DNA of 64,000 nucleotides from Acinetobacter larvae. GTDB lineage: Bacteria > Pseudomonadota > Gammaproteobacteria > Pseudomonadales > Moraxellaceae. Within the stretch, counting starts at the first letter, position 1. Each line of letters opens with the position of its first letter. Location of the stretch: the NCBI RefSeq assembly GCF_001704115.1, contig NZ_CP016895.1, positions 2,976,001 through 3,040,000 of the forward strand. The letters are read 5' to 3'. The notes under the pieces were generated by a model that did no database searches, was not told where the DNA came from, and saw only the letters and a list, made by a program, of their open reading frames with translations. The translations under genes and the position numbers were made by a program. Shown here piece by piece: positions 1-64,000 of the stretch.

Positions 1-1635
1 GTCTATGCTGGAGTAGATGCGAGCGAACGTCAGCAACGCGCAGTCCAATTACTCAGTGACTTAGGTTTATCTGACAAAACCCAAAACCGCCCGAATCAAC
101 TTTCAGGCGGGCAACAACAACGGGTTTCGATTGCACGTGCCTTGATGAATGGTGGTGAAGTCATTTTAGCCGATGAGCCCACTGGTGCGCTCGACAAAAA
201 TAGTGGTATTGAAGTGATGCGCATTTTGCGTGAACTCAATCAAAATGGTCATACCATTATTTTGGTCACCCACGATCACCAAGTTGCCAAGAATGCCACG
301 CGTATCATTGAGATCAGTGATGGTCAAATCATTTCTGACCAACCCAATGTTCCTGAAATCGCGGCGGATCTCGATTCGGCAGCAGTCAAAGAAACCACAA
401 CTCAGCAAAAAAAATCAGCGCCTTGGCGCGCTGCGATTGATCGCTTTAGCGAAGCCTTCCGTATGGCATTGTTGGCAATGAATGCACATCGTATGCGCAC
501 ATTTCTGACCATGCTGGGGATTATCATCGGGATTGCTTCGGTGGTCTCTGTGGTTGCGCTGGGGAATGGTTCACAGAAGCAGATCTTAGAAAATATCAGT
601 AGTTTGGGCACCAATACTATTACTGTATTCCAAGGGCGTGGCTTTGGTGACAACTCCAAAACCGCTCAAGCCAAGACTCTGATCCCCGCTGATGCCGAAG
701 CCTTGGCTGAGCAACCCTATGTCGATGGGGTCAGTCCAACTGCCACCAGTAATGTCACTGCGCGCTATAAAGAAATCGAGGCAGCGACTACGGTCAATGG
801 TGTCAGTGAAGACTATTTTTATGTCAAAGGCATGACCTTTAAATATGGGCAAAGTTTTGATAAAAACAGCGTCCAACACCGTGCCCAAGATGTCGTCATC
901 GACTCCAACACCGCCAATACCTTTTTCCCCAATACCAATAACCCAGTGGGTGAAGTGATTTTATTGGGCAGCGTGCCGAGTCGTATTATTGGCGTCACCG
1001 ATGCACAAAAAGGTATGTTTAACAATGACAGCCTCAATGTCTACCTGCCCTATTCCACCGTTATGAGCCGTATGCTAGGACAAAGTAATGTACGCAGTGT
1101 GATTGTGCGCATTAAAGATGAATACTCGAGTGCGGCGGCAGAAAATGCCATTATCTCCTTACTCGAACAACGTCATGGCGCACAGGATATCTTTACCCAA
1201 AACTCAGACAGTATTCGTGAAGCCATTGAGCAAACCACAGCAACCATGACCCTGCTAATCTCAGCAATTGCTGTTATTTCACTGGTAGTTGGCGGCATTG
1301 GGGTGATGAATATTATGCTGGTTTCCGTGACTGAACGGACCCAAGAAATCGGGGTACGCATGGCGGTAGGCGCACGACAAAGTGATATTTTGCAGCAATT
1401 CTTAATCGAAGCAATTTTAGTCTGTATTTTAGGTGGGGGACTTGGCGTATTACTGTCCTTGGCAGTGGGTCAAGTGATTAGTCATTTTGCTGGTGCCAGT
1501 TTCCAAATGGCTTACTCCAGCTCATCGATTATTGCTGCATTTGTCTGCTCAACCTTGATTGGGGTAGTTTTTGGCTTTATCCCTGCCCGTAATGCCGCAC
1601 AGCTCGACCCTGTCGACGCTTTGTCTCGAGAATAA
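1..1635 (+). CDS. macB: MacB-type ABC transporter, ATPase plus permease (5' end outside window)
   Basis: This is the C-terminal 544 codons of a MacB-family exporter; the open frame runs through base 1, so the Walker A part and start codon lie upstream. The ABC signature LSGGQQQR is read at 97-120 and a Walker B with VILADEPTGALD follows at about 160-195. After a linker come a first membrane segment (about 480-560), a large periplasmic MacB_PCD domain, and three C-terminal FtsX-type membrane helices. In the family, a MacB dimer works with a MacA adaptor and an outer membrane TolC channel to push macrolides, siderophores or peptides from the periplasm out of the cell. The next gene encodes such a channel, 16 bases after the stop, so the two are one operon. 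The substrate cannot be read from sequence. Confidence 0.95.
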   Translation, partial: VYAGVDASERQQRAVQLLSDLGLSDKTQNRPNQLSGGQQQRVSIARALMNGGEVILADEPTGALDKNSGIEVMRILRELNQNGHTIILVTHDHQVAKNATRIIEISDGQIISDQPNVPEIAADLDSAAVKETTTQQKKSAPWRAAIDRFSEAFRMALLAMNAHRMRTFLTMLGIIIGIASVVSVVALGNGSQKQILENISSLGTNTITVFQGRGFGDNSKTAQAKTLIPADAEALAEQPYVDGVSPTATSNVTARYKEIEAATTVNGVSEDYFYVKGMTFKYGQSFDKNSVQHRAQDVVIDSNTANTFFPNTNNPVGEVILLGSVPSRIIGVTDAQKGMFNNDSLNVYLPYSTVMSRMLGQSNVRSVIVRIKDEYSSAAAENAIISLLEQRHGAQDIFTQNSDSIREAIEQTTATMTLLISAIAVISLVVGGIGVMNIMLVSVTERTQEIGVRMAVGARQSDILQQFLIEAILVCILGGGLGVLLSLAVGQVISHFAGASFQMAYSSSSIIAAFVCSTLIGVVFGFIPARNAAQLDPVDALSRE

Positions 1636-1651
1636 GTCTAATAAGGAGTCT

Positions 1652-3118
1652 ATGATGTCAATTCATCATGTTAAAACCACCGGCTGTATCGCATTATTAA
1701 GCCAGCTCCTGATTGGCTGTCAGGCAATCGTCAAAAGCGACTATCAAGCCCCCAATGTTAGCGTGCCGCAGCAATTTGCCTATGCGACATCAACGGCCAA
1801 TGCCTATCCTGCACAATATGCAGATCAATGGTGGACCTTATTTCAAGATCCCCAGCTCAACCAGTTGGTACAGCAAGTGATTGCGCGTAATGGCAACTTG
1901 GCAGTTGCTGGCATTAACCTGCAACAAGCACAGCTCAAAGCCGGGCTGGCACAAGCCCAACAAGGGATTCGTGTCAGTGATGCCTCAATCAGTACAGGAC
2001 ATCAATTTGAGCTAGAGGGCGGCAGTCATAGCGATAGCGGTTTTCGTTTAAATTATCCTGGACTGAGCTACCAAATCGATTTATTTGGCAAGCTCGCGCG
2101 GCAAACTGAAGCAGCCAAATGGGAAGCTTTGGCAACAGCGCAAGACCTGCAAGCCACAGCACAGACACTGATCGGCACCACTGCCAATTTATATTGGCAA
2201 TTGGGATATTTAAATGAACGTCACCAAGTGACTTTAAGCAATCTTGAAAAAACCGAAAAACTCTACCAGTTGGTGCAAAGCCAATACCGTGCGGGCTCAG
2301 TCTCTGGTTTAGATCTCACCCAAGCGCAACAGGCGGTGCAGAGTCAGCAAGCCAGCCTGAGTCAGATTGAGCAGCAACGTGTAGAAACCCGTAGTGCTTT
2401 GGCTGTTTTGCTACAAATTCCATTGCAGCAACTCACAATCCAAGAGCCGCAAACATTACCATCTGCACAATTGCCTGCTATTACCGCTGGACTACCTGCC
2501 GAATTATTGTCTAGACGACCAGACCTACAGGCAGCAGAGCTACGCCTGAGAGAAAGTCTTGCCAATAAAGACGCCACCAAAGCCAGTTATTATCCTTCTA
2601 TTAGCCTAACAGGCAGTTTGAGTACCGGCTTGGTCGGGAGCAGTAGCTCATTGGCAGATGCCCTGAAAAACCCGATTGCAACTCTCGGAGCAGGTCTAAC
2701 GCTACCCTTTTTGCAATACAATGACATGAAACGTAATTTAAAAATCAGTGCGTTAGATTATGAAAAAGCCATTGTGCAATATCGCAATACCTTATATCAG
2801 GCTTTTGCTGACACAGAAAATGCCTTATCACAACGGCTAGAGCTAGACAAACAAGTTGCCTTACAGCAGAAAAATCTGGACTTGGCAGAAAAATCTGAAC
2901 GTCTGACCGAGGTCCGTTATAAGAATGGTGCCATTGCACTTAAGCAATTATTGGATGCCCAAGAAACCACCCGTAATGCGCGGTTGAGTTTGGTGCAAAC
3001 CAAACAAAGCCAATACAATGCCTATGTCACCTTATTGCAAGCTTTAGGCGGTAGCCCAATTCAGCAATTACCCGAAAACCCTGAGCAAAAGGCACAGCAG
3101 CAAAACACTAGCCAATAA
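1652..3118 (+). CDS. Outer membrane efflux lipoprotein, TolC/NodT family
   Basis: A 488-residue outer membrane channel of the NodT/OprM type. The open frame continues upstream into macB, but ATG at 1652 (or 1655) is preceded by AAGGAG at 1643-1648 and begins a signal peptide ending in a lipobox, LLIGC, so lipid attachment is expected. The body shows two related outer membrane efflux repeats rich in Gln/Ala coiled-coil sequence, with the family motif ELLSRRPDLQAAE near the middle (about residue 290). It probably forms the outer membrane exit of the MacAB pump encoded just upstream. It ends before a strong hairpin shared with fabI. Confidence 0.93.
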   Translation: MMSIHHVKTTGCIALLSQLLIGCQAIVKSDYQAPNVSVPQQFAYATSTANAYPAQYADQWWTLFQDPQLNQLVQQVIARNGNLAVAGINLQQAQLKAGLAQAQQGIRVSDASISTGHQFELEGGSHSDSGFRLNYPGLSYQIDLFGKLARQTEAAKWEALATAQDLQATAQTLIGTTANLYWQLGYLNERHQVTLSNLEKTEKLYQLVQSQYRAGSVSGLDLTQAQQAVQSQQASLSQIEQQRVETRSALAVLLQIPLQQLTIQEPQTLPSAQLPAITAGLPAELLSRRPDLQAAELRLRESLANKDATKASYYPSISLTGSLSTGLVGSSSSLADALKNPIATLGAGLTLPFLQYNDMKRNLKISALDYEKAIVQYRNTLYQAFADTENALSQRLELDKQVALQQKNLDLAEKSERLTEVRYKNGAIALKQLLDAQETTRNARLSLVQTKQSQYNAYVTLLQALGGSPIQQLPENPEQKAQQQNTSQ

Positions 3119-3183
3119 ACCCTTAACGCTATTTAGGTCTATGCTATCGCTATAAACCCCAGTCCATCATCATAACTTAAACC

Positions 3184-3213
3184 AAAGAGGCGACCGCATA
3201 GGGTCGCCTCTTT
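3184..3213. terminator. Bidirectional rho-independent terminator between efflux lipoprotein and fabI
   Basis: A 12-bp perfect inverted repeat (AAAGAGGCGACC at 3184-3195, GGTCGCCTCTTT at 3202-3213) with a 6-base loop. It has A and T ends on both sides and lies between two convergent genes, so it can serve both strands. Confidence 0.85.
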
Positions 3214-3257
3214 AGTCTAAAGCCTTATTTATAAGCCTTATAGCTTGATAGCGTGCT

Positions 3258-4061
3258 TTATTCGCTTTGCATCAAATCTGCGCTCATGCCTACAGTGTTG
3301 AAACCCGCATCGACATATAAGATCTCACCCGTAATACCGTTGGCCCATGGTGAGCACAGGAATAATGCTGCATTGCCCACATCTTCAATACTGACATTAC
3401 GTTTCAATGGTGCAATCTTGGCATTGGTATCTAGCATTTTACGGAAAGATTTAATTCCCGAAGCTGCCAAAGTCCGGATTGGACCCGCTGAAATCGCATT
3501 TACACGAATGCCTTCAGCACCGAGGCTTGAAGCCAAATAACGTACGCTGGCTTCCAGTGATGCTTTGGCTAATCCCATAACGTTATAGTTTGGCAGTACG
3601 CGCTCTGAACCTTGATAGGTCAAAGTCAACAAACAACCTTGTCGCGCCAGCAATAGCGGTTTTGCAGCACGTGCCAACGCCACAAAGCTATAGGCGCTAA
3701 TATCATGTGCAATACGGAAACCTTCACGATCAGTGACTTCGGTAAAGTCGCCATCTAGAGTATGTGCTGGTGCAAAACCAATTGAATGCACCACACCATC
3801 TAAGCCATCCCAGTGCTGTGCTAGGTCAATAAAGGTTTGCTCGATTTCTGCATCATTGGCTACATCGCATGCAAAGACCAGCGTTGAACCGAATTGTGTT
3901 GCAAAGTCATCTACCCGTTTTTTTAATTTTTCATTGGGATAGGTAAATGCCAAAGCTGCACCTTCACGATGTAGTGCCTCGGCAATGCCATAAGCGATTG
4001 ACAGTTTACTGGCAATGCCTGCAATTAAAAAACGTTTACCTGCTAAAAGTCCTTGTGCCAT
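3258..4061 (-). CDS. fabI: Enoyl-[acyl-carrier-protein] reductase, NADH-dependent
   Basis: FabI (267 aa) carries out the last reduction of each fatty acid elongation cycle, converting trans-2-enoyl-ACP to acyl-ACP in the cytoplasm. It is an atypical short-chain dehydrogenase: the nucleotide loop is [13 protein letters not shown] near residue 15, and the catalytic pair is the FabI-type Tyr-x6-Lys seen in YNVMGLAK near residue 160. Length is normal for the family. It is a single gene, convergent with the efflux operon and separated from the upstream gene by a terminator. This enzyme is the target of triclosan and isoniazid-like inhibitors in other bacteria; no resistance-type change can be judged by eye. 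Confidence 0.96.
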
Positions 4062-4363
4062 GCTATCTCACTCGAATTAGATGATGATGCATAATGCCAA
4101 GTTTAAGGCAATTACTAAATTGCATAATGCACCTTTTTTTCATTTAGCGATGTGCTTAAAAATCGTATTACATCGTTCGCGTTGCAGCGTTAAAGCAAAA
4201 TAGCTCTTTATGTTTAGATGCAACTAGATTATGCCTGAATGCGACTAGATGTAATATATACTATAAAAAACGCGCCGAAAGCGCGTTTTTTATTGAAAGG
4301 CTCAGCCTTGTAAAGCTGATTAGTCATTGCTTTGCGGCTAATTAGTCATTGCTTTGCAGCTGA
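4062..4363. other. Gene-free stretch upstream of fabI
   Basis: About 300 bases with no coding region. It should hold the leftward promoter of fabI, which I could not assign to a clear -35/-10 pair. It also contains the terminator at 4265-4291 and most of a 22-bp tandem repeat at its right end. Confidence 0.6.
4265..4291. terminator. Rho-independent terminator downstream of the Bax-inhibitor-1 gene
   Basis: The inverted repeat AAAAAACGCGC / GCGCGTTTTTT (about 4265-4275 and 4281-4291) has a 5-base loop. On the minus strand it gives a GC stem followed by a T run, placed about 75 bases after the stop at 4364. Confidence 0.85.
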
Positions 4364-4379
4364 TTAGTCATTGCTTTGC
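4314..4379. repeat. 22-bp tandem repeat, three copies, overlapping a stop codon
   Basis: Three head-to-tail copies of a 22-bp unit (core GCTGATTAGTCATTGCTTTG) lie at 4314-4335, 4336-4357 and 4358-4379; the middle copy differs at two positions. The right copy contains the last codons and TAA stop of the leftward Bax-inhibitor-1 gene, so the two extra copies are duplications of the gene's own 3' end. Because translation stops in the first copy it meets, copy number changes would not alter the protein. Confidence 0.93.
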
Positions 4380-5098
4380 AATAGCCCCAATAAACGTAAG
4401 AATGAATAGTACATCCACACCAAGGTTGCCAAGAGGGCAATACCACAAAGCCATTCAAAGTTTTTCGGTGCACGCTGTGCTGCAGCAGATTCGATCATGT
4501 CAAAATCTAAGATGAGGTTCAAAGAAGCAATCACTGCCACAAAGGCAGCAAAACCAATCCCTAACCAATTGCTTTCAAAGATATAAGGAATGCTTGAACC
4601 AAAAGCTAAACTCATCACCATTTGTACAACAAAAACTAAAGCAATGGCTATAGACGCAGACATCACCACAGCTTTAAATTTTTCAGTGGCACGAATCACT
4701 TGGAAACGATACAAAGCAAACATGACCAGCGTCGTTAAGAAGGTTGCCAATAATGCTTGTAGCGGTACACCTGGAAATTTCACTTGGAAAATAACTGAAA
4801 TTCCGCCCAAAAATGCGCCTTCAAATAAGGCATAAGGGATGGCTAAAGTACGTGCCGTATTGGGTTTAAAAGTTGCGACTAAAGCGAGAATTAAACCACC
4901 AATAGCACCCACCACAGCAGCAGCCATGGCTAAGCCAAGGTTTAAGGTCATAAAACTATAAACAAATAAAGATAGCCCCACCACAGCAGCAATCACGGTT
5001 AACAGCACAGATTTTTGTACTGCACCTTGCACCGTCATTGGATCGCTCAGATCACTATAGGTCTCGACCCGATTTAAAATAGGATTATTACTTTGCAT
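4364..5098 (-). CDS. Bax inhibitor-1/YccA family inner membrane protein
   Basis: A 244-residue multi-pass protein with about seven hydrophobic helices, from about residue 30 to the end, after a short polar N-terminus. The sequence layout (VQKSVLLTVIAAVVG, then LIVAL- and YALFEGAFLGGIS-type segments, and a C-terminal SFLRLLGLL) fits the bacterial Bax-inhibitor-1 branch often annotated YccA/YbhL. Related proteins bind the FtsH protease or act as pH-sensitive Ca2+ leak channels; the role here is not known. It is a single gene with its own terminator. Its 3' end has been duplicated twice in tandem. Confidence 0.88.
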   Translation of the reverse strand: MQSNNPILNRVETYSDLSDPMTVQGAVQKSVLLTVIAAVVGLSLFVYSFMTLNLGLAMAAAVVGAIGGLILALVATFKPNTARTLAIPYALFEGAFLGGISVIFQVKFPGVPLQALLATFLTTLVMFALYRFQVIRATEKFKAVVMSASIAIALVFVVQMVMSLAFGSSIPYIFESNWLGIGFAAFVAVIASLNLILDFDMIESAAAQRAPKNFEWLCGIALLATLVWMYYSFLRLLGLLQSND

Positions 5099-5466
5099 AA
5101 AAATACTCTTAAAAAGATAAAAGCCAAAAAATTAGAATACAACGTTATAAGTTCAAGAATGTTAAATGTCTTGCATCAATGCATTGACATGCGATTTCCC
5201 ATCGAGTATAGCGAAAATTCAACAAATAAAAAGTATGTTTTTCATACAAAAACAAATTAACACGCTGCTTTTACAGGACCGTTAACACATACTGTAAAGC
5301 TGCAAATCCTGTGCTTAGCGCCTCACCGAGCTCGCTGTAAAGCCTCATCGTATCGCATGACGACCAATGAAGCTGAACAGGTTGCAACGGCAGCAACACT
5401 TTTTATCGACATAACATCTTTATAGGCACAGCATTTTTATTTTTAGAGCTACCTCTATTTTAAAAC
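5099..5466. other. Gene-free stretch between orn and the Bax-inhibitor-1 gene
   Basis: About 370 bases without a convincing reading frame. It must carry the leftward promoter of the Bax-inhibitor-1 gene and the end of the orn transcript. An imperfect inverted repeat (GCTTTTACAG near 5268, CTGTAAAGC near 5291) is present but has no T run. Confidence 0.5.
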
Positions 5467-6024
5467 TTAGTAGGTATTTTGAATAAAGAAATATTGACGA
5501 TAATACTTCAACTCGACAATCGAATCACGAATATCATCCAAAGCCAAATGTGAGGCATTTTTCTTAAGCCCACTCATAATTTCAGGGCGCCAGCGTTTTG
5601 CCAATTCCTTAATCGAAGACACATCAAGGTTACGATAATGAAAATATTGTTCCAACTCTGGCATTAAACGGTGTAAGAAACGGCGGTCTTGGCAAATGGA
5701 ATTACCACACATTGGAGAAATCTTTGCATTGACCCATTTCTTTAAGAAGTCCAAAGTCTGTTGCTCAGCATCGCGTGCTGTCAACTTACTGCGACGTACC
5801 CGTTCAATCAAGCCAGACTGACCATGTTGACGTGTATTCCACTCATCCATGGCATTTAAAACCAAATCCGATTGATGTACCGCCAACACAGGCCCTTCAG
5901 CCAAAACATTTAACTGATCATCTGTAATAATGGTCGCAATTTCGATAATTTGATCATTGTCCGTATCTAACCCAGTCATTTCTAGGTCAATCCATATTAG
6001 GCGACTATCAGGGGTGCTGCTCAT
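5467..6024 (-). CDS. orn: Oligoribonuclease
   Basis: Orn (185 aa from ATG at 6024) is a DEDDh 3'-5' exonuclease that degrades di- to pentaribonucleotides, including pGpG made from c-di-GMP. Motif I DLEMTGLD is near residue 14, and the conserved C-terminal His-x4-Asp is seen in [15 protein letters not shown] codon at 6033 would add three residues but has no better ribosome site. The gene is divergent from rsgA, an arrangement also found in E. coli. Its pGpG activity makes it a functional relative of the YfiN diguanylate cyclase encoded at 41284. Confidence 0.96.
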
Positions 6025-6149
6025 AAAATGCAATCTTCATCAGAGATAAAAACAAATATAGTAGCAAATTAATGCGTGATCTGCTGTAAATAACATGCAT
6101 AGCGTGTTATTTTGCTTTGTGCATCAAACTGACTACAACTAGGACTTGA

Positions 6150-7208
6150 ATGAGCCTGATTCGTAAACGACGTCTGACTGAACAACAGCAACGGCGTATT
6201 CAGAAACAACAGCAAAACCGTCAAGAAGAAACCGACACTTCACATGATTTAGAAGGCTTAGTGGTACAACACTATGGTCGTCAACTTGAAGTTGAAGCGC
6301 TCTCTATTCCGGCGCAATCCCCCATTCCAGCAACGGCTGTTGCGGGTGAAGCTGCACCATTCTGGAAGGATATTCAATTACATAGTGTTTGGCGTTGTCA
6401 TACCCGAACCAACCTTGAACAATTGGTCACTGGGGATCGCGTCAAATGGCAAGCAGATCCCAATACTGGGCTCGGTATTATTACTGCAATACAACCACGA
6501 CAATCTCTACTGACACGTCCAGATCGCTATCATAAAGTAAAACCTGTTGCAGCCAATATCAGCCTAATTGTTATTGTCTTCGCCCCTTTACCAGAAGTTG
6601 CCCCCGGTTTGCTGGACCGTTATTTGGTTGCTTGTGCCGATGCACAGATTCCAGCATTATTATTGCTCAATAAAATCGACCTATTACAAGCACAAGACCC
6701 CATTTTAACGCTATTGGCACAATACCAAGATTTAGGGTATGAAGTGATGCAATGCCAATCGAGTGCAGATCTCAGTGCGCTCAAACAACGCTTAGAAGGT
6801 GAAACCGTGGCTTTTGTGGGGCAATCGGGTGTAGGCAAAAGCTCAATTATCAATCACATCGTGCCTGACGCACTGCAAAAAACCAATATCATTTCTGAAA
6901 ATTCAGCACTGGGGCAACACACCACCACCTCGACACGGCTCATTCATTTTGGTGAGCAAGGTGCCTTGATTGACTCTCCGGGAATTCGTGAATTTGGCTT
7001 ATGGCATTTGAGTGCCGACAAAGTAGAACAAGGCTTTCCAGATATTGCGCAACATCTTGGTCAATGCCAATTTCGAAATTGCACCCATTTACATGAACAA
7101 CGCTGTGGCTTAAAACAGGCTATTGCCGATGGCAAAATTTTAGCGCGGCGCTTGGACAGCTATTTACGTCTGCTGGATGAAATTCAGCTCGCGCAACAAA
7201 AAAATTAA
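6150..7208 (+). CDS. rsgA: Ribosome small subunit maturation GTPase RsgA
   Basis: RsgA (352 aa) is a circularly permuted GTPase that helps late 30S assembly and releases RbfA. The G motifs appear in permuted order: G4 LLNKIDLL near residue 173, then the P-loop GQSGVGKSS near 224, then G3 DSPGIREFG near 275. The C-terminal zinc knuckle is CQFRNCTHLHEQRCGL at about 305-322. An OB-fold domain precedes the GTPase. The first 40 residues are rich in Arg and Gln. It is transcribed divergently from orn. Confidence 0.96.
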   Translation: MSLIRKRRLTEQQQRRIQKQQQNRQEETDTSHDLEGLVVQHYGRQLEVEALSIPAQSPIPATAVAGEAAPFWKDIQLHSVWRCHTRTNLEQLVTGDRVKWQADPNTGLGIITAIQPRQSLLTRPDRYHKVKPVAANISLIVIVFAPLPEVAPGLLDRYLVACADAQIPALLLLNKIDLLQAQDPILTLLAQYQDLGYEVMQCQSSADLSALKQRLEGETVAFVGQSGVGKSSIINHIVPDALQKTNIISENSALGQHTTTSTRLIHFGEQGALIDSPGIREFGLWHLSADKVEQGFPDIAQHLGQCQFRNCTHLHEQRCGLKQAIADGKILARRLDSYLRLLDEIQLAQQKN

Positions 7209-7300
7209 ATTTCTCGGTACTGAGACTTGAAGCGGTGATTTAGATCACCATATATATGCGTTATACTCTACGCAATTTTTGATTGGTAATAAGGTGATTT

Positions 7301-7714
7301 GTGGAACGTTGGTTTGAGTTTATGGGGAATCACCCCTTTTTATTTGGCCTATTGGCTGTTCTGATCGTACTGTTCTTCTTTTTTGAAGGTCAACGCAATG
7401 GACGAAAAATCTCTCCACAATCGCTGGGTATCTTGATTAAAGCCAAAAATGCCATGCTGATTGATTTACGAGACAGCAAAGATTTTCGTGAAGGTCATAT
7501 TAGTGGTAGCCGCAATATCCCATACAGTCAAATTGCGAGTCATATCGAAGAGTTAAAATCTGCCGAACGTCCGTTAGTCTTTATTTGCAACTTAGGTCAA
7601 GTTGCAGGTAGTGCATTACAGCAAGTGGCTCATCGTGACAGCTATCGTTTAGACGGCGGGATCAGTAACTGGAAAGCTCAAGGTCTTCCACTCATTAAAG
7701 CCAAAAAAGCTTAG
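7301..7714 (+). CDS. Membrane-anchored rhodanese-like protein (YibN type)
   Basis: This 137-residue protein starts with GTG at 7301 behind AAGGTG. It has one N-terminal membrane helix (about residues 12-28) and a cytoplasmic single rhodanese domain. The active-site cysteine lies in VFICNLGQVAGSA (about residue 94), and the DLRDSKDFREGHISGSRNIPY segment is typical. Rhodaneses move sulfane sulfur; the physiological acceptor of YibN-type proteins is not settled. Order rhodanese-grxC-secB matches E. coli yibN-grxC-secB, and the next gene begins 13 bases on. Confidence 0.88.
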   Translation: MERWFEFMGNHPFLFGLLAVLIVLFFFFEGQRNGRKISPQSLGILIKAKNAMLIDLRDSKDFREGHISGSRNIPYSQIASHIEELKSAERPLVFICNLGQVAGSALQQVAHRDSYRLDGGISNWKAQGLPLIKAKKA

Positions 7715-7727
7715 AGGATGCTAAATC

Positions 7728-7982
7728 ATGGCAGTTGATGTAAAGGTTTATTCAACCAATTCTTGCCCTTATTGTGTACGTGCCAAACAACTCTTGGAAC
7801 GTAAAGGCATTGCCTACACCGAAATCAACTTATCCAATGAAGATCCGGAAGTACGCATGACCTTGATGCAAAAAACCAAGCATCGTACTGTGCCACAAAT
7901 TTTTATTAACGATGAGTTTATTGGTGGTTTCGACCAACTCTACGCCTTGGAGCGTGAAGGACGACTCGATTCATATTTATAG
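7728..7982 (+). CDS. grxC: Glutaredoxin 3
   Basis: An 84-residue glutaredoxin with the redox motif CPYC at residues 13-16 and the cis-proline segment TVPQIFI near residue 63, followed by GGFDQLYALE, which binds glutathione. It reduces protein and glutathione mixed disulfides in the cytoplasm. It is in line with the rhodanese gene and secB. The TAG stop is the first three bases of a 16-bp tandem duplication. Confidence 0.95.
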   Translation: MAVDVKVYSTNSCPYCVRAKQLLERKGIAYTEINLSNEDPEVRMTLMQKTKHRTVPQIFINDEFIGGFDQLYALEREGRLDSYL

Positions 7983-8011
7983 TATTTTAGTTTTATAGTA
8001 TTTCAGTTTTT
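7980..8011. repeat. 16-bp tandem duplication starting at the grxC stop codon
   Basis: Two 16-bp copies (TAGTATTTTAGTTTTA at 7980-7995, TAGTATTTCAGTTTTT at 7996-8011) differ at two positions. The first copy begins exactly with the grxC stop. Confidence 0.85.
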
Positions 8012-8037
8012 ATAAACATCACTTTAGGAAATATACA

Positions 8038-8487
8038 ATGAGTGAAGAACAACAAGCGCAACTTGCTTTAGAACGTATTTATGCCAAAGACATTTCTTTT
8101 GAAGTCCCAAGTGCGGCTGTATTTACCAAAGAATGGCAACCTGAATTAAATATTAACTTATCTTCTGCGGCTGAAAAAATTGATGACACTCATTTCGAAG
8201 TGTCTTTAAAAGTTGTCGTACAAGCCAATAATGCCGGTGAAACAGCGTTTATTGTTGATGTAACACAAGCAGGTATTTTCCTGATCGATGCCATCGAAGA
8301 AGACCGTCTACCGTATGTGCTCGGTGCTTACTGCCCGAACATCTTGTTCCCATTCTTACGTGAAGCAGTGAACGATGTCGTGGTAAAAGGCAGCTTCCCA
8401 CAATTGCTTTTAACCCCAATTAACTTTGATGCAGAGTTTGAAGCCAACTTACAACGTGCTCAGGCTGCTGCTGAAGGTCAAGCTTAA
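8038..8487 (+). CDS. secB: Protein-export chaperone SecB
   Basis: SecB (149 aa) is a tetrameric cytoplasmic chaperone that holds preproteins unfolded and hands them to SecA. The sequence shows the family's DISFEVP near residue 17, [25 protein letters not shown] helix region near residue 98, and the acidic/Gly C-terminus. An AGGAA ribosome site precedes ATG at 8038. It lies 55 bases after grxC and is followed by a terminator. SecA (47283-49991) and SecDF (61080-63950) are elsewhere in the window. Confidence 0.96.
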
Positions 8488-8509
8488 ATCTTAAGCCGAC
8501 CTGACCACA

Positions 8510-8538
8510 AAATAGGGCACATCTAGCGCCCTATTTTT
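8510..8538 (+). terminator. Terminator after secB
   Basis: The inverted repeat AAATAGGGC (8510-8518) and GCCCTATTT (8528-8536) with a 9-base loop is followed by more T. It may work in both directions between secB and the SPOR gene. Confidence 0.85.
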
Positions 8539-8547
8539 ATGCCTGTA

Positions 8548-8577
8548 TGTTTGTGTTTGTGCTTGTGCTTGTGCTTA
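8548..8577. repeat. Hexanucleotide microsatellite
   Basis: Five 6-bp units run in a row: TGTTTG twice, TGCTTG twice, then TGCTTA. They fill the gap between the secB terminator and the 3' end of the SPOR-domain gene. Confidence 0.9.
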
Positions 8578-8620
8578 ACGCAATAAGCGATTGAACATCC
8601 ATCCCCATATTGCAACCTGA

Positions 8621-9598
8621 TTAACGCTGATCCAATGGCACCCAGTCAATTACCCAGGCTGATTTCATATTGAGGCTGCTATCACTATTGATTTTTTTAC
8701 GTGTAGCATCTGCCGCTTCACGGTCCTTAGCCGGTCCAACCATGATACGAATCCCTTTACTGGTTTTACTTTGCGTCACCTTATAACCTTTGGCACGTAG
8801 CTTAGCCGCCAAGGCATCGGCATTGGCTTGGTTGGCAGCCAAAGCCACTTGTACCATCCACTGTTTACCGCTATTGCTGCCGCTGTCACCATCCATAATT
8901 TGTCGTGCTTTCTCGGCTTCGGCTTTTTTCTTCGCTTCTTCCGCTTTATGCTTGGCATCAGCTTCAGCTTTTTTCTTGGCTTCTTCTGCTTTGGCTTTTT
9001 CTGCAGCTTTACGCTTGGCATCAGCCTCGGCTTTGGCTTTTTGTTCTGCCTCAGCTTTACGTTTATTGTCAGCGTCTACTTTCTCTTTGGCAGCAGCTTG
9101 CTCTCGACGTTTCTGCTCCAGCTCTGCCTTTTTCTTGGCTTCTTCTGCTGCGGTGGTCTTTGCTGCAGTGGCTGCCTTATTCTTCGCATCATTCACCAAT
9201 TCTGGTGGAATATTATCAGAACTATCTTGTGCCGATTTACGACGAGCATTTAATGCAGCATATTCTTCCGCCGCTTTACGCGCAGCCTCAGCCTCAGCTT
9301 GTTGTTGCATACGCAAAAATTCTGCAGCTTTGGCTTCTTGCTCGGCATTGGCTTTTTCACGCGCACGTTTTTGCTCTGCGAGTAATCGTTTTTCAGTCTC
9401 TACGTCTACCGTTAAAGGCTGTAATGGCACAGCTTCAGGCTGGTTTTCAGGATTCGCTTGACGCACTTGTTCAACTGGATGACGAACTTGTGTTTCTTGT
9501 TGGTGTAGCTCTTCTTTGCCTTTTAGAAGTAATGCTGCCAACAATGCGCCTCCTCCCAATAAAACAACACCACCTAGCCAACGTTGTTTGTTATTCAT
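8621..9598 (-). CDS. SPOR domain cell-division protein (DedD-like)
   Basis: A 325-residue protein with one N-terminal membrane helix (WLGGVVLLGGGALLAALLL), a long Ala/Lys/Glu-rich helical region (about residues 60-240) and a C-terminal SPOR domain that starts near KQWMVQVALAAN. SPOR domains bind glycan strands lacking stem peptides at the septum. ATG at 9598 overlaps the folC stop as ATGA, which suggests translational coupling; a second ATG at 9604 is possible. The position after accD-folC is that of dedD in other gammaproteobacteria. The low-complexity middle gives long false reading frames on the opposite strand. Confidence 0.88.
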   Translation of the reverse strand: MNNKQRWLGGVVLLGGGALLAALLLKGKEELHQQETQVRHPVEQVRQANPENQPEAVPLQPLTVDVETEKRLLAEQKRAREKANAEQEAKAAEFLRMQQQAEAEAARKAAEEYAALNARRKSAQDSSDNIPPELVNDAKNKAATAAKTTAAEEAKKKAELEQKRREQAAAKEKVDADNKRKAEAEQKAKAEADAKRKAAEKAKAEEAKKKAEADAKHKAEEAKKKAEAEKARQIMDGDSGSNSGKQWMVQVALAANQANADALAAKLRAKGYKVTQSKTSKGIRIMVGPAKDREAADATRKKINSDSSLNMKSAWVIDWVPLDQR

Positions 9599-10878
9599 TG
9601 ACATTCTTCTAAATACTCCCAGACCGCTTCCAAAGTATGAAACGATCCACACACTAAAATCAGTTGATTATTGTTGCTTTCATCAAGTGCTGACTGAAAT
9701 GCTGCAGCGACATGCGCAAAAGACTCAAACTTTTGATCTTGCAAAGCTTGGCTTAATTGTGCAATAGATGCAGCACGCGGCACAATTACTGGCGCTATTT
9801 TCCACTTTACAACGTGCTTTTTCAACAAGTTCACAGTGCTTTCAATGTCTTTATCTGCCAACATTGAAAATACTGCGATGATTTCAGTATATTGCGGGTT
9901 TAATTGTCGGTATTGTTCTAATTGTCTTAATAAAAATTCGACGCCGTGCGGATTATGTCCAGCATCAAAAATCACGGCTTTATTTGAAATATGCCTACAG
10001 TCAAAACGCCCTGCCAAACGCGCTTCAGCCACGCCTTGGCGGATTGCCGCCATGGAGATCTCTAAACCAGAAACAAGACTGGCAGCGACCGCCGCAGCAA
10101 GGTTTTCAAGCGCCAAATGACCTAATGGCAATTTTAGCGTTGCAGCTGGGCTAGCAAAGTTCCAGCTTTGTCCATCTGCTGCGAACTGATAAAAATAATC
10201 ATGTTGGGCTTGATAGAGTGTTGCCTTACAGGCAGCGACACGATCAGCAATGGCTTGTGGCAGTGCTTGTAAACCAGCAAAAATCACAGGAATATTGGGA
10301 CGAATAATACCGGCTTTCTCAAAAGCAATTTTTTCAATGCTATCCCCCAACCAATCGATATGATCCAAACCGATATTGGTAATCACAGCCACATCGGGAT
10401 CAATCACATTGACCACATCTAAGCGACCGCCTAAACCGACCTCCAACACCCAGACATCACAATCTGCTTGTTGGAAAATCACCAAAGCTGCCAAAGTGGT
10501 GGCTTCAAAAAAAGACAGACTCAGCCCACATGCTCGCCGTGCTTGGTCAACACGGCAAAATGCATCGATGAGCACTTGGTCTGCTACTTCCTGTCCCGCA
10601 AGCTTCACCCGTTCATTAAAACGGTAGATATGAGGCGATTGGTAAAGCCCAACACGATAACCTTGGGCATTTAAAATAGCCGCCAAGGTTGTGGTGGTCG
10701 AACCCTTACCATTGGTCCCTGCAACGGTCATGACTTTGGCAGAGGGCTGCGTGACAGCCAAGTGTTCTGCCACAGGGAGCACACGCTCCAAACCTAAATC
10801 AATTCCAGTCACATGAACATGACCCCAGTAATCGAGCCATGTCGCCAAATTATCGCTGGCAAGCGGTGCGTTTCGCAT
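9595..10878 (-). CDS. folC: Bifunctional dihydrofolate synthase / folylpolyglutamate synthase
   Basis: FolC (427 aa) joins glutamate to dihydropteroate and then extends the gamma-glutamyl tail of folates. It has the Mur-ligase style P-loop TVAGTNGKGSTTTTLAA near residue 52, ITNIGLDHIDWLGDS near 165, and the C-terminal substrate motif IFDAGHNPHG near 306. Its ATG overlaps the accD stop (TAATG) and its stop overlaps the next start, so it is in the middle of a coupled operon. Confidence 0.96.
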   Translation of the reverse strand: MRNAPLASDNLATWLDYWGHVHVTGIDLGLERVLPVAEHLAVTQPSAKVMTVAGTNGKGSTTTTLAAILNAQGYRVGLYQSPHIYRFNERVKLAGQEVADQVLIDAFCRVDQARRACGLSLSFFEATTLAALVIFQQADCDVWVLEVGLGGRLDVVNVIDPDVAVITNIGLDHIDWLGDSIEKIAFEKAGIIRPNIPVIFAGLQALPQAIADRVAACKATLYQAQHDYFYQFAADGQSWNFASPAATLKLPLGHLALENLAAAVAASLVSGLEISMAAIRQGVAEARLAGRFDCRHISNKAVIFDAGHNPHGVEFLLRQLEQYRQLNPQYTEIIAVFSMLADKDIESTVNLLKKHVVKWKIAPVIVPRAASIAQLSQALQDQKFESFAHVAAAFQSALDESNNNQLILVCGSFHTLEAVWEYLEECQ

Positions 10879-11774
10879 TATGGTAAATTCATCAGTTTCG
10901 ATACAATACGGTATACAGTATCACGTAATGCATGGCGATGAACGATTTGATCGATCACACCATGATCAAGCAAAAATTCAGCACGTTGGAATGGTTCTTC
11001 TAATTTTTCGCGGACAGTTTGTTCTATCACACGTTTACCCGCAAAACCAATCATAGCCTTAGGTTCAGCAATATGCACATCACCAATCATTGCCAAAGAT
11101 GCCGTTACACCGCCATACACAGGATGGGTTAATACCACGATATAAGGTAAACCTGCGGCTTTAACGCGCTCAACCACCGCCGCTGTACGTGCCATTTGCA
11201 TTAAAGACAACATGCCTTCTTGCATACGCGCACCGCCAGAAGATGCAAAGCAGACCAAAGGTTGTTTCAGCGCAATGGCTTTTTCGCCAGCTTGCACAAA
11301 ACGATCCCCCACAACGGTTCCCATTGAGCCTGCCATAAAGTCAAACTCAAAAGCACAGGCTACCATCGACAAGCCTTTCAACTGACCTTGCATCACCACC
11401 AATGCTTCGGTTTCGCCGGTTTTTTGCTGTGCTTCTTTGATTCGCGCTGGATAAGCTCTGCTATCGACAAAGTTTAGCGGATCTTTGGCAACAAACTCTT
11501 GTCCAAGCTCACTGTTCACTTGATCAAAAAACCAATTCAAACGCTCACGTGCTTTCATACGTAGGTGTTCATCACACTGCGGACAAACATAGACATTAAA
11601 TGACATGGCAGTACGAGTCACCAAAGCATGGCACTCGGGGCACTCAATGGTTGGCTCAGTATAGATTGCTTTGAGACTCTGCTGCTCATCTGCAACATCA
11701 ATGCCAGGCACTGCACGCTCAGTCCACGGCGTTACGGGACTCAAAACTTTCCCTGATTTGACTTGTTGATTCAT
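10878..11774 (-). CDS. accD: Acetyl-CoA carboxylase carboxyltransferase subunit beta
   Basis: AccD (298 aa from ATG at 11774) forms the carboxyltransferase with AccA and moves the carboxyl group from biotin to acetyl-CoA, the first committed step of fatty acid synthesis. A four-cysteine zinc ribbon (CPECHALV and CPQCDEHL) lies near residues 40-62, and the crotonase-fold core includes FASSGGARMQEG near residue 165. A GTG at 11780 overlaps the trpA stop (GTGA) and would add two residues. The zinc ribbon binds its own mRNA in E. coli; nothing in this sequence tests that here. Confidence 0.96.
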   Translation of the reverse strand: MNQQVKSGKVLSPVTPWTERAVPGIDVADEQQSLKAIYTEPTIECPECHALVTRTAMSFNVYVCPQCDEHLRMKARERLNWFFDQVNSELGQEFVAKDPLNFVDSRAYPARIKEAQQKTGETEALVVMQGQLKGLSMVACAFEFDFMAGSMGTVVGDRFVQAGEKAIALKQPLVCFASSGGARMQEGMLSLMQMARTAAVVERVKAAGLPYIVVLTHPVYGGVTASLAMIGDVHIAEPKAMIGFAGKRVIEQTVREKLEEPFQRAEFLLDHGVIDQIVHRHALRDTVYRIVSKLMNLP

Positions 11775-11776
11775 AC

Positions 11777-12574
11777 TCACTCATCGAGCGCAGCTCGAAG
11801 CTCCTTTACTTTTTGAACCGTTTGATCAACGGCTTGATCGATCGAACACTCTGCAAAAGGTTTGACCAAGGCACTACCGACGATGACGGCATCGGCAACT
11901 TGACCCATGGCTTTTGCGGATGCTGCATCACGTATACCAAAACCCACCCCAATGGGTAGATCGGTCAATGCTTTAATTTTTTCTATTCGTGCTGCGGCCT
12001 CAGCAGTATCTAAGCTGGCAGCGCCAGTCACCCCTTTTAATGACACATAATAAATAAAGCCACGTGCCCGTTCAGCCACGTAAGCAATGCGTTCATCTGT
12101 TGAGGTTGGCGCCAACAAGAATACTTGGTCCATTTGATACTGTTGTAAAATTTGGTCCAAACTGCCTGCTTCCTCTGGTGGAAGATCAACAATAATCAGC
12201 CCATCGACACCACTGTCATGTGCTGCTGCAACAAACTGTTGATAACCAATTACTTCTAATGGGTTTAAATAGCCCATTAACACAATTGGCGTTTGCTGAT
12301 CTTGCTCGCGAAAGCGCTTGACCATCTGCAAAACATCTAAGGTATTGGTTCCGCCCGCCAAGGCACGTTCTGCAGCCAAGGCAATCACTGGACCATCCGC
12401 CATTGGATCTGAAAATGGCAATCCCAACTCAATCACATCCACCCCTGCATCCACCATTTGATGTAGTAGCGGTACAGTGACCTGTGGTTGTGGATCTCCA
12501 GCCATGACATAAGAAACCAATGCCTTTCGCTGTTGAGATTTAAGCTGTGCAAATCGAGTGGCTAAACGTGACAT
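11777..12574 (-). CDS. trpA: Tryptophan synthase alpha chain
   Basis: TrpA (265 aa) cleaves indole-3-glycerol phosphate to indole, which passes to TrpB. The catalytic Glu and Asp are in ELGLPFSDPMADGP (about residues 49-62), and GVTG and GVGFGIRDA phosphate-binding loops appear near 180 and 212. No trpB or trpF is adjacent: the gene upstream is a divergent antiporter. It is the first gene of a run with overlapping stops and starts through accD, folC and the SPOR gene. Confidence 0.96.
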   Translation of the reverse strand: MSRLATRFAQLKSQQRKALVSYVMAGDPQPQVTVPLLHQMVDAGVDVIELGLPFSDPMADGPVIALAAERALAGGTNTLDVLQMVKRFREQDQQTPIVLMGYLNPLEVIGYQQFVAAAHDSGVDGLIIVDLPPEEAGSLDQILQQYQMDQVFLLAPTSTDERIAYVAERARGFIYYVSLKGVTGAASLDTAEAAARIEKIKALTDLPIGVGFGIRDAASAKAMGQVADAVIVGSALVKPFAECSIDQAVDQTVQKVKELRAALDE

Positions 12575-12948
12575 AGTCTGAAGATATCCTTAAATGCTGT
12601 TCGATGAGGAGTGTATCGAGTAAAAAGTACCAGAGTTTGCATTGTAACGTGATTTTCTCTAGATGGAAGTCTCGTCCCAAGGCCGCAATCATCTCGCAAC
12701 TCACTCGCTCACAGGCAGCACGTTTTAACTGCTACATTTATCTATAAATTGCAATGTTTCTCAATGATCAAAGCTTACTAATTGTATTTTTTTCGCAACG
12801 ACCTTCACCCCCCTACACCCTGTGACACCAGACAGCAAAGCATGATGCGGAGTGATTGTGTTAATTTTCACCCCTTAAAAGATGAGCACTTATGAATTGA
12901 CATTAGCTGCCTTATACTACGCAGCAATTATTATTTCTCCCCGTATTT
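12575..12948. other. Intergenic region between divergent trpA and the NhaC antiporter gene
   Basis: About 370 bases with no gene-like frame. Promoters for both directions must lie here. A TTGACA at about 12897 and a TATACT at about 12913 are only 10 bases apart, too close for a sigma-70 pair, so I assign neither. No tryptophan-rich leader peptide was seen before trpA. Confidence 0.5.
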
Positions 12949-14280
12949 ATGACCGAACCCAATGAAAATACCACGCCTGCCCGTGCACTGGCTTTATTAC
13001 CCCTGCTGTTATTTTTGGCGATTTTTTTAGGCAGTGGCATCTATTATTCTTGGATGGGTAGCGAATTCGCATTTTATCAAACCAAAGCGCCCGTAGCAGC
13101 ACTGCCCGCAATACTGCTGGCTGTGCTGACTTTTCGCGGTTCCATTAACCGTGCCATTGACATTTTCCTGCGGGGTGCAGGTCACCATAATCTGATTTTA
13201 ATGTTCATGGTCTTTATGCTGGCAGGTGCATTTGCCAGTGTTTCCACAGCAATTGGCAGCATTGATGCCACAGTACAACTTGCTTTGTCGATCATTCCAG
13301 CACAATGGGTACTCCCCATGTTGTTTGTGATTTCGGCATTTATTGCAACTGCGATGGGTACCTCAATGGGCACCATCGCTGCCTGTACGCCGATTGCATT
13401 TGGTTTTGCCAATGCAACGGATATCGCGATGGTCTATGCCATTGGGGCTGTGGTGGGTGGTGCCATGTTTGGTGATAATCTGTCCATGATTTCAGATACC
13501 ACCATTGCGGCAACACGCAGTCTGAATGTCGAACTCAAAGATAAGTTTCGGATTAATATCTGGATTGCGCTCCCCGCTGCGCTGTGCACCATCATCCTGT
13601 ATTTACTACTCAGCCACACACAGCATGAGATTCAACATCAAGCGTATAATATTTGGCTGATTATTCCTTATCTATTGGTCTTTGTACTGGCTTTTAGTCG
13701 TCTACATGTCTTGGCTGTACTCAGTATTGGCATCGTCAGTGCTGGAATAATTGGCTTAATTTACCAAGATAATTTTGCCATTTCCCACTGGAATAACGCG
13801 ATTTACGACGGCTTCACAGCAATGTTTGAAGTGGCATTTTTGTCATTATTACTGGGTGGTATCTCAGCATTGATGCAACATGAAGGTGGCTTAAAATGGT
13901 TAATTGCACGGATTTATGCGCTAACCAATCTCATTCAAATTGGTCGTGAACGTGCCGGTGAATTGGGGATTATTTTATTAATCTGCTGTTCCAATCTATT
14001 TGTTGCCAATAATACTGTTGCCATTATTTTATCTGGAGATATGGCGCGTGAAGTCGCCAAAGAATATGGCGTCAACCCGAAACGGGCAGCGGCTTTACTG
14101 GATATCTTCTCTTGTGTTGTGCAGGGCTTGATTCCTTATGGTGCACAATTGCTCTTAGCCTGTTCTATTGCACAAATCTCACCGCTTAGCCTAATTCAGC
14201 ATGTTTACTACTGCTGGGCACTCGCCATTTTTAGTCTAGTAGCAGTGATTTTCCGTTATCCACGTTTAAAATCAGGCTAA
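12949..14280 (+). CDS. NhaC family Na+/H+ antiporter
   Basis: A 443-residue inner membrane protein with about 11-12 hydrophobic helices. Segments FVISAFIATAMGTSMGTIAACTPIA split over residues 120-150 and GGAMFGDNLSMISDTTIAA (about 173-191) resemble the core of the NhaC/ArsB-type antiporter fold, with the FGDNLSPLSDTT-like signature typical of NhaC. Such carriers exchange Na+ (sometimes malate or arginine/lactate) for H+. The ATG at 12949 lacks a strong ribosome site. It is a single gene ahead of a long gap. Confidence 0.85.
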   Translation: MTEPNENTTPARALALLPLLLFLAIFLGSGIYYSWMGSEFAFYQTKAPVAALPAILLAVLTFRGSINRAIDIFLRGAGHHNLILMFMVFMLAGAFASVSTAIGSIDATVQLALSIIPAQWVLPMLFVISAFIATAMGTSMGTIAACTPIAFGFANATDIAMVYAIGAVVGGAMFGDNLSMISDTTIAATRSLNVELKDKFRINIWIALPAALCTIILYLLLSHTQHEIQHQAYNIWLIIPYLLVFVLAFSRLHVLAVLSIGIVSAGIIGLIYQDNFAISHWNNAIYDGFTAMFEVAFLSLLLGGISALMQHEGGLKWLIARIYALTNLIQIGRERAGELGIILLICCSNLFVANNTVAIILSGDMAREVAKEYGVNPKRAAALLDIFSCVVQGLIPYGAQLLLACSIAQISPLSLIQHVYYCWALAIFSLVAVIFRYPRLKSG

Positions 14281-14780
14281 TCCTATCTAACGCTGAAACT
14301 GCATAATGCTCAAGCACATGCAGTTTCACACGCCCCATTTGGTTTGATCTAAAGAGCTGTCATTTTTAATCTGACCTACTCATGCGTACAATTTAATAAA
14401 GCACATGCAATCAATGCATTATTTTCTATATTCATTTCACTAGACTCTGACTTTGAAACAAATTTTAAAACGAATAATGATCACTTTGGTAAATCGACTT
14501 CACAGATTTTGTCTAGTCGCATTTGCAGCACAAAAATAATAAAAAAACAAAAATGCTATAAAAAGGCGTGCTATTTCAATAGCTTTAACCCATTTATTTG
14601 ACTATATTTTTGCACGGTACATCTAAAATGATCAGCATAAAAGTTTTAAAAACATCAGAAACAATGTCATGTTCAGCCATTTACCTTGATCATTTCGGCA
14701 ATTTACCATGTAAAAACTAGATTTGCTTCGTTGTAAATCGCCAAACTAATTATTTCTAGCGTCATTTAGGTCAAAAAAAC
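14281..14780. other. 500-base gene-free stretch between the antiporter and an AraC regulator
   Basis: It contains an 11-bp perfect inverted repeat (TGAAACTGCAT at 14294-14304, ATGCAGTTTCA at 14318-14328) just after the antiporter stop, probably a transcript end though it lacks a T run. The rest is AT-rich and should hold the promoter of the AraC-type gene. No coding frame is convincing. Confidence 0.6.
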
Positions 14781-15821
14781 GTGAATATAAAAGAGACAGA
14801 AGGATTTAATGTCAATCGCGATACGATTAGTATCCACTTCGTCAATGCCGCATTGACTGGGGTTAAACGTCTAGGTATGGACATCGAGACTTTACTCTCC
14901 CACGTCGGTATTGAAGCTGAATTATTACGTCAACCCAAAGCCCGTATTTCGCCAGAGCAATATACGCGCTTTATCAAAATGTTATGGATGGTCACTCAAG
15001 ATGAACACGTGGGCTTTGATGTCCAGCCACGTCGCTTGGGCACTTTTGCCATCATGTGCCAACTGATTATTCATGCCAAAACATTGGGTGACGCATTAGA
15101 ATTATCCTCGCAGTTTTATAAATTGTTCGGTGATGAATGGTCCGTGAGTCTTGAGCGTGATAAACACGAAGCGCGTTTGGTCCCTCTCGTTCCCAAAAGC
15201 ATGGATCCCGATCATTTTATTACTGAAAGCATGTTGATGATTTGGCATGGTCTGGCTTCTTGGTTAATCGAACGTCGTATTCCTTTGGAACGTGTACATT
15301 TTGGCTATCCACGCCCAGAGCATGCCGACGAATACGATGCCCTATTCTTTGCGCCAGTCATGCAGTTTGATGCGCAACGTACTGAAATTACCTTTGCGGC
15401 TGATTATCTCGACTTACCCATTCGCCAAAATGAACAGGCTTTAGAGGAGTTCCTCAAAGCTGCACCAGCTCAGCTTTTGGTCAAGTTTAAAAATAATAAT
15501 TCACTCACTTCGCGTATTCGCGATGTGCTCAAAAGTCAGATTGGTGAGGAAATGCCAACCTTAAATGACGTCGCCTCTATGCTCTATCTATCACCACAAA
15601 CGTTACGACGCCGACTGGCAACAGAGGGTAAAAGTTATCAAGGTGTCAAAGATGCATTACGTCGTGACGCTGCGATTCACCTCTTACTCAATCCCAAACT
15701 GACCCTCGAAGATGTCGCTCAACAAGTTGGATTTAGTGAAACCAGTACGTTCCACCGTGCTTTCAAAAAGTGGACTGGTGTAACACCAGGACTCTACCGT
15801 CAATTGCATGGTTATCATTGA
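14781..15821 (+). CDS. AraC family transcriptional regulator with arabinose-binding-like N-terminal domain
   Basis: A 346-residue regulator. Residues about 25-210 match the Arabinose_bd type (PF12625) effector domain found in OruR/ArgR-like AraC members; the C-terminal 100 residues carry two helix-turn-helix units, with LNDVASMLYLSPQTLRRRLATEG split near residue 255 and the hallmark LEDVAQQVGFSETSTFHRAF near 310. The only in-frame start near the 5' end is GTG at 14781; the ribosome site is weak, so the exact start is unsure. No obvious target operon is next to it. Confidence 0.87.
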   Translation: MNIKETEGFNVNRDTISIHFVNAALTGVKRLGMDIETLLSHVGIEAELLRQPKARISPEQYTRFIKMLWMVTQDEHVGFDVQPRRLGTFAIMCQLIIHAKTLGDALELSSQFYKLFGDEWSVSLERDKHEARLVPLVPKSMDPDHFITESMLMIWHGLASWLIERRIPLERVHFGYPRPEHADEYDALFFAPVMQFDAQRTEITFAADYLDLPIRQNEQALEEFLKAAPAQLLVKFKNNNSLTSRIRDVLKSQIGEEMPTLNDVASMLYLSPQTLRRRLATEGKSYQGVKDALRRDAAIHLLLNPKLTLEDVAQQVGFSETSTFHRAFKKWTGVTPGLYRQLHGYH

Positions 15822-15902
15822 TGTCAGCGTAGTCCTTATTTTATCGTTGCAATAAAGCTTTGATCGTTATCGTTTTCTAGCCACATTGCGCTATTTTCCT
15901 CT

Positions 15903-15935
15903 GCCCAGCTTCTATTCAGAAATTGGGCTTTTTTT
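15903..15935 (+). terminator. Terminator after the AraC-type gene
   Basis: An imperfect stem, GCCCAGCTTCT with AGAAATTGGGC, closes a short loop and runs into seven or more T. It is about 80 bases downstream of the stop. Confidence 0.75.
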
Positions 15936-16110
15936 ATTTTATTTTTTGTTTTAATTTTTAATTTTATTTTTTTGTGCTGTTTTTTCATTGCTTTAGATCT
16001 TATTTAACCACTAGAGCCAGCGATCTATAGCCATCCTCAAAGTCGGCGAAACACATAAAATCATGCTATGATACTGGCAATTTTATACGCAGACTTTGGA
16101 AGCCGTGCTG

Positions 16111-16389
16111 ATGAATAATAAAGCTATTTCTCCTGAAAAATCTCCTTGGGGGTGGAAAGCCCTCGGTATCGCAGCTGTACTCAGTGTATTATTCCTCGGT
16201 ATTTTCTATCTTGCCATGAGCAATGAACCTGACTATATGCCGAGCCAACAACAGAAACATACGCAACAACATGCTTTTAAAACAGCTCCTGCCATGTCAC
16301 CTGAAGCACTTGAAACAGCAAAACAACAGCAACAAGCTGCTGAAGCAGCCAAAGCTCCACAACATAGCAGCACACACAGCGAGCACTAA
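16111..16389 (+). CDS. Small single-pass membrane protein, unknown
   Basis: A 92-residue protein. ATG at 16111 has GGAAG eight bases upstream and is preferred over an in-frame TTG at 16096. One membrane helix spans about residues 17-38 (ALGIAAVLSVLFLGIFYLAM), followed by a Gln/Ala/His-rich soluble tail. I do not recognise the family. It lies alone between an AraC-type regulator and a convergent acetyltransferase gene. Confidence 0.75.
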   Translation: MNNKAISPEKSPWGWKALGIAAVLSVLFLGIFYLAMSNEPDYMPSQQQKHTQQHAFKTAPAMSPEALETAKQQQQAAEAAKAPQHSSTHSEH

Positions 16390-16462
16390 GCACGTCGTCT
16401 AAAAATTAATAGGTGCTCAGAGATGCAGTGCATAACTCCCTGTGCTGCATCTGGTCTTAAGC

Positions 16463-16897
16463 TTAAGATGGCTGACTCAAGAGCAAATCCATATGACGAT
16501 GTGGAATATCACACTCTAAATACACTGCTCCTGTCGCTTGAAAACCCAAGCGCTCATAAAAAGGGAGTGCCTGTACTTGTGCAGATAGATATAGATTCGG
16601 TCGCTGCTGTTGACGCGCATATGCAATAATATACGCCATTAACTGATAGCCTATCTGCTGCCCGCGATATGTCGCCAAAACGGCAACTCGCCCAATAGAG
16701 TGATCTGGCAATAAACGTGCTGTTGCAATAGCTTGTTGTTGATCATAGACCACAAAATGCTCTGATGCTTCGTCGAGATCATCCCACTCATCTTCAACTG
16801 GAATCTGCTGTTCTTGCACAAACACCTGTTCACGAATGGATCGGGCATCTTGTGCCAATTGCTGCCAATCCCCTTGTACTATACGTATCTGGGTCAT
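16463..16897 (-). CDS. GNAT family N-acetyltransferase
   Basis: A 144-residue GNAT-fold enzyme. The acetyl-CoA pyrophosphate loop is in VLATYRGQQIGYQLM (about residues 73-87), and the C-terminal FYERLGFQATG is typical. The N-terminal VFVQEQQIPVEDEWDDLDE segment is of the ElaA/YjcF type, found in small acetyltransferases whose substrates are mostly unknown. The gene ends convergent with a small membrane protein gene. Confidence 0.88.
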   Translation of the reverse strand: MTQIRIVQGDWQQLAQDARSIREQVFVQEQQIPVEDEWDDLDEASEHFVVYDQQQAIATARLLPDHSIGRVAVLATYRGQQIGYQLMAYIIAYARQQQRPNLYLSAQVQALPFYERLGFQATGAVYLECDIPHRHMDLLLSQPS

Positions 16898-16915
16898 CCC
16901 TTGCTCCTTTTTGTC

Positions 16916-16951
16916 ATCGTTTCGTTGCCACTGATCGTTTCGTTGCTACTG
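16916..16951. repeat. 18-bp tandem duplication
   Basis: Two 18-bp copies (ATCGTTTCGTTGCCACTG at 16916-16933 and one with a single C-to-T change at 16934-16951) lie just upstream of the leftward GNAT gene, in what should be its promoter region. Confidence 0.85.
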
Positions 16952-17029
16952 AATGCTGTGCTCGCTACCGCTCTTGCGCTAGCAAGATCACTTTTTACCC
17001 AACACGCTTCATCTAGCACGTTAAAAATA

Positions 17030-18331
17030 TTAGCATTTTTTACCAATATCATGCGCTTGCCATTGATCATTCAAGAGCAATTCCAAACTATGCTGTTGAA
17101 TACCGTACATCTTTTTCAATGCCGCAATTTCTGCCAATATTTTAGCGTCAGGTTGTGGCGGCGATTTGCGCTTGGTTGCCAAAATCATTTTATTTTTACT
17201 GCTATGCTCCAAGGCAACAAACTCAAATACTTTACACTCATAGCCATAGGCGTTAAGCAATAAGGCACGAATGGTATCGGTCAGCATTTCGGCTTGTTGT
17301 CCTGCATGCAACCCATATTGCAACATGGGTTGTAACACTGCTGGGCTGCGTAACTGTGGACGCAATTCTTTATGGCAACAGGGTGCACACATAATCATTG
17401 CAGCATTCAAGCGTATGCCGCTATGAATTGCAAAATCCGTTGCAATATCACAAGCATGTAATGCAATCATCACATCAAGGGCTTCGGGCTGATAACGGCG
17501 GACATCATCTTGATAAAACTTCAGTTGCTCAAAATGACAGGCTTGCGCTGCTTTTTGGCAAAACTCAACCATCTGTGCATTCAACTCCAAGCCAGTGACG
17601 ACGGCTTGTGGTGCTTGTGCAAGGGCATGTTGTTGCTGTAAATAATCATATAAAGCAAACGTTAGATAGCCTTTGCCTGAACCAAAGTCAACCACATGCA
17701 AGCGTTGTTGTAGAGAGTTAAGCGGTGACGAATCGGGTTGTGATGAATCGGCTTGTGACGAATCAAGTTGTTGTGAAAAATCAAGCTGCTGCCAAGCATT
17801 GGCAAATATTTCAACAAATTTATTAATTTGTTTCCATTTACGCGCCATACTCGGAATCACTTGCCCTTCTGCATCGCAAACCCCCAAGTATTTTAAGAAT
17901 GGACTATTTTGATCGACATAACGTTTTTTACGACGGTCATGTTGAGGGGGAATAGCAGCAACCTCCGTGTGCTGAGCCGATTTAAGCTGCTGGGTCAACT
18001 GCCAAGATTTCTTGGTTTTCTTTAATTGCAGATCTTTGTGCTGACAAAATAAATTGGCTTGTTTCGCCTGTAATAACAATTCGCTTAAACAGGTTATCGC
18101 TTCAGAAAGTGGATAATTTTTGGTGATATCTTGACGTGGATAACGATAAAGCACTGACAATTGCAGCTGTTGTTGCAACACAATAGAACGTACAGTCACT
18201 TTTTGTAGTTCATCGCTACGCGTGGCAAACTGACTGAGCACAAGCCTAATAAAATCTTTTTCTTCAATAGCTTGCAAAATAGCATCTAAGAACTGTTGTT
18301 GTTGCTCTGACCAAGAATTCGCCGTAGACAT
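17030..18331 (-). CDS. SAM-dependent methyltransferase, METTL25-like
   Basis: A 433-residue protein. The C-terminal half is a class I methyltransferase with motif I VVDFGSGKGYLTFALYDYL (about residue 213), an acidic motif II VTGLELNAQMVEFC, and IALHACDIATDFAI near 290, followed by CAPCCHKELRPQL. The FGSGKG and ALHACD motifs are those of the Methyltransf_32 group that includes METTL25. The N-terminal 150 residues are of unknown fold and Gln-rich. Between them a Ser/Asp/Gln-rich linker (about residues 188-208) is coded by a 15-bp tandem repeat. Substrate unknown. Confidence 0.8.
   Translation of the reverse strand: MSTANSWSEQQQQFLDAILQAIEEKDFIRLVLSQFATRSDELQKVTVRSIVLQQQLQLSVLYRYPRQDITKNYPLSEAITCLSELLLQAKQANLFCQHKDLQLKKTKKSWQLTQQLKSAQHTEVAAIPPQHDRRKKRYVDQNSPFLKYLGVCDAEGQVIPSMARKWKQINKFVEIFANAWQQLDFSQQLDSSQADSSQPDSSPLNSLQQRLHVVDFGSGKGYLTFALYDYLQQQHALAQAPQAVVTGLELNAQMVEFCQKAAQACHFEQLKFYQDDVRRYQPEALDVMIALHACDIATDFAIHSGIRLNAAMIMCAPCCHKELRPQLRSPAVLQPMLQYGLHAGQQAEMLTDTIRALLLNAYGYECKVFEFVALEHSSKNKMILATKRKSPPQPDAKILAEIAALKKMYGIQQHSLELLLNDQWQAHDIGKKC
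17726..17770. repeat. 15-bp in-frame tandem repeat inside the methyltransferase gene
   Basis: Three 15-bp units (TGACGAATCGGGTTG, TGATGAATCGGCTTG, TGACGAATCAAGTTG) lie at 17726-17740, 17741-17755 and 17756-17770. On the minus strand they code for repeated five-residue units such as QADSS and QPDSS in a linker, so copy number changes keep the frame. Confidence 0.88.
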
Positions 18332-18430
18332 GCATTACACTCACAAAAATTAGCGACCTATTTTAGAACGACTTAACTTAAAGGTAAAACTGTATTATTA
18401 TACACTTGTACTTTAAAGGATAATAAACGC

Positions 18431-19093
18431 ATGAAAACAACTTCTCCAACGGTCGACTACGATCCTTTAGAAGAAAAAATAAATGCTATCAGCCATGCTA
18501 TCGGTGCCGTTTTAGCACTATTCGGTGGCTTTGCCCTCATGCAACACAATCAAGGTTTAAGTCTTGGTCAAAATATTGGTCTATTGGTCTACAGTGCCAG
18601 TCTAGTTTTATTATTTGCCAGCTCAACCTTCTATCATGCAGCACGTAATCCCTATAAACGCTTTTTACTCAAGAAAATGGACCATACTGCAATCTATTAT
18701 TTGATAGCAGGAACCTATACCCCCCTGTTATGCATCGCAATTCCAACACAAAAAGCGCATTATTTACTCATTGCACTATGGGTCATTGCTGCACTTGGCA
18801 CCCTACTCAAACTATTCTTTGTCAATCGATTTGAAAAGCTGTCGCTCTTTGCCTATTTGGCCATGGGCTGGCTGGCACTATTGATCATTGATGATATGCG
18901 AGAATTTCTGCCTTCAAAAACACTTAATCTGATTATTATCGGTGGCTTAGCTTATACCATCGGCGCATTGTTTTATGCCTTAAAACGAGTAAAATACACC
19001 CATGCCATCTGGCATGTATTTGTATTATTAGGCGCAGGATCACATTTCTTCGCGATCTATTGGTACTTAATTCATTCTGCATCTACTGGATAA
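18431..19093 (+). CDS. Hemolysin III family (PAQR-like) inner membrane protein
   Basis: A 220-residue protein with about seven membrane helices. It shows the family motifs ISHAIGAVLA (about residue 24), SSTFYHA followed by KMDHTAIYYLIAGTYTPL (about 73-100), and the C-terminal HAIWHVFVLLGAGSHFFAI. The conserved Ser/His/Asp/His set forms a metal site in PAQR proteins. Function in bacteria is unsettled despite the name. It is a single gene with AAGGA before ATG at 18431. Confidence 0.88.
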   Translation: MKTTSPTVDYDPLEEKINAISHAIGAVLALFGGFALMQHNQGLSLGQNIGLLVYSASLVLLFASSTFYHAARNPYKRFLLKKMDHTAIYYLIAGTYTPLLCIAIPTQKAHYLLIALWVIAALGTLLKLFFVNRFEKLSLFAYLAMGWLALLIIDDMREFLPSKTLNLIIIGGLAYTIGALFYALKRVKYTHAIWHVFVLLGAGSHFFAIYWYLIHSASTG

Positions 19094-19216
19094 TCAGTGA
19101 CCCTGAAAGCCCTGTATATGCGGAACTTTCGTTGTTTTTTTAAAGAATTACGCCTTTTTTAAAAAAATTACGCTTTAGAAACTAGTGTTTATTTTTACAA
19201 AGTCTAAGGTAAATTT

Positions 19217-20530
19217 ATGGCGTCAATCACATCAGACTCACAGCACACAGCACCAACAAATTCAAAAGTTCGGGTATTATTTGCCAGCTTAGTTGGTACG
19301 ACCATCGAATTTTTCGACTTTTACATCTATGCCACTGCTGCTGTCATTATTTTTCCACATTTATTTTTTCCCACCACCACAGATCCCAAAACAGCGACTA
19401 TTCAGTCTCTTGCGACCTTTGCCCTGGCCTTTATTGCCCGTCCAATTGGTGCCGCACTTTTTGGTCATTTGGGCGATCGTATCGGACGTAAAGCAACGCT
19501 GGTTGCAGCCTTATTGACCATGGGGGTCTCAACGGTCTGTATTGGTTTACTGCCCAGTTATGCGCAAATCGGCTTAGCCGCTCCGATCTTATTGGCTTTA
19601 TGCCGATTAGGACAAGGACTCGGTTTAGGCGGAGAATGGAGTGGCGCGGTATTACTCGCCACAGAAAATGCCCCCGAAGGCAAGCGTGCATGGTACGGCA
19701 TGTTCCCTCAACTCGGTGCACCAATCGGTTTTATTTTGGCAACAGGCTCATTCCTCATTTTAGGGGCATTGATGTCAGAACAAGCTTTTCTGGATTGGGG
19801 CTGGCGCATTCCATTTTTATCCAGTGCCTTACTGGTGATGATGGGTTTATATATTCGTCTTAAATTGCATGAAACACCCGCCTTTCAAAAAGTACTGAAC
19901 CAACAAAAAGAAGTCGATATTCCATTCGAACAAGTTATGGTTAAACATTTTCCAATGTTGGTTTTAGGGACTATTGCTGCAATCTGTACTTTTGTGGTGT
20001 TTTATCTTACCACCGTTTTCGCTTTAAACTGGGGAACCACAGAGCTCAAGTATTCACGCAATGATTTTCTGAAACTACAGTTAGTTGCCACTTTCTGCTT
20101 TGCGGCATTTATTCCACTGTCTGCAATTTGTGCTGAAAAGTTTGGACGTCAAGCCACCTCTATTGCCGTCTGTATTGCTTCAGCCATTTTTGGTCTGGTC
20201 TTTGCCGATTTACTCAACTCTGGCAGCCCTTGGTTGGTCTTTCTATTTTTATGTATTGGACTGTCGATCATGGGGATGACCTATGGTCCAATTGGTACCG
20301 TGCTCTCAGAGATTTTTCCAACATCAGTGCGTTATACCGGATCAGCACTCACCTTTAATTTGGCAGGTATTTTTGGTGCATCCTTTGCCCCCTTAATTGC
20401 GACCAAATTGGCTGATAGCTACGGTCTGCCAGCTGTGGGGTATTATTTAACAGCCGCATCGATCTTATCGTTATTGGCATTTGTTGCGATTCGTGAAACC
20501 AAACACGATGACGTCAACAATCAAATTTAA
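19217..20530 (+). CDS. MFS transporter, metabolite:H+ symporter type
   Basis: A 437-residue, 12-helix major facilitator protein. The loop 2-3 motif GHLGDRIGRKATLVAAL (about residue 83), RLGQGLGLGGEWSGAVLLATE near 132 and EIFPTSVRYTGSALTFN near 367 are typical of the metabolite:H+ symporter group that takes up compounds such as proline/betaine, citrate, alpha-ketoglutarate or shikimate. Substrate is not readable. It is a single gene; three perfect copies of a 12-bp repeat start 18 bases past its stop. Confidence 0.9.
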   Translation: MASITSDSQHTAPTNSKVRVLFASLVGTTIEFFDFYIYATAAVIIFPHLFFPTTTDPKTATIQSLATFALAFIARPIGAALFGHLGDRIGRKATLVAALLTMGVSTVCIGLLPSYAQIGLAAPILLALCRLGQGLGLGGEWSGAVLLATENAPEGKRAWYGMFPQLGAPIGFILATGSFLILGALMSEQAFLDWGWRIPFLSSALLVMMGLYIRLKLHETPAFQKVLNQQKEVDIPFEQVMVKHFPMLVLGTIAAICTFVVFYLTTVFALNWGTTELKYSRNDFLKLQLVATFCFAAFIPLSAICAEKFGRQATSIAVCIASAIFGLVFADLLNSGSPWLVFLFLCIGLSIMGMTYGPIGTVLSEIFPTSVRYTGSALTFNLAGIFGASFAPLIATKLADSYGLPAVGYYLTAASILSLLAFVAIRETKHDDVNNQI

Positions 20531-20548
20531 ATAGCAGTATTAACAACT

Positions 20549-20596
20549 CAGCTTTAACATCAGCTTTAACATCAGCTTTAACATCAGTGTTAAGTA
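20549..20596. repeat. 12-bp tandem repeat after the MFS gene
   Basis: Three perfect copies of CAGCTTTAACAT (20549-20584) and a degenerate fourth (20585-20596). Confidence 0.92.
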
Positions 20597-20622
20597 CATT
20601 GATCCTATCGATACTTCTCCCA

Positions 20623-20661
20623 CAACACGATGAGGGTTAACGAGCAACCGTCATCGTGTTG
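20623..20661. terminator. Likely bidirectional terminator between MFS and metallophosphoesterase genes
   Basis: Arms CAACACGATGA (20623-20633) and TCATCGTGTTG (20651-20661) are perfectly complementary, and an inner GGTT/AACC extends the stem. No T run follows on either strand, so factor-independent function is uncertain, but it lies between convergent genes. Confidence 0.6.
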
Positions 20662-20698
20662 CAGTGCATGATTGCCATGCATTGCAGCAATATGCTGA

Positions 20699-21709
20699 TT
20701 AACTAAGCTCAATCATATCAATGCTTGGCGGCACACAAAAGCGCAATGGAATACCCACCATACCAATGCCGACAGTCACAAAGACATCGGCATTATCATG
20801 CTGATAAAAGCCATGTTTATGCCCTAAGATAGAGACTTTTTTCATGATGTAATTGGTTAACCAAGGCAGTTCAACTTGCCCACCATGGGTATGCCCAGAC
20901 AACATCAGCGGACGTGTTGACAGCGGTGGCACCATATCAACCGTATCTGGGTTATGCGACAAAATCAGCCAAGGTTTATCTTGTGGTAAATCTGGCATAT
21001 AGCGCATATCACTTTTTCCAGCCCATAAGTCCCCCACACCAATCAAACGAAAATCATCAAATTCAACCATTTTGCCTTCGATGTCTATGACATTATTTTG
21101 TGCCAAGGCATTTGATAACAGCTGTTGAATGGGAGGACCAGGATATTGCTCATCGTGGTTGCCATTGACCGAATATACTGGTGCCTTGAGCTGTTTCAGT
21201 ACCGCAAGTTCATCGACGAGTTGATCTTCAGGTTCATAGGTCCAATCCCCAGCGACTACAATAATATCTGGATTTTGCTGATTAATTTTTTTAACCATCG
21301 ACTTCAACTGCCGTTCATGCCCAGAAAACAAACCAATATGGAGATCGGCCACCAAAGCCACTTTAATGGGTCTGGCAAATGCTTCTGCATGGCTGAGTTT
21401 GTACTGTCGATGTTTAACCCGAATACAGTGCGGCTCAATAAAGCGCGCATAAATCAATACACTGCTCAATACGCCAATAAATATACTTTGTTTGAGAGAG
21501 AAAATATCATGCCATCCCGCATAAGCACTAAATGCCAATAAAGGGAATAATAAATAAGACAAATAAAATGCTAATAAATGAAAAAATGCTTTCAACGGAT
21601 GAATGGTTTCTGTTCTAGATTGGCTAATCCATGCTTGTGCGATACCCCACAATGCCAATACGGCAAAGCAGATATAAAAACTGAATAGGACGACATTCGG
21701 GCTTAACAT
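20699..21709 (-). CDS. Membrane-anchored metallophosphoesterase (YkuE/TMPPE type)
   Basis: A 336-residue protein with about four N-terminal membrane helices (residues 1-115) and a calcineurin-like phosphoesterase domain. Metal and catalytic motifs are in order: VADLHIGLFSGH (about 123), VAGDWTYEP (about 154), VNGNHDEQY (about 183), LSHNPD (about 251) and SGHTHGGQVELPW (about 271). ATG at 21709 is preferred over TTG at 21721. Family members include B. subtilis YkuE; substrates may be lipid or cell-wall phosphoesters, not shown here. Confidence 0.87.
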   Translation of the reverse strand: MLSPNVVLFSFYICFAVLALWGIAQAWISQSRTETIHPLKAFFHLLAFYLSYLLFPLLAFSAYAGWHDIFSLKQSIFIGVLSSVLIYARFIEPHCIRVKHRQYKLSHAEAFARPIKVALVADLHIGLFSGHERQLKSMVKKINQQNPDIIVVAGDWTYEPEDQLVDELAVLKQLKAPVYSVNGNHDEQYPGPPIQQLLSNALAQNNVIDIEGKMVEFDDFRLIGVGDLWAGKSDMRYMPDLPQDKPWLILSHNPDTVDMVPPLSTRPLMLSGHTHGGQVELPWLTNYIMKKVSILGHKHGFYQHDNADVFVTVGIGMVGIPLRFCVPPSIDMIELS

Positions 21710-21808
21710 AGCACATCTCAATCTAGTAAAAATTTACTCAGGGTTTAAATATTTATCTTTTATGCATTCATGATTATACTCTAGCTCTAAATTTACACCG
21801 AATACATT

Positions 21809-23443
21809 ATGCAGCGTAGCGACGATCAGACCATAAAATATTTAGCCTTAAGCCAACCACGACGATTTTATGTCGTGTTGCAAAATATGGCGATATTACT
21901 CTGCGTACTCAGTGTACTGAGTGCATGCAGTACCTTGCCGAAACGACTCGCGACCCCAGCTAAATTTGCCTATGACATTGAGACCAATGACACCAGCTTA
22001 GGGCAACTCATCCAAGCACTTAAAATTAAAAATCCAGAGCTTACTGGCTATCATATTTTATATGATCCACTTGATGCGCTGGCTGCACGCATTCACCTCA
22101 TCGATCGTGCTGAAAAAACTTTAGATCTACAATACTACATTTGGGATAATGACAAAATTGGCTCCTTGGTACTGTATAAAATTATACAGGCGGCAGATCG
22201 TGGGGTAAAAATCCGTTTATTAATTGATGACAATAATGCCCATGCCATGGAAGGGGTTTATCTGGCTTTAAGCCAACATGCCAATATTGAAGTCAAACTC
22301 TTTAACCCTTATCGTTTTAGAACCTTACGCGCAATTGATATGGTACTTGATCTCAAGCGTATCAATCGTCGTATGCACAATAAAACCTTTACCGCCGACC
22401 ATCAGGTTTCTCTGATTGGAGGGCGTAATATGAGCAACCAATATTACAATATCAGTGATAACTACCAATTTTCAGACCTAGATGTCATGCTGGTGGGCGA
22501 TGCCGTCGATGATATCAATCACTCTTTTGATGAATACTGGAACCACGAATATGCCTATCCCGTCATACAAGTGGTCAACCCGAAGTACAATGCCTTGCGT
22601 TTTGATAGTCTCAAACAACAGCTGACTACGCATTATCAAAAAGTCACGGTACAAAATTATCTCGATCTTTCTAATCGTTCCAATGATTTTGAAAAATGGC
22701 TCAATCAAAATATCGATCTCAACTGGGTCAAAGCAGAAGTGGTCAAAGATGCTCCCGACAAGATCAAAGCACGCGCCAAAAAAGAAGAACATCTCAATTT
22801 CCAACTCATTCAAAATCTGCAAACGCCGGTTCAACATGTCGATTTGGTTTCGGCTTATTTTGTCCCAGAACAACGTGGTGCAGACAAACTCTCCGAGTTA
22901 GCCCAAAATGGTGTAAAAGTTCGAGTCCTCACCAACTCTTTTCGTGCCAATGATGTAGCAGTCGTGCATGCTTTCTACGCCAAATACCGCCAGCAGCTGC
23001 TAGAAAATGGTGTGGAGCTCTATGAGTTTTTACCTGCATTACCAGATGAGGCCATCGATGGCACCATTGAAGAGCTCTCGAGGAAAACACGGGTCAGTCT
23101 GAAGGGGCTGAGTCGCTCTAGTTTGCATGCCAAACTCATGGTATTAGACAATAAACAAGTATTTATAGGTTCTTTTAATTTTGATCCACGCTCTTCAAAT
23201 CTCAATACCGAGATTGGGGTGATCCTCAACAGTGAACACTTAGCCACACTGGTTCACCAAGTTATGGACAACAATTTAAAACGCTATGCCTACCAGCTGC
23301 GTCTTAACCCTGACAATAAAATTCAGTGGTTACGTCAACTTCCAGATAAAACCATCATCTACAACAAAGAACCCAAAATGAAATGGTGGAAAAAAATAGG
23401 ATTGAAGCTGGTATCATGGCTGCCCTTAGAAGGGTTCATGTAA
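21809..23443 (+). CDS. Phospholipase D family lipoprotein (cardiolipin synthase C-like)
   Basis: A 544-residue protein with a signal peptide ending in the lipobox VLSACS (about residue 40), so a lipid anchor is expected. Two PLD catalytic HxK sites are present: HNKTFTADHQVSLIGGRN (about residue 190) and HAKLMVLDNKQVFIGSFNFD (about 440). The pattern is that of the ClsC/YmdC group, which makes cardiolipin from phosphatidylglycerol and phosphatidylethanolamine with a partner. No YmdB-like partner is adjacent. The upstream start is probably ATG at 21809; ATG codons further in would shorten the N-terminus but keep the lipobox. Confidence 0.86.
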   Translation: MQRSDDQTIKYLALSQPRRFYVVLQNMAILLCVLSVLSACSTLPKRLATPAKFAYDIETNDTSLGQLIQALKIKNPELTGYHILYDPLDALAARIHLIDRAEKTLDLQYYIWDNDKIGSLVLYKIIQAADRGVKIRLLIDDNNAHAMEGVYLALSQHANIEVKLFNPYRFRTLRAIDMVLDLKRINRRMHNKTFTADHQVSLIGGRNMSNQYYNISDNYQFSDLDVMLVGDAVDDINHSFDEYWNHEYAYPVIQVVNPKYNALRFDSLKQQLTTHYQKVTVQNYLDLSNRSNDFEKWLNQNIDLNWVKAEVVKDAPDKIKARAKKEEHLNFQLIQNLQTPVQHVDLVSAYFVPEQRGADKLSELAQNGVKVRVLTNSFRANDVAVVHAFYAKYRQQLLENGVELYEFLPALPDEAIDGTIEELSRKTRVSLKGLSRSSLHAKLMVLDNKQVFIGSFNFDPRSSNLNTEIGVILNSEHLATLVHQVMDNNLKRYAYQLRLNPDNKIQWLRQLPDKTIIYNKEPKMKWWKKIGLKLVSWLPLEGFM

Positions 23444-23486
23444 GCCAAGTTTGATCTGTATAGCCTTAAAAACATGCACTTAAATT

Positions 23487-23511
23487 CTTAGCTTAAAACC
23501 TTAGCTTAAAA
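23487..23511. repeat. 13-bp direct duplication after the PLD gene
   Basis: Two copies of CTTAGCTTAAAA spaced by one base lie about 45 bases after the PLD-family stop. Confidence 0.7.
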
Positions 23512-23585
23512 ATCTATTTATCAGATCAACAACCCTGTGATCTGATCGATCGCTCAAAAACAGCACAGAACTTATGGATGAAGAG

Positions 23586-23630
23586 CCCGTTGATGTCATA
23601 CCCGTTAATGCAATACCTGTTGATGTAATT
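23586..23630. repeat. 15-bp tandem repeat covering the plsC-type stop codon
   Basis: Three 15-bp units (CCCGTTGATGTCATA, CCCGTTAATGCAATA, CCTGTTGATGTAATT) lie at 23586-23600, 23601-23615 and 23616-23630. The leftward acyltransferase stop (TAA, 23605-23607) lies in the middle unit, where one base difference makes the stop. Confidence 0.88.
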
Positions 23631-24378
23631 CGTCTAAAGCCTGTTGCATCATATGCTGTACTGTGCTGGTCAAGCTTTCTACCGTATGACCTTGTACATC
23701 AATCAAAGGTAATAGCTTTAAATGCGCCGTCACTTGTGGCATTTCAAAAACTGCCAAAACATGATCGACAAAGCCAACATCACCAATATATGGTGCGGTC
23801 TTATCGAGTTCACCGTGTTGATTCACATAGCAAATCACGCATGCTTGTACCGGACGCTGTGCTTCAATTGCCGCGCCTAATAAACGTCCATGGATTCTTT
23901 TGATTTGTGTTCCATCCGTGGTGGTCGCTTCAGGGAAAAACAAAACTGGAATATCTTGCTTTAAAAAAGAGGCGATTTGCTCGCGAATACGTAATGAATC
24001 ACCTGAACCGCGTTTGATAAACAGCGTGCCGCCACCTTTGGCTATTTTTCCCAATAATGGCCATTTTTCAATTTCAGCTTTGGCTAAAAAGAATATACGT
24101 GCCCCAGAACCCAATACCGCGATATCGAGCCAAGATATATGATTGCTGACCCATAATGCGGGTTGACGATTAATTTCACCATGTAATTCTACTTTTAAAT
24201 TGAAGACATCACACAGCCTGCGACAGAAATATTGTACATATCTGGTGTTGTGGGGATTATTAGGATCTTTATATAAACCATGACGATAGACTAAATAAAG
24301 ACCCTCTCCCACCACCCGAGTCATTAATCCAACTTTTCGAGTATAAAGAAATAATTTTGTTAAAGCGTTCTTTGCCAC
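23605..24378 (-). CDS. 1-acyl-sn-glycerol-3-phosphate acyltransferase family protein (PlsC/OlsA-like)
   Basis: A 257-residue membrane-associated acyltransferase with the catalytic NHISWLD (HX4D) near residue 80 and a substrate motif FFPEATTTDG near residue 150. The usual PlsC third motif is FPEGTR; FPE(G/A)TT-DG resembles lyso-ornithine lipid acyltransferases (OlsA), so the acceptor could be lysophosphatidate or another lysolipid. Start chosen: GTG at 24378, with AGAGGTG eight bases upstream. A GTG at 24390, inside that ribosome site, would add four residues but has poor spacing. Confidence 0.85.
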   Translation of the reverse strand: MAKNALTKLFLYTRKVGLMTRVVGEGLYLVYRHGLYKDPNNPHNTRYVQYFCRRLCDVFNLKVELHGEINRQPALWVSNHISWLDIAVLGSGARIFFLAKAEIEKWPLLGKIAKGGGTLFIKRGSGDSLRIREQIASFLKQDIPVLFFPEATTTDGTQIKRIHGRLLGAAIEAQRPVQACVICYVNQHGELDKTAPYIGDVGFVDHVLAVFEMPQVTAHLKLLPLIDVQGHTVESLTSTVQHMMQQALDELHQQVLH

Positions 24379-24617
24379 CAGAAGATTCACCTCTTTTCTG
24401 TCGTGAAATAATTATAATCTCTATAAAATATTGCTTAAATAGCGTTATTATAATGTTTATACTCAAATGTATAAATTTGCGATGACGAGACAAAACAGCG
24501 CAAATATAAATTTAAACATTAAACAACTAACCAATGGTATTCCAAACTTGTATTGTGAAATAACTCTACAAGGTCATCCAATCGTAGCGAGCGATTGCAA
24601 TATAATATAGGCATCAC

Positions 24618-24737
24618 ATGAAAGTACAACAACAGCCGCGTAAATCTAAACAATCTTGGCGTCAGCTTGTAGGTTGGCTGATTCTTATTGCGGGTGCAGT
24701 GATTAGCTTATATCGTTTGTTTAATTTGTTCACTTAA
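24618..24737 (+). CDS. 39-residue predicted membrane peptide, unknown
   Basis: A short frame of 39 codons starting at ATG 24618 and ending at TAA 24735-24737. It has a basic, Gln-rich N-terminus and one hydrophobic helix (LVGWLILIAGAVISLY, residues 17-32). It stands alone in an otherwise empty 497-base gap before hflX and has a weak TAGG site upstream. The amphipathic plus single-helix design is that of many real small membrane proteins, but there is no family evidence. Confidence 0.6.
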   Translation: MKVQQQPRKSKQSWRQLVGWLILIAGAVISLYRLFNLFT

Positions 24738-24875
24738 AAGCTTTGTTTGCTCATTATAAACAACTTATTCACAGCAAAGCATATTCTAAAAACTTGTCAA
24801 TACTGCAAAACAATTACGCCATATTCCAGATTATGCTTTAAACTAAAGTTTTAAGCTAAGTGAGTCCTGATCTCT

Positions 24876-26207
24876 GTGGAATATTTTGATCGACATCAAG
24901 GTGGTGAACGCGCTATTTTAATCAGTGTCAGCGTACAATTATTAGAAGACCTCGATACTGAAGAATTTCGATTATTAGCCAAATCAGCTGGTGCCGACAT
25001 TGTGCAACATCATACTGCCCAGCGCATTAAACCCGATCCGAAACTGTTTATTGGCAGTGGTAAAGCTGAAGAGCTGGCGCACATCATCGCAGCAGAAGAT
25101 ATCGACCTCGCTATTTTTGATCATAGTTTAAGCCCCGCCCAAGAACGTAACTTAGAACGTATTTTTAAATGCCGTGTCATTGACCGTACTGGGCTCATAC
25201 TGGATATCTTTGCACAACGCGCCCGCACCCATGAAGGGAAACTACAGGTTGAGCTGGCGCAGCTTGAACATCTCTCGACCCGTTTAGTTCGAGGCTGGAC
25301 GCATTTAGAACGTCAAAAAGGTGGTATTGGTCTACGTGGTCCCGGTGAATCACAATTAGAAACCGACCGCCGCCTACTGCGTATCCGTATGGGGCAACTC
25401 AAAGATAAATTAGAGAAAGTGCGTCAGACACGTATACAAGGCCGTGCCGCACGGCAAAAAGCATCCATTCCAACCGTGTCATTGGTGGGATATACCAACG
25501 CAGGAAAATCTACACTATTTAATATCTTGGCAGATTCCGAAGTCTATGCAGCCGATCAGTTATTCGCCACCTTAGATCCGACCTTACGTCGTCTCAATTG
25601 GGAAGGCATTGGCCCACTGGTGTTGGCAGATACAGTAGGTTTTGTTCGTCATCTTCCACACGCCTTGGTCGAATCATTTAAAGCTACACTTGAAGAAACC
25701 TTAGAAGCAACCTTATTACTCCATGTGATCGATAGCAGTAGCCCTGATTACTTAGAGCAAATCGATGCAGTAGACAGCGTGCTCAAGGAGATCGGTGCCG
25801 ATATTCCGATTTTACAGGTTTATAATAAAATCGATCAAAGCAATGAACAGCCCAAAATTATTTATGCCAAACCGCACCTACCAGAACGTGTTTATCTGTC
25901 GGCACAGCACGGGCAAGGTTTAGACCTACTACGTCAAGCAGTACAAGAACATTTACTGGGGCGTCTACGGTTTTTTCAACTCAAACTCAAAGCGGCAGAT
26001 GGCAAATTACGTAATCAACTATATGCACTTCAAGTTATTGAATCTGAAGAATATGATGACGAAGGCAACCTACATCTAGCAGTACGAATTGCACCGCAAA
26101 AACTACTGCAATTGCTTGGGCAAGCACATTTATCTCTAGATCAAGTGCTCGGAACAGCCGCAAAAGAGTTTGAACCAGTACTAGAAGAGTTTGAAAAGAA
26201 AGATTAA
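24876..26207 (+). CDS. hflX: Ribosome-splitting GTPase HflX
   Basis: HflX (443 aa) binds stalled or heat-stressed 70S ribosomes and separates the subunits. The N-terminal HflX domain (residues 1-195) includes FIGSGKAEEL and the Gly-rich RQKGGIGLRGPGESQLETDRR region; the GTPase domain has P-loop VGYTNAGKSTLFN near 205, G3 DTVGFVRHLP near 250 and G4 VYNKID near 325. It starts with GTG at 24876. In many gammaproteobacteria hflX follows hfq; here no hfq is present. Confidence 0.95.
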   Translation: MEYFDRHQGGERAILISVSVQLLEDLDTEEFRLLAKSAGADIVQHHTAQRIKPDPKLFIGSGKAEELAHIIAAEDIDLAIFDHSLSPAQERNLERIFKCRVIDRTGLILDIFAQRARTHEGKLQVELAQLEHLSTRLVRGWTHLERQKGGIGLRGPGESQLETDRRLLRIRMGQLKDKLEKVRQTRIQGRAARQKASIPTVSLVGYTNAGKSTLFNILADSEVYAADQLFATLDPTLRRLNWEGIGPLVLADTVGFVRHLPHALVESFKATLEETLEATLLLHVIDSSSPDYLEQIDAVDSVLKEIGADIPILQVYNKIDQSNEQPKIIYAKPHLPERVYLSAQHGQGLDLLRQAVQEHLLGRLRFFQLKLKAADGKLRNQLYALQVIESEEYDDEGNLHLAVRIAPQKLLQLLGQAHLSLDQVLGTAAKEFEPVLEEFEKKD

Positions 26208-26254
26208 ATCGGTTAAAACTTGAAAGGCGCTTAATACTTTCAGATAAATAAATA

Positions 26255-26623
26255 ATGGACGACTTAAAAAAAATCGACTGGACCGCTTGGCTGTTTATGT
26301 TAGGACTCATCGTGCTGTTTCGTGAAACAGCCGTATGGGTCATGACACAATTTCATGTTCCAGAACTGGGTAATCTGGTGGGACTCCTGGCATTGTTGAT
26401 GTGTTTACTGGTTTATCGTCGCTTTCAACGTATTCCCACACGCATCCTCGACACCAACAACACCCTCATGAAAGAAAGTGCTTTTGCCTTTCTTCCGGTT
26501 TGTGCAGGCTCATTAATCACACTCTTTCACATGAAAGACATCCCCGTCTTTCTGTTTATTATGGTAGTCAGCACACTTATTCCACTTTGGGTCTATGCCC
26601 AGATGGCAAAGAAATGGTTATAG
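26255..26623 (+). CDS. CidA/LrgA family membrane protein
   Basis: A 122-residue protein with four hydrophobic helices, of the holin-like CidA/LrgA type. It is immediately followed, 10 bases later, by the partner LrgB-type gene. Pairs of this kind affect murein hydrolase activity and autolysis in Staphylococcus and have been linked to pyruvate or other metabolite transport. The conserved P-E-L-G-N-LVGLL segment lies near residues 35-46. No LytSR or LysR regulator is adjacent. Confidence 0.82.
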   Translation: MDDLKKIDWTAWLFMLGLIVLFRETAVWVMTQFHVPELGNLVGLLALLMCLLVYRRFQRIPTRILDTNNTLMKESAFAFLPVCAGSLITLFHMKDIPVFLFIMVVSTLIPLWVYAQMAKKWL

Positions 26624-26633
26624 GAGTCTCAGC

Positions 26634-27302
26634 ATGTTCAGTACTTTGATCGGCTTTATGATCACGTTATTTGCCTATTTGTGTGCCAAACCCATCAACA
26701 AAAAACTACCACAAATCCCAGTCATTGTGATCAGTATGATCTTTGTGGTCGTGCTGCTATTGCTGTTTAAAATTCCTTATGAGCAATATCAACAAGACGT
26801 CAACACACTGTTTAATCATTTATTGGGCTATGTGACTGTTGCCTTGGCGATTCCACTCGCCACAATGCGTTATGACGATTTACCCCTCAAAGCCATGCTG
26901 GGCATTTTACTCTTTGCCAGCTTTAGTGCGGTCGCCATTCCAATGAGTTTGGCTTATCTATTACACATTGCCCAGCCAGATATCATGGCTTATGCAACTC
27001 GTGCTGTGACGACACCGATTGCAATTAATATTGCACACCTCCTCAACTCTCCGATCAGCCTGACGATTTTGATTGTCATTTTATCGGGTTTAATTGGCGC
27101 TGCCTTTTCACCATTCATCCTTAGAAATATCAATGATGAACGTGCATCTGGTTTAGCACTCGGTCTGGCAGCACATGCCATTGGTACTGCACAAGCCTGG
27201 CAGCGCGGCTCAATTGCGGGACGTTATGCTGCCTTTGGCATGGCTGTAAATGCAGTATTTACAGCCATTTGGCTGCCACTCTTTATACATTTTCTGCAAT
27301 AA
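26634..27302 (+). CDS. LrgB family membrane protein
   Basis: A 222-residue protein with about six to seven helices, starting at ATG 26634 with AGGAG upstream. Typical LrgB features are the central RAVTTPIAINIA (about residue 122) and the C-terminal GLALGLAAHAIGTAQAW (about 180-196). It is the partner of the preceding LrgA-type gene. A bidirectional terminator separates it from apaH. Confidence 0.88.
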   Translation: MFSTLIGFMITLFAYLCAKPINKKLPQIPVIVISMIFVVVLLLLFKIPYEQYQQDVNTLFNHLLGYVTVALAIPLATMRYDDLPLKAMLGILLFASFSAVAIPMSLAYLLHIAQPDIMAYATRAVTTPIAINIAHLLNSPISLTILIVILSGLIGAAFSPFILRNINDERASGLALGLAAHAIGTAQAWQRGSIAGRYAAFGMAVNAVFTAIWLPLFIHFLQ

Positions 27303-27366
27303 CGCCTAGCTTGCTGGATGTATTGCAGATCATCTGATCAAGACTCAAAATCATATTGAGTACAAC

Positions 27367-27399
27367 AAAAAAATAGGCGTTTAAAGCGCCTATTTTTTT
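27367..27399. terminator. Bidirectional terminator between lrgB-type gene and apaH
   Basis: Arms AAAAAAATAGGCG (27367-27379) and CGCCTATTTTTTT (27387-27399) form a 13-bp perfect stem with T runs for both directions. Confidence 0.92.
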
Positions 27400-27464
27400 G
27401 AGATTCAAGGTGAAAATTTATGTTTAAATCTGGGTCGATTTCGCAATAAACGGACCTAAAAGCC

Positions 27465-28310
27465 TTAGCTCATCGGATTGGTCACCTGAAAACACTGCTG
27501 ATCTTCTAAACGATAAGCCACCAAGTGCTGCCCCCAAACACAACCCCCATCGACATTTTGAATACGCGCGGAGATACGCAAGGCCGCCAAAGCTGCCCAG
27601 TGACCAAAGATAATCTGCCGTTGTTGTGTTGCCAAGGACGGATAATCAAACCACGGAGCAAAACCCTCTGGCATCGGCTGATCCAGTTGATCTTTAAAAT
27701 CAAACTCTAGGCGCCCTACTGCATCGGTTAAACGCATCCGTGTTAAATAATTGGTAATACAGCGTAAACGCGCCTGTCCCTGTAACTGTTCATCCCATAG
27801 ATTCGGACTTTCACCATACATCTCAGCCAAAAAAGCATCGAGCACCGCATAATCTTCACTACGCAATACCGCTTCAACTTCTTGTGCCAAACGCTGCGTC
27901 GTTGCCACATCCCAAATACACGGAATACCAGCATGGGTTAAAATAGTCTGCTCATTGGGACATAAGCACAAGGGTTGTCGTCTCAACCAGTCAATCAACT
28001 CATCGCTGTCAATGGCATTGATCACATCAGCAATGTGATCTTTTTCTTTGATTTTTTTTATGCCACGCGCACATGCCAACAGGTGTAGATCATGATTGCC
28101 CAGCACAGTTGCCGCTGCATTTCGTTCAACCAGTTTTTTAATAAAACGCAATGCACCCACAGAGTTTTCACCACGCGCCACCAAGTCCCCCGCAAACCAA
28201 ATAAAGTCTTGCTCAGGGTCAAATGCGATGTGTTTCAATAAGGCTTTTAAGGCTTCAAAACAGCCTTGTACATCGCCAATGACATAGTTATAACGGTTAT
28301 AACGCGCCAT
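27465..28310 (-). CDS. apaH: Diadenosine tetraphosphatase (symmetrical)
   Basis: ApaH (281 aa) splits Ap4A to two ADP and can remove Np4 caps from RNA. The phosphoesterase motifs are IGDVQGCFEAL (about residue 12), FAGDLVARGENS (about 40) and LGNHDLHLLA (about 71). Its ATG follows the rsmA stop with no gap (TAAATG), so the two are co-translated. In E. coli the order is ksgA-apaG-apaH; apaG is absent here. Confidence 0.95.
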   Translation of the reverse strand: MARYNRYNYVIGDVQGCFEALKALLKHIAFDPEQDFIWFAGDLVARGENSVGALRFIKKLVERNAAATVLGNHDLHLLACARGIKKIKEKDHIADVINAIDSDELIDWLRRQPLCLCPNEQTILTHAGIPCIWDVATTQRLAQEVEAVLRSEDYAVLDAFLAEMYGESPNLWDEQLQGQARLRCITNYLTRMRLTDAVGRLEFDFKDQLDQPMPEGFAPWFDYPSLATQQRQIIFGHWAALAALRISARIQNVDGGCVWGQHLVAYRLEDQQCFQVTNPMS

Positions 28311-29123
28311 TTATTTCACCATGTGGTCTGACAATGCCACAAAGTCGGCCATTGCCAAGGTTTCTGGGCGTGCCATCGGATCAATTCCAGTCTGTTCAAA
28401 AGCATCTTCACCTAACATGCCTTTGAGACTATTGCGTAAAGTTTTGCGACGCTGGGTAAAAACATGCCCAACTAAACGAGACAAGGCTCGTTCATCTTGT
28501 GCCACGATAGGTTTTTCGGCATAAGGTTCTAAACGAAATACAGCACTGGTGACTTTCGGTGGCGGGTTAAAGGCACCACGCGGTACTTCAAATAAAAAAG
28601 TGGCTTTACAATAATATTGGATCATGACCGATAAACGACCATATTCCTTGCTATTAGGAGCGGCTGTAATCCGTTCAACCACTTCCTTTTGCAGCATAAA
28701 ATGCATGTCTTTAATATGACTACCAAATTCTAATAAATGAAAAAGCAGCGGCGTTGAAATATTATAGGGCAAGTTCCCCACAATTCTTACAGGTTGATTT
28801 TCTCGAAATTGTTGTGAGAAATCATACTTCAAGGCATCGGCTTCAATAATCGTCAAGCGTTCTGGATGAGGAACACGCTTCGGTAAACCTGCTGCCAAAT
28901 CACGGTCTAATTCAATCACCGTCAACGCTTCACTTTCAGCATTTAACGGTGCGGTTAATGCGGCTAAACCCGGACCAATCTCAATTAAGTGATCGCCTGA
29001 ACGCGGACTAACAGCACGGACAATTTTGGCAATCACCTGTTGATCATGTAAGAAGTTCTGACCAAAACGCTTACGCGTATGATGCCCTTCATCTTTGGGG
29101 TTTAGGGCATTAATCTGATACAT
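28311..29123 (-). CDS. rsmA: 16S rRNA (adenine1518/1519-N6) dimethyltransferase
   Basis: RsmA/KsgA (270 aa) dimethylates two adenines in helix 45 of 16S rRNA late in 30S assembly. Motifs: N-terminal RFGQNFLHDQ (about 18), SAM motif I LIEIGPGLAALT (about 46), and catalytic NLPYNISTPLL (about 118). It sits between pdxA and apaH as in other gammaproteobacteria, with 114 bases to pdxA. Confidence 0.96.
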   Translation of the reverse strand: MYQINALNPKDEGHHTRKRFGQNFLHDQQVIAKIVRAVSPRSGDHLIEIGPGLAALTAPLNAESEALTVIELDRDLAAGLPKRVPHPERLTIIEADALKYDFSQQFRENQPVRIVGNLPYNISTPLLFHLLEFGSHIKDMHFMLQKEVVERITAAPNSKEYGRLSVMIQYYCKATFLFEVPRGAFNPPPKVTSAVFRLEPYAEKPIVAQDERALSRLVGHVFTQRRKTLRNSLKGMLGEDAFEQTGIDPMARPETLAMADFVALSDHMVK

Positions 29124-29237
29124 ATATTATTTCCAAACTCATTAAAAAATTGCCAACTCGGCAAGTGCTGATTTGATCAGGCGATGCACGTGGCGACGCC
29201 AATACCGCCCACCAAAATCAGCACGCTACAACAGGTT

Positions 29238-30218
29238 TTAAGGCATAACCATTGGTTCAGCTAGCTGTAATGCTAAATCTACCGCAATCGCAAGACTTGA
29301 ACTCTTTGCCAACCCCGTCGCCGCCAAAGACAAGGCAGTACCATGGTCGACTGACGTGCGAATAAAAGGCAAGCCCAGTGTAATGTTAATTGCTTCACCA
29401 AAACCTTGCGATTTTAACACAGGTAAACCTTGATCGTGATACATCGCCAATACCGCATCCGCATGTTGTAAGTGTTCCGGGCTAAAGAGGGTATCTGCTG
29501 GTAAACAATCACTAATCGCCAAACCTTGTGCTTGGTAGCGCGCCAGAACAGGATTGATAATCTCTATTTCTTCACGCCCCAAATAACCGGATTCCCCGGC
29601 ATGCGGGTTTAGACCACAGACCAAGATTCTAGGCGATTTAATTTTAAATTTTTGTTGTAGATCATGTACTAAAATATCAATGACTTGCTCCAAACGCTGT
29701 GCTGTAATTGCATCGGCAACTTGGCGCAATGGCAAGTGTGTGGTCACAAGCGCCACCCGTAGGCTTTGGGTGGCAAGCATCATAACTACACGTGCCACTG
29801 CTGCACAGGCTTGAAAAAACTCGGTATGACCACTAAAAGCAATGCCCGCGTCATTGATCACAGATTTTTGTACTGGTGCCGTCACGACCCCAACACTACG
29901 CCCTTGTAATGCATAATCTGCTGCCTGTTGTAACTGTGCCAAGACATAGTGCGCATTGGCTGGATTTAATTGACCAGCCTGTACAGCCTCAGCCAGTGCA
30001 ATATGTTCAACATATAACTGCCCTTTCTCCGCAGCGGTTGTCTGACCATGATAACGAAGCAATTCAACCTGTTGCCCCAACTGCTGGGCACGTTGTTGCA
30101 GTAAATTTAGATCTGCAAGAACCACGACTGGACGTGCATACCATTGTTTCGCCAGATCCAAACAGATGTCTGGTCCAATCCCTGCTGGTTCACCACTGGT
30201 CACATATAAAGGAAGCAT
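29238..30218 (-). CDS. pdxA: 4-hydroxythreonine-4-phosphate dehydrogenase
   Basis: PdxA (326 aa) oxidises 4-phosphohydroxythreonine in the DXP-dependent pyridoxal phosphate pathway. The start TSGEPAGIGPD (about 7), SGHTEFFQ (about 133), the metal-site NPHAGESGYLG (about 205) and YHDQGLPVLKSQGFG (about 258) are diagnostic. The usual upstream surA is not seen; instead a 14-bp perfect inverted repeat and the rplM promoter region follow. Confidence 0.95.
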   Translation of the reverse strand: MLPLYVTSGEPAGIGPDICLDLAKQWYARPVVVLADLNLLQQRAQQLGQQVELLRYHGQTTAAEKGQLYVEHIALAEAVQAGQLNPANAHYVLAQLQQAADYALQGRSVGVVTAPVQKSVINDAGIAFSGHTEFFQACAAVARVVMMLATQSLRVALVTTHLPLRQVADAITAQRLEQVIDILVHDLQQKFKIKSPRILVCGLNPHAGESGYLGREEIEIINPVLARYQAQGLAISDCLPADTLFSPEHLQHADAVLAMYHDQGLPVLKSQGFGEAINITLGLPFIRTSVDHGTALSLAATGLAKSSSLAIAVDLALQLAEPMVMP

Positions 30219-30259
30219 ATTCTGTTGACCCTCGTAGCATTATTGACGACATTGACGAT

Positions 30260-30296
30260 GATGAGATTCATGATGATGACATTCATGAATCTCATC
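30260..30296. other. 14-bp perfect inverted repeat upstream of pdxA
   Basis: Arms GATGAGATTCATGA (30260-30273) and TCATGAATCTCATC (30283-30296) with a 9-base gap. It is 42 bases upstream of the pdxA start, so it would be in the leader RNA or an operator. Confidence 0.8.
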
Positions 30297-30488
30297 AGGC
30301 TATTCGCCCCAATTATAAGCGCTATACGTTGAAAGCACAGTAGTTTGCCAATGATTTCTTGCAAGAGATGGTATGAGTAATTGTTAGTTTGCTATGCGCA
30401 ATTCTTGCTTTGCCTATGTTTGAGTGCTGCTATTCGCAGCATTAAGTGAATATTACAGAAATATTTATACTCTCATGGTAGATTTACA

Positions 30489-30517
30489 TTGTGATTGGTG
30501 GCAATTTCGTTTAGAAT
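30489..30517 (+). promoter_or_regulatory. Predicted sigma-70 promoter of rplM-rpsI
   Basis: TTGTGA at 30489-30494 and TAGAAT at 30512-30517 are separated by 17 bases. The expected start is about 55 bases before ATG of rplM. Confidence 0.65.
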
Positions 30518-30531
30518 CTCGACTCCATTTT

Positions 30532-30557
30532 GTTTGGATGAAGTCATTCGTCCAAAC
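30532..30557 (+). promoter_or_regulatory. rplM leader hairpin
   Basis: GTTTGGATGA (30532-30541) pairs with TCGTCCAAAC (30548-30557), one G-U, 6-base loop, ending 22 bases before the rplM start. In E. coli L13 represses its own mRNA through a leader structure; this hairpin is a candidate for the same role. Confidence 0.6.
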
Positions 30558-30579
30558 CAACTATAATAGGTAGTGGTTA

Positions 30580-31008
30580 ATGAAAACTCTCAGCGCTAAG
30601 CCAGCTGAAGTACAACACGACTGGTATGTTGTTGATGCTTCTGGCAAAACTTTAGGTCGCCTTGCGACTGAAATCGCTCGTCGTTTACGCGGTAAGCACA
30701 AAACTTCTTATACCCCTCACGTTGACACCGGTGACTACATCGTTGTAATCAATGCTGAACAAGTTCAAGTGACTGGTAACAAATCACTTGATAAAAAATA
30801 CTATCGCCACACTGAATTCCCAGGCGGTTTAAAAGAAACTAATTTCGAAAAATTAGTTGCTCACAAACCTGAAGAAATCTTCCAACGCGCTGTAAAAGGC
30901 ATGTTGCCTAAAGGTCCTCTTGGTTATGCAATGATCAAGAAAATGAAAGTGTACGCTGGTAGCGAGCATCCACATACTGCTCAACAGCCAAAAGTTTTGG
31001 ACATCTAA
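30580..31008 (+). CDS. rplM: 50S ribosomal protein L13
   Basis: L13 (142 aa), an early 23S rRNA-binding protein. The family opening ([11 protein letters not shown] then [19 protein letters not shown]) and [14 protein letters not shown] near residue 107 are clear. It is followed 12 bases later by rpsI, the usual pair. Confidence 0.97.
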
Positions 31009-31020
31009 GGGATACAGCAC

Positions 31021-31407
31021 ATGGCAACTCATTATGGTACAGGTCGCCGTAAGACCGCAACTGCACGTGTTTTCTTATCACCAGGTAATGGCAAACTCGT
31101 GATCAACAACCGTTCACTTGAGCAATATTTCGGTCGTGAAACTGCTCAAATGGTGGTTCGTCAACCTTTAGAGCTTTTAGAGTCTACTGAAAAGTATGAT
31201 CTTTACATCACTGTAAAAGGTGGTGGTATTGGTGGTCAAGCAGGCGCTATCCGTCACGGTATTACCCGTGCATTGATCGCTTCTGACGACACACTAAAAC
31301 CATCTCTACGTCAAGCTGGTTTCGTTACCCGTGACGCACGTGAAGTTGAACGTAAAAAGCTTGGTTTACGTAAAGCGCGTAAACGTCCTCAATTCTCTAA
31401 ACGTTAA
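31021..31407 (+). CDS. rpsI: 30S ribosomal protein S9
   Basis: S9 (128 aa). It has [15 protein letters not shown] at the start and the universal C-terminal tail [11 protein letters not shown], whose terminal Arg reaches the P-site tRNA. GGGATACAGCAC supplies the upstream ribosome site. It ends the operon, before a terminator. Confidence 0.97.
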
Positions 31408-31428
31408 TCCGTTTACAGAACTGGACAG

Positions 31429-31458
31429 AAAAACCTCGGATTTTCCGAGGTTTTTTTT
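31429..31458 (+). terminator. Terminator after rpsI
   Basis: AAAAACCTCGGA pairs with TCCGAGGTTTTT around a short T loop and continues into eight T in total. Confidence 0.92.
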
Positions 31459-31570
31459 CATCAGAATTTTAGCTCTACCCGTAGAAAGTCGATGAAGATT
31501 GATTTGCTACCGTGCTTTTCTAGCGCAAGTTTAGTATGCTATTCAATTCACGAAGTTTAATCTTGGGAAT

Positions 31571-32224
31571 ATGTCCGTCGAAACCGCACCAGCACAAGGG
31601 ATTACTATTTATAGCCACAGTGATGACTTTCGCTCACACTGGATTCGCTATGTACTGACTGAAAAAGCGATACGCTATCATCTTATTATTGTTGATCATG
31701 AAGATGAAGATCTCGCCAGCCTCAATCCTTATAACCAACTCCCCATGTTGATTGAAAATAATCTCAAGCTCTATCACAGCCCGATTATTTCCGAATATTT
31801 AGATGATCGTTACCGCCAAAATAAACTCTACGCTGACAGCCCAGCTGCCCGTGCCGAACAAAGACAGTATATTTGGCGTTTCGAGCATGATTGGTTTAAA
31901 CTGGCTGACCATATTTTATGTCATCCTGACACCTTAGACTTAGCCGCGCAGCAACAGGCACGCCAACAACTACAAGATACTTTGATTGCACTAACACCAT
32001 TATTTCAACATTTTCCTTATTTTATGTCTGAAAATTTTACAATTTTAGACTGTATGTTAGCGCCAATTTTTATCCGGTTAAAAGCGATGGGCATTCATTT
32101 ACCCATAAAGCCATGTCGTCCGATTCATTTATATTGCCAGCGTATTTTTCAGCGCCCTGCATTTATCCAATCGATGACCGCAGAAGAAAAAAACCGTTTT
32201 GCAGCATTTATCACCAATTCATGA
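31571..32224 (+). CDS. sspA: Stringent starvation protein A (GST fold)
   Basis: SspA (217 aa) is a glutathione-S-transferase-like protein that binds RNA polymerase with sigma-70 and changes transcription in starvation. The N-terminal thioredoxin fold reads ITIYSHSDDFRSHWIRYVL and NPYNQLPMLIEN, followed by LKLYHSPIISEYLDDRY (about residue 75), and an all-helical C-terminal domain. It is directly followed by sspB, the usual arrangement after rplM-rpsI. Confidence 0.93.
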   Translation: MSVETAPAQGITIYSHSDDFRSHWIRYVLTEKAIRYHLIIVDHEDEDLASLNPYNQLPMLIENNLKLYHSPIISEYLDDRYRQNKLYADSPAARAEQRQYIWRFEHDWFKLADHILCHPDTLDLAAQQQARQQLQDTLIALTPLFQHFPYFMSENFTILDCMLAPIFIRLKAMGIHLPIKPCRPIHLYCQRIFQRPAFIQSMTAEEKNRFAAFITNS

Positions 32225-32233
32225 GTACTAGCC

Positions 32234-32665
32234 ATGTCTGAATCAACACAATTTACTCCGACCCGTCCTTATCTAGCACGTGCGATTTACCAATGGGTTT
32301 GTGATAATAACCTCACACCCTATTTATTGGTTGATGCAACAGTGGCTTATACCGATGTGCCCACACAATTTGTTAAAGATGGACAAATCGTTCTTAATAT
32401 TGCACCGCATGCAGTACATCAAATGCAAATGAGCAATGATGCCATTCATTTTTCAGCCCGCTTTTCGGGTGTCTCCACCAATATCTATGTACCATTTGCT
32501 GCGGTATTGGGTATTTATGCACGAGAAAATGGTCAAGGTTTATTTTTTGATCCAGAAGAGTATCAACATATCCAAGCACAAGAAAATACTTTAGAATCAA
32601 ATACAGCAACAACAGACACTGAAGAGCAACCGAAGAAAAAACCAACGTTAAGAATACTTGATTAA
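32234..32665 (+). CDS. sspB: ClpXP protease specificity-enhancing factor SspB
   Basis: SspB (143 aa) is the adaptor that binds ssrA-tagged proteins and tethers them to ClpXP. The N-terminal fold (PTRPYLARAIYQWVCDNN at about residues 9-26, then VNIYVPFAAVLGIYARENGQG-like region near 95) is followed by an acidic linker and a short basic C-terminal tail KKKPTLRILD, matching the ClpX-binding tail of the family. It follows sspA by 9 bases. Confidence 0.93.
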   Translation: MSESTQFTPTRPYLARAIYQWVCDNNLTPYLLVDATVAYTDVPTQFVKDGQIVLNIAPHAVHQMQMSNDAIHFSARFSGVSTNIYVPFAAVLGIYARENGQGLFFDPEEYQHIQAQENTLESNTATTDTEEQPKKKPTLRILD

Positions 32666-32683
32666 AATGTGAGGGAGAAGAAC

Positions 32684-33334
32684 ATGGCCTTTGATCTGGT
32701 TCAATACTTTGCTGGACAAATCAGGATACAAAAGCCTGAACTTTTCAAAAAAACAGCTGATCTTAGCGATCCTGAGCATATGGATCACCTCAATGCACTA
32801 CTCTTTGGCAAACTGATTCAGCTTTGGCAGCACAATCCAGCGCAGCTATATGCAGAAATTCATGCTCAAGATTTACTTTTTATTCAAGACATTGTTCGCC
32901 ATCTCACCACTTCAGCACACAATCAATCACCCTTAGCTGCTGCCGATTTCGAAGCAATTTGTAGTGAAATATTGTTATTACATTTTGCCGAACTGACCCA
33001 AATGGATCAAACTGCACATTATGGTCAAGATGGTATGCAAGAATTATTACTGGGACAAATTGAACATTTGGCTGGACAAGCGCCTGACTGGGTCTGGCAA
33101 TGTAATGAATTAACAGAACTTGTCGGCTCACAAGCAGTGCCTGAAGACACTATTTCTCTCGATGAAACCATGAAGGAGTTTAATCAAATGGTTCAGCAAC
33201 ATCACGATGATCACAGCCCAGCTATACAAGATAGTGCACCATTACAACCAACCTGGGCAAAAGTGCTTGAGCCTATTGTCGCGTTAGTGGTGTTATGGGT
33301 TCTTGCCGATGCTTTATGTAAATATGTTTTCTAA
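32684..33334 (+). CDS. Unknown protein with C-terminal membrane anchor
   Basis: A 216-residue protein from ATG at 32684, which has GAGGGAG upstream (an in-frame GTG at 32669 is less likely). It is helical and acidic, with a C-terminal hydrophobic segment (VLEPIVALVVLWVLADALCKYVF is the last 23 residues, positions split here for length: VLEPIVALVVLW / VLADALCKYVF). That layout suggests a tail anchor in the inner membrane. I do not recognise the family. It follows sspB by 18 bases and is probably in the same transcript. Confidence 0.8.
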   Translation: MAFDLVQYFAGQIRIQKPELFKKTADLSDPEHMDHLNALLFGKLIQLWQHNPAQLYAEIHAQDLLFIQDIVRHLTTSAHNQSPLAAADFEAICSEILLLHFAELTQMDQTAHYGQDGMQELLLGQIEHLAGQAPDWVWQCNELTELVGSQAVPEDTISLDETMKEFNQMVQQHHDDHSPAIQDSAPLQPTWAKVLEPIVALVVLWVLADALCKYVF

Positions 33335-33883
33335 TGCGACCCAGCGCTACTATGCATAATGCTAGCTAAGCCAAAACATACCTATCTGCCCATCTTCGCG
33401 ATGGGCAATTGTTGAAATCTAATCGTGCTTCACGCTACTCATCATAAAAACGGCCAAGGCAGACTCGCTTTAGGTTTTGGCATAGGCTATTTTGAAGGGC
33501 TCGCGGGTGACAATCAATTACACCAGCATCACGCCTAGCAACTGAGTTTTTGTTTCACCCCTACCACTTAAGGTTTCTTGATTGCTGCAAATACAGTACA
33601 TCGTTTGGAACAACAGTGTTGTTGCTCAATTTACATCGATATCTCACTACAACGGCACATCAGGTCGAATTTGCAGACCAAGCACACCTAAGCTATACCT
33701 GTACTTCCTTAAACAATAAAAGCTGTATCCAAAATTAAAATAGCCGTTTCGTTCAATTTTAAAAAATCATAACCAGACATGATCGTAACTCACAAAATGA
33801 TTGGTAGATCATGCAATGTGTCGGTAATGGTTTGAATTTCTCTTCGGCTAAACTAGACATTTTTATTTTGGGATTACAAAAGC
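33335..33883. other. 549-base gene-poor stretch left of the putative Xer module
   Basis: No complete gene is supported. It contains a small hairpin (TGCCCATC at 33387-33394, GATGGGCA at 33400-33407) that may end the sspAB transcript, and a short coding-like remnant at 33428-33538. A 62-codon frame at 33550-33738 has low-complexity content and no family signal. The region leads up to the dif-like site at 33884. Confidence 0.6.
33428..33538 (+). pseudogene. Possible gene remnant
   Basis: A 37-codon stretch containing NGQGRLALGFGIGYFEG and ending in TAG. It has a Gly/Phe-rich, protein-like composition but no start or length for a full gene, so it may be the decayed end of a lost gene. No family is assigned. 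Confidence 0.3.
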
Positions 33884-33911
33884 ATTTCGCATAACCCCCA
33901 CTATGTTATAT
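33884..33911 (+). mobile_element. Putative dif/pdif-like XerC-XerD site (left)
   Basis: A 28-bp site with XerC-type half ATTTCGCATAA (33884-33894), 6-base spacer CCCCCA and XerD-type half CTATGTTATAT (33901-33911). The second half matches the classic XerD arm TTATGTTAAAT at 9 of 11. The inner CGCATAA equals the XerC arm of E. coli dif, and ATTTCGCATAA/ATTTCGTATAA is, to my knowledge, the common XerC arm of Acinetobacter pdif sites. The stop codon of the enclosed gene lies in the XerD half. Confidence 0.7.
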
Positions 33912-34431
33912 GGGGATCAAATAGGTTGAAAATTCTTTTACCAGGATAATCGTTTAAGTACTTATATTGGCTATGTCTATAATATTCATTCCAATAACTT
34001 ACCATTCTTTGATAGGTTACAATTGTAAGATCATGATTATTATTTATAAATTCAATAAAAAATTCTTTATTTTTTTCAATAAATGGGTATATATCATTGA
34101 TGATTTCTACCACATATTCGCCAACTAACAAAAATATATAAGGGATCATAAAATCTTGAAATTCGATTTCTATAAGTTTTTTGATCATTTCTTGACGTAT
34201 ATGACCATTAGAGTGTCTAGAATAAAGACAGTAAATTATCGAAAGCTCTTGCGTTGATAAATTATTAAGCTGTGAAAAATTAGGCATATCATTATAAATT
34301 CTATAAGGAATTTCTAGAATACCTCCATTCAAGCAAACTATTCTTTCCCCTGCTCCATTAATGTCAGGTAATAAACTTTTAATGACTTCTATTGGCTGAA
34401 TAGGAAAAGCCTGTTCTAATATATTTTTCAT
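33901..34431 (-). CDS. Unknown protein carried in a putative Xer module
   Basis: A 176-residue frame from ATG at 34431 (a TTG at 34464 would give 187 residues; neither has a clear ribosome site). The protein is rich in Ile, Asn, Tyr and Phe, mostly helical by appearance, with a stretch MIPYIFLLVGEYVVEIINDI near the middle and no signal peptide. It resembles small helical-repeat proteins such as contact-system immunity proteins in composition only; I do not recognise a family. The gene is much richer in AT than its neighbours (about 30% GC by eye) and is enclosed by two inverted dif-like sites, so it was probably acquired by transfer. Confidence 0.75.
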   Translation of the reverse strand: MKNILEQAFPIQPIEVIKSLLPDINGAGERIVCLNGGILEIPYRIYNDMPNFSQLNNLSTQELSIIYCLYSRHSNGHIRQEMIKKLIEIEFQDFMIPYIFLLVGEYVVEIINDIYPFIEKNKEFFIEFINNNHDLTIVTYQRMVSYWNEYYRHSQYKYLNDYPGKRIFNLFDPHIT

Positions 34432-34494
34432 TGATTTTAATGAAATAAAAAATCCCTTTAGCAATCTACTAGTTTTTTAATGTTTCTACAATCA

Positions 34495-34522
34495 ATATAA
34501 TACAACTTATGTTATGCGAAAT
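34495..34522 (-). mobile_element. Putative dif/pdif-like XerC-XerD site (right, inverted)
   Basis: On the plus strand the site reads XerD-type half ATATAATACAA (34495-34505), spacer CTTATG, XerC-type half TTATGCGAAAT (34512-34522). The XerC half is the exact reverse complement of the one at 33884-33894; the XerD half matches the consensus arm at 8 of 11. The pair is therefore in inverse orientation around one gene, the usual plan of Acinetobacter pdif modules. Confidence 0.65.
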
Positions 34523-34645
34523 ACAGCAGTGATTGTTGATTTTTCACAAAATTAACTATATAAAACAATTAGTTATACAATCGCATCATCCCAAAATAAC
34601 ATATTTAGATGTGGCGACCGCCATCCTTAAATCCTATTTGCGTAA

Positions 34646-34751
34646 TCATTCTAAAACTTGCACTAAACCTTTTTTAATTGGCAAATAGTATAACCATGCC
34701 CATTGCCGCTCTAACAGATCAGCACGTTGGCGAATTGCATCGTATGAACCG
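34646..34751 (-). pseudogene. Possible gene remnant (C-terminal tail only)
   Basis: A leftward stretch of about 34 codons including SYDAIRQRADLLERQWAW and YYLPIKKGLVQVLE, closed by TGA. A stop lies immediately upstream, so only a tail remains. It looks like real protein sequence but I cannot name it. Confidence 0.35.
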
Positions 34752-34790
34752 CTTTACCATATATCAGTATTTTTATTTTTCCAAATAAAA

Positions 34791-34821
34791 AAAATCCCCC
34801 AAGTTTAAGTTGGGGGATTTT
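34791..34821 (-). terminator. Terminator of the rRNA operon
   Basis: AAAATCCCCCAA (34791-34802) and TTGGGGGATTTT (34810-34821) form a perfect 12-bp stem. On the minus strand it is followed by a T run (AAAAAAAA on the plus strand at about 34787-34794), just after the 5S gene. Confidence 0.92.
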
Positions 34822-34831
34822 AGAATCATGA

Positions 34832-34945
34832 GCTGGCGATGACTTACTCTCACATGGGTAACCCCACACTACCATCAGCGCGAAGAGGTTTCACTTCTGA
34901 GTTCGGGAAGGGATCAGGTGGTTCACTCTTGCTATTGTCGCCAGC
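34832..34945 (-). rRNA. rrf: 5S ribosomal RNA
   Basis: The reverse complement begins GCTGGCGACAATAGCAAGAG and ends with CATCGCCAGC, which pair as the 5S terminal stem. The internal CCGAACTCAGAAGTGAAAC is the universal 5S loop sequence. About 114-116 bases; ends may shift by one or two bases. Confidence 0.95.
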
Positions 34946-35131
34946 ACAACTGTTTATGGTGATTTCTGGTCTGATCTGAACATTTTTATTCAGTGCCATA
35001 CTTTCTTAACCAAATGAGTTATTAACGGATTAGAACTGGGTCTGTATTGTAACTAGAATTTCACATGAATCAAGTAGATTTGATTTTAAATGAATCGAAT
35101 GAGCTTTATACAACAACTGTTTGGGTGTTGT

Positions 35132-38022
<2,891 letters not shown>

Positions 38023-38339
38023 TATACAACCCCAAACAGTCGCAAGCACCTACAAGGAGCACTAACAACATCGCAGTTCGAAGTTTCGTGTACTTAAACA
38101 CTGTACAGCTTCAATCTAAATTCACATACCAAAACGCTTGATTCAGTGTTCATTTACTAGTTCTCAATTTGTCTTTTCAAACAAATCAAGTTGAACAATT
38201 TATTTCAGACTCAATTTCTAATCTGTTAATGATTTATCTTGCCTTCGTCAGGTCAAGATACTGTGATAAATCACAGAGGTTAATAAACTTCTGCTTACTA
38301 AGCTCTATAATCTTTCTTAGCCTTACTCATCATAATGAG
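38023..38339. other. rRNA spacer between tRNA-Ala and 23S
   Basis: Internal transcribed spacer of about 317 bases. It holds the right arm of the 23S processing stem (38017-38030). No further gene is seen; a small frame ending near the tRNA is spurious. Confidence 0.7.
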
Positions 38340-38415
38340 TGGTGGAGACTAGGAGAGTCGAACTCCTGACCTCCTGCGTGCAAAGCAGGCGCTCTACCAA
38401 CTAAGCTAAGTCCCC
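38340..38415 (-). tRNA. tRNA-Ala (UGC)
   Basis: The minus strand reads GGGGACTTAGCTTAGTTGGT at the 5' end and ends with an encoded CCA. The anticodon loop TTTGCAC gives UGC. 76 bases, in the 16S-23S spacer as usual. Confidence 0.95.
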
Positions 38416-38490
38416 AGCTTAAATCTACGAGATTATTTCGTATCTACTCTTCCGTCACCCTCTCACAAGATACCTTGCAAGCATAGTTAG

Positions 38491-38567
<77 letters not shown>

Positions 38568-38683
38568 TGAGAAAGTTTTAAAGCGCTGCTTTAAAACTTG
38601 CGCAAGACAGCGTAGCGATATTCGCTTCCATCCTGCCCTCATTTAAAGCGTCATACTTTAAAGTCTTTGACATTCGATACTCT

Positions 38684-38710
38684 GAAGAACAACTTGTTGT
38701 GGATTCTTAC
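38684..38710. other. Left arm of the 16S processing stem
   Basis: This 27-base arm, starting GAAGAACAACTTG, is nearly the reverse complement of 40388-40413, starting GTAAAAATCCACACAAG. The pair brackets the 16S gene and should form its RNase III stem. Confidence 0.8.
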
Positions 38711-38727
38711 CAATCACTAATCTTTCG

Positions 38728-40264
<1,537 letters not shown>

Positions 40265-40466
40265 AAAATCATTAGTGACTTAAGGTCACAATTCTGGCTC
40301 ATCAATTACTGACAAAAAATTTGCTCAAATAAACTTCGAGTAATTCCTACCAATCAATCAATGATAATATTTTCGATCAATCAACCAGTAAAAATCCACA
40401 CAAGTTGTTCTTCATAATCTCTTAATGATCTTCTTACTACTTCGTCAGGAGTAAGCTAGGTCGGCT

Positions 40467-40494
40467 ATTCTACGCCTTATCTTAGATAAGTCAA
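40467..40494 (-). promoter_or_regulatory. rRNA operon promoter P2
   Basis: Minus strand: TTGACT (-35, 40489-40494), 16-base spacer, TAGAAT (-10, 40467-40472), about 200 bases before 16S. Confidence 0.8.
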
Positions 40495-40613
40495 GCAAAA
40501 TTTAATGTTTATTGAATTACTTTCTAATTCACTTAGCTTAACTCATCACTCTGGATTTGCTAAGCATCTGATTTTAAAAAGCTTTTAATCAACATCACCG
40601 CCGATGGATGTGC

Positions 40614-40641
40614 ATTATAGGCTATTTATTTTTAAGTGCAA
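40614..40641 (-). promoter_or_regulatory. rRNA operon promoter P1
   Basis: Minus strand: TTGCAC (-35, 40636-40641), 16-base spacer, TATAAT (-10, 40614-40619). An AT-rich tract directly upstream (about 40645-40700) could serve as an UP element. It is about 147 bases upstream of P2. Confidence 0.8.
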
Positions 40642-40774
40642 GCCCCTTTTTTCATTATTTTATAAAAATTCGAATTTTTTTTATTTTGTGTTATATTTTA
40701 AGTGATCCAGTTCACGAATATGCCGATCCAAGCTTATTTCATAATTCTTAAATATTTGATCGTCTCTAAATGAA

Positions 40775-41284
40775 ATGAAAACACTTATTAAAAGGCTGAT
40801 GCTGCTCTGCAGCTTTGGATGGCTGTCTGTGACAAGCCATGCCATTTCTACACATGATCTCTATATCACCACACTTTCTATTTTGAGTTATGCCAAGTGG
40901 GATAGCAACACGTCAAGCAGACCCATCTTATGTGTAGTCGACAACCCTGCTATTGCGCAGCAATTTAGACAAACAATTCAACAAAATAAATATAATTACC
41001 AAGTTTCAGCACTAAGTTTTGAGCAATTATCACGTGCTACTTGTCAAGCCGTATTTTTTTCGACACTATCAGCTCAAGAAGAGCAAAATGCGATAAACAA
41101 CATACTCAAGCCACCAGTACTAACATTTAGCTCTAAAAACAAACAATGTGAGATTGGTAGTGCTTTTTGTTTATATCAACATAAACAGCTCACAGCTTTT
41201 AAAGTCAATTTAGATAGTCTCGGACAATCTAAAGTACATGTAGACCCTAGAGTCTTATTGTTAGCAAAAACCTCGGAGCGATAA
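40775..41284 (+). CDS. yfiR: YfiR family periplasmic repressor of a diguanylate cyclase
   Basis: A 169-residue protein with a signal peptide cleaved after about SHA (residue 23). In Pseudomonas aeruginosa, YfiR binds the periplasmic part of YfiN and blocks c-di-GMP synthesis. The four cysteines after the signal (C53, C90, C125, C132) have spacings 37, 35 and 7, close to the two disulfides of P. aeruginosa YfiR (39, 35, 7). Its stop overlaps the yfiN start as TAATG, which supports coupled translation with the cyclase it controls. Confidence 0.9.
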   Translation: MKTLIKRLMLLCSFGWLSVTSHAISTHDLYITTLSILSYAKWDSNTSSRPILCVVDNPAIAQQFRQTIQQNKYNYQVSALSFEQLSRATCQAVFFSTLSAQEEQNAINNILKPPVLTFSSKNKQCEIGSAFCLYQHKQLTAFKVNLDSLGQSKVHVDPRVLLLAKTSER

Positions 41285-42495
41285 TGATTAGTCGGATTTA
41301 TCACACTACATCATTACAGAATATCTTTAAGAGATCACAACTGATTGTGTTCGCTCTGACATTTACAGTCTGTTCTATTGTTTTTCTCGTTATTTCGACT
41401 TATACCATGGAGACCTATGCACGACAGAGCTTAATGATTTTAACCGACACGCTGAGTGAACGCATTCAACCCGCTATGGTCTTTAATGACAAACTCACTA
41501 TTAATCAAATTTTAAATGATTATGCAGAAGAATTTCCGATTCGTTCAATACAAGTTGTCGACACCAATCATCAGGAACTGGCGAGTATTTCACATCAGGA
41601 AAATACTTTTATTTCTCTAAACTATATTTTAGACCGTTTATTTTTTAATACCCCTGTTACCCTAGACATCCAGCATAATCAACAAAATTTTGGTCAAATT
41701 ATTGTCTATGGTAATTCATCACAACTGGTGGATTTCTTTTTAAAGATTATTATTAGTTTATGCTTGGTGTTGCTGATTATTTTAGCAGTGCTATTTTGGT
41801 CGGTACGAACTGTATATCAATACCTTATGACTTCTATACGCCCTGTAGTCGATACAGCACATGCCATCAGCGAAAAAAAGAATTATCAATTACGCTTTCC
41901 GCCATCAGAGATCAAAGAATTCCAAGATATTACTATTGTTTTTAACCAGCTTTTAGAAAAAATTCAGGCTTCCAATCAACAATTACAATCCGAAAATGAC
42001 TTATTATTTCATCAAGCGCGTCATGATGAACTCACACAACTTCCCAATCGTCATTATTTTTACCAACAACTCTTTCATATATTTTCTACTGTAGAAAAAG
42101 AAAATAGTGCATTAATGTTTATCGACAATAATAACTTTAAAATTATTAATGATCACTACGGACATTTAGCAGGTGATGCCGTACTCAAAGAGATGGCGAT
42201 ACGCTTACGCCGCAATCTTAGAAAAGATGATTTTGTTGCGCGCCTTGGTGGTGATGAATTCGGTGTCATCATTAAAGATATAAAACACGAGGATAATTTA
42301 AGAAAAATTAGTGAACACTTATTAAGCTGTTGTACAATACCGATTAATTATGAAGGTGTTGAAATCTATTTTAGTTTTAGTATTGGCATTGCTTTCTTTC
42401 ATTGTGCAAGCACACCTGAAGATGTCATCACGGCTGCTGATAGTGCAATGTATAAAGCTAAACTTATGGAACAACGCTGGTATATATCACCTTAA
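41284..42495 (+). CDS. yfiN: Membrane diguanylate cyclase YfiN (TpbB/DgcN type)
   Basis: A 403-residue protein: membrane helix 1 (about 18-42), a periplasmic CHASE8/PAS-like domain (about 43-148), helix 2 (about 150-172), a HAMP-like linker and a GGDEF domain (about 235-400). The active site is RLGGDEFGV (about 320), with the inhibitory I-site RKDD five residues before GGDEF. The first metal-site motif reads FIDNNNFK where most enzymes have D-x-D; the leading Asp is kept. It makes c-di-GMP and is expected to be held off by YfiR and relieved by YfiB. Confidence 0.92.
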   Translation: MISRIYHTTSLQNIFKRSQLIVFALTFTVCSIVFLVISTYTMETYARQSLMILTDTLSERIQPAMVFNDKLTINQILNDYAEEFPIRSIQVVDTNHQELASISHQENTFISLNYILDRLFFNTPVTLDIQHNQQNFGQIIVYGNSSQLVDFFLKIIISLCLVLLIILAVLFWSVRTVYQYLMTSIRPVVDTAHAISEKKNYQLRFPPSEIKEFQDITIVFNQLLEKIQASNQQLQSENDLLFHQARHDELTQLPNRHYFYQQLFHIFSTVEKENSALMFIDNNNFKIINDHYGHLAGDAVLKEMAIRLRRNLRKDDFVARLGGDEFGVIIKDIKHEDNLRKISEHLLSCCTIPINYEGVEIYFSFSIGIAFFHCASTPEDVITAADSAMYKAKLMEQRWYISP

Positions 42496-42506
42496 TTGAA
42501 TGGAAA

Positions 42507-42998
42507 ATGAATAATCTCATGCTCAGCAAAAGTTTTAAATTCTTCACCATTATCTTTATGGCTGTCGCATTAAATGCCTGTATGAATCTCGGGAATTTAA
42601 GCTATAAACAAGCACGTGTTTTGAAAAAAGAAGGCTTTGTTCTGACTGATGAAGGCTGGACATTAGCACTACCAGAACGCTTACTTTTTGATTTTGATAG
42701 CTTTGATATAACAGCTGACAAGCAAAATGAATTGACTCACTTAGCCAATCAACTGCACAAATACAACTTGAATAAACTAAAAGTTGTCGGCCATACAGAT
42801 GATTTAGGTGAAGCAAACTATAACCAAAAACTCTCAGAAAAACGCGCGCAACGTGTAGCACAGATTTTCTTAGAACAGGGTTTTAACAACAATAATATTC
42901 ATATTATTGGTCGGGGCTCTAAACAACCTTTAGTGGTGAATGATTCAGACAAAAACCGAGCCATTAACCGCCGCGTCAATATTGTGATTATTCCTTAA
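42507..42998 (+). CDS. yfiB: YfiB-type OmpA-like outer membrane lipoprotein
   Basis: A 163-residue lipoprotein with lipobox LNAC at about residue 22-25 and a peptidoglycan-binding OmpA domain (LLFDFDSFDITADKQ near 60, VVGHTDDLGEANYN near 96, LSEKRAQRVAQIF, and GRGSKQPLV near 138). In P. aeruginosa YfiB sequesters YfiR at the outer membrane and so activates YfiN. The gene follows yfiN by 11 bases. The three-gene order yfiR-yfiN-yfiB is complete. Confidence 0.9.
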   Translation: MNNLMLSKSFKFFTIIFMAVALNACMNLGNLSYKQARVLKKEGFVLTDEGWTLALPERLLFDFDSFDITADKQNELTHLANQLHKYNLNKLKVVGHTDDLGEANYNQKLSEKRAQRVAQIFLEQGFNNNNIHIIGRGSKQPLVVNDSDKNRAINRRVNIVIIP

Positions 42999-43383
42999 AC
43001 ACCACAATACAGCCTCTTTATACTGTATTGTACGAGGGCATAGATATTCCATTTTTAACTGTATAAATGGATTATCTATGCCCTCAGTTTTTTCAAAACT
43101 TTAACGCTTATATTTAATGCTTATAATAGATAACGCTTATCATCGGTTATTCGCATTTCCCTATTATAAACATGCACGCATAGAAGATACGTAATGCCAT
43201 GTAGAGCTATAAACTAAATAGATGTGTATTGGATAAATAAGCCACAACATAGAACAAACCGACAAGCGGATATACAATAAACATGCTTTGTATTAAAACA
43301 AGATGGCTTAAAAAGAAGATGATAGATGATTTAGAAGAAATAGATCATTAAATAATAGGGTAGAGAGAAAACTCAATATTGAT
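42999..43383. other. Gap between yfiB and the tRNA cluster
   Basis: About 385 bases without a gene. It holds two hairpins after yfiB (listed) and AT-rich sequence next to the last tRNA. No clear terminator for the leftward tRNA transcript was found. Confidence 0.6.
43004..43095 (+). terminator. Tandem hairpins and terminator after yfiB
   Basis: First, ACAATACAG (43004-43012) pairs with CTGTATTGT (43023-43031). Second, GAGGGCATAGATA (43034-43046) pairs with TATCTATGCCCTC (43073-43085), extended inside by TCCATTT/AAATGGA to about 20 pairs, and followed by AGTTTTTT. The second is a strong rho-independent terminator. Confidence 0.85.
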
Positions 43384-43460
43384 TGGTCGGAATGATAGGA
43401 TTTGAACCTACGACCCCTTACACCCCATGCAAGTGCGCTACCAGACTGCGCTACATTCCG
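43384..43460 (-). tRNA. tRNA-Pro (GGG)
   Basis: The minus strand reads CGGAATGTAGCGCAGTCTGG at the 5' end, anticodon loop ATGGGGT (GGG), and encoded CCA. Last gene of the five-tRNA cluster. Confidence 0.92.
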
Positions 43461-43502
43461 AATTTTATTTTTTTGACGGGCAAAACAGTTCAATCTTAAA
43501 AA

Positions 43503-43579
<77 letters not shown>

Positions 43580-43601
43580 ATGTTTAACTTCCAAAAGAAG
43601 T

Positions 43602-43678
43602 TGGGGTGAATGATGGGGCTCGAACCCACGACAACCGGAATCACAATCCGGGGCTCTACCAACTGAGCTACATCCACC
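43602..43678 (-). tRNA. tRNA-His (GUG)
   Basis: The minus strand begins GGTGGATGTAGCTCAGTTGG, with the extra 5' G (position -1) opposite C73 typical of tRNA-His; anticodon loop TTGTGAT (GUG); encoded CCA. Confidence 0.94.
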
Positions 43679-43713
43679 GTCATTTTGGTTCTAATGATCA
43701 GGCATATCCAAAG

Positions 43714-43790
43714 TGGCGCGCCTGACAGGATTCGAACCTGTGACCATCCGCTTAGAAGGCGGATGCTCTATCCAACTGAGCTACAGGCGC
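43714..43790 (-). tRNA. tRNA-Arg (UCU)
   Basis: The minus strand begins GCGCCTGTAGCTCAGTTGGA, anticodon loop CTTCTAA (UCU), encoded CCA. Confidence 0.94.
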
Positions 43791-43836
43791 GTAACGATGA
43801 TATACAATATCACGCGATACCGTTGCCTTGAAGAAT

Positions 43837-43913
<77 letters not shown>

Positions 43914-43958
43914 TTCATCTCAGCTTTTGCATATCGCACATCGTGCGGTACGGTGTGC

Positions 43959-43987
43959 ATTCTAGGCGTGACGCCGTACGACGTCAA
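43959..43987 (-). promoter_or_regulatory. Promoter of the tRNA cluster
   Basis: Minus strand: TTGACG (-35, 43982-43987), 17-base spacer, TAGAAT (-10, 43959-43964). The spacer and flanks are GC-rich, as is common for growth-rate controlled stable RNA promoters. Confidence 0.8.
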
Positions 43988-44053
43988 CACCTATCTTGAA
44001 AAAAAAATCAAAAAAGCCTTCAAATGTATATTTATCAGGCATTTTGCTTATTT

Positions 44054-45130
44054 TTAGCGCTGCATTGCCGCACTAAACGCCAACATTCGATCTAAAGGTT
44101 GTTTGGCACGCTCTCGCAGTGCTGGATCAACATGAATTTCTTGGTGCATATGCTGCAACACATCTAAGATACCTTGCAGATCATTCATTGCCATCCAAGG
44201 GCAATGTGCACAAGAACGACAGGTCGCCCCTTCACCAGCTGTAGGTGCTTCAATTAAGGTTTTTTCTGGAACAACTTGCTGCATTTTATAGAAAATACCG
44301 CGGTCTGTTGCTACGATCATGGTTTGCTGTGGCAAAGTCTTGGCTGCTTGAATCAGCTGTGACGTACTGCCTACCGCATCAGCCACCGCAATCACAGACA
44401 TCGGAGATTCTGGATGCACCAATACCGCAGCATCTGGATAAAGTGCACGCATTTTTTCAATACCACGCGAACGAAATTCCTCATGCACAATGCAAGCACC
44501 ATCCCAAAGTAACATCTCTGCTTTGGTTTTATTTTTGATATAACGCCCTAAATGCTGATCAGGTGCCCAAATAATTTTTTCCCCCAGACTATCGAGATGT
44601 TCAATAATCTCTACAGCACAGCTTGAGGTGACCACCCAATCGGCACGAGCTTTCACTGCTGCGGAGGTATTGGCATAGACCACCACGGTATGATCTGGAT
44701 GAGCATCACAGAATTGTGTAAATTGATCTACAGGACAGCCTAAATCCAATGAACAGGTCGCTTCTAAGGTCGGCATTAAAATGGTTTTTTCAGGTGATAA
44801 AATCTTAGCGGTTTCACCCATAAATTTCACCCCAGCCACCACCAAGGTTTTTGCAGGATGATCACGACCGAAACGAGCCATCTCTAACGAGTCAGCAACA
44901 CAGCCTCCCGTTGCTTCAGCCAACTCCTGCACAATCGGATCACAATAATAATGTGCGACCAACACGGCTTCTTGCTTTAACAATTCCGCTTTAATCTGTT
45001 CAAACATCTGCTGCTTATGTGCATCAGTATGTACTTGTCCTTGAGGTGCACCCAACTGGTCTAAGTGTTGTTGCACAATAGCTTTGGCATCTTGATCTAA
45101 AACATCAATACCTTGACTAGAACCTTTCAT
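44054..45130 (-). CDS. nadA: Quinolinate synthase A
   Basis: NadA (358 aa) condenses iminoaspartate with dihydroxyacetone phosphate to quinolinate for NAD synthesis, using an oxygen-sensitive [4Fe-4S] cluster. The substrate region [19 protein letters not shown] lies near residue 58; the three family cluster cysteines are expected in [11 protein letters not shown] (about 130), [10 protein letters not shown] (about 203) and [13 protein letters not shown] (about 300). The reading frame is complete; no nadB or nadC is adjacent. Confidence 0.95.
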
Positions 45131-45234
45131 GGCAGGTCTTCTCTATCCTTTTGCTTGCGTTTGCTTGCGAGAATGAAATAACAATACTCAGCTGTTTCAT
45201 CAGCACTGTATTTGAAAATACTCGGTATTTGCAA

Positions 45235-45257
45235 AAAGCCTCCCTGTGGGAGGCTTT
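45235..45257 (-). terminator. Terminator after argJ
   Basis: AAAGCCTCCC and GGGAGGCTTT (45235-45244, 45248-45257), 3-base loop; on the minus strand a T run follows. It is 12 bases past the argJ stop. Confidence 0.88.
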
Positions 45258-45268
45258 AAAACAAATGA

Positions 45269-46489
45269 TTATGAACGATAATCTGCGTTTATCTTGACAT
45301 AGTCATAAGATAAGTCACAAGTATACACGGTATCTTTCGCCACGCCTCGCCCGAGATCTACACGGATGGTCATTTCTGGCCTTTGCATCACAGCCACACC
45401 TGCCGCTTCGGTATAATCTTCAGCTGCACCACCATCCTTACAGATTTGTACATCATCCAACCAAACCTGAACTTTATTGACGTCTAAATCAACCACACCA
45501 GCATAGCCGATGGCACAAAGGATACGCCCCCAATTGGGGTCTGAAGCAAATAAAGCAGTTTTAACCAAGGGAGAATGCGCAATACTATAGGCAACATCAC
45601 AACATTCTTGTGTATGTGCACCGCCTTCTACAGTAACGGTGATGAATTTAGTCGCGCCTTCACCATCACGCACAATTAACTGTGCCAGACGCGTCATGAC
45701 GCGCTCTAATACCTCGGCAACCACGCCATAACGTGGATCATCCAGATTTTCTAGACAAGCCCCACCCGCCTGACCTGTTGCCGCTAGAATGCAAGAATCA
45801 TTGGTCGAGGTATCACCATCAATCGTAATACGGTTAAATGAGCGATTCACTGTCCGCGTCAATAGCTGTTGCAATATCTCAGCAGATATCGGGAAATCCG
45901 TGGCAACAAAAGCTAACATGGTCGCCATATTGGGACGAATCATGCCTGCACCTTTAGAAATACCCGTCATGCTATAGACAATACCATCACATTCGAATTG
46001 TTCTGAAGCACCTTTAGGCGTGGTATCGGTGGTCATAATTCCTGCCGCGGCATCCACCCACGCATCATCACGCAAAGCCGCAAGCGCCTGCGGTAAGCCA
46101 TCGATTAAACGTTGAATGGGTAATTGCTCACCAATGACCCCTGTTGAAAATGGCAATACCTGCGCCATCTCAACTGCTGCCAGCTCTGATAGCTTCAAAC
46201 AGCTTTGCTGCGCATTGCTTAAGCCTTGCGGTCCCGTACCAGCATTGGCATTGCCTGTATTAATCAGCAAATAGCGCGGGTTACTTTGTTCTAGATGCAT
46301 TTTAGACACTGTGACAGGTGCTGCACAAAAAGCATTTTGCGTAAAAACACCAGCCACTTGAGTATCTGCTGCAAATTGCAATAATACTAAATCACGTCGG
46401 TTGGGATAACGAATATATGCTTCCACTGCGCTTAATTTTACCCCTTGAACCACATGCATCTGTGGCATTGAGACGTCACCAACTGCCAT
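45269..46489 (-). CDS. argJ: Bifunctional glutamate N-acetyltransferase / amino-acid acetyltransferase
   Basis: ArgJ (406 aa) recycles the acetyl group between N-acetylornithine and glutamate in arginine synthesis. It cleaves itself before the nucleophile Thr in [13 protein letters not shown] (about residue 186-198). Other family blocks include [11 protein letters not shown] near 50, [11 protein letters not shown] near 88 and [16 protein letters not shown] near 300. It is a single gene with its own terminator. Confidence 0.95.
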
Positions 46490-46576
46490 TTTAAGTATCC
46501 ATCTATCGTGTTAATAAAAAATCAGCTTAGTGCAAAGTACAGAAAAAATCGAGCTTAATTCTTATCAATTCTATAA

Positions 46577-46614
46577 TTTTAATTCAAATTTTTAATTCAA
46601 ACTTTTAATTCAAA
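46577..46614. repeat. 13-bp repeat upstream of argJ
   Basis: TTTTAATTCAAA occurs three times at 13-bp spacing (46577, 46590, 46603). It lies in the intergenic region between the small secreted protein gene and argJ. Confidence 0.88.
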
Positions 46615-46632
46615 GCATGCCTTCGATAAGCA

Positions 46633-46654
46633 AACAGCACGCGAGCGTGCTGTT
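46633..46654 (-). terminator. Hairpin after the small secreted protein gene
   Basis: AACAGCACG (46633-46641) and CGTGCTGTT (46646-46654) with a 4-base loop. On the minus strand a short T-rich tract follows. Probably the terminator of the gene ending at 46720. Confidence 0.65.
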
Positions 46655-46719
46655 GTATTCTATATGATCACTGTTCTAAGTTAAGCAGTTATGCTTGCAT
46701 TATGTTTGATCGCCAATCC

Positions 46720-47076
46720 TTATGGCTTTGCTGCGCTGTTCACACGTTCCAAAAGCGTTTGTTTGGCTTTATCTTGGCTACGTGCGGACAATGCTGGGTT
46801 ATTGGCAACGATACGGCTCGCAGTTGCTGCAGTCGCAGGAACAATCGCAGCAGTAACCAAGCTAATCGGACGCCCAGCAGTATCGCCTAAAGTATAACGA
46901 ATCCCCGTACGAGGGCTAATCACAGTGGTGTTATCCCGTTTAACTTCAGTTTGTGCAACAACCTGACCAGTCGCCGCTTGAACCTTGTCGAGTGAAACCG
47001 TTTCTTTGGCTTGTGCAAGCATTGCAAGGGGTAATGTACATGCTGTAAATAATGCGATTTTGATAAGTTTTTGCAT
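46720..47076 (-). CDS. Small exported protein, unknown
   Basis: A 118-residue protein from ATG at 47076, which has GGAAAG upstream (an in-frame start at 47118 is unlikely). A signal peptide (MQKLIKIALFTACTLPLAML, cleavage after AQA at about residue 23) is followed by a polar, Thr/Ala-rich domain with RTGIRYTLGDTAGRP near 57. No cysteine remains after the signal and no membrane helix follows, so a free periplasmic protein is likely. Family not recognised. It lies between secA and argJ. Confidence 0.8.
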   Translation of the reverse strand: MQKLIKIALFTACTLPLAMLAQAKETVSLDKVQAATGQVVAQTEVKRDNTTVISPRTGIRYTLGDTAGRPISLVTAAIVPATAATASRIVANNPALSARSQDKAKQTLLERVNSAAKP

Positions 47077-47282
47077 TGTCTTTCCAAGTTCCCATATCTG
47101 TTGCAAAAGTTCATTCAACTTTATGCAAGTAAGTGGTTTATACGCTTCATTGACATTTCACTTATCATTATATGATGTGTCAAGCGCTGTTAATCATTTG
47201 TAAAAAAAGCAGAACCCAAGCCCTGCTTTTTTTAAGTTCTTACTTTAACGTAAGTTTTATCAGGTCATCTTGCCTTGAAGAC

Positions 47283-49991
47283 TTAGATCTTACCATGACA
47301 TTGCTTATATTTTAAGCCTGAACCACAGGGACAAGGCGCGTTACGGCTGGCCGGTGCTGCAAATTGCACAGCTTGAACAGATTCAGTATCGGTACTTTCT
47401 GCTGGCTCTTGTTGCGCATAAGTCGATAACTGCATTTGCTCAGCCAAGGCTTGTTGCTGCGCCTGCTGTTGTGCTTCCATCTCCGCGAGTTCTTCCGCTG
47501 TTGGAACATGCAAGCTAGATAAGTCCATCACCACTTCGGACTTGATTGCACCTAACATATTTACAAATAAGTTAAATGCCTCTCTCTTGTACTCTTGCTC
47601 AGGATTCTTTTGTGCATAACCCCGTAAGTGAATTCCCTGACGCAAATGGTCCATCGCCGCAAGATGTTCTTTCCAATGACGATCCAGTGCACCCAACATA
47701 TAATGACGTTCTAAGGTACAGGCGGTATCGACACCCATTTGCTCACGGCGACTACGATAACGCTCAACCACTTCATCTGAAATACGTTGAATCAACGCTT
47801 CTTCATCGAGTCGACGGTCTTGTTCTAACCAGTCGGCAATCGGTAAATCAATCGAGAAATCACTACGTAATGCATTTTCAAGCCCTGCGATATCCCATTG
47901 ATCATGAATAGACTCAGGTGGAATAAAGTTGGCAATAAAACCTTGAATAACTTCACGATGCATCTCTTCAAGATAATCTTGCAAAGACGCTTCTTCTAAG
48001 ATTTCATCTCGTTGAGAATAAATAATCTTACGTTGTTCGTTATTGACATCGTCGTATTTAAGCAAATTCTTACGAATGTCAAAGTTACGTGCTTCAACTT
48101 TACGTTGTGCATTTTCAATCGAACGTGACACCATTTTGTGTTCAATCGCTTCGTCTTCTTGCAAGCCCATGGCACGCATCATGGCAATCACTCGATCACC
48201 CGCAAAAATGCGCATAAGGTCATCTTCTAAAGATAAGAAGAAACGCGATACGCCAGGGTCACCCTGACGACCAGCACGACCACGTAGCTGGTTATCGATA
48301 CGACGTGATTCATGACGCTCTGAACCGATGATGTGTAAACCACCAGAGCTGAGAACCATTTCATTATTTTTTTCCCATTCTGCTTTTAGGCTTTCTTCAT
48401 CTGCAGCCGTTGGGTTCTCTAGCTTAGCTAATTTAGCTTTCCAGTTCCCCCCCAAGAGAATATCGGTACCACGACCTGCCATATTGGTCGCAATGGTCAC
48501 AGCCATAGGCGAACCCGCTTGTGCAATAATATCGGCTTCGCGCTCATGTTGTTTGGCATTCAACACTTCATGATGAATACCCGCAGCTTTTAACTTTTCC
48601 GATAAAATTTCACTGGCTTCAATGGTAGCTGTACCAATCAGAATAGGGGCAACACCTTGTTCGTGAATTTTTTGAATCTCTTGAATAATCGCGTTGTATT
48701 TGCCATTGCGGTTGAGATAGATCAGGTCATTGAGATCTTGGCGTACCATAGGACGATGGGTCGGAATAAGAACCACATCTAGACCATAAATTTCTTTCAT
48801 TTCCGCAGCTTCGGTATCAGCCGTTCCCGTCATACCAGACAGCTTACGATACAAGCGGAAATAGTTTTGGAAGGTGGTGGTTGCCAAGGTTTGGTTTTCT
48901 GGCTGAACCTCTAAAGCTTCTTTGGCTTCAACAGCTTGATGTAGACCTTCTGACCAACGACGACCAGGCATGGTACGACCCGTGTTTTCATCAACAATGA
49001 TCACTTCACCTTCATGCACAATATAATGCACATTGCGTTGATAGAGGAAATGGGCACGAATGGCTGCACTGACATGATGGACCAAATTAAGATTGGCGGC
49101 AGAATATAGACTCTCACCTTCTGCCAACAGACCCATTTGGATCAATTCTTGTTCTACTGTTTCATAACCAACTTCGGTCATTTCAACACTGCGTTGTTTT
49201 TCATCAATCCAGAAGTGACCGCCATCTGCAACTTTTTCTTCTTTTTGCGGATGTAATTTAGGCGGAATACTATTGATGGCCAAGTAGAGCTGTGAAGAGT
49301 CTTCACTTTGACCAGAAATAATCAATGGGGTACGCGCTTCATCGATTAAAATCGAGTCGACCTCATCGATAATGGCATATATCAAGCCGCGCTGTTTCTT
49401 CTCCGCCATGGAGAAAACCATGTTATCGCGCAGATAGTCAAAACCAAATTCGTTATTGGTCCCATAGGTGATATCGGCACGATATGCCTCAGCTTTTTCA
49501 ATCGGGGATTGCATTGAATAAATCACCCCAACTGTCAGCCCTAAAAACTCATACAGAGGACGGTTTAATTCAGCATCACGCTGTGCCAAATAATCATTGA
49601 CGGTAATAACATGTACGCCAAGACCGCTGATTGCATTCAGATAAACCGCTAAAGTCGCCATCAGGGTCTTACCTTCACCCGTACGCATCTCGGCAATTTT
49701 ACCTTCATGTAAGGTAATCCCACCGATCAACTGTACGTCATAGTGACGCATGCCCATTACCCGTTTTGAAGCTTCACGACATACCGCAAATGCTTCTGGC
49801 AATAATTTAGCAAGGTTTTCACCTTGCTGATAACGTTGTTTGAATTCTTCAGTTTTTGCAGATAAGTCTGCATCGCTTAATGTAGATACCGTCGGCTCGA
49901 GCGCATTGATTTTCTCAACAATTTTTCGCATTCGCTTCAGTTCGCGCTCATTTTTCGTTCCGAAGATGCCTCCGATCAGACCTGCCAACAT
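47283..49991 (-). CDS. secA: Preprotein translocase motor ATPase SecA
   Basis: SecA (902 aa) drives preproteins through SecYEG. Walker A is in [17 protein letters not shown] (about residue 103), the DEAD-type box in [15 protein letters not shown] (about 210), and helicase motif [14 protein letters not shown] near 505. The C-terminal zinc finger [15 protein letters not shown] (last 17 residues) binds SecB and phospholipid, and secB is present at 8038. The 75-residue stretch before the zinc finger is a Gln-rich linker. No secM-like regulator is seen upstream. Confidence 0.97.
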
Positions 49992-50289
49992 ATAGACTCT
50001 CTAAAATCTTGCTTGTCAAAATAATTTTTTCTCAGGCACTATTATGAAGCTAGATTTTTGAAGTACAAGGGTTTAACGCCCAATTGATACCAAAAAATCT
50101 CAAAATCATGACCTGCTCTTTTGCACTGAGGCGGATTAATGTAGCAAATTTACCCTTTGATTACATCTAATTTCACGTTTTCTTTGCGTAGCATTTCATT
50201 CAATAATCTTGTAATTTATTTAAAGATATTGCAATAAAAGCGCTACAAGCATCGGGCAAGCTGATCATTTTTGTTGAGCCAGCCCTATC

Positions 50290-50925
50290 TCAATCGAGCC
50301 GCATGCAGCGAAAAGTTAGGCTCAATCGTGGTTGGCTAATTTTTTGACTGGGAGGCAAACGATGCAACCAGTGTTGCTGTGTTGCACCAGCCATCAGCAA
50401 TAGGCTGCCATTTTCCAGATACAGATCAACTTTTTGCTGACTCAAGCGATGTTTAAAAGAAAATTTACGTTCTGCCCCCAAGCTAAGACTGGCTATTGCT
50501 GCCCCAGCTTGTAGCTGTGTTTCAGCATCACGGTGCCATGCCATCCCCTGACTACCATTGGCATACAGATTGAGTAAACAAGCATTAAATTGGCTCTGAC
50601 ACTGTTGTTCTACCAATTGCTTCAATTCTAATAACGGCGTTATCCATGCCAAGGCAACTTTTTCGGTACCCGAATAACGATAGGAAAATGCTTGATCGCC
50701 ATACCACGCCACTTGCCGAGCGGTAATATGCTCACGCCCATAAATCACCGCGCGATCATGTTGCCAAGCGATCTGTTGTAATAAACATTGTAAATACTGT
50801 GCCGCTGTAGATGCGGTTAGAATTTTGCCGTAATAATATACTTCACCATCACAAGGCAAATAATTATCAGCGGCATTGCCAATCACCGTTGTGCTGTCAG
50901 CAAATAAATCTAATGTATGTGGCAT
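50290..50925 (-). CDS. AlkB-like 2-oxoglutarate/Fe(II) DNA repair dioxygenase
   Basis: A 211-residue protein from ATG at 50925 with AGAGGG upstream. The iron ligands are in WHRDAE (about residue 133) and HWLHRLP near 185, with the 2-oxoglutarate Arg in RLSLTFR near the end. The NLYANGSQGMAWHRD order and overall length fit the ALKBH2/3-like branch that reverses alkyl damage on A and C bases. It lies 159 bases downstream of the ada-like gene on the same strand, so the two form an alkylation repair cluster. Confidence 0.88.
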   Translation of the reverse strand: MPHTLDLFADSTTVIGNAADNYLPCDGEVYYYGKILTASTAAQYLQCLLQQIAWQHDRAVIYGREHITARQVAWYGDQAFSYRYSGTEKVALAWITPLLELKQLVEQQCQSQFNACLLNLYANGSQGMAWHRDAETQLQAGAAIASLSLGAERKFSFKHRLSQQKVDLYLENGSLLLMAGATQQHWLHRLPPSQKISQPRLSLTFRCMRLD

Positions 50926-51084
50926 AAACTGCCCTCTTCTTATGTTGAGTGTTGAGGTTATGACGGTGCTGGAACAGATCAGCATTCTTGCATCGATCAT
51001 GCTGATACCGATCATGCATCTACATGCATCTACTCATCATGCTGAGCTTACGTTCATGCATATACCTGCATGTAGCAATCGTGC

Positions 51085-51999
51085 TTAGGTCGATAACGCT
51101 GCTGTTGATTGTGTCGATGATAGCGCTTGCGCACTTTCCCAAGCAATGAGGGCTTGTTTACGTGTTGCTCCCCAACGGTATTGACCGAAATGTCCACTGG
51201 CTTGAATAACACGATGACATGGAATCAACCATGCTACTGGATTTTGCCCAATGGCATGCCCGACCGCACGACTGGCTTTGGGTTGCCCAATCGCCTGTGC
51301 GATATCGGCATAACGACATAGCTGCCCCATGGGAATACGCAATAAACTCTCCCAGACCTTGATCTGAAAAGCACTGGCTTTTAAATGCAATTTGATCTTT
51401 GCCCATTGCTGATGATCTTGTATCAGCTGGCGATCTTGGCAAAACAATGCCACCACAGGCTGCTGCGATGCGCTATAACATGGTCGCAACTGCGCCTGTG
51501 GAAACTGCTGCAATAAAATAGCCGATGCAACCGCATCTTGGTCATGCGACTTTTCTACATGCGGCTGGTCTAAAAATGCCATATGGCATATGCCTTTGGC
51601 GGTAGAAGCCAATAACAAATCGCCAAATATACTGTCATGCACACTATAGTCGATCTGTAACTGTTGGCCGCCATTTTTATATTCAGCAGGCGTCATACCC
51701 TCGATCTGTACAAACAAATCATGTAAACGACTACTACTAGATAAGCCTGTTGCCAGACTGGTGCTTAAGATTGAGCGATTGGGAGCCTGTTGTAATAAAG
51801 TCTTGGCATGCTGCAGGCTTAAATATTGCACAAATTTTTTCGGGCTAATACCCGCCCAATCGGTAAAAATTCGCTGCAAATGTGGCGGGCTTAAATGCAC
51901 ATGCGCTGCGATCTGCTCTAAGCTGGGTTGTTCGAGATAATGTTGTTGTATATAGCAAATTGCCGCAGCAATGCGTTGATAACGAGAAGATAAAGACAT
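51085..51999 (-). CDS. AraC-domain plus O6-methylguanine-DNA methyltransferase (truncated Ada type)
   Basis: A 304-residue protein from ATG at 51999 with TGGGAG upstream. Residues about 5-100 are an AraC-type helix-turn-helix (LEQIAAHVHLSPPHLQRIFTDWAGISPKKF), and the C-terminal 180 residues are an MGMT domain with the methyl-acceptor PCHRVI near residue 263. The N-terminal phosphotriester-sensing zinc domain of E. coli Ada is missing. So the methylation switch that turns Ada into an activator is not present in its classic form. Confidence 0.9.
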   Translation of the reverse strand: MSLSSRYQRIAAAICYIQQHYLEQPSLEQIAAHVHLSPPHLQRIFTDWAGISPKKFVQYLSLQHAKTLLQQAPNRSILSTSLATGLSSSSRLHDLFVQIEGMTPAEYKNGGQQLQIDYSVHDSIFGDLLLASTAKGICHMAFLDQPHVEKSHDQDAVASAILLQQFPQAQLRPCYSASQQPVVALFCQDRQLIQDHQQWAKIKLHLKASAFQIKVWESLLRIPMGQLCRYADIAQAIGQPKASRAVGHAIGQNPVAWLIPCHRVIQASGHFGQYRWGATRKQALIAWESAQALSSTQSTAALST

Positions 52000-52206
52000 T
52001 GGCGAGCAAACTCCCAAGAATGCCAGAAGCAATGCACTCAGCTTAGCAAGTCTCAAGACAATACGAAATCCAAATCTTGCGCACTGTGCTGCGTTATTTT
52101 TATGTTTATCATGGTTGTTTCACCCGAATTGAAGCGAGCCCAATACCAAGAAATGGCTCGCCACTTTGCTTTCTTTAGACTTTAGACGGAACACTACGCT
52201 TTAGAC

Positions 52207-53451
52207 TTAAACCGGGGTCTTATGATGTTGCAAAGCGTCATGGATGGCTTCGACCAACTGCTGAGCAATTTCTTGTTTCGGGGCTTTTTCTAGCTCACGA
52301 CGTGCCAGTTTATATTGCTGCGCAAAAAACACCGTCATGGCATTTTGATCGGAAGCAAAGCCAATATCACTGCGGGAGACATCATTACAGGCAATCATAT
52401 CGAGTTTTTTTACCAGCAATTTACCCGTTGCATATTCTTCAATATTGCGTGTTTCAGCGGCAAATCCCACCATAAAAGGACGTTGCTGTTGCTGGGCAAT
52501 GGTGGCGACGATATCGGGGTTTTTTACCAATGAAACATCTAGTTCATCACCGGCTTTTTTGATCTTATGCTCAGCAACCTGTGCCACCCGATAGTCTGCA
52601 ACCGCTGCGGTTGCGATAAAAATATCACAGCCCTGATCGAGCAGCGCCAAGCTTTGCTCTAACATTTGTATGGCTGAACTGACGTTAATGCGTTCAACAC
52701 CATTGGGGGTATCCAAACTCACAGGACCAGCCAACAAGGTCACTTGCGCGCCCGCTGCATAGCAAGCCGCGGCAATGGCAAAGCCCATTTTTCCGGTACT
52801 GTGGTTAGAAATATAACGTACAGGATCAATGGCTTCTCGGGTCGGTCCAGCGGTAATCACCACCCGCTTACCAGCCAACAGGCCAAATTTTTCCGCAATG
52901 GCACGTTGCGCTTGATGAAAATACTGTTGTACTTGTGCTGCTAGAGCTTCAGGTTCTGGCATACGCCCGAGCCCAGTATCACCACAAGCCTGTGAACCAG
53001 CATTGGGCATAATCACATGCACCCCGTCATCGACCAAGGTATTGAGATTACGTTGTGTTGCTTTGGCAGCCCACATTTGTTGATTCATCGCAGGTGCAAC
53101 CCACACCGGTGCTTTGCTAGCCAGATATAAGGTACTCAAGAGATCATCCGCCAAACCCGCAGCAAATTTAGCCATCGTGTCACAGCTAGCAGGCGCGACT
53201 AAGATTAAATCAGCCCAGCGTGCCAGTTCAATGTGCCCCATGCCTGACTCTGCTTCGGTGTCTAAGAGTTCGGTATGCACCGTATTGCCAGACAATGCCT
53301 GAAAAGTAAGCGGTGTAATAAAAGCTTGCGCACCTTGGGTCATCACCACACGCACATTAAAGCCATAATCTTTAAGACGTCGAACCAGAATTGCACTTTT
53401 ATAGGCGGCAATTCCTCCAGTAACGGCGACAATAATATTTTTGCTAGACAT
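52207..53451 (-). CDS. coaBC: Phosphopantothenoylcysteine decarboxylase / phosphopantothenate-cysteine ligase
   Basis: CoaBC (414 aa from ATG at 53451) carries out two steps of coenzyme A synthesis. The N-terminal flavoprotein CoaC domain has IVAVTGGIAAYKS at the start, a catalytic His in SGMGHIELARWAD (about 77), PAMNQQMW (about 126) and the ACGDTGLGRMPEP cysteine loop (about 157). The C-terminal CoaB domain begins near GKRVVITAGPTREAIDPVRY (about 195) and has the KNPDIV motif near 290. A TTG at 53478 would add nine residues and is not preferred. Confidence 0.95.
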   Translation of the reverse strand: MSSKNIIVAVTGGIAAYKSAILVRRLKDYGFNVRVVMTQGAQAFITPLTFQALSGNTVHTELLDTEAESGMGHIELARWADLILVAPASCDTMAKFAAGLADDLLSTLYLASKAPVWVAPAMNQQMWAAKATQRNLNTLVDDGVHVIMPNAGSQACGDTGLGRMPEPEALAAQVQQYFHQAQRAIAEKFGLLAGKRVVITAGPTREAIDPVRYISNHSTGKMGFAIAAACYAAGAQVTLLAGPVSLDTPNGVERINVSSAIQMLEQSLALLDQGCDIFIATAAVADYRVAQVAEHKIKKAGDELDVSLVKNPDIVATIAQQQQRPFMVGFAAETRNIEEYATGKLLVKKLDMIACNDVSRSDIGFASDQNAMTVFFAQQYKLARRELEKAPKQEIAQQLVEAIHDALQHHKTPV

Positions 53452-53732
53452 CACGCTGAGATCAAAACTCACGAGCAAATCACCTATAGACGACAGTGGC
53501 GCTCACAATAGCACTAAATATTGCCGATCCCAAGTGCTTAGCCAGTGAAAAATCACAACAAAACTTAGCTTCGACTGACAATTTTTGGTAAAACTATTTT
53601 TCGTAAATTCGTAAAACAATTTTTCGTAAAATAGTACCCATGCTCTAGCACGGGTCATCATGGCGGCGTATGCACATTGACAAAGCCCTCAGATCACGAC
53701 AATATCTGCAAAAATAGTATGTTCAGCATCAC

Positions 53733-54644
53733 ATGATTATTCAAGAACAACACAACACCCTAAAAACCTTGCTGTCATGGCGTGGCACCATATTGCCCAA
53801 AGTTCTTCCGCCGCTGGGCGTGGTGATGTTGATCTCCGCCATTGTCGGTGGGATTGAATATATTGACCTCTATCGTTTTCCAGAATTACCCTTAGTGGGC
53901 TTTACCCTGATTGGGGTGGTGCTATCAATCTTTTTAGGTTTTAAAAATAGTGCCTGCTATGATCGCTGGTGGGAAGCACGGCGGTTATGGGGATCGCTCA
54001 TTGCTACAGCACGACACTTTGACCGAGATTGCCGCATCTTGCCGCAAGGGCGCCGCGAACGTATTATTCAGCATGTGATTGTCTTTGCCAATGTACTTCG
54101 TGATCGCTTACGTCATCAAACCGCCAACCCCGATGCCTTGGGGCAAACCAGTGGCATGTCTGCACAAGCTTTAGCACAGCTTTATCAACAAAATAATGCT
54201 CCCCAATATACCTTGAGCCTGATGCAATGGGAGCTGATGCAAGCCCTGAAGGAAGGCGAGATTAGCGATATTATCTATACGCAAATGAATAGTTATGTCA
54301 CCGATTTAAGCTTGGTACAAACCGGATGTGACCGTATTGCCACCACACCGCTCCCCTTTGCCTATTCTGTTCTGCTCAATCGGACCGTTTATTTTTTCTG
54401 TTTTATGTTGCCTTTTAGTCTAGGTTCCTTACTTGGTCTGGCCACACCATTATTGGTGGGGATCTTGGCGTATACCTTTTTGGGGCTCGATGCCTTGAGC
54501 ACGGAAATTGAAGAACCTTTTGGCACACAAAGCAATGACCTACCGTTGGATGCCATGGTGCGTACCATCGAAATTGAACTGTTAAGCACCTTGGGTAAAC
54601 CGACACCACCACCAATCTTGGCACAAGACCACAATTTACTCTAA
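53733..54644 (+). CDS. Bestrophin family (UPF0187/YneE-like) membrane channel
   Basis: A 303-residue protein with about four membrane helices: two in residues 25-75 and two near 215-255. FLGFKNSACYDRWWEARRLWG (about 68-88, RWWEAR core) is the bestrophin signature, and LDALSTEIEEPFGTQSNDLPLD near 255 is the conserved C-terminal block. Bacterial bestrophins form pentameric ion channels, some cation-selective. It is a single gene, followed by two short-repeat arrays. Confidence 0.88.
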   Translation: MIIQEQHNTLKTLLSWRGTILPKVLPPLGVVMLISAIVGGIEYIDLYRFPELPLVGFTLIGVVLSIFLGFKNSACYDRWWEARRLWGSLIATARHFDRDCRILPQGRRERIIQHVIVFANVLRDRLRHQTANPDALGQTSGMSAQALAQLYQQNNAPQYTLSLMQWELMQALKEGEISDIIYTQMNSYVTDLSLVQTGCDRIATTPLPFAYSVLLNRTVYFFCFMLPFSLGSLLGLATPLLVGILAYTFLGLDALSTEIEEPFGTQSNDLPLDAMVRTIEIELLSTLGKPTPPPILAQDHNLL

Positions 54645-54718
54645 AACAACCCGCCCTAAAAGGGTCAACGCTAAACCAAGCTGTTCTAAAAAGAATTAGC
54701 TCTCAATAAAAGAGCTGA

Positions 54719-54764
54719 TTCTACCCAAAGCACTTCTACCCAAGATACTTCTACCCAAAAATAC
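54719..54764. repeat. 15-16-bp tandem repeat
   Basis: TTCTACCCAA-based units lie at 54719-54733, 54734-54748 and 54749-54764, followed by a partial fourth. Intergenic, between convergent genes. Confidence 0.88.
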
Positions 54765-54809
54765 TTCTAAACGACGGCAGCTTAAAGACCACCTCGCGAC
54801 GACCGACTA

Positions 54810-54844
54810 CAACTACCAACTACCAACTACCAACTACCAACTAC
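54810..54844. repeat. 7-bp tandem repeat, five copies
   Basis: Five perfect copies of CAACTAC. The array ends three bases from the stop codon of the leftward PHP gene (stop 54848-54850). Confidence 0.93.
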
Positions 54845-54847
54845 ATG

Positions 54848-55702
54848 CTAAATGGCAAAGTCTTGCCAGATGCCATACTGTTCTGCTTTGGCAGTGGGAA
54901 CATTGCCCAGCTGAATCCATGGCATATAATCGCCATGAAAATCACTTCCCACAGAGACTTTGAGCTGGTGCTGTGCGATCAGCCGATCGATCATCTGCCG
55001 AGTAGCCGGTGGCTCATGTTTGGCAGGCAACTCCACGGCATCGCCACCCAGCTGGGCAAACAATTCCAGCATAAAGCGTACATTGGTTGCAGACATATTA
55101 TAACGTGTAGGATGTGCCAGCACGGCAAAGCCCTGACTGGCATGAATGGTGGCAATGCTGGTCGCTAAGTCAACGCCCTGAAAGCGCACAAAGGCTTTTT
55201 TACCTTCTTTAAGATAATGGTCAAAAGCTTGCTGTGGTCGTTTGACTATGCCTTGCTCCACCAGAACACTGGCAATATGACTGCGGGTAATACGATCTGG
55301 ATGCTGATCAACTTTGTTTAGTACCAAAGGATAAAAATCTTGCGCTAATATTTTTGCCAATAACTGACAAATCTCTACAGCACGATCGGCACGGATGGTT
55401 TTTTGTTGTGCCAAGAGCTGTAATAGCGGTTCAGGTTGCTGCATATCCAATGCCACGATATGCACCCCATGCTGTTTTTGGGTACTTGGGCGTGACCATT
55501 GACTAGAAATTTCTACACCTGAAATAATTTTTATAGGAAAATCTTGTGCGGCTTGCTGTGCTAAAACCAGCCCGTCCATGCTGTCATGATCGGTCAAAGC
55601 TAAGGTATGTATGCCTTTGTCATGTGCAGCCTGCACCAACTGGGCTGGCGTGTAACTCCCATCGGAGATATTGCTGTGTGTATGTAAATCGACACCAATC
55701 AT
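54848..55702 (-). CDS. PHP domain phosphoesterase (RNase AM / YciV type)
   Basis: A 284-residue enzyme of the polymerase and histidinol phosphatase superfamily. Metal ligands appear as DLHTHSNISDGSYTP (about 5), LTDHDSMDG (about 37), AHPTRYNM (about 190) and GSDFHGDYMPW near 250. The E. coli relative YciV (RNase AM, also a 3',5'-nucleoside bisphosphatase) trims 5' ends of rRNAs and removes pAp. It is divergent from yciB. Confidence 0.9.
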   Translation of the reverse strand: MIGVDLHTHSNISDGSYTPAQLVQAAHDKGIHTLALTDHDSMDGLVLAQQAAQDFPIKIISGVEISSQWSRPSTQKQHGVHIVALDMQQPEPLLQLLAQQKTIRADRAVEICQLLAKILAQDFYPLVLNKVDQHPDRITRSHIASVLVEQGIVKRPQQAFDHYLKEGKKAFVRFQGVDLATSIATIHASQGFAVLAHPTRYNMSATNVRFMLELFAQLGGDAVELPAKHEPPATRQMIDRLIAQHQLKVSVGSDFHGDYMPWIQLGNVPTAKAEQYGIWQDFAI

Positions 55703-55747
55703 GGATTATATTATGCTATCTCACCGAACTCACAACTGTACTGTAGC

Positions 55748-56365
55748 ATGAAAGCGCTGTTTGATTATCTACCCATTATAATTTTCTTCTATTTTTATAA
55801 AACTACCGACCCCAAAGACAACCATCATCCCTTACTCGAGCTGATTGGCAGCAGTGGTAATTTAGATCAGAACCATATTTTAGTTGCTACCTGTGCACTG
55901 ATTATCTCGACCCTTGTGGTGTATGGCGTATTGTTTTTTGCACAAAAATTTAGACTCGAAAAAATGCAATGGTTCATCGTGGTGATGTCATTGATATTTG
56001 GTGGAATTACCCTTGTCTTTAGCGATGTAACCTATATCAAACTCAAAGCAGTGATTTTAAATATCGGGATTGGTTTTGGTTTTCTGGTGACGCCACTATT
56101 TAACAAAGCGCGTATGCCGATTATTCAAAAATTATTGGGTTCAATGTTAGAGCTGAGCCAAAAAGGTTGGCAACGTTTAAATCTAGCATGGTGCGGACAG
56201 TTCTTTTTATTGGCAGCTTTACATTATTTCTTTGGCTTCCTGTATAAAGGCGGCGTGTATTGGGGTGAATTCACCGCCTTTGGTGACATTATCGTATCGC
56301 TCACTTATCTTGCTGTTATACTATTTTGTCTACGCCGTCATTTTAAAACTACCGATCAAGGATAA
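55748..56365 (+). CDS. yciB: Inner membrane septation protein A (YciB)
   Basis: YciB (205 aa) has about five membrane helices, with the family start MKALFDYLPIIIFFYFYKTT. It interacts with cell-elongation and division proteins in enterobacteria. A loop TYIKLKAVILNIGIGFGF near residue 97 is well conserved. yciI follows after only five bases. Confidence 0.93.
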   Translation: MKALFDYLPIIIFFYFYKTTDPKDNHHPLLELIGSSGNLDQNHILVATCALIISTLVVYGVLFFAQKFRLEKMQWFIVVMSLIFGGITLVFSDVTYIKLKAVILNIGIGFGFLVTPLFNKARMPIIQKLLGSMLELSQKGWQRLNLAWCGQFFLLAALHYFFGFLYKGGVYWGEFTAFGDIIVSLTYLAVILFCLRRHFKTTDQG

Positions 56366-56370
56366 GTCGC

Positions 56371-56673
56371 ATGTCATTCTTTGTGATTACTTGCCAAGAC
56401 CATGAAAACGTTCTAGAAAAACGCCTTGCTGTACGCCCAAAACATTTAGCTCGCCTAGAGGCATTGGCGGCTGAAGGACGGGTACTGGCAGCGGGTGCAA
56501 TGCCCAAAGACCCCAGCAATCCACAAGCTGGTTTTTATGGCAGTACCCTGATTTTAGACTTTGCAAGCCGTGAAGCGCTTGATCTTTGGCTAAAGGATGA
56601 ACCCTTTATTCAAGAAGGGGTTTATGCCCATATTGATATCAAACCATTCAATAAAGCATTTCCTCAAGGATAA
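56371..56673 (+). CDS. yciI: YciI family protein
   Basis: A 100-residue small protein of the YciI/ferredoxin-like fold. The conserved DHENVLEKRLAVRPKHLARL (about 11-30) and the DxW-like DLWLKDEPFIQEGVY (about 72-86) are present. Function is unknown, though related domains bind small ligands. It lies between yciB and the coiled-coil protein gene, each spaced by a few bases, so all three are one transcript. Confidence 0.9.
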   Translation: MSFFVITCQDHENVLEKRLAVRPKHLARLEALAAEGRVLAAGAMPKDPSNPQAGFYGSTLILDFASREALDLWLKDEPFIQEGVYAHIDIKPFNKAFPQG

Positions 56674-56677
56674 TTTT

Positions 56678-57175
56678 ATGCGCGTCATCGCAAGCGGTTT
56701 ACTGAGTAGTCTGCTGTTCCTGAGCCACAGTGCTTGGGCAGTGACACCGACCAATGAAAATAACGCAACACCGCCAACAACAGCAAGCCCCTCAACAACA
56801 GCCAATGCAAATAACAATACCGCAACTACAGCAAATACGCGCAGCCCGCACGTCATCGCTGCAACGCCCCCCAATAAAGCCCCCACCGCAGAGCAATTGG
56901 CACGCGATAAAACCCAACAAGAAGCCAATATCAAGGCTTTGGTCAAAGACCAATCTGCGCGCTTACAGCAGTTAGAAAAAGCCAATCTCGATGCCCTGAC
57001 ACAAAACCAAGAGCTAAAACTTAAAAATGACAATCTTGGGGTACAAGTACAGGTATTACAAAGCGAAAGCAGTGCACAAATGTTTTTATATGGTGCTATG
57101 ACTTTAGCGCTTGGGGTGATTTTAGGCTTTCTGATCGCCAGTTATATTTATACCAAACGTCGTCGCCAGTGGTAA
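56678..57175 (+). CDS. Exported coiled-coil protein with C-terminal membrane anchor, unknown
   Basis: A 165-residue protein from ATG at 56678, four bases after yciI. It has a signal peptide (cleavage near SAWA, residue 21), a Thr/Asn/Pro-rich region (22-70), a coiled coil (about 75-132), a membrane helix (about 137-158) and the basic tail YTKRRRQW. The coiled coil, helix and Arg tail resemble the ends of SH3-anchored envelope proteins (YgiM type), but no SH3 domain is present. Family not assigned. Confidence 0.82.
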   Translation: MRVIASGLLSSLLFLSHSAWAVTPTNENNATPPTTASPSTTANANNNTATTANTRSPHVIAATPPNKAPTAEQLARDKTQQEANIKALVKDQSARLQQLEKANLDALTQNQELKLKNDNLGVQVQVLQSESSAQMFLYGAMTLALGVILGFLIASYIYTKRRRQW

Positions 57176-57341
57176 TGACTGCTAAACCACGTCATCAGGA
57201 TGGTCAGAGCATATAAAGCTGCGCGTATAGCGCTCTGTCCCTATCCCTTATATCACATGGCATCCTTCAGACAGACTTTATAGGTAACAACGTAAATTTT
57301 TCTCATCCGTGTTTTACACACAATGGCTTAGGTAAGTTCAG

Positions 57342-59318
57342 GTGTCACATCCCATTCAATGTGCCGAATTAACATGGCAAACGGTCGACGGTATCGATAT
57401 TCCTATCTCCAAACAATTTGGCGATGTTTATTTCTCTAAAGACAATGGCTTGCTCGAAACTCGCCATGTATTTTTGGCGGGCAACGACCTCACAGAACGC
57501 CTCAGCCAATTGCAAGATGGTGAATACTTTAATGTCGGTGAAACTGGTTTTGGAACCGGTTTAAATATCTTAGCCTTGTGGCAACTCTGGCAGCAGCACC
57601 GTCCCAACAATCGCAGTCATTTACATGCGGTCAGTGTCGAAAAATATCCCTTAACCCGTGAAGATTTGATTCATGCCTTGGCCGCCTGGCCAGAACTCGC
57701 TCCGCTAGCAGCACAATTGATCGCACAATATCCCTTGCCCATTGCTGGTTGTCATCGTCTACATTTTCCAGCACAACGCTTTTCACTGGACTTATGGTTG
57801 GGTGATGCACAAGATATTTTTCCCAATATGGTCAAAACTGGGCAAATCCATGCTTGGTTTCTGGATGGCTTTGCCCCGTCTTGTAATCCTGATATGTGGC
57901 AGCAACAAGTGCTCGATCACATCATTCGGCTATCTGGCGTCGGTACAAGCTTTGCGTCGTTTAGCGTTGCCGGTGTACTCAAACGCGGGCTAAAACAACA
58001 TGGCATTCAAATCAGTCGCCCACGTGGCTTTGGGCATAAACGTGAAATGCTCAAGGGTATTTGGCCAGCAGATCCGTCGCCGTCCTCCATAACTGAAAGC
58101 CATACAGAAAACCGCAATGCCACCACAATACCAGTCACTGCCCCGACCAGCACACCAGCACAACGGCGTATTGCGGTCATCGGTGCGGGTATTGCCGGGT
58201 TGAGCTGTGCCTGGGCCTTGGCACAACGCGGACATCAGGTTGAAATTTTTGATCAAAGCGCACCGTTGGCCGGTGCATCCGGCAACCCACTGGCATTGCT
58301 CAATCCCAAGCTATGTCCGATTGAACAAAGTGCCGAGCACCTAATGACTTTGGCATGGCAATATGCCTTAAAGCACTATGCCAATTTTACTGCTTTTCGC
58401 GCCATTGGCGTCAGACAGCTGCCACCGACTGGGCAAAAATCTGTACACGGTCAGGCAAGCGAACAACTTTTAGCTTTGGTACAGCAATATCCGCAAGGGC
58501 TGTTACACCAACATCCCGCACATACGGCACCGGATTATAGCGAACATCCAGCGTTGGAACTGCGCCAAGCGGGTGTGGTAACCCCACAGCAGCTCGCCGA
58601 GCAAATTTTGGCACATCCACACATTCAATGGCAGCGCCAGCAAATCACTGCGCTACAATCCTCAGCGCAGGCTGTGAGCCTCTGGGCAGGGACCCAAGTG
58701 CTTGCTACGGTCGATCAAGTGGTGATTTGTGCCAGCATCAACAGTGCAGACTTACACCCTCAGATCAAAGCATTAAAACCAATCCGTGGACAAGTCAGTT
58801 ATTTTGCCCAAACCAAGCCAATACTTCCTTTAGACATCGCCTATAGTTATGGCGGTTATGCCATGGCACTTGATCAACAACAGATGATTATCGGTGCATC
58901 CTTCCACCCCAACCGTGCCGATGATGCGGTGTTACTCAGCGATCATCAACACAATGCCCAACTGTTACAGCAGGCACTCCCCCAGCTTGCAGCGCAACTG
59001 CCAGCACTATCGACTTGGCAAGGACGGGCATCTGTGCGCGCACAAAGCCCTGACTATTTCCCCCTCTTGGGTAAAGTCGATGAAAATGCTGAAATTTATT
59101 GTTTAACTGGGCTGGGTTCTAAGGGTTTTCTCTTTGCACCCCTCTGTAGTGAGGTCTTGGCTGCCATCATGTGTCAACAATGCTGTCCAATTCCGGAAAA
59201 ACTCTTTGCAAAACTGTCGGTACAGCGCTTTCACAAAAAGCCCAAACCGAAAAAAGCATATTATCCAGCAGCACATACCCACATAGATGAAACATCCCAG
59301 CAAACGAAACAGCAATGA
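57342..59318 (+). CDS. mnmC: Bifunctional tRNA mnm5s2U biosynthesis protein MnmC
   Basis: MnmC (658 aa) finishes 5-methylaminomethyl-2-thiouridine at wobble position 34. The N-terminal half is the SAM-dependent methyltransferase (MnmD domain; VGETGFGTGLNILALW near 65, LDGFAPSCNPDMW near 174). The C-terminal half is the FAD oxidase with IAVIGAGIAGLSCAWALAQ near residue 280 and GLGSKGFLFAPL near 595. A polar linker of about 25 residues joins them. It starts with GTG at 57342. tgt, another position-34 tRNA enzyme, follows about 140 bases on. Confidence 0.95.
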   Translation: MSHPIQCAELTWQTVDGIDIPISKQFGDVYFSKDNGLLETRHVFLAGNDLTERLSQLQDGEYFNVGETGFGTGLNILALWQLWQQHRPNNRSHLHAVSVEKYPLTREDLIHALAAWPELAPLAAQLIAQYPLPIAGCHRLHFPAQRFSLDLWLGDAQDIFPNMVKTGQIHAWFLDGFAPSCNPDMWQQQVLDHIIRLSGVGTSFASFSVAGVLKRGLKQHGIQISRPRGFGHKREMLKGIWPADPSPSSITESHTENRNATTIPVTAPTSTPAQRRIAVIGAGIAGLSCAWALAQRGHQVEIFDQSAPLAGASGNPLALLNPKLCPIEQSAEHLMTLAWQYALKHYANFTAFRAIGVRQLPPTGQKSVHGQASEQLLALVQQYPQGLLHQHPAHTAPDYSEHPALELRQAGVVTPQQLAEQILAHPHIQWQRQQITALQSSAQAVSLWAGTQVLATVDQVVICASINSADLHPQIKALKPIRGQVSYFAQTKPILPLDIAYSYGGYAMALDQQQMIIGASFHPNRADDAVLLSDHQHNAQLLQQALPQLAAQLPALSTWQGRASVRAQSPDYFPLLGKVDENAEIYCLTGLGSKGFLFAPLCSEVLAAIMCQQCCPIPEKLFAKLSVQRFHKKPKPKKAYYPAAHTHIDETSQQTKQQ

Positions 59319-59448
59319 TCACCAAGCGCTCTAAGCACAGGATCAGCTAAACTGCTAAAAAAAGTAACTTTGCTAGTATTCATAAGCGAAATCAGAGAAA
59401 ATAGCGGACTTTTAAGCAATTGATCAGCGAACTGTTTTTTCGCCATGA

Positions 59449-60588
<1,140 letters not shown>

Positions 60589-60690
60589 TGCAACAGAGTT
60601 TGCGCTCAACGCCAAGACAAGGTAAATTGCAAAACAAATTGAATGAAATGTCACCCTGTGACTCCCTTGATTTAACTTTAGGAAATGACC

Positions 60691-61026
60691 ATGAGCTTAT
60701 TTATTTCTGCTGCTCACGCTGACCCCGTTGCTGCTGCAGCTCAGGGCCCTGGAATGATGGGTAACCTGATTATGATTGCAGTATTTATTGCAATTTTTTA
60801 TTTTTTAATTTGGCGTCCTCAATCTAAGCGTGCCAAAGAGCATCGTGCTTTAATTGAAAGTCTAGGCGTAGGCAGCGAAGTGGTATTTGCTGGTGGCTTA
60901 ATGGGCCGTATCACCAAACTTGAAGGTGATTATGCTGTGGTTGAATTGAACCGTGGTAACGAAGTCAAAATCCAACGTGCCAGTGTCATTTCAGTACTTC
61001 CTGAAGGCACCCTTAATAATCTTTAA
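60691..61026 (+). CDS. yajC: Sec translocon accessory protein YajC
   Basis: YajC (111 aa) has one membrane helix (about residues 28-46) and a basic/acidic cytoplasmic tail containing RPQSKRAKEHRALIESLGVG. It associates with SecDF. ATG at 60691 has AGGA seven bases upstream; ATG at 60685 is too close to it. A hairpin with a T run separates it from secD. Confidence 0.93.
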   Translation: MSLFISAAHADPVAAAAQGPGMMGNLIMIAVFIAIFYFLIWRPQSKRAKEHRALIESLGVGSEVVFAGGLMGRITKLEGDYAVVELNRGNEVKIQRASVISVLPEGTLNNL

Positions 61027-61035
61027 TCATAAATT

Positions 61036-61060
61036 AGTCGTGTGAGAGCACGACTTTTTT
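61036..61060 (+). terminator. Terminator-like hairpin between yajC and secD
   Basis: AGTCGTG (61036-61042) pairs with CACGACT (61049-61055), 6-base loop, then five T. It lies inside the yajC-secD gap of 53 bases. Confidence 0.75.
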
Positions 61061-61079
61061 CATTTTAAGAAGAAAGCAA

Positions 61080-62978
61080 ATGCGTTATCCTGCATGGAAA
61101 TATATACTGATACTGGTGGTGCTTGTCGTCAGTACATTATATGCACTGCCGAGCTTGTACCCGGATGAACCTGCTGTGCAGATCTCTGGTGCCAAGGCAG
61201 GTACTCAAATTGATCAAAGTGTAATGGTCAAAGCTGAAAAAATCTTAAAGCAAAACCAGATTACAGCGCATGATAGTAGCTTTAACAATAATGCTGCGTT
61301 ATTACGCTTAGATTCAACTGACACTCAATTAAAAGCACAAGAAATATTGCGCCAAGCACTCGGTGACGGCTATGTGGTTGCGTTAAACCTCGCGCCAACA
61401 ACACCGGAATGGCTGAGAAAAATTGGTGCCAAACCGATGAAACTCGGTTTGGACTTACGTGGTGGGGTACATTTTTTACTTGAAGTGGATATGGACAAAG
61501 CCATTGCTCAACGCATGGAAACCTCCGCCACCGATTTACGCCGCTTACTCCGCACCCATAAAATTAAGTTCAATAGCTTAAGCAATAATAACCAAGGCAT
61601 AAACATCCAATTTGCGGACAATACCGATCGTTCTGCGGCAATGGATGTGATTCGTGCTGATGGCAATAAATTCAATTTAAAAGCGTTGGCGAGCGATGAA
61701 GGTCCTGTACTTAACTTGACCTATAACGATGTAACCAAACAAGAGATTGAAAATAACGCCTTAAGCCAAAACTTAACGACTTTACGTAACCGTATTAATG
61801 AGTTGGGGGTTGCTGAAGCCTTAGTACAAACCCAAGGTAGCAACCGTATTGTGGTTGAATTACCCGGGGTACAAGATACGGCAGAAGCCAAACGTGTCTT
61901 GGGTCGTACCGCTAACTTAGAGTTTCGTTTAGTCGCAGACCAAAATGAACAAGTGATTGATCCTTATACGGGTGAAATCCAAGGGACAGTCCCAGCTGGT
62001 ACTGAAGTCTTTGCGTATAACACCCTAGAAAGCGGTCAAAAAATCTTATTGGAACGTAGCCGTATTCTGACAGGTGATCGCGTACAAAGTGCCTCAAGTG
62101 GCTTTAGTCAAGATACTGGCGGTGCCGAGGTAAATATCTCTCTCGACAGCGCAGGCGGTAAATTGATGGCTGATGCCACACGTCGTGCTGTCGGCAAGCG
62201 TATGGCCGTGTTGTTTATCGAAAATAAACAACGTGTGAGCTATGTGGCTGACCCTGCAACAGGCGAACAAACTGAAGTACGCACCCCCTACTCTGAATCT
62301 GTGGTAATCAATGCCGCGACGATTCAAGCGGTATTGGGTTCACAGTTTAGAATCACCGGTTTATCGTCTCCGCAAGAAGCCGCGGAATTGGCATTGATGC
62401 TACGTGCCGGTGCGCTGGCTGCGCCGATGTACTTCGTTGAAGAACGTGTGGTTGGTCCGAGTCTTGGTCAAGAAAATATTGACAAAGGTATTCTATCGAC
62501 CCAAGTTGGCTTTATCTTGGTTGCCATTTGGATGGTAGTGTTCTTCCGTCTATTTGGTGTGATTGCAGATATCGCCTTGGTGATTAACTTAGCCATGATT
62601 TTGACTTTAATGTCTTGGATTGGCGCATCCCTGACCTTACCGGGTATTGCCGGGATCGTAATCACCATCGGTATGGCAGTCGATGCCAACGTCCTGATCT
62701 GTGAGCGAATACGAGAAGAGTTAAAATGGGGAGCCTCGCCCAAGCAGGCGATTATCGCCGGTTATGACCGTGCTTTTAATACCATTTTCGACTCCAACCT
62801 CACCACGCTATTGGTTGCATTCATCTTGTTTGCAATTGGTACAGGTCCAATCAAAGGCTTCGCCGTAACCTTAATGATCGGTATTATGTGCTCAATGTTT
62901 ACTGCAATTACAGTAACCCGTGCCATCGTACAAATCATTTACGGTAAAAAGCGTAATTTGAAAAAGTTGAGCATATAG
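61080..62978 (+). CDS. secD: Protein translocase subunit SecD
   Basis: SecD (632 aa) uses the proton gradient to pull preproteins out on the periplasmic side. It has an N-terminal helix, a large periplasmic region (P1; MKLGLDLRGGVHFLLEVDMD near 120, split here) and five C-terminal helices with the RND motifs AGIVITIGMAVDANVLICERI near 520-545. Length is normal. secF starts 9 bases after it. Confidence 0.96.
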   Translation: MRYPAWKYILILVVLVVSTLYALPSLYPDEPAVQISGAKAGTQIDQSVMVKAEKILKQNQITAHDSSFNNNAALLRLDSTDTQLKAQEILRQALGDGYVVALNLAPTTPEWLRKIGAKPMKLGLDLRGGVHFLLEVDMDKAIAQRMETSATDLRRLLRTHKIKFNSLSNNNQGINIQFADNTDRSAAMDVIRADGNKFNLKALASDEGPVLNLTYNDVTKQEIENNALSQNLTTLRNRINELGVAEALVQTQGSNRIVVELPGVQDTAEAKRVLGRTANLEFRLVADQNEQVIDPYTGEIQGTVPAGTEVFAYNTLESGQKILLERSRILTGDRVQSASSGFSQDTGGAEVNISLDSAGGKLMADATRRAVGKRMAVLFIENKQRVSYVADPATGEQTEVRTPYSESVVINAATIQAVLGSQFRITGLSSPQEAAELALMLRAGALAAPMYFVEERVVGPSLGQENIDKGILSTQVGFILVAIWMVVFFRLFGVIADIALVINLAMILTLMSWIGASLTLPGIAGIVITIGMAVDANVLICERIREELKWGASPKQAIIAGYDRAFNTIFDSNLTTLLVAFILFAIGTGPIKGFAVTLMIGIMCSMFTAITVTRAIVQIIYGKKRNLKKLSI

Positions 62979-62987
62979 GAGATCGCT

Positions 62988-63950
62988 ATGACAGATATGA
63001 CTCAACCCTCAAAACAGTACAGTAGACCGGATAACGAACGTATTATCAACTTCATGAAAATTGCCAAACCAGCGGCAATTGTCTCGATTCTACTGACCTT
63101 GGCGAGTATTTTCTTTATTGCAACCAAAGGTCTTAACCTCGGTTTAGACTTTACTGGCGGGATCTCTGCGGAGCTTAACTACCAGCAACCGGTCAATCAG
63201 TCTGAAGTCATCAAAGCACTCGACAAAGCTGGTTTTAAAGATGCGGTGGTGCAAACCTTAGGCTCACAAAAAGACTTGATTATCCGTATGCCTGTGCAAG
63301 AGGATCTCAAAGTTGATGATCTGAACCGCACCTTAACTCAAGCGGTACAGCTCGATAACAACCCTGCCAAAGTACACAAAGTAGATGCAGTAGGCGGTCA
63401 AGTGGGTAATGAACTCTATGTGCGTTCTGCCGGTGCTGTTGCCCTAGCTTTGTTGTTAATGCTGGTGTACGTCACCATTCGCTTTGAGTTTAAACTCGCG
63501 ATGGGTGCGGTACTCTCGTTATTCCATGACGTTGTGGTGACCTTAGGGATCTTTGCCCTTATGCAGTGGCCATTTGATCTCACCGTATTGGCAGCGTTAT
63601 TGGCACTGATTGGTTTCTCACTCAACGATAACATCGTGGTATCGGACCGTATTCGTGAAAACTTCCGAAAAATTCGCGGAGCAACCCCAACAGAGATCGT
63701 CAATATTGCCTTGACCGAAACCTTACGCCGTACCATTCACACCTCAATGACCTTGCTCTTGGTGATTTTAGCCATGATGTTCTTGGGCGGTGATGGCCTG
63801 AAATGGTTCTCTGTAGCCATGTGCGTTGGTGTTTTCGTCGGGACCTATTCTTCGATTTATATCGGCACAGCATATGCTTTATGGCGTGGGCTTAACCGAC
63901 AAGACTTTGTTGTACAGGTTAAACCTGAATTCGAAGATGATATTCCTTAA
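62988..63950 (+). CDS. secF: Protein translocase subunit SecF
   Basis: SecF (320 aa) pairs with SecD. It has one N-terminal helix, the signature GLNLGLDFTGGI near 48-59, a small periplasmic domain and five C-terminal helices with GFSLNDNIVVSDRIREN near 206. The C-terminal tail is acidic. It completes the operon within the window. Confidence 0.96.
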   Translation: MTDMTQPSKQYSRPDNERIINFMKIAKPAAIVSILLTLASIFFIATKGLNLGLDFTGGISAELNYQQPVNQSEVIKALDKAGFKDAVVQTLGSQKDLIIRMPVQEDLKVDDLNRTLTQAVQLDNNPAKVHKVDAVGGQVGNELYVRSAGAVALALLLMLVYVTIRFEFKLAMGAVLSLFHDVVVTLGIFALMQWPFDLTVLAALLALIGFSLNDNIVVSDRIRENFRKIRGATPTEIVNIALTETLRRTIHTSMTLLLVILAMMFLGGDGLKWFSVAMCVGVFVGTYSSIYIGTAYALWRGLNRQDFVVQVKPEFEDDIP

Positions 63951-63982
63951 AGCCTAGAAAAATTTCCTTTTTCTACTAAAAA

Positions 63983-64000
63983 CCAGTCCATTGCGACTGG
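63983..64000 (+). terminator. Probable terminator after secF, cut by the window end
   Basis: CCAGTC (63983-63988) and GACTGG (63995-64000) are complementary, with an A run upstream. The T run expected after it would lie beyond the window. Confidence 0.6.

Follow-up and report, generated by a model that had tools for sequence, protein, structure and literature searches.

A lone and probably fixed dif module with one cargo gene in the chromosome of Acinetobacter larvae

Is a single gene enclosed by two inverted XerC/XerD sites, standing beside an rRNA operon, a mobile module that has become part of the chromosome? This question is raised by a short AT-rich region in the genome of Acinetobacter larvae, a single contig of 3,741,098 bp. 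The region lies in the window, by which we mean the whole 64-kb stretch of DNA analysed (positions 2976001-3040000 of the contig). From the letters alone, an earlier note had described a one-gene Xer module here, with the arm ATTTCGCATAA at 33884-33894 repeated as an exact reverse complement at 34512-34522, and re-reading of the positions agrees with this. The description is supported by strict site scans and by the precise boundary seen against a second copy in Acinetobacter sp. ANC 4173. We consider it highly probable that the locus is a lone D-type dif module with one cargo gene, now fixed and probably immobile in the chromosome. The features are collected in Table 1.

Table 1. Features of the locus, in coordinates of the window
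Feature	Position	Strand	Remarks
Conserved neighbour (anchor) gene, 221 aa	32669..33334	+	used to locate the syntenic locus in relatives
Remnant IS1202/ISAjo2-type terminus	33853..33878	-	outer end ACA-3' on the + strand
AAAGC	33879..33883	.	5 bp between IS terminus and left XerC arm
Left dif-like site	33884..33911	+	XerC arm 33884-33894 ATTTCGCATAA, spacer CCCCCA, XerD arm 33901-33911 CTATGTTATAT
Cargo gene	33901..34431	-	about 176 aa from ATG; 187 aa if from TTG 34464
Right dif-like site	34490..34522	-	ATTTCG CATAA CATAA GTTGTA TTATATTGATT; register from the ANC 4173 alignment
5S rRNA	34831..34945	-	near the end of the rRNA operon

The XerC arms of the pair point outward and the XerD arms inward, which is the D type. 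As in known dif modules, two 11-6-11 sites stand in inverse orientation, the right one deviating by a 5-bp duplication beside the spacer. Compared with TTATGTTAAAT, the arms six bases inward match at 9/11 positions on the left (CTATGTTATAT) and at 8/11 on the right (TTGTATTATAT). These values of the earlier note were reproduced, but the register it had used for the right site was wrong. The alignment with ANC 4173 gives a right site of 33 bp with the XerD arm at 34490-34500 (TTATATTGATT), the spacer at 34501-34506 (GTTGTA), and a second copy of CATAA at 34507-34511, a 5-bp tandem duplication that separates the XerC arm from the spacer. Both sites are altered beside the spacer; in the left one the first base of the XerD arm is changed from T to C, and in the right one the XerC arm is displaced by 5 bp. 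The spacers of the two sites are also unlike (CCCCCA and GTTGTA). The practical rule is that fixed 28-bp patterns miss or misread relict sites, and that comparison of two copies recovers the register.

A strict scan of the 64-kb window, with the XerC arm wholly within the degenerate consensus and the XerD arm matching at 9/11 positions or more, returned exactly two matches, the left and the right site. In 60 first-order Markov resamplings of 64 kb, two matches were found in total and no inverted pair within 3 kb. Genome-wide, a pattern allowing up to three mismatches gave 12 matches (the main dif and a site at 1306595 each being counted on both strands) against one in the reversed control, and the sites of the locus had two mismatches each. 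At these stricter thresholds, with one control match and no chance pair, the many equally good random matches that the earlier note had named as speaking against a module did not turn up. A looser pattern gave 16 matches genome-wide against 12 in the control, with two mismatches in the left site and three in the right. Since this pattern separates poorly from its control, the sites by themselves are suggestive of a module, and the comparison with ANC 4173 settles it.

In ANC 4173 (stretch L029) a cargo gene with 88% identity stands between intact-looking inverted dif-like sites. The left site, at 7938 (+), reads ATTTCGTATAA CGTGCA TTATGTTAATT, and the right site, at 8541 (-), AATTTGTATAA TCGCCA TTATGTTAAAT. 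Between the sites, 533 of the 575 aligned bases are identical in the two copies. Outside them, the two flanks give 28 and 32 matches over 60 bp (random median 30, 95th percentile 34), 83 and 81 over 150 bp (median 78, 95th percentile 84), and 162 and 162 over 300 bp (median 158, 95th percentile 168). The homology stops at the sites and not at the ends of the gene, so that gene and sites occur as one precise unit in two unrelated chromosomal places, as judged from one other copy. We regard this sequence comparison as the strongest evidence for the unit. The absence of a precise boundary at the sites, which would have counted against a module, was not what we saw against ANC 4173, the one close copy found. 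The locus of another genome of the genus, G125, is identical to that of ANC 4173, leaving one independent close copy at the DNA level. The context in ANC 4173 is prophage-like; a phage Rha-family regulator is present in the neighbourhood, and IMG/VR lists part of the stretch as a predicted virus contig. A third dif-like site lies 45 bp outside the ANC 4173 module (L029:7865-7965), forming a tiny gene-free C-type interval in the stretch predicted as viral by IMG/VR. The enclosed gene was also sought on plasmids, as the earlier note had proposed; the module had no DNA match, and the gene no close copy, in 72,556 plasmid records, and carriage as a plasmid pdif module was thus not seen.

Ahead of the left XerC arm stands an IS-type end, ...GGGATTACA, followed by AAAGC. 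Elements of the ISAjo2 type insert 5 bp from a XerC arm and have the ends TGT/ACA, according to the available text of PMC10132070. The locus resembles this group of the IS1202 family, as described in that text, in its ACA end and in the spacing of exactly 5 bp, and differs from it in having the terminus only, as no ORF for an ISAjo2-group transposase (441-457 aa) is found beside the module. The genome has a single match to the combined pattern of terminus and arm, and the control has none. Genome G107 (L042/L076) has the same layout of terminus, 5 bp and arm beside an intact dif site, adjoining a 390-aa transposase frame that scores 427.5 bits against NCBIfam ISNCY (cut-off 250).

We propose that the unit came from another replicon, by XerCD acting either on transferred DNA or on compatible sites (through cointegration, or through insertion together with a C module next to it). 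The C partner would have been lost, and a dif-targeting IS1202-type element would have landed 5 bp beyond the left XerC arm and then decayed. As the sites are inverted and their spacers unlike, excision by XerCD would be impossible and inversion difficult, so that the unit would now be fixed chromosomal cargo. DNA uptake with homologous recombination would leave the same picture as this route of entry. The changes beside the spacers suggest that the native sites are impaired. Given the damaged sites, the unlike spacers and the inversion, the module is most likely fixed and probably immobile. In the available part of PMC13141974, a site with the same change in the first base of the D arm is called 'likely inactive', and single C or D modules are described as not excisable, their sites being inverted. 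The part of PMC11705084 at hand reports that the ATAA-central region-TTAT motif sets binding and cutting, and that no deletion occurs between inverted sites with unlike central regions.

It is unlikely that the module is still mobile, with XerCD tolerating the changes and the unit moving by cointegration and resolution with a plasmid of compatible spacers. The layout of the sites, with one of each spacer/D-arm class, is as in modules in use, and recombination despite a one-base spacer mismatch is reported in the same part of PMC13141974. However, the left D arm carries the change of the site called inactive there, the right C arm is displaced, plasmid records hold no DNA match to the module, and the IS terminus has decayed, suggesting age.

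The surroundings of the module bear on a second alternative, in which the gene is vertically inherited and the dif-like sequences bordering it are there by chance. As the earlier note had stated, the locus adjoins an rRNA operon, with the 5S rRNA next to it and tRNA-Ala and tRNA-Ile beyond. The anchor gene on the other side, which has no Pfam or NCBIfam match, is present in 162 of the 173 genomes of the genus, the present one included. Its downstream side was examined in 10 relatives, and in seven of these the 5S rRNA follows in the same order within the stretch examined. The cargo gene and, at the site threshold used, the dif-like sites are absent in all 10, including the seven syntenic ones. 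This presence/absence comparison, called for by the earlier note, involves relatives whose anchor identity is at most 58%, too diverged for a base-exact empty site. The closest of them (anchor 58% identical) has two other long ORFs in the same gap, and genes thus come and go between anchor and rRNA operon. A segment at 33455-33551 of the window, which lies in a gap with no long ORF and has matches of 70-72% identity at other places in two further Acinetobacter genomes (L041, L044), looks like a gene remnant. Another, at 34606-34683 between module and 5S rRNA, matches places in many genomes of the genus at 72-84% identity and is possibly a gene or RNA remnant.

Vertical inheritance would fit the distant relatives of the cargo gene, which stand in ordinary chromosomal rows without dif-like sites, and the many control matches of the loose pattern. 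It is nevertheless very improbable, as the gene is absent from the syntenic locus in seven of seven relatives, the homology with ANC 4173 stops at both sites in an unrelated context, and the stricter scans give few chance sites and no chance pair. Just as improbable is transport of the unit by an IS1202-type element or a two-element composite instead of Xer recombination, for which the terminus 5 bp outside the left site might speak, but the spacing is explained by the targeting of dif sites by such elements (PMC10132070, available text), in the right flank of the module the terminus finds no significant match (15/26; shuffled median 16), and ANC 4173 has the unit and, by the same scan, no such terminus.

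The suspicion of the earlier note that the locus is not the chromosomal dif proved correct. A perfect dif of the main type, ATTTCGCATAA TGTATA TTATGTTAAAT, with the spacer of a terminus-type site, stands at 1846731-1846758. Integrative elements of the CTX-phage type are inserted at the main dif, which gives directly repeated dif-like ends. The ends of the locus are inverted and lie 1.16 Mb from the main dif, which argues against an integrative Xer element of this kind. The chromosome holds three inverted pairs, all of them D modules with the XerC arms outward. The pair 1306216(+)/1306595(-) (unit 1306216-1306622) has two intact-looking sites around one YCII-domain gene of 93 aa. Four records of the plasmid collection match 65% of the length of this YCII module at 78-80%, and most of the other plasmid matches listed are limited to some 55 bp at the end with the site. 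The pair 268316(+)/270595(-) (unit 268316-270622) carries nitroreductase, EamA and MarR genes; one of its sites is intact and the other, on the left, has a D arm that begins with CC, and this module also looks partly damaged. A lone dif-like site with the spacer GGTGTA, at 1007111-1007138, has no partner within 7 kb around.

Chromosomal modules of this type are not as little described as the earlier note had held, having appeared in print in 2018, 2019 and 2026 (PMC6160057, PMC6449649, PMC12907356). The available parts of these papers report a D module of 572 bp and one orf that has relatives in two chromosomes (PMC6160057), extra dif sites in 19 of 20 chromosomes together with a chromosomal terC dif module (PMC6449649, Mindlin 2019), and chromosomal dif modules at length (PMC12907356). 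Our locus has in common with them a cargo between inverse XerC/XerD sites far from the main dif, and both single-gene modules and the D type (C/D-D/C) are described there. It differs in its cargo family, which is not found in those parts of the three papers, in the damaged look of both sites, and in being a lone module as opposed to an island. With the pdif modules of Rep_3/OrfX plasmids, as presented in portions of PMC13141974 and PMC11705084, it shares inverse 11-6-11 sites, unlike end spacers and internal XerD arms. Unlike these, it is chromosomal, with no adjacent C module or Rep backbone seen and no plasmid DNA match. The locus is probably a further, relict example of the Acinetobacter dif modules already in print.

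The cargo gene has a GC content of 27%, compared with 43.6% for the window. The longest frame begins at TTG 34464 (187 aa), but in homologues P0001-P0003 and P0006 and in the ANC 4173 copy the start is an internal ATG (MKN), and the likely CDS is therefore 33901-34431, 176 aa. The frame ends within the left XerD arm, where its stop codon TAG is found (...ACA TAG); the TAA of the ANC 4173 copy is likewise in the arm. Among the six full-length close homologues P0001-P0006, known as proteins only, five have the terminal residues ...LT or ...I that would be expected if the frame ran into a standard XerD arm. For the two module copies, dN/dS is 0.27 (Nei-Gojobori, 172 codons); the gene shows the signature of continuing purifying selection and probably works. 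Relatives occur in seven of 175 genus genomes (own included), and only one other, in G125, is of high identity. The remaining five are 37-52% identical and have no dif-like sites in their loci. Four of them adjoin the same gene row, which we take to be prs-, nadV- and nudix-like. Judging by this shared row, the family at large also occurs as an ordinary chromosomal gene; with no dif-like sites at these five loci, it is not as a whole tied to dif modules.

A protein search returned 38 homologues, none with a precomputed Pfam domain, and scans of the 38 aligned homologues gave no convincing Pfam, NCBIfam or PADLOC family. PDB held no sequence match at E<=1. AlphaFold2 gives a confident model, with no clear match to a known fold, and no toxin partner was found. 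An orphan protective (immunity-type) protein is our weakly held guess for its role. A plasmid of Bacteroides finegoldii (L068:3887-5542) has a distant relative whose neighbours are DUF2750 and SMI1/KNR4 genes, with an integrase and a MobV relaxase nearby, and this stretch may be an immunity-type gene block.

Across the genus, a site pattern allowing at most one mismatch, and missing sites with more, found at least one site in 171 of 173 genomes and at least three in 146 (median 9); the reversed control gave one match in total. Pairs less than 5 kb apart with no other site within 10 kb were called isolated. An exploratory count among the matches listed, draft contigs included, gave 21 D, one C and one direct pair; it took in G001-G013 and G018, and left out two single-site rows of G013, as well as G014-G017 and G019. 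On chromosomal contigs of 18 other, mostly few-contig genomes, the isolated pairs among the matches listed were 19 D and one C, and those of 20 more genomes six D and one C (G000, G006 and G012, seen before, were excluded). Contigs were taken as chromosomal if they had a site beyond 700 kb in the first set, and by our own judgement in the second, where only long contigs were entered. Combined, the 38 genomes outside the set on which the idea was formed have 25 D and two C pairs among the matches listed (binomial p 6e-6 against 1:1, a value that ignores the kinship of these related genomes), and one of these C pairs spans just 101 bp.

The other contigs of the first 18 genomes, among the matches listed, have 61 D, 44 C and 19 direct adjacent pairs less than 5 kb apart, in a tally that left out G114 C2 and C3 (the latter a D pair), G115 C5 and G174 C3, and for which 25 of the 27 rows of G174 were listed. 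Isolated pairs on these contigs, again among the matches listed, are five D, one C and one direct, and the D excess among isolated pairs may thus not be confined to chromosomes. No statement of such a bias was found in the available parts of four papers on Acinetobacter dif modules (PMC13141974, PMC6160057, PMC6449649, PMC12907356). The first of these, in the same part, describes plasmid backbones as C modules. A D bias would follow from this if the backbone is lost after plasmid integration and the D cargo stays, a loss step that we infer. It is quite possible, if somewhat short of probable, that isolated chromosomal D modules are fossils of integrated Rep_3/OrfX-type plasmids whose C backbone was lost and D cargo kept, with the present locus as a late, site-damaged stage.

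Taken alone, the locus is of modest interest, and the D bias is the part worth following. What the locus shows is the apparent end of the life of a dif module, with both sites damaged, the cassette seemingly fixed and the gene apparently under selection. Together with the D bias, it suggests how a plasmid cassette may turn into a permanent chromosomal gene, a route open to testing, in a genus whose cassettes also carry drug resistance.
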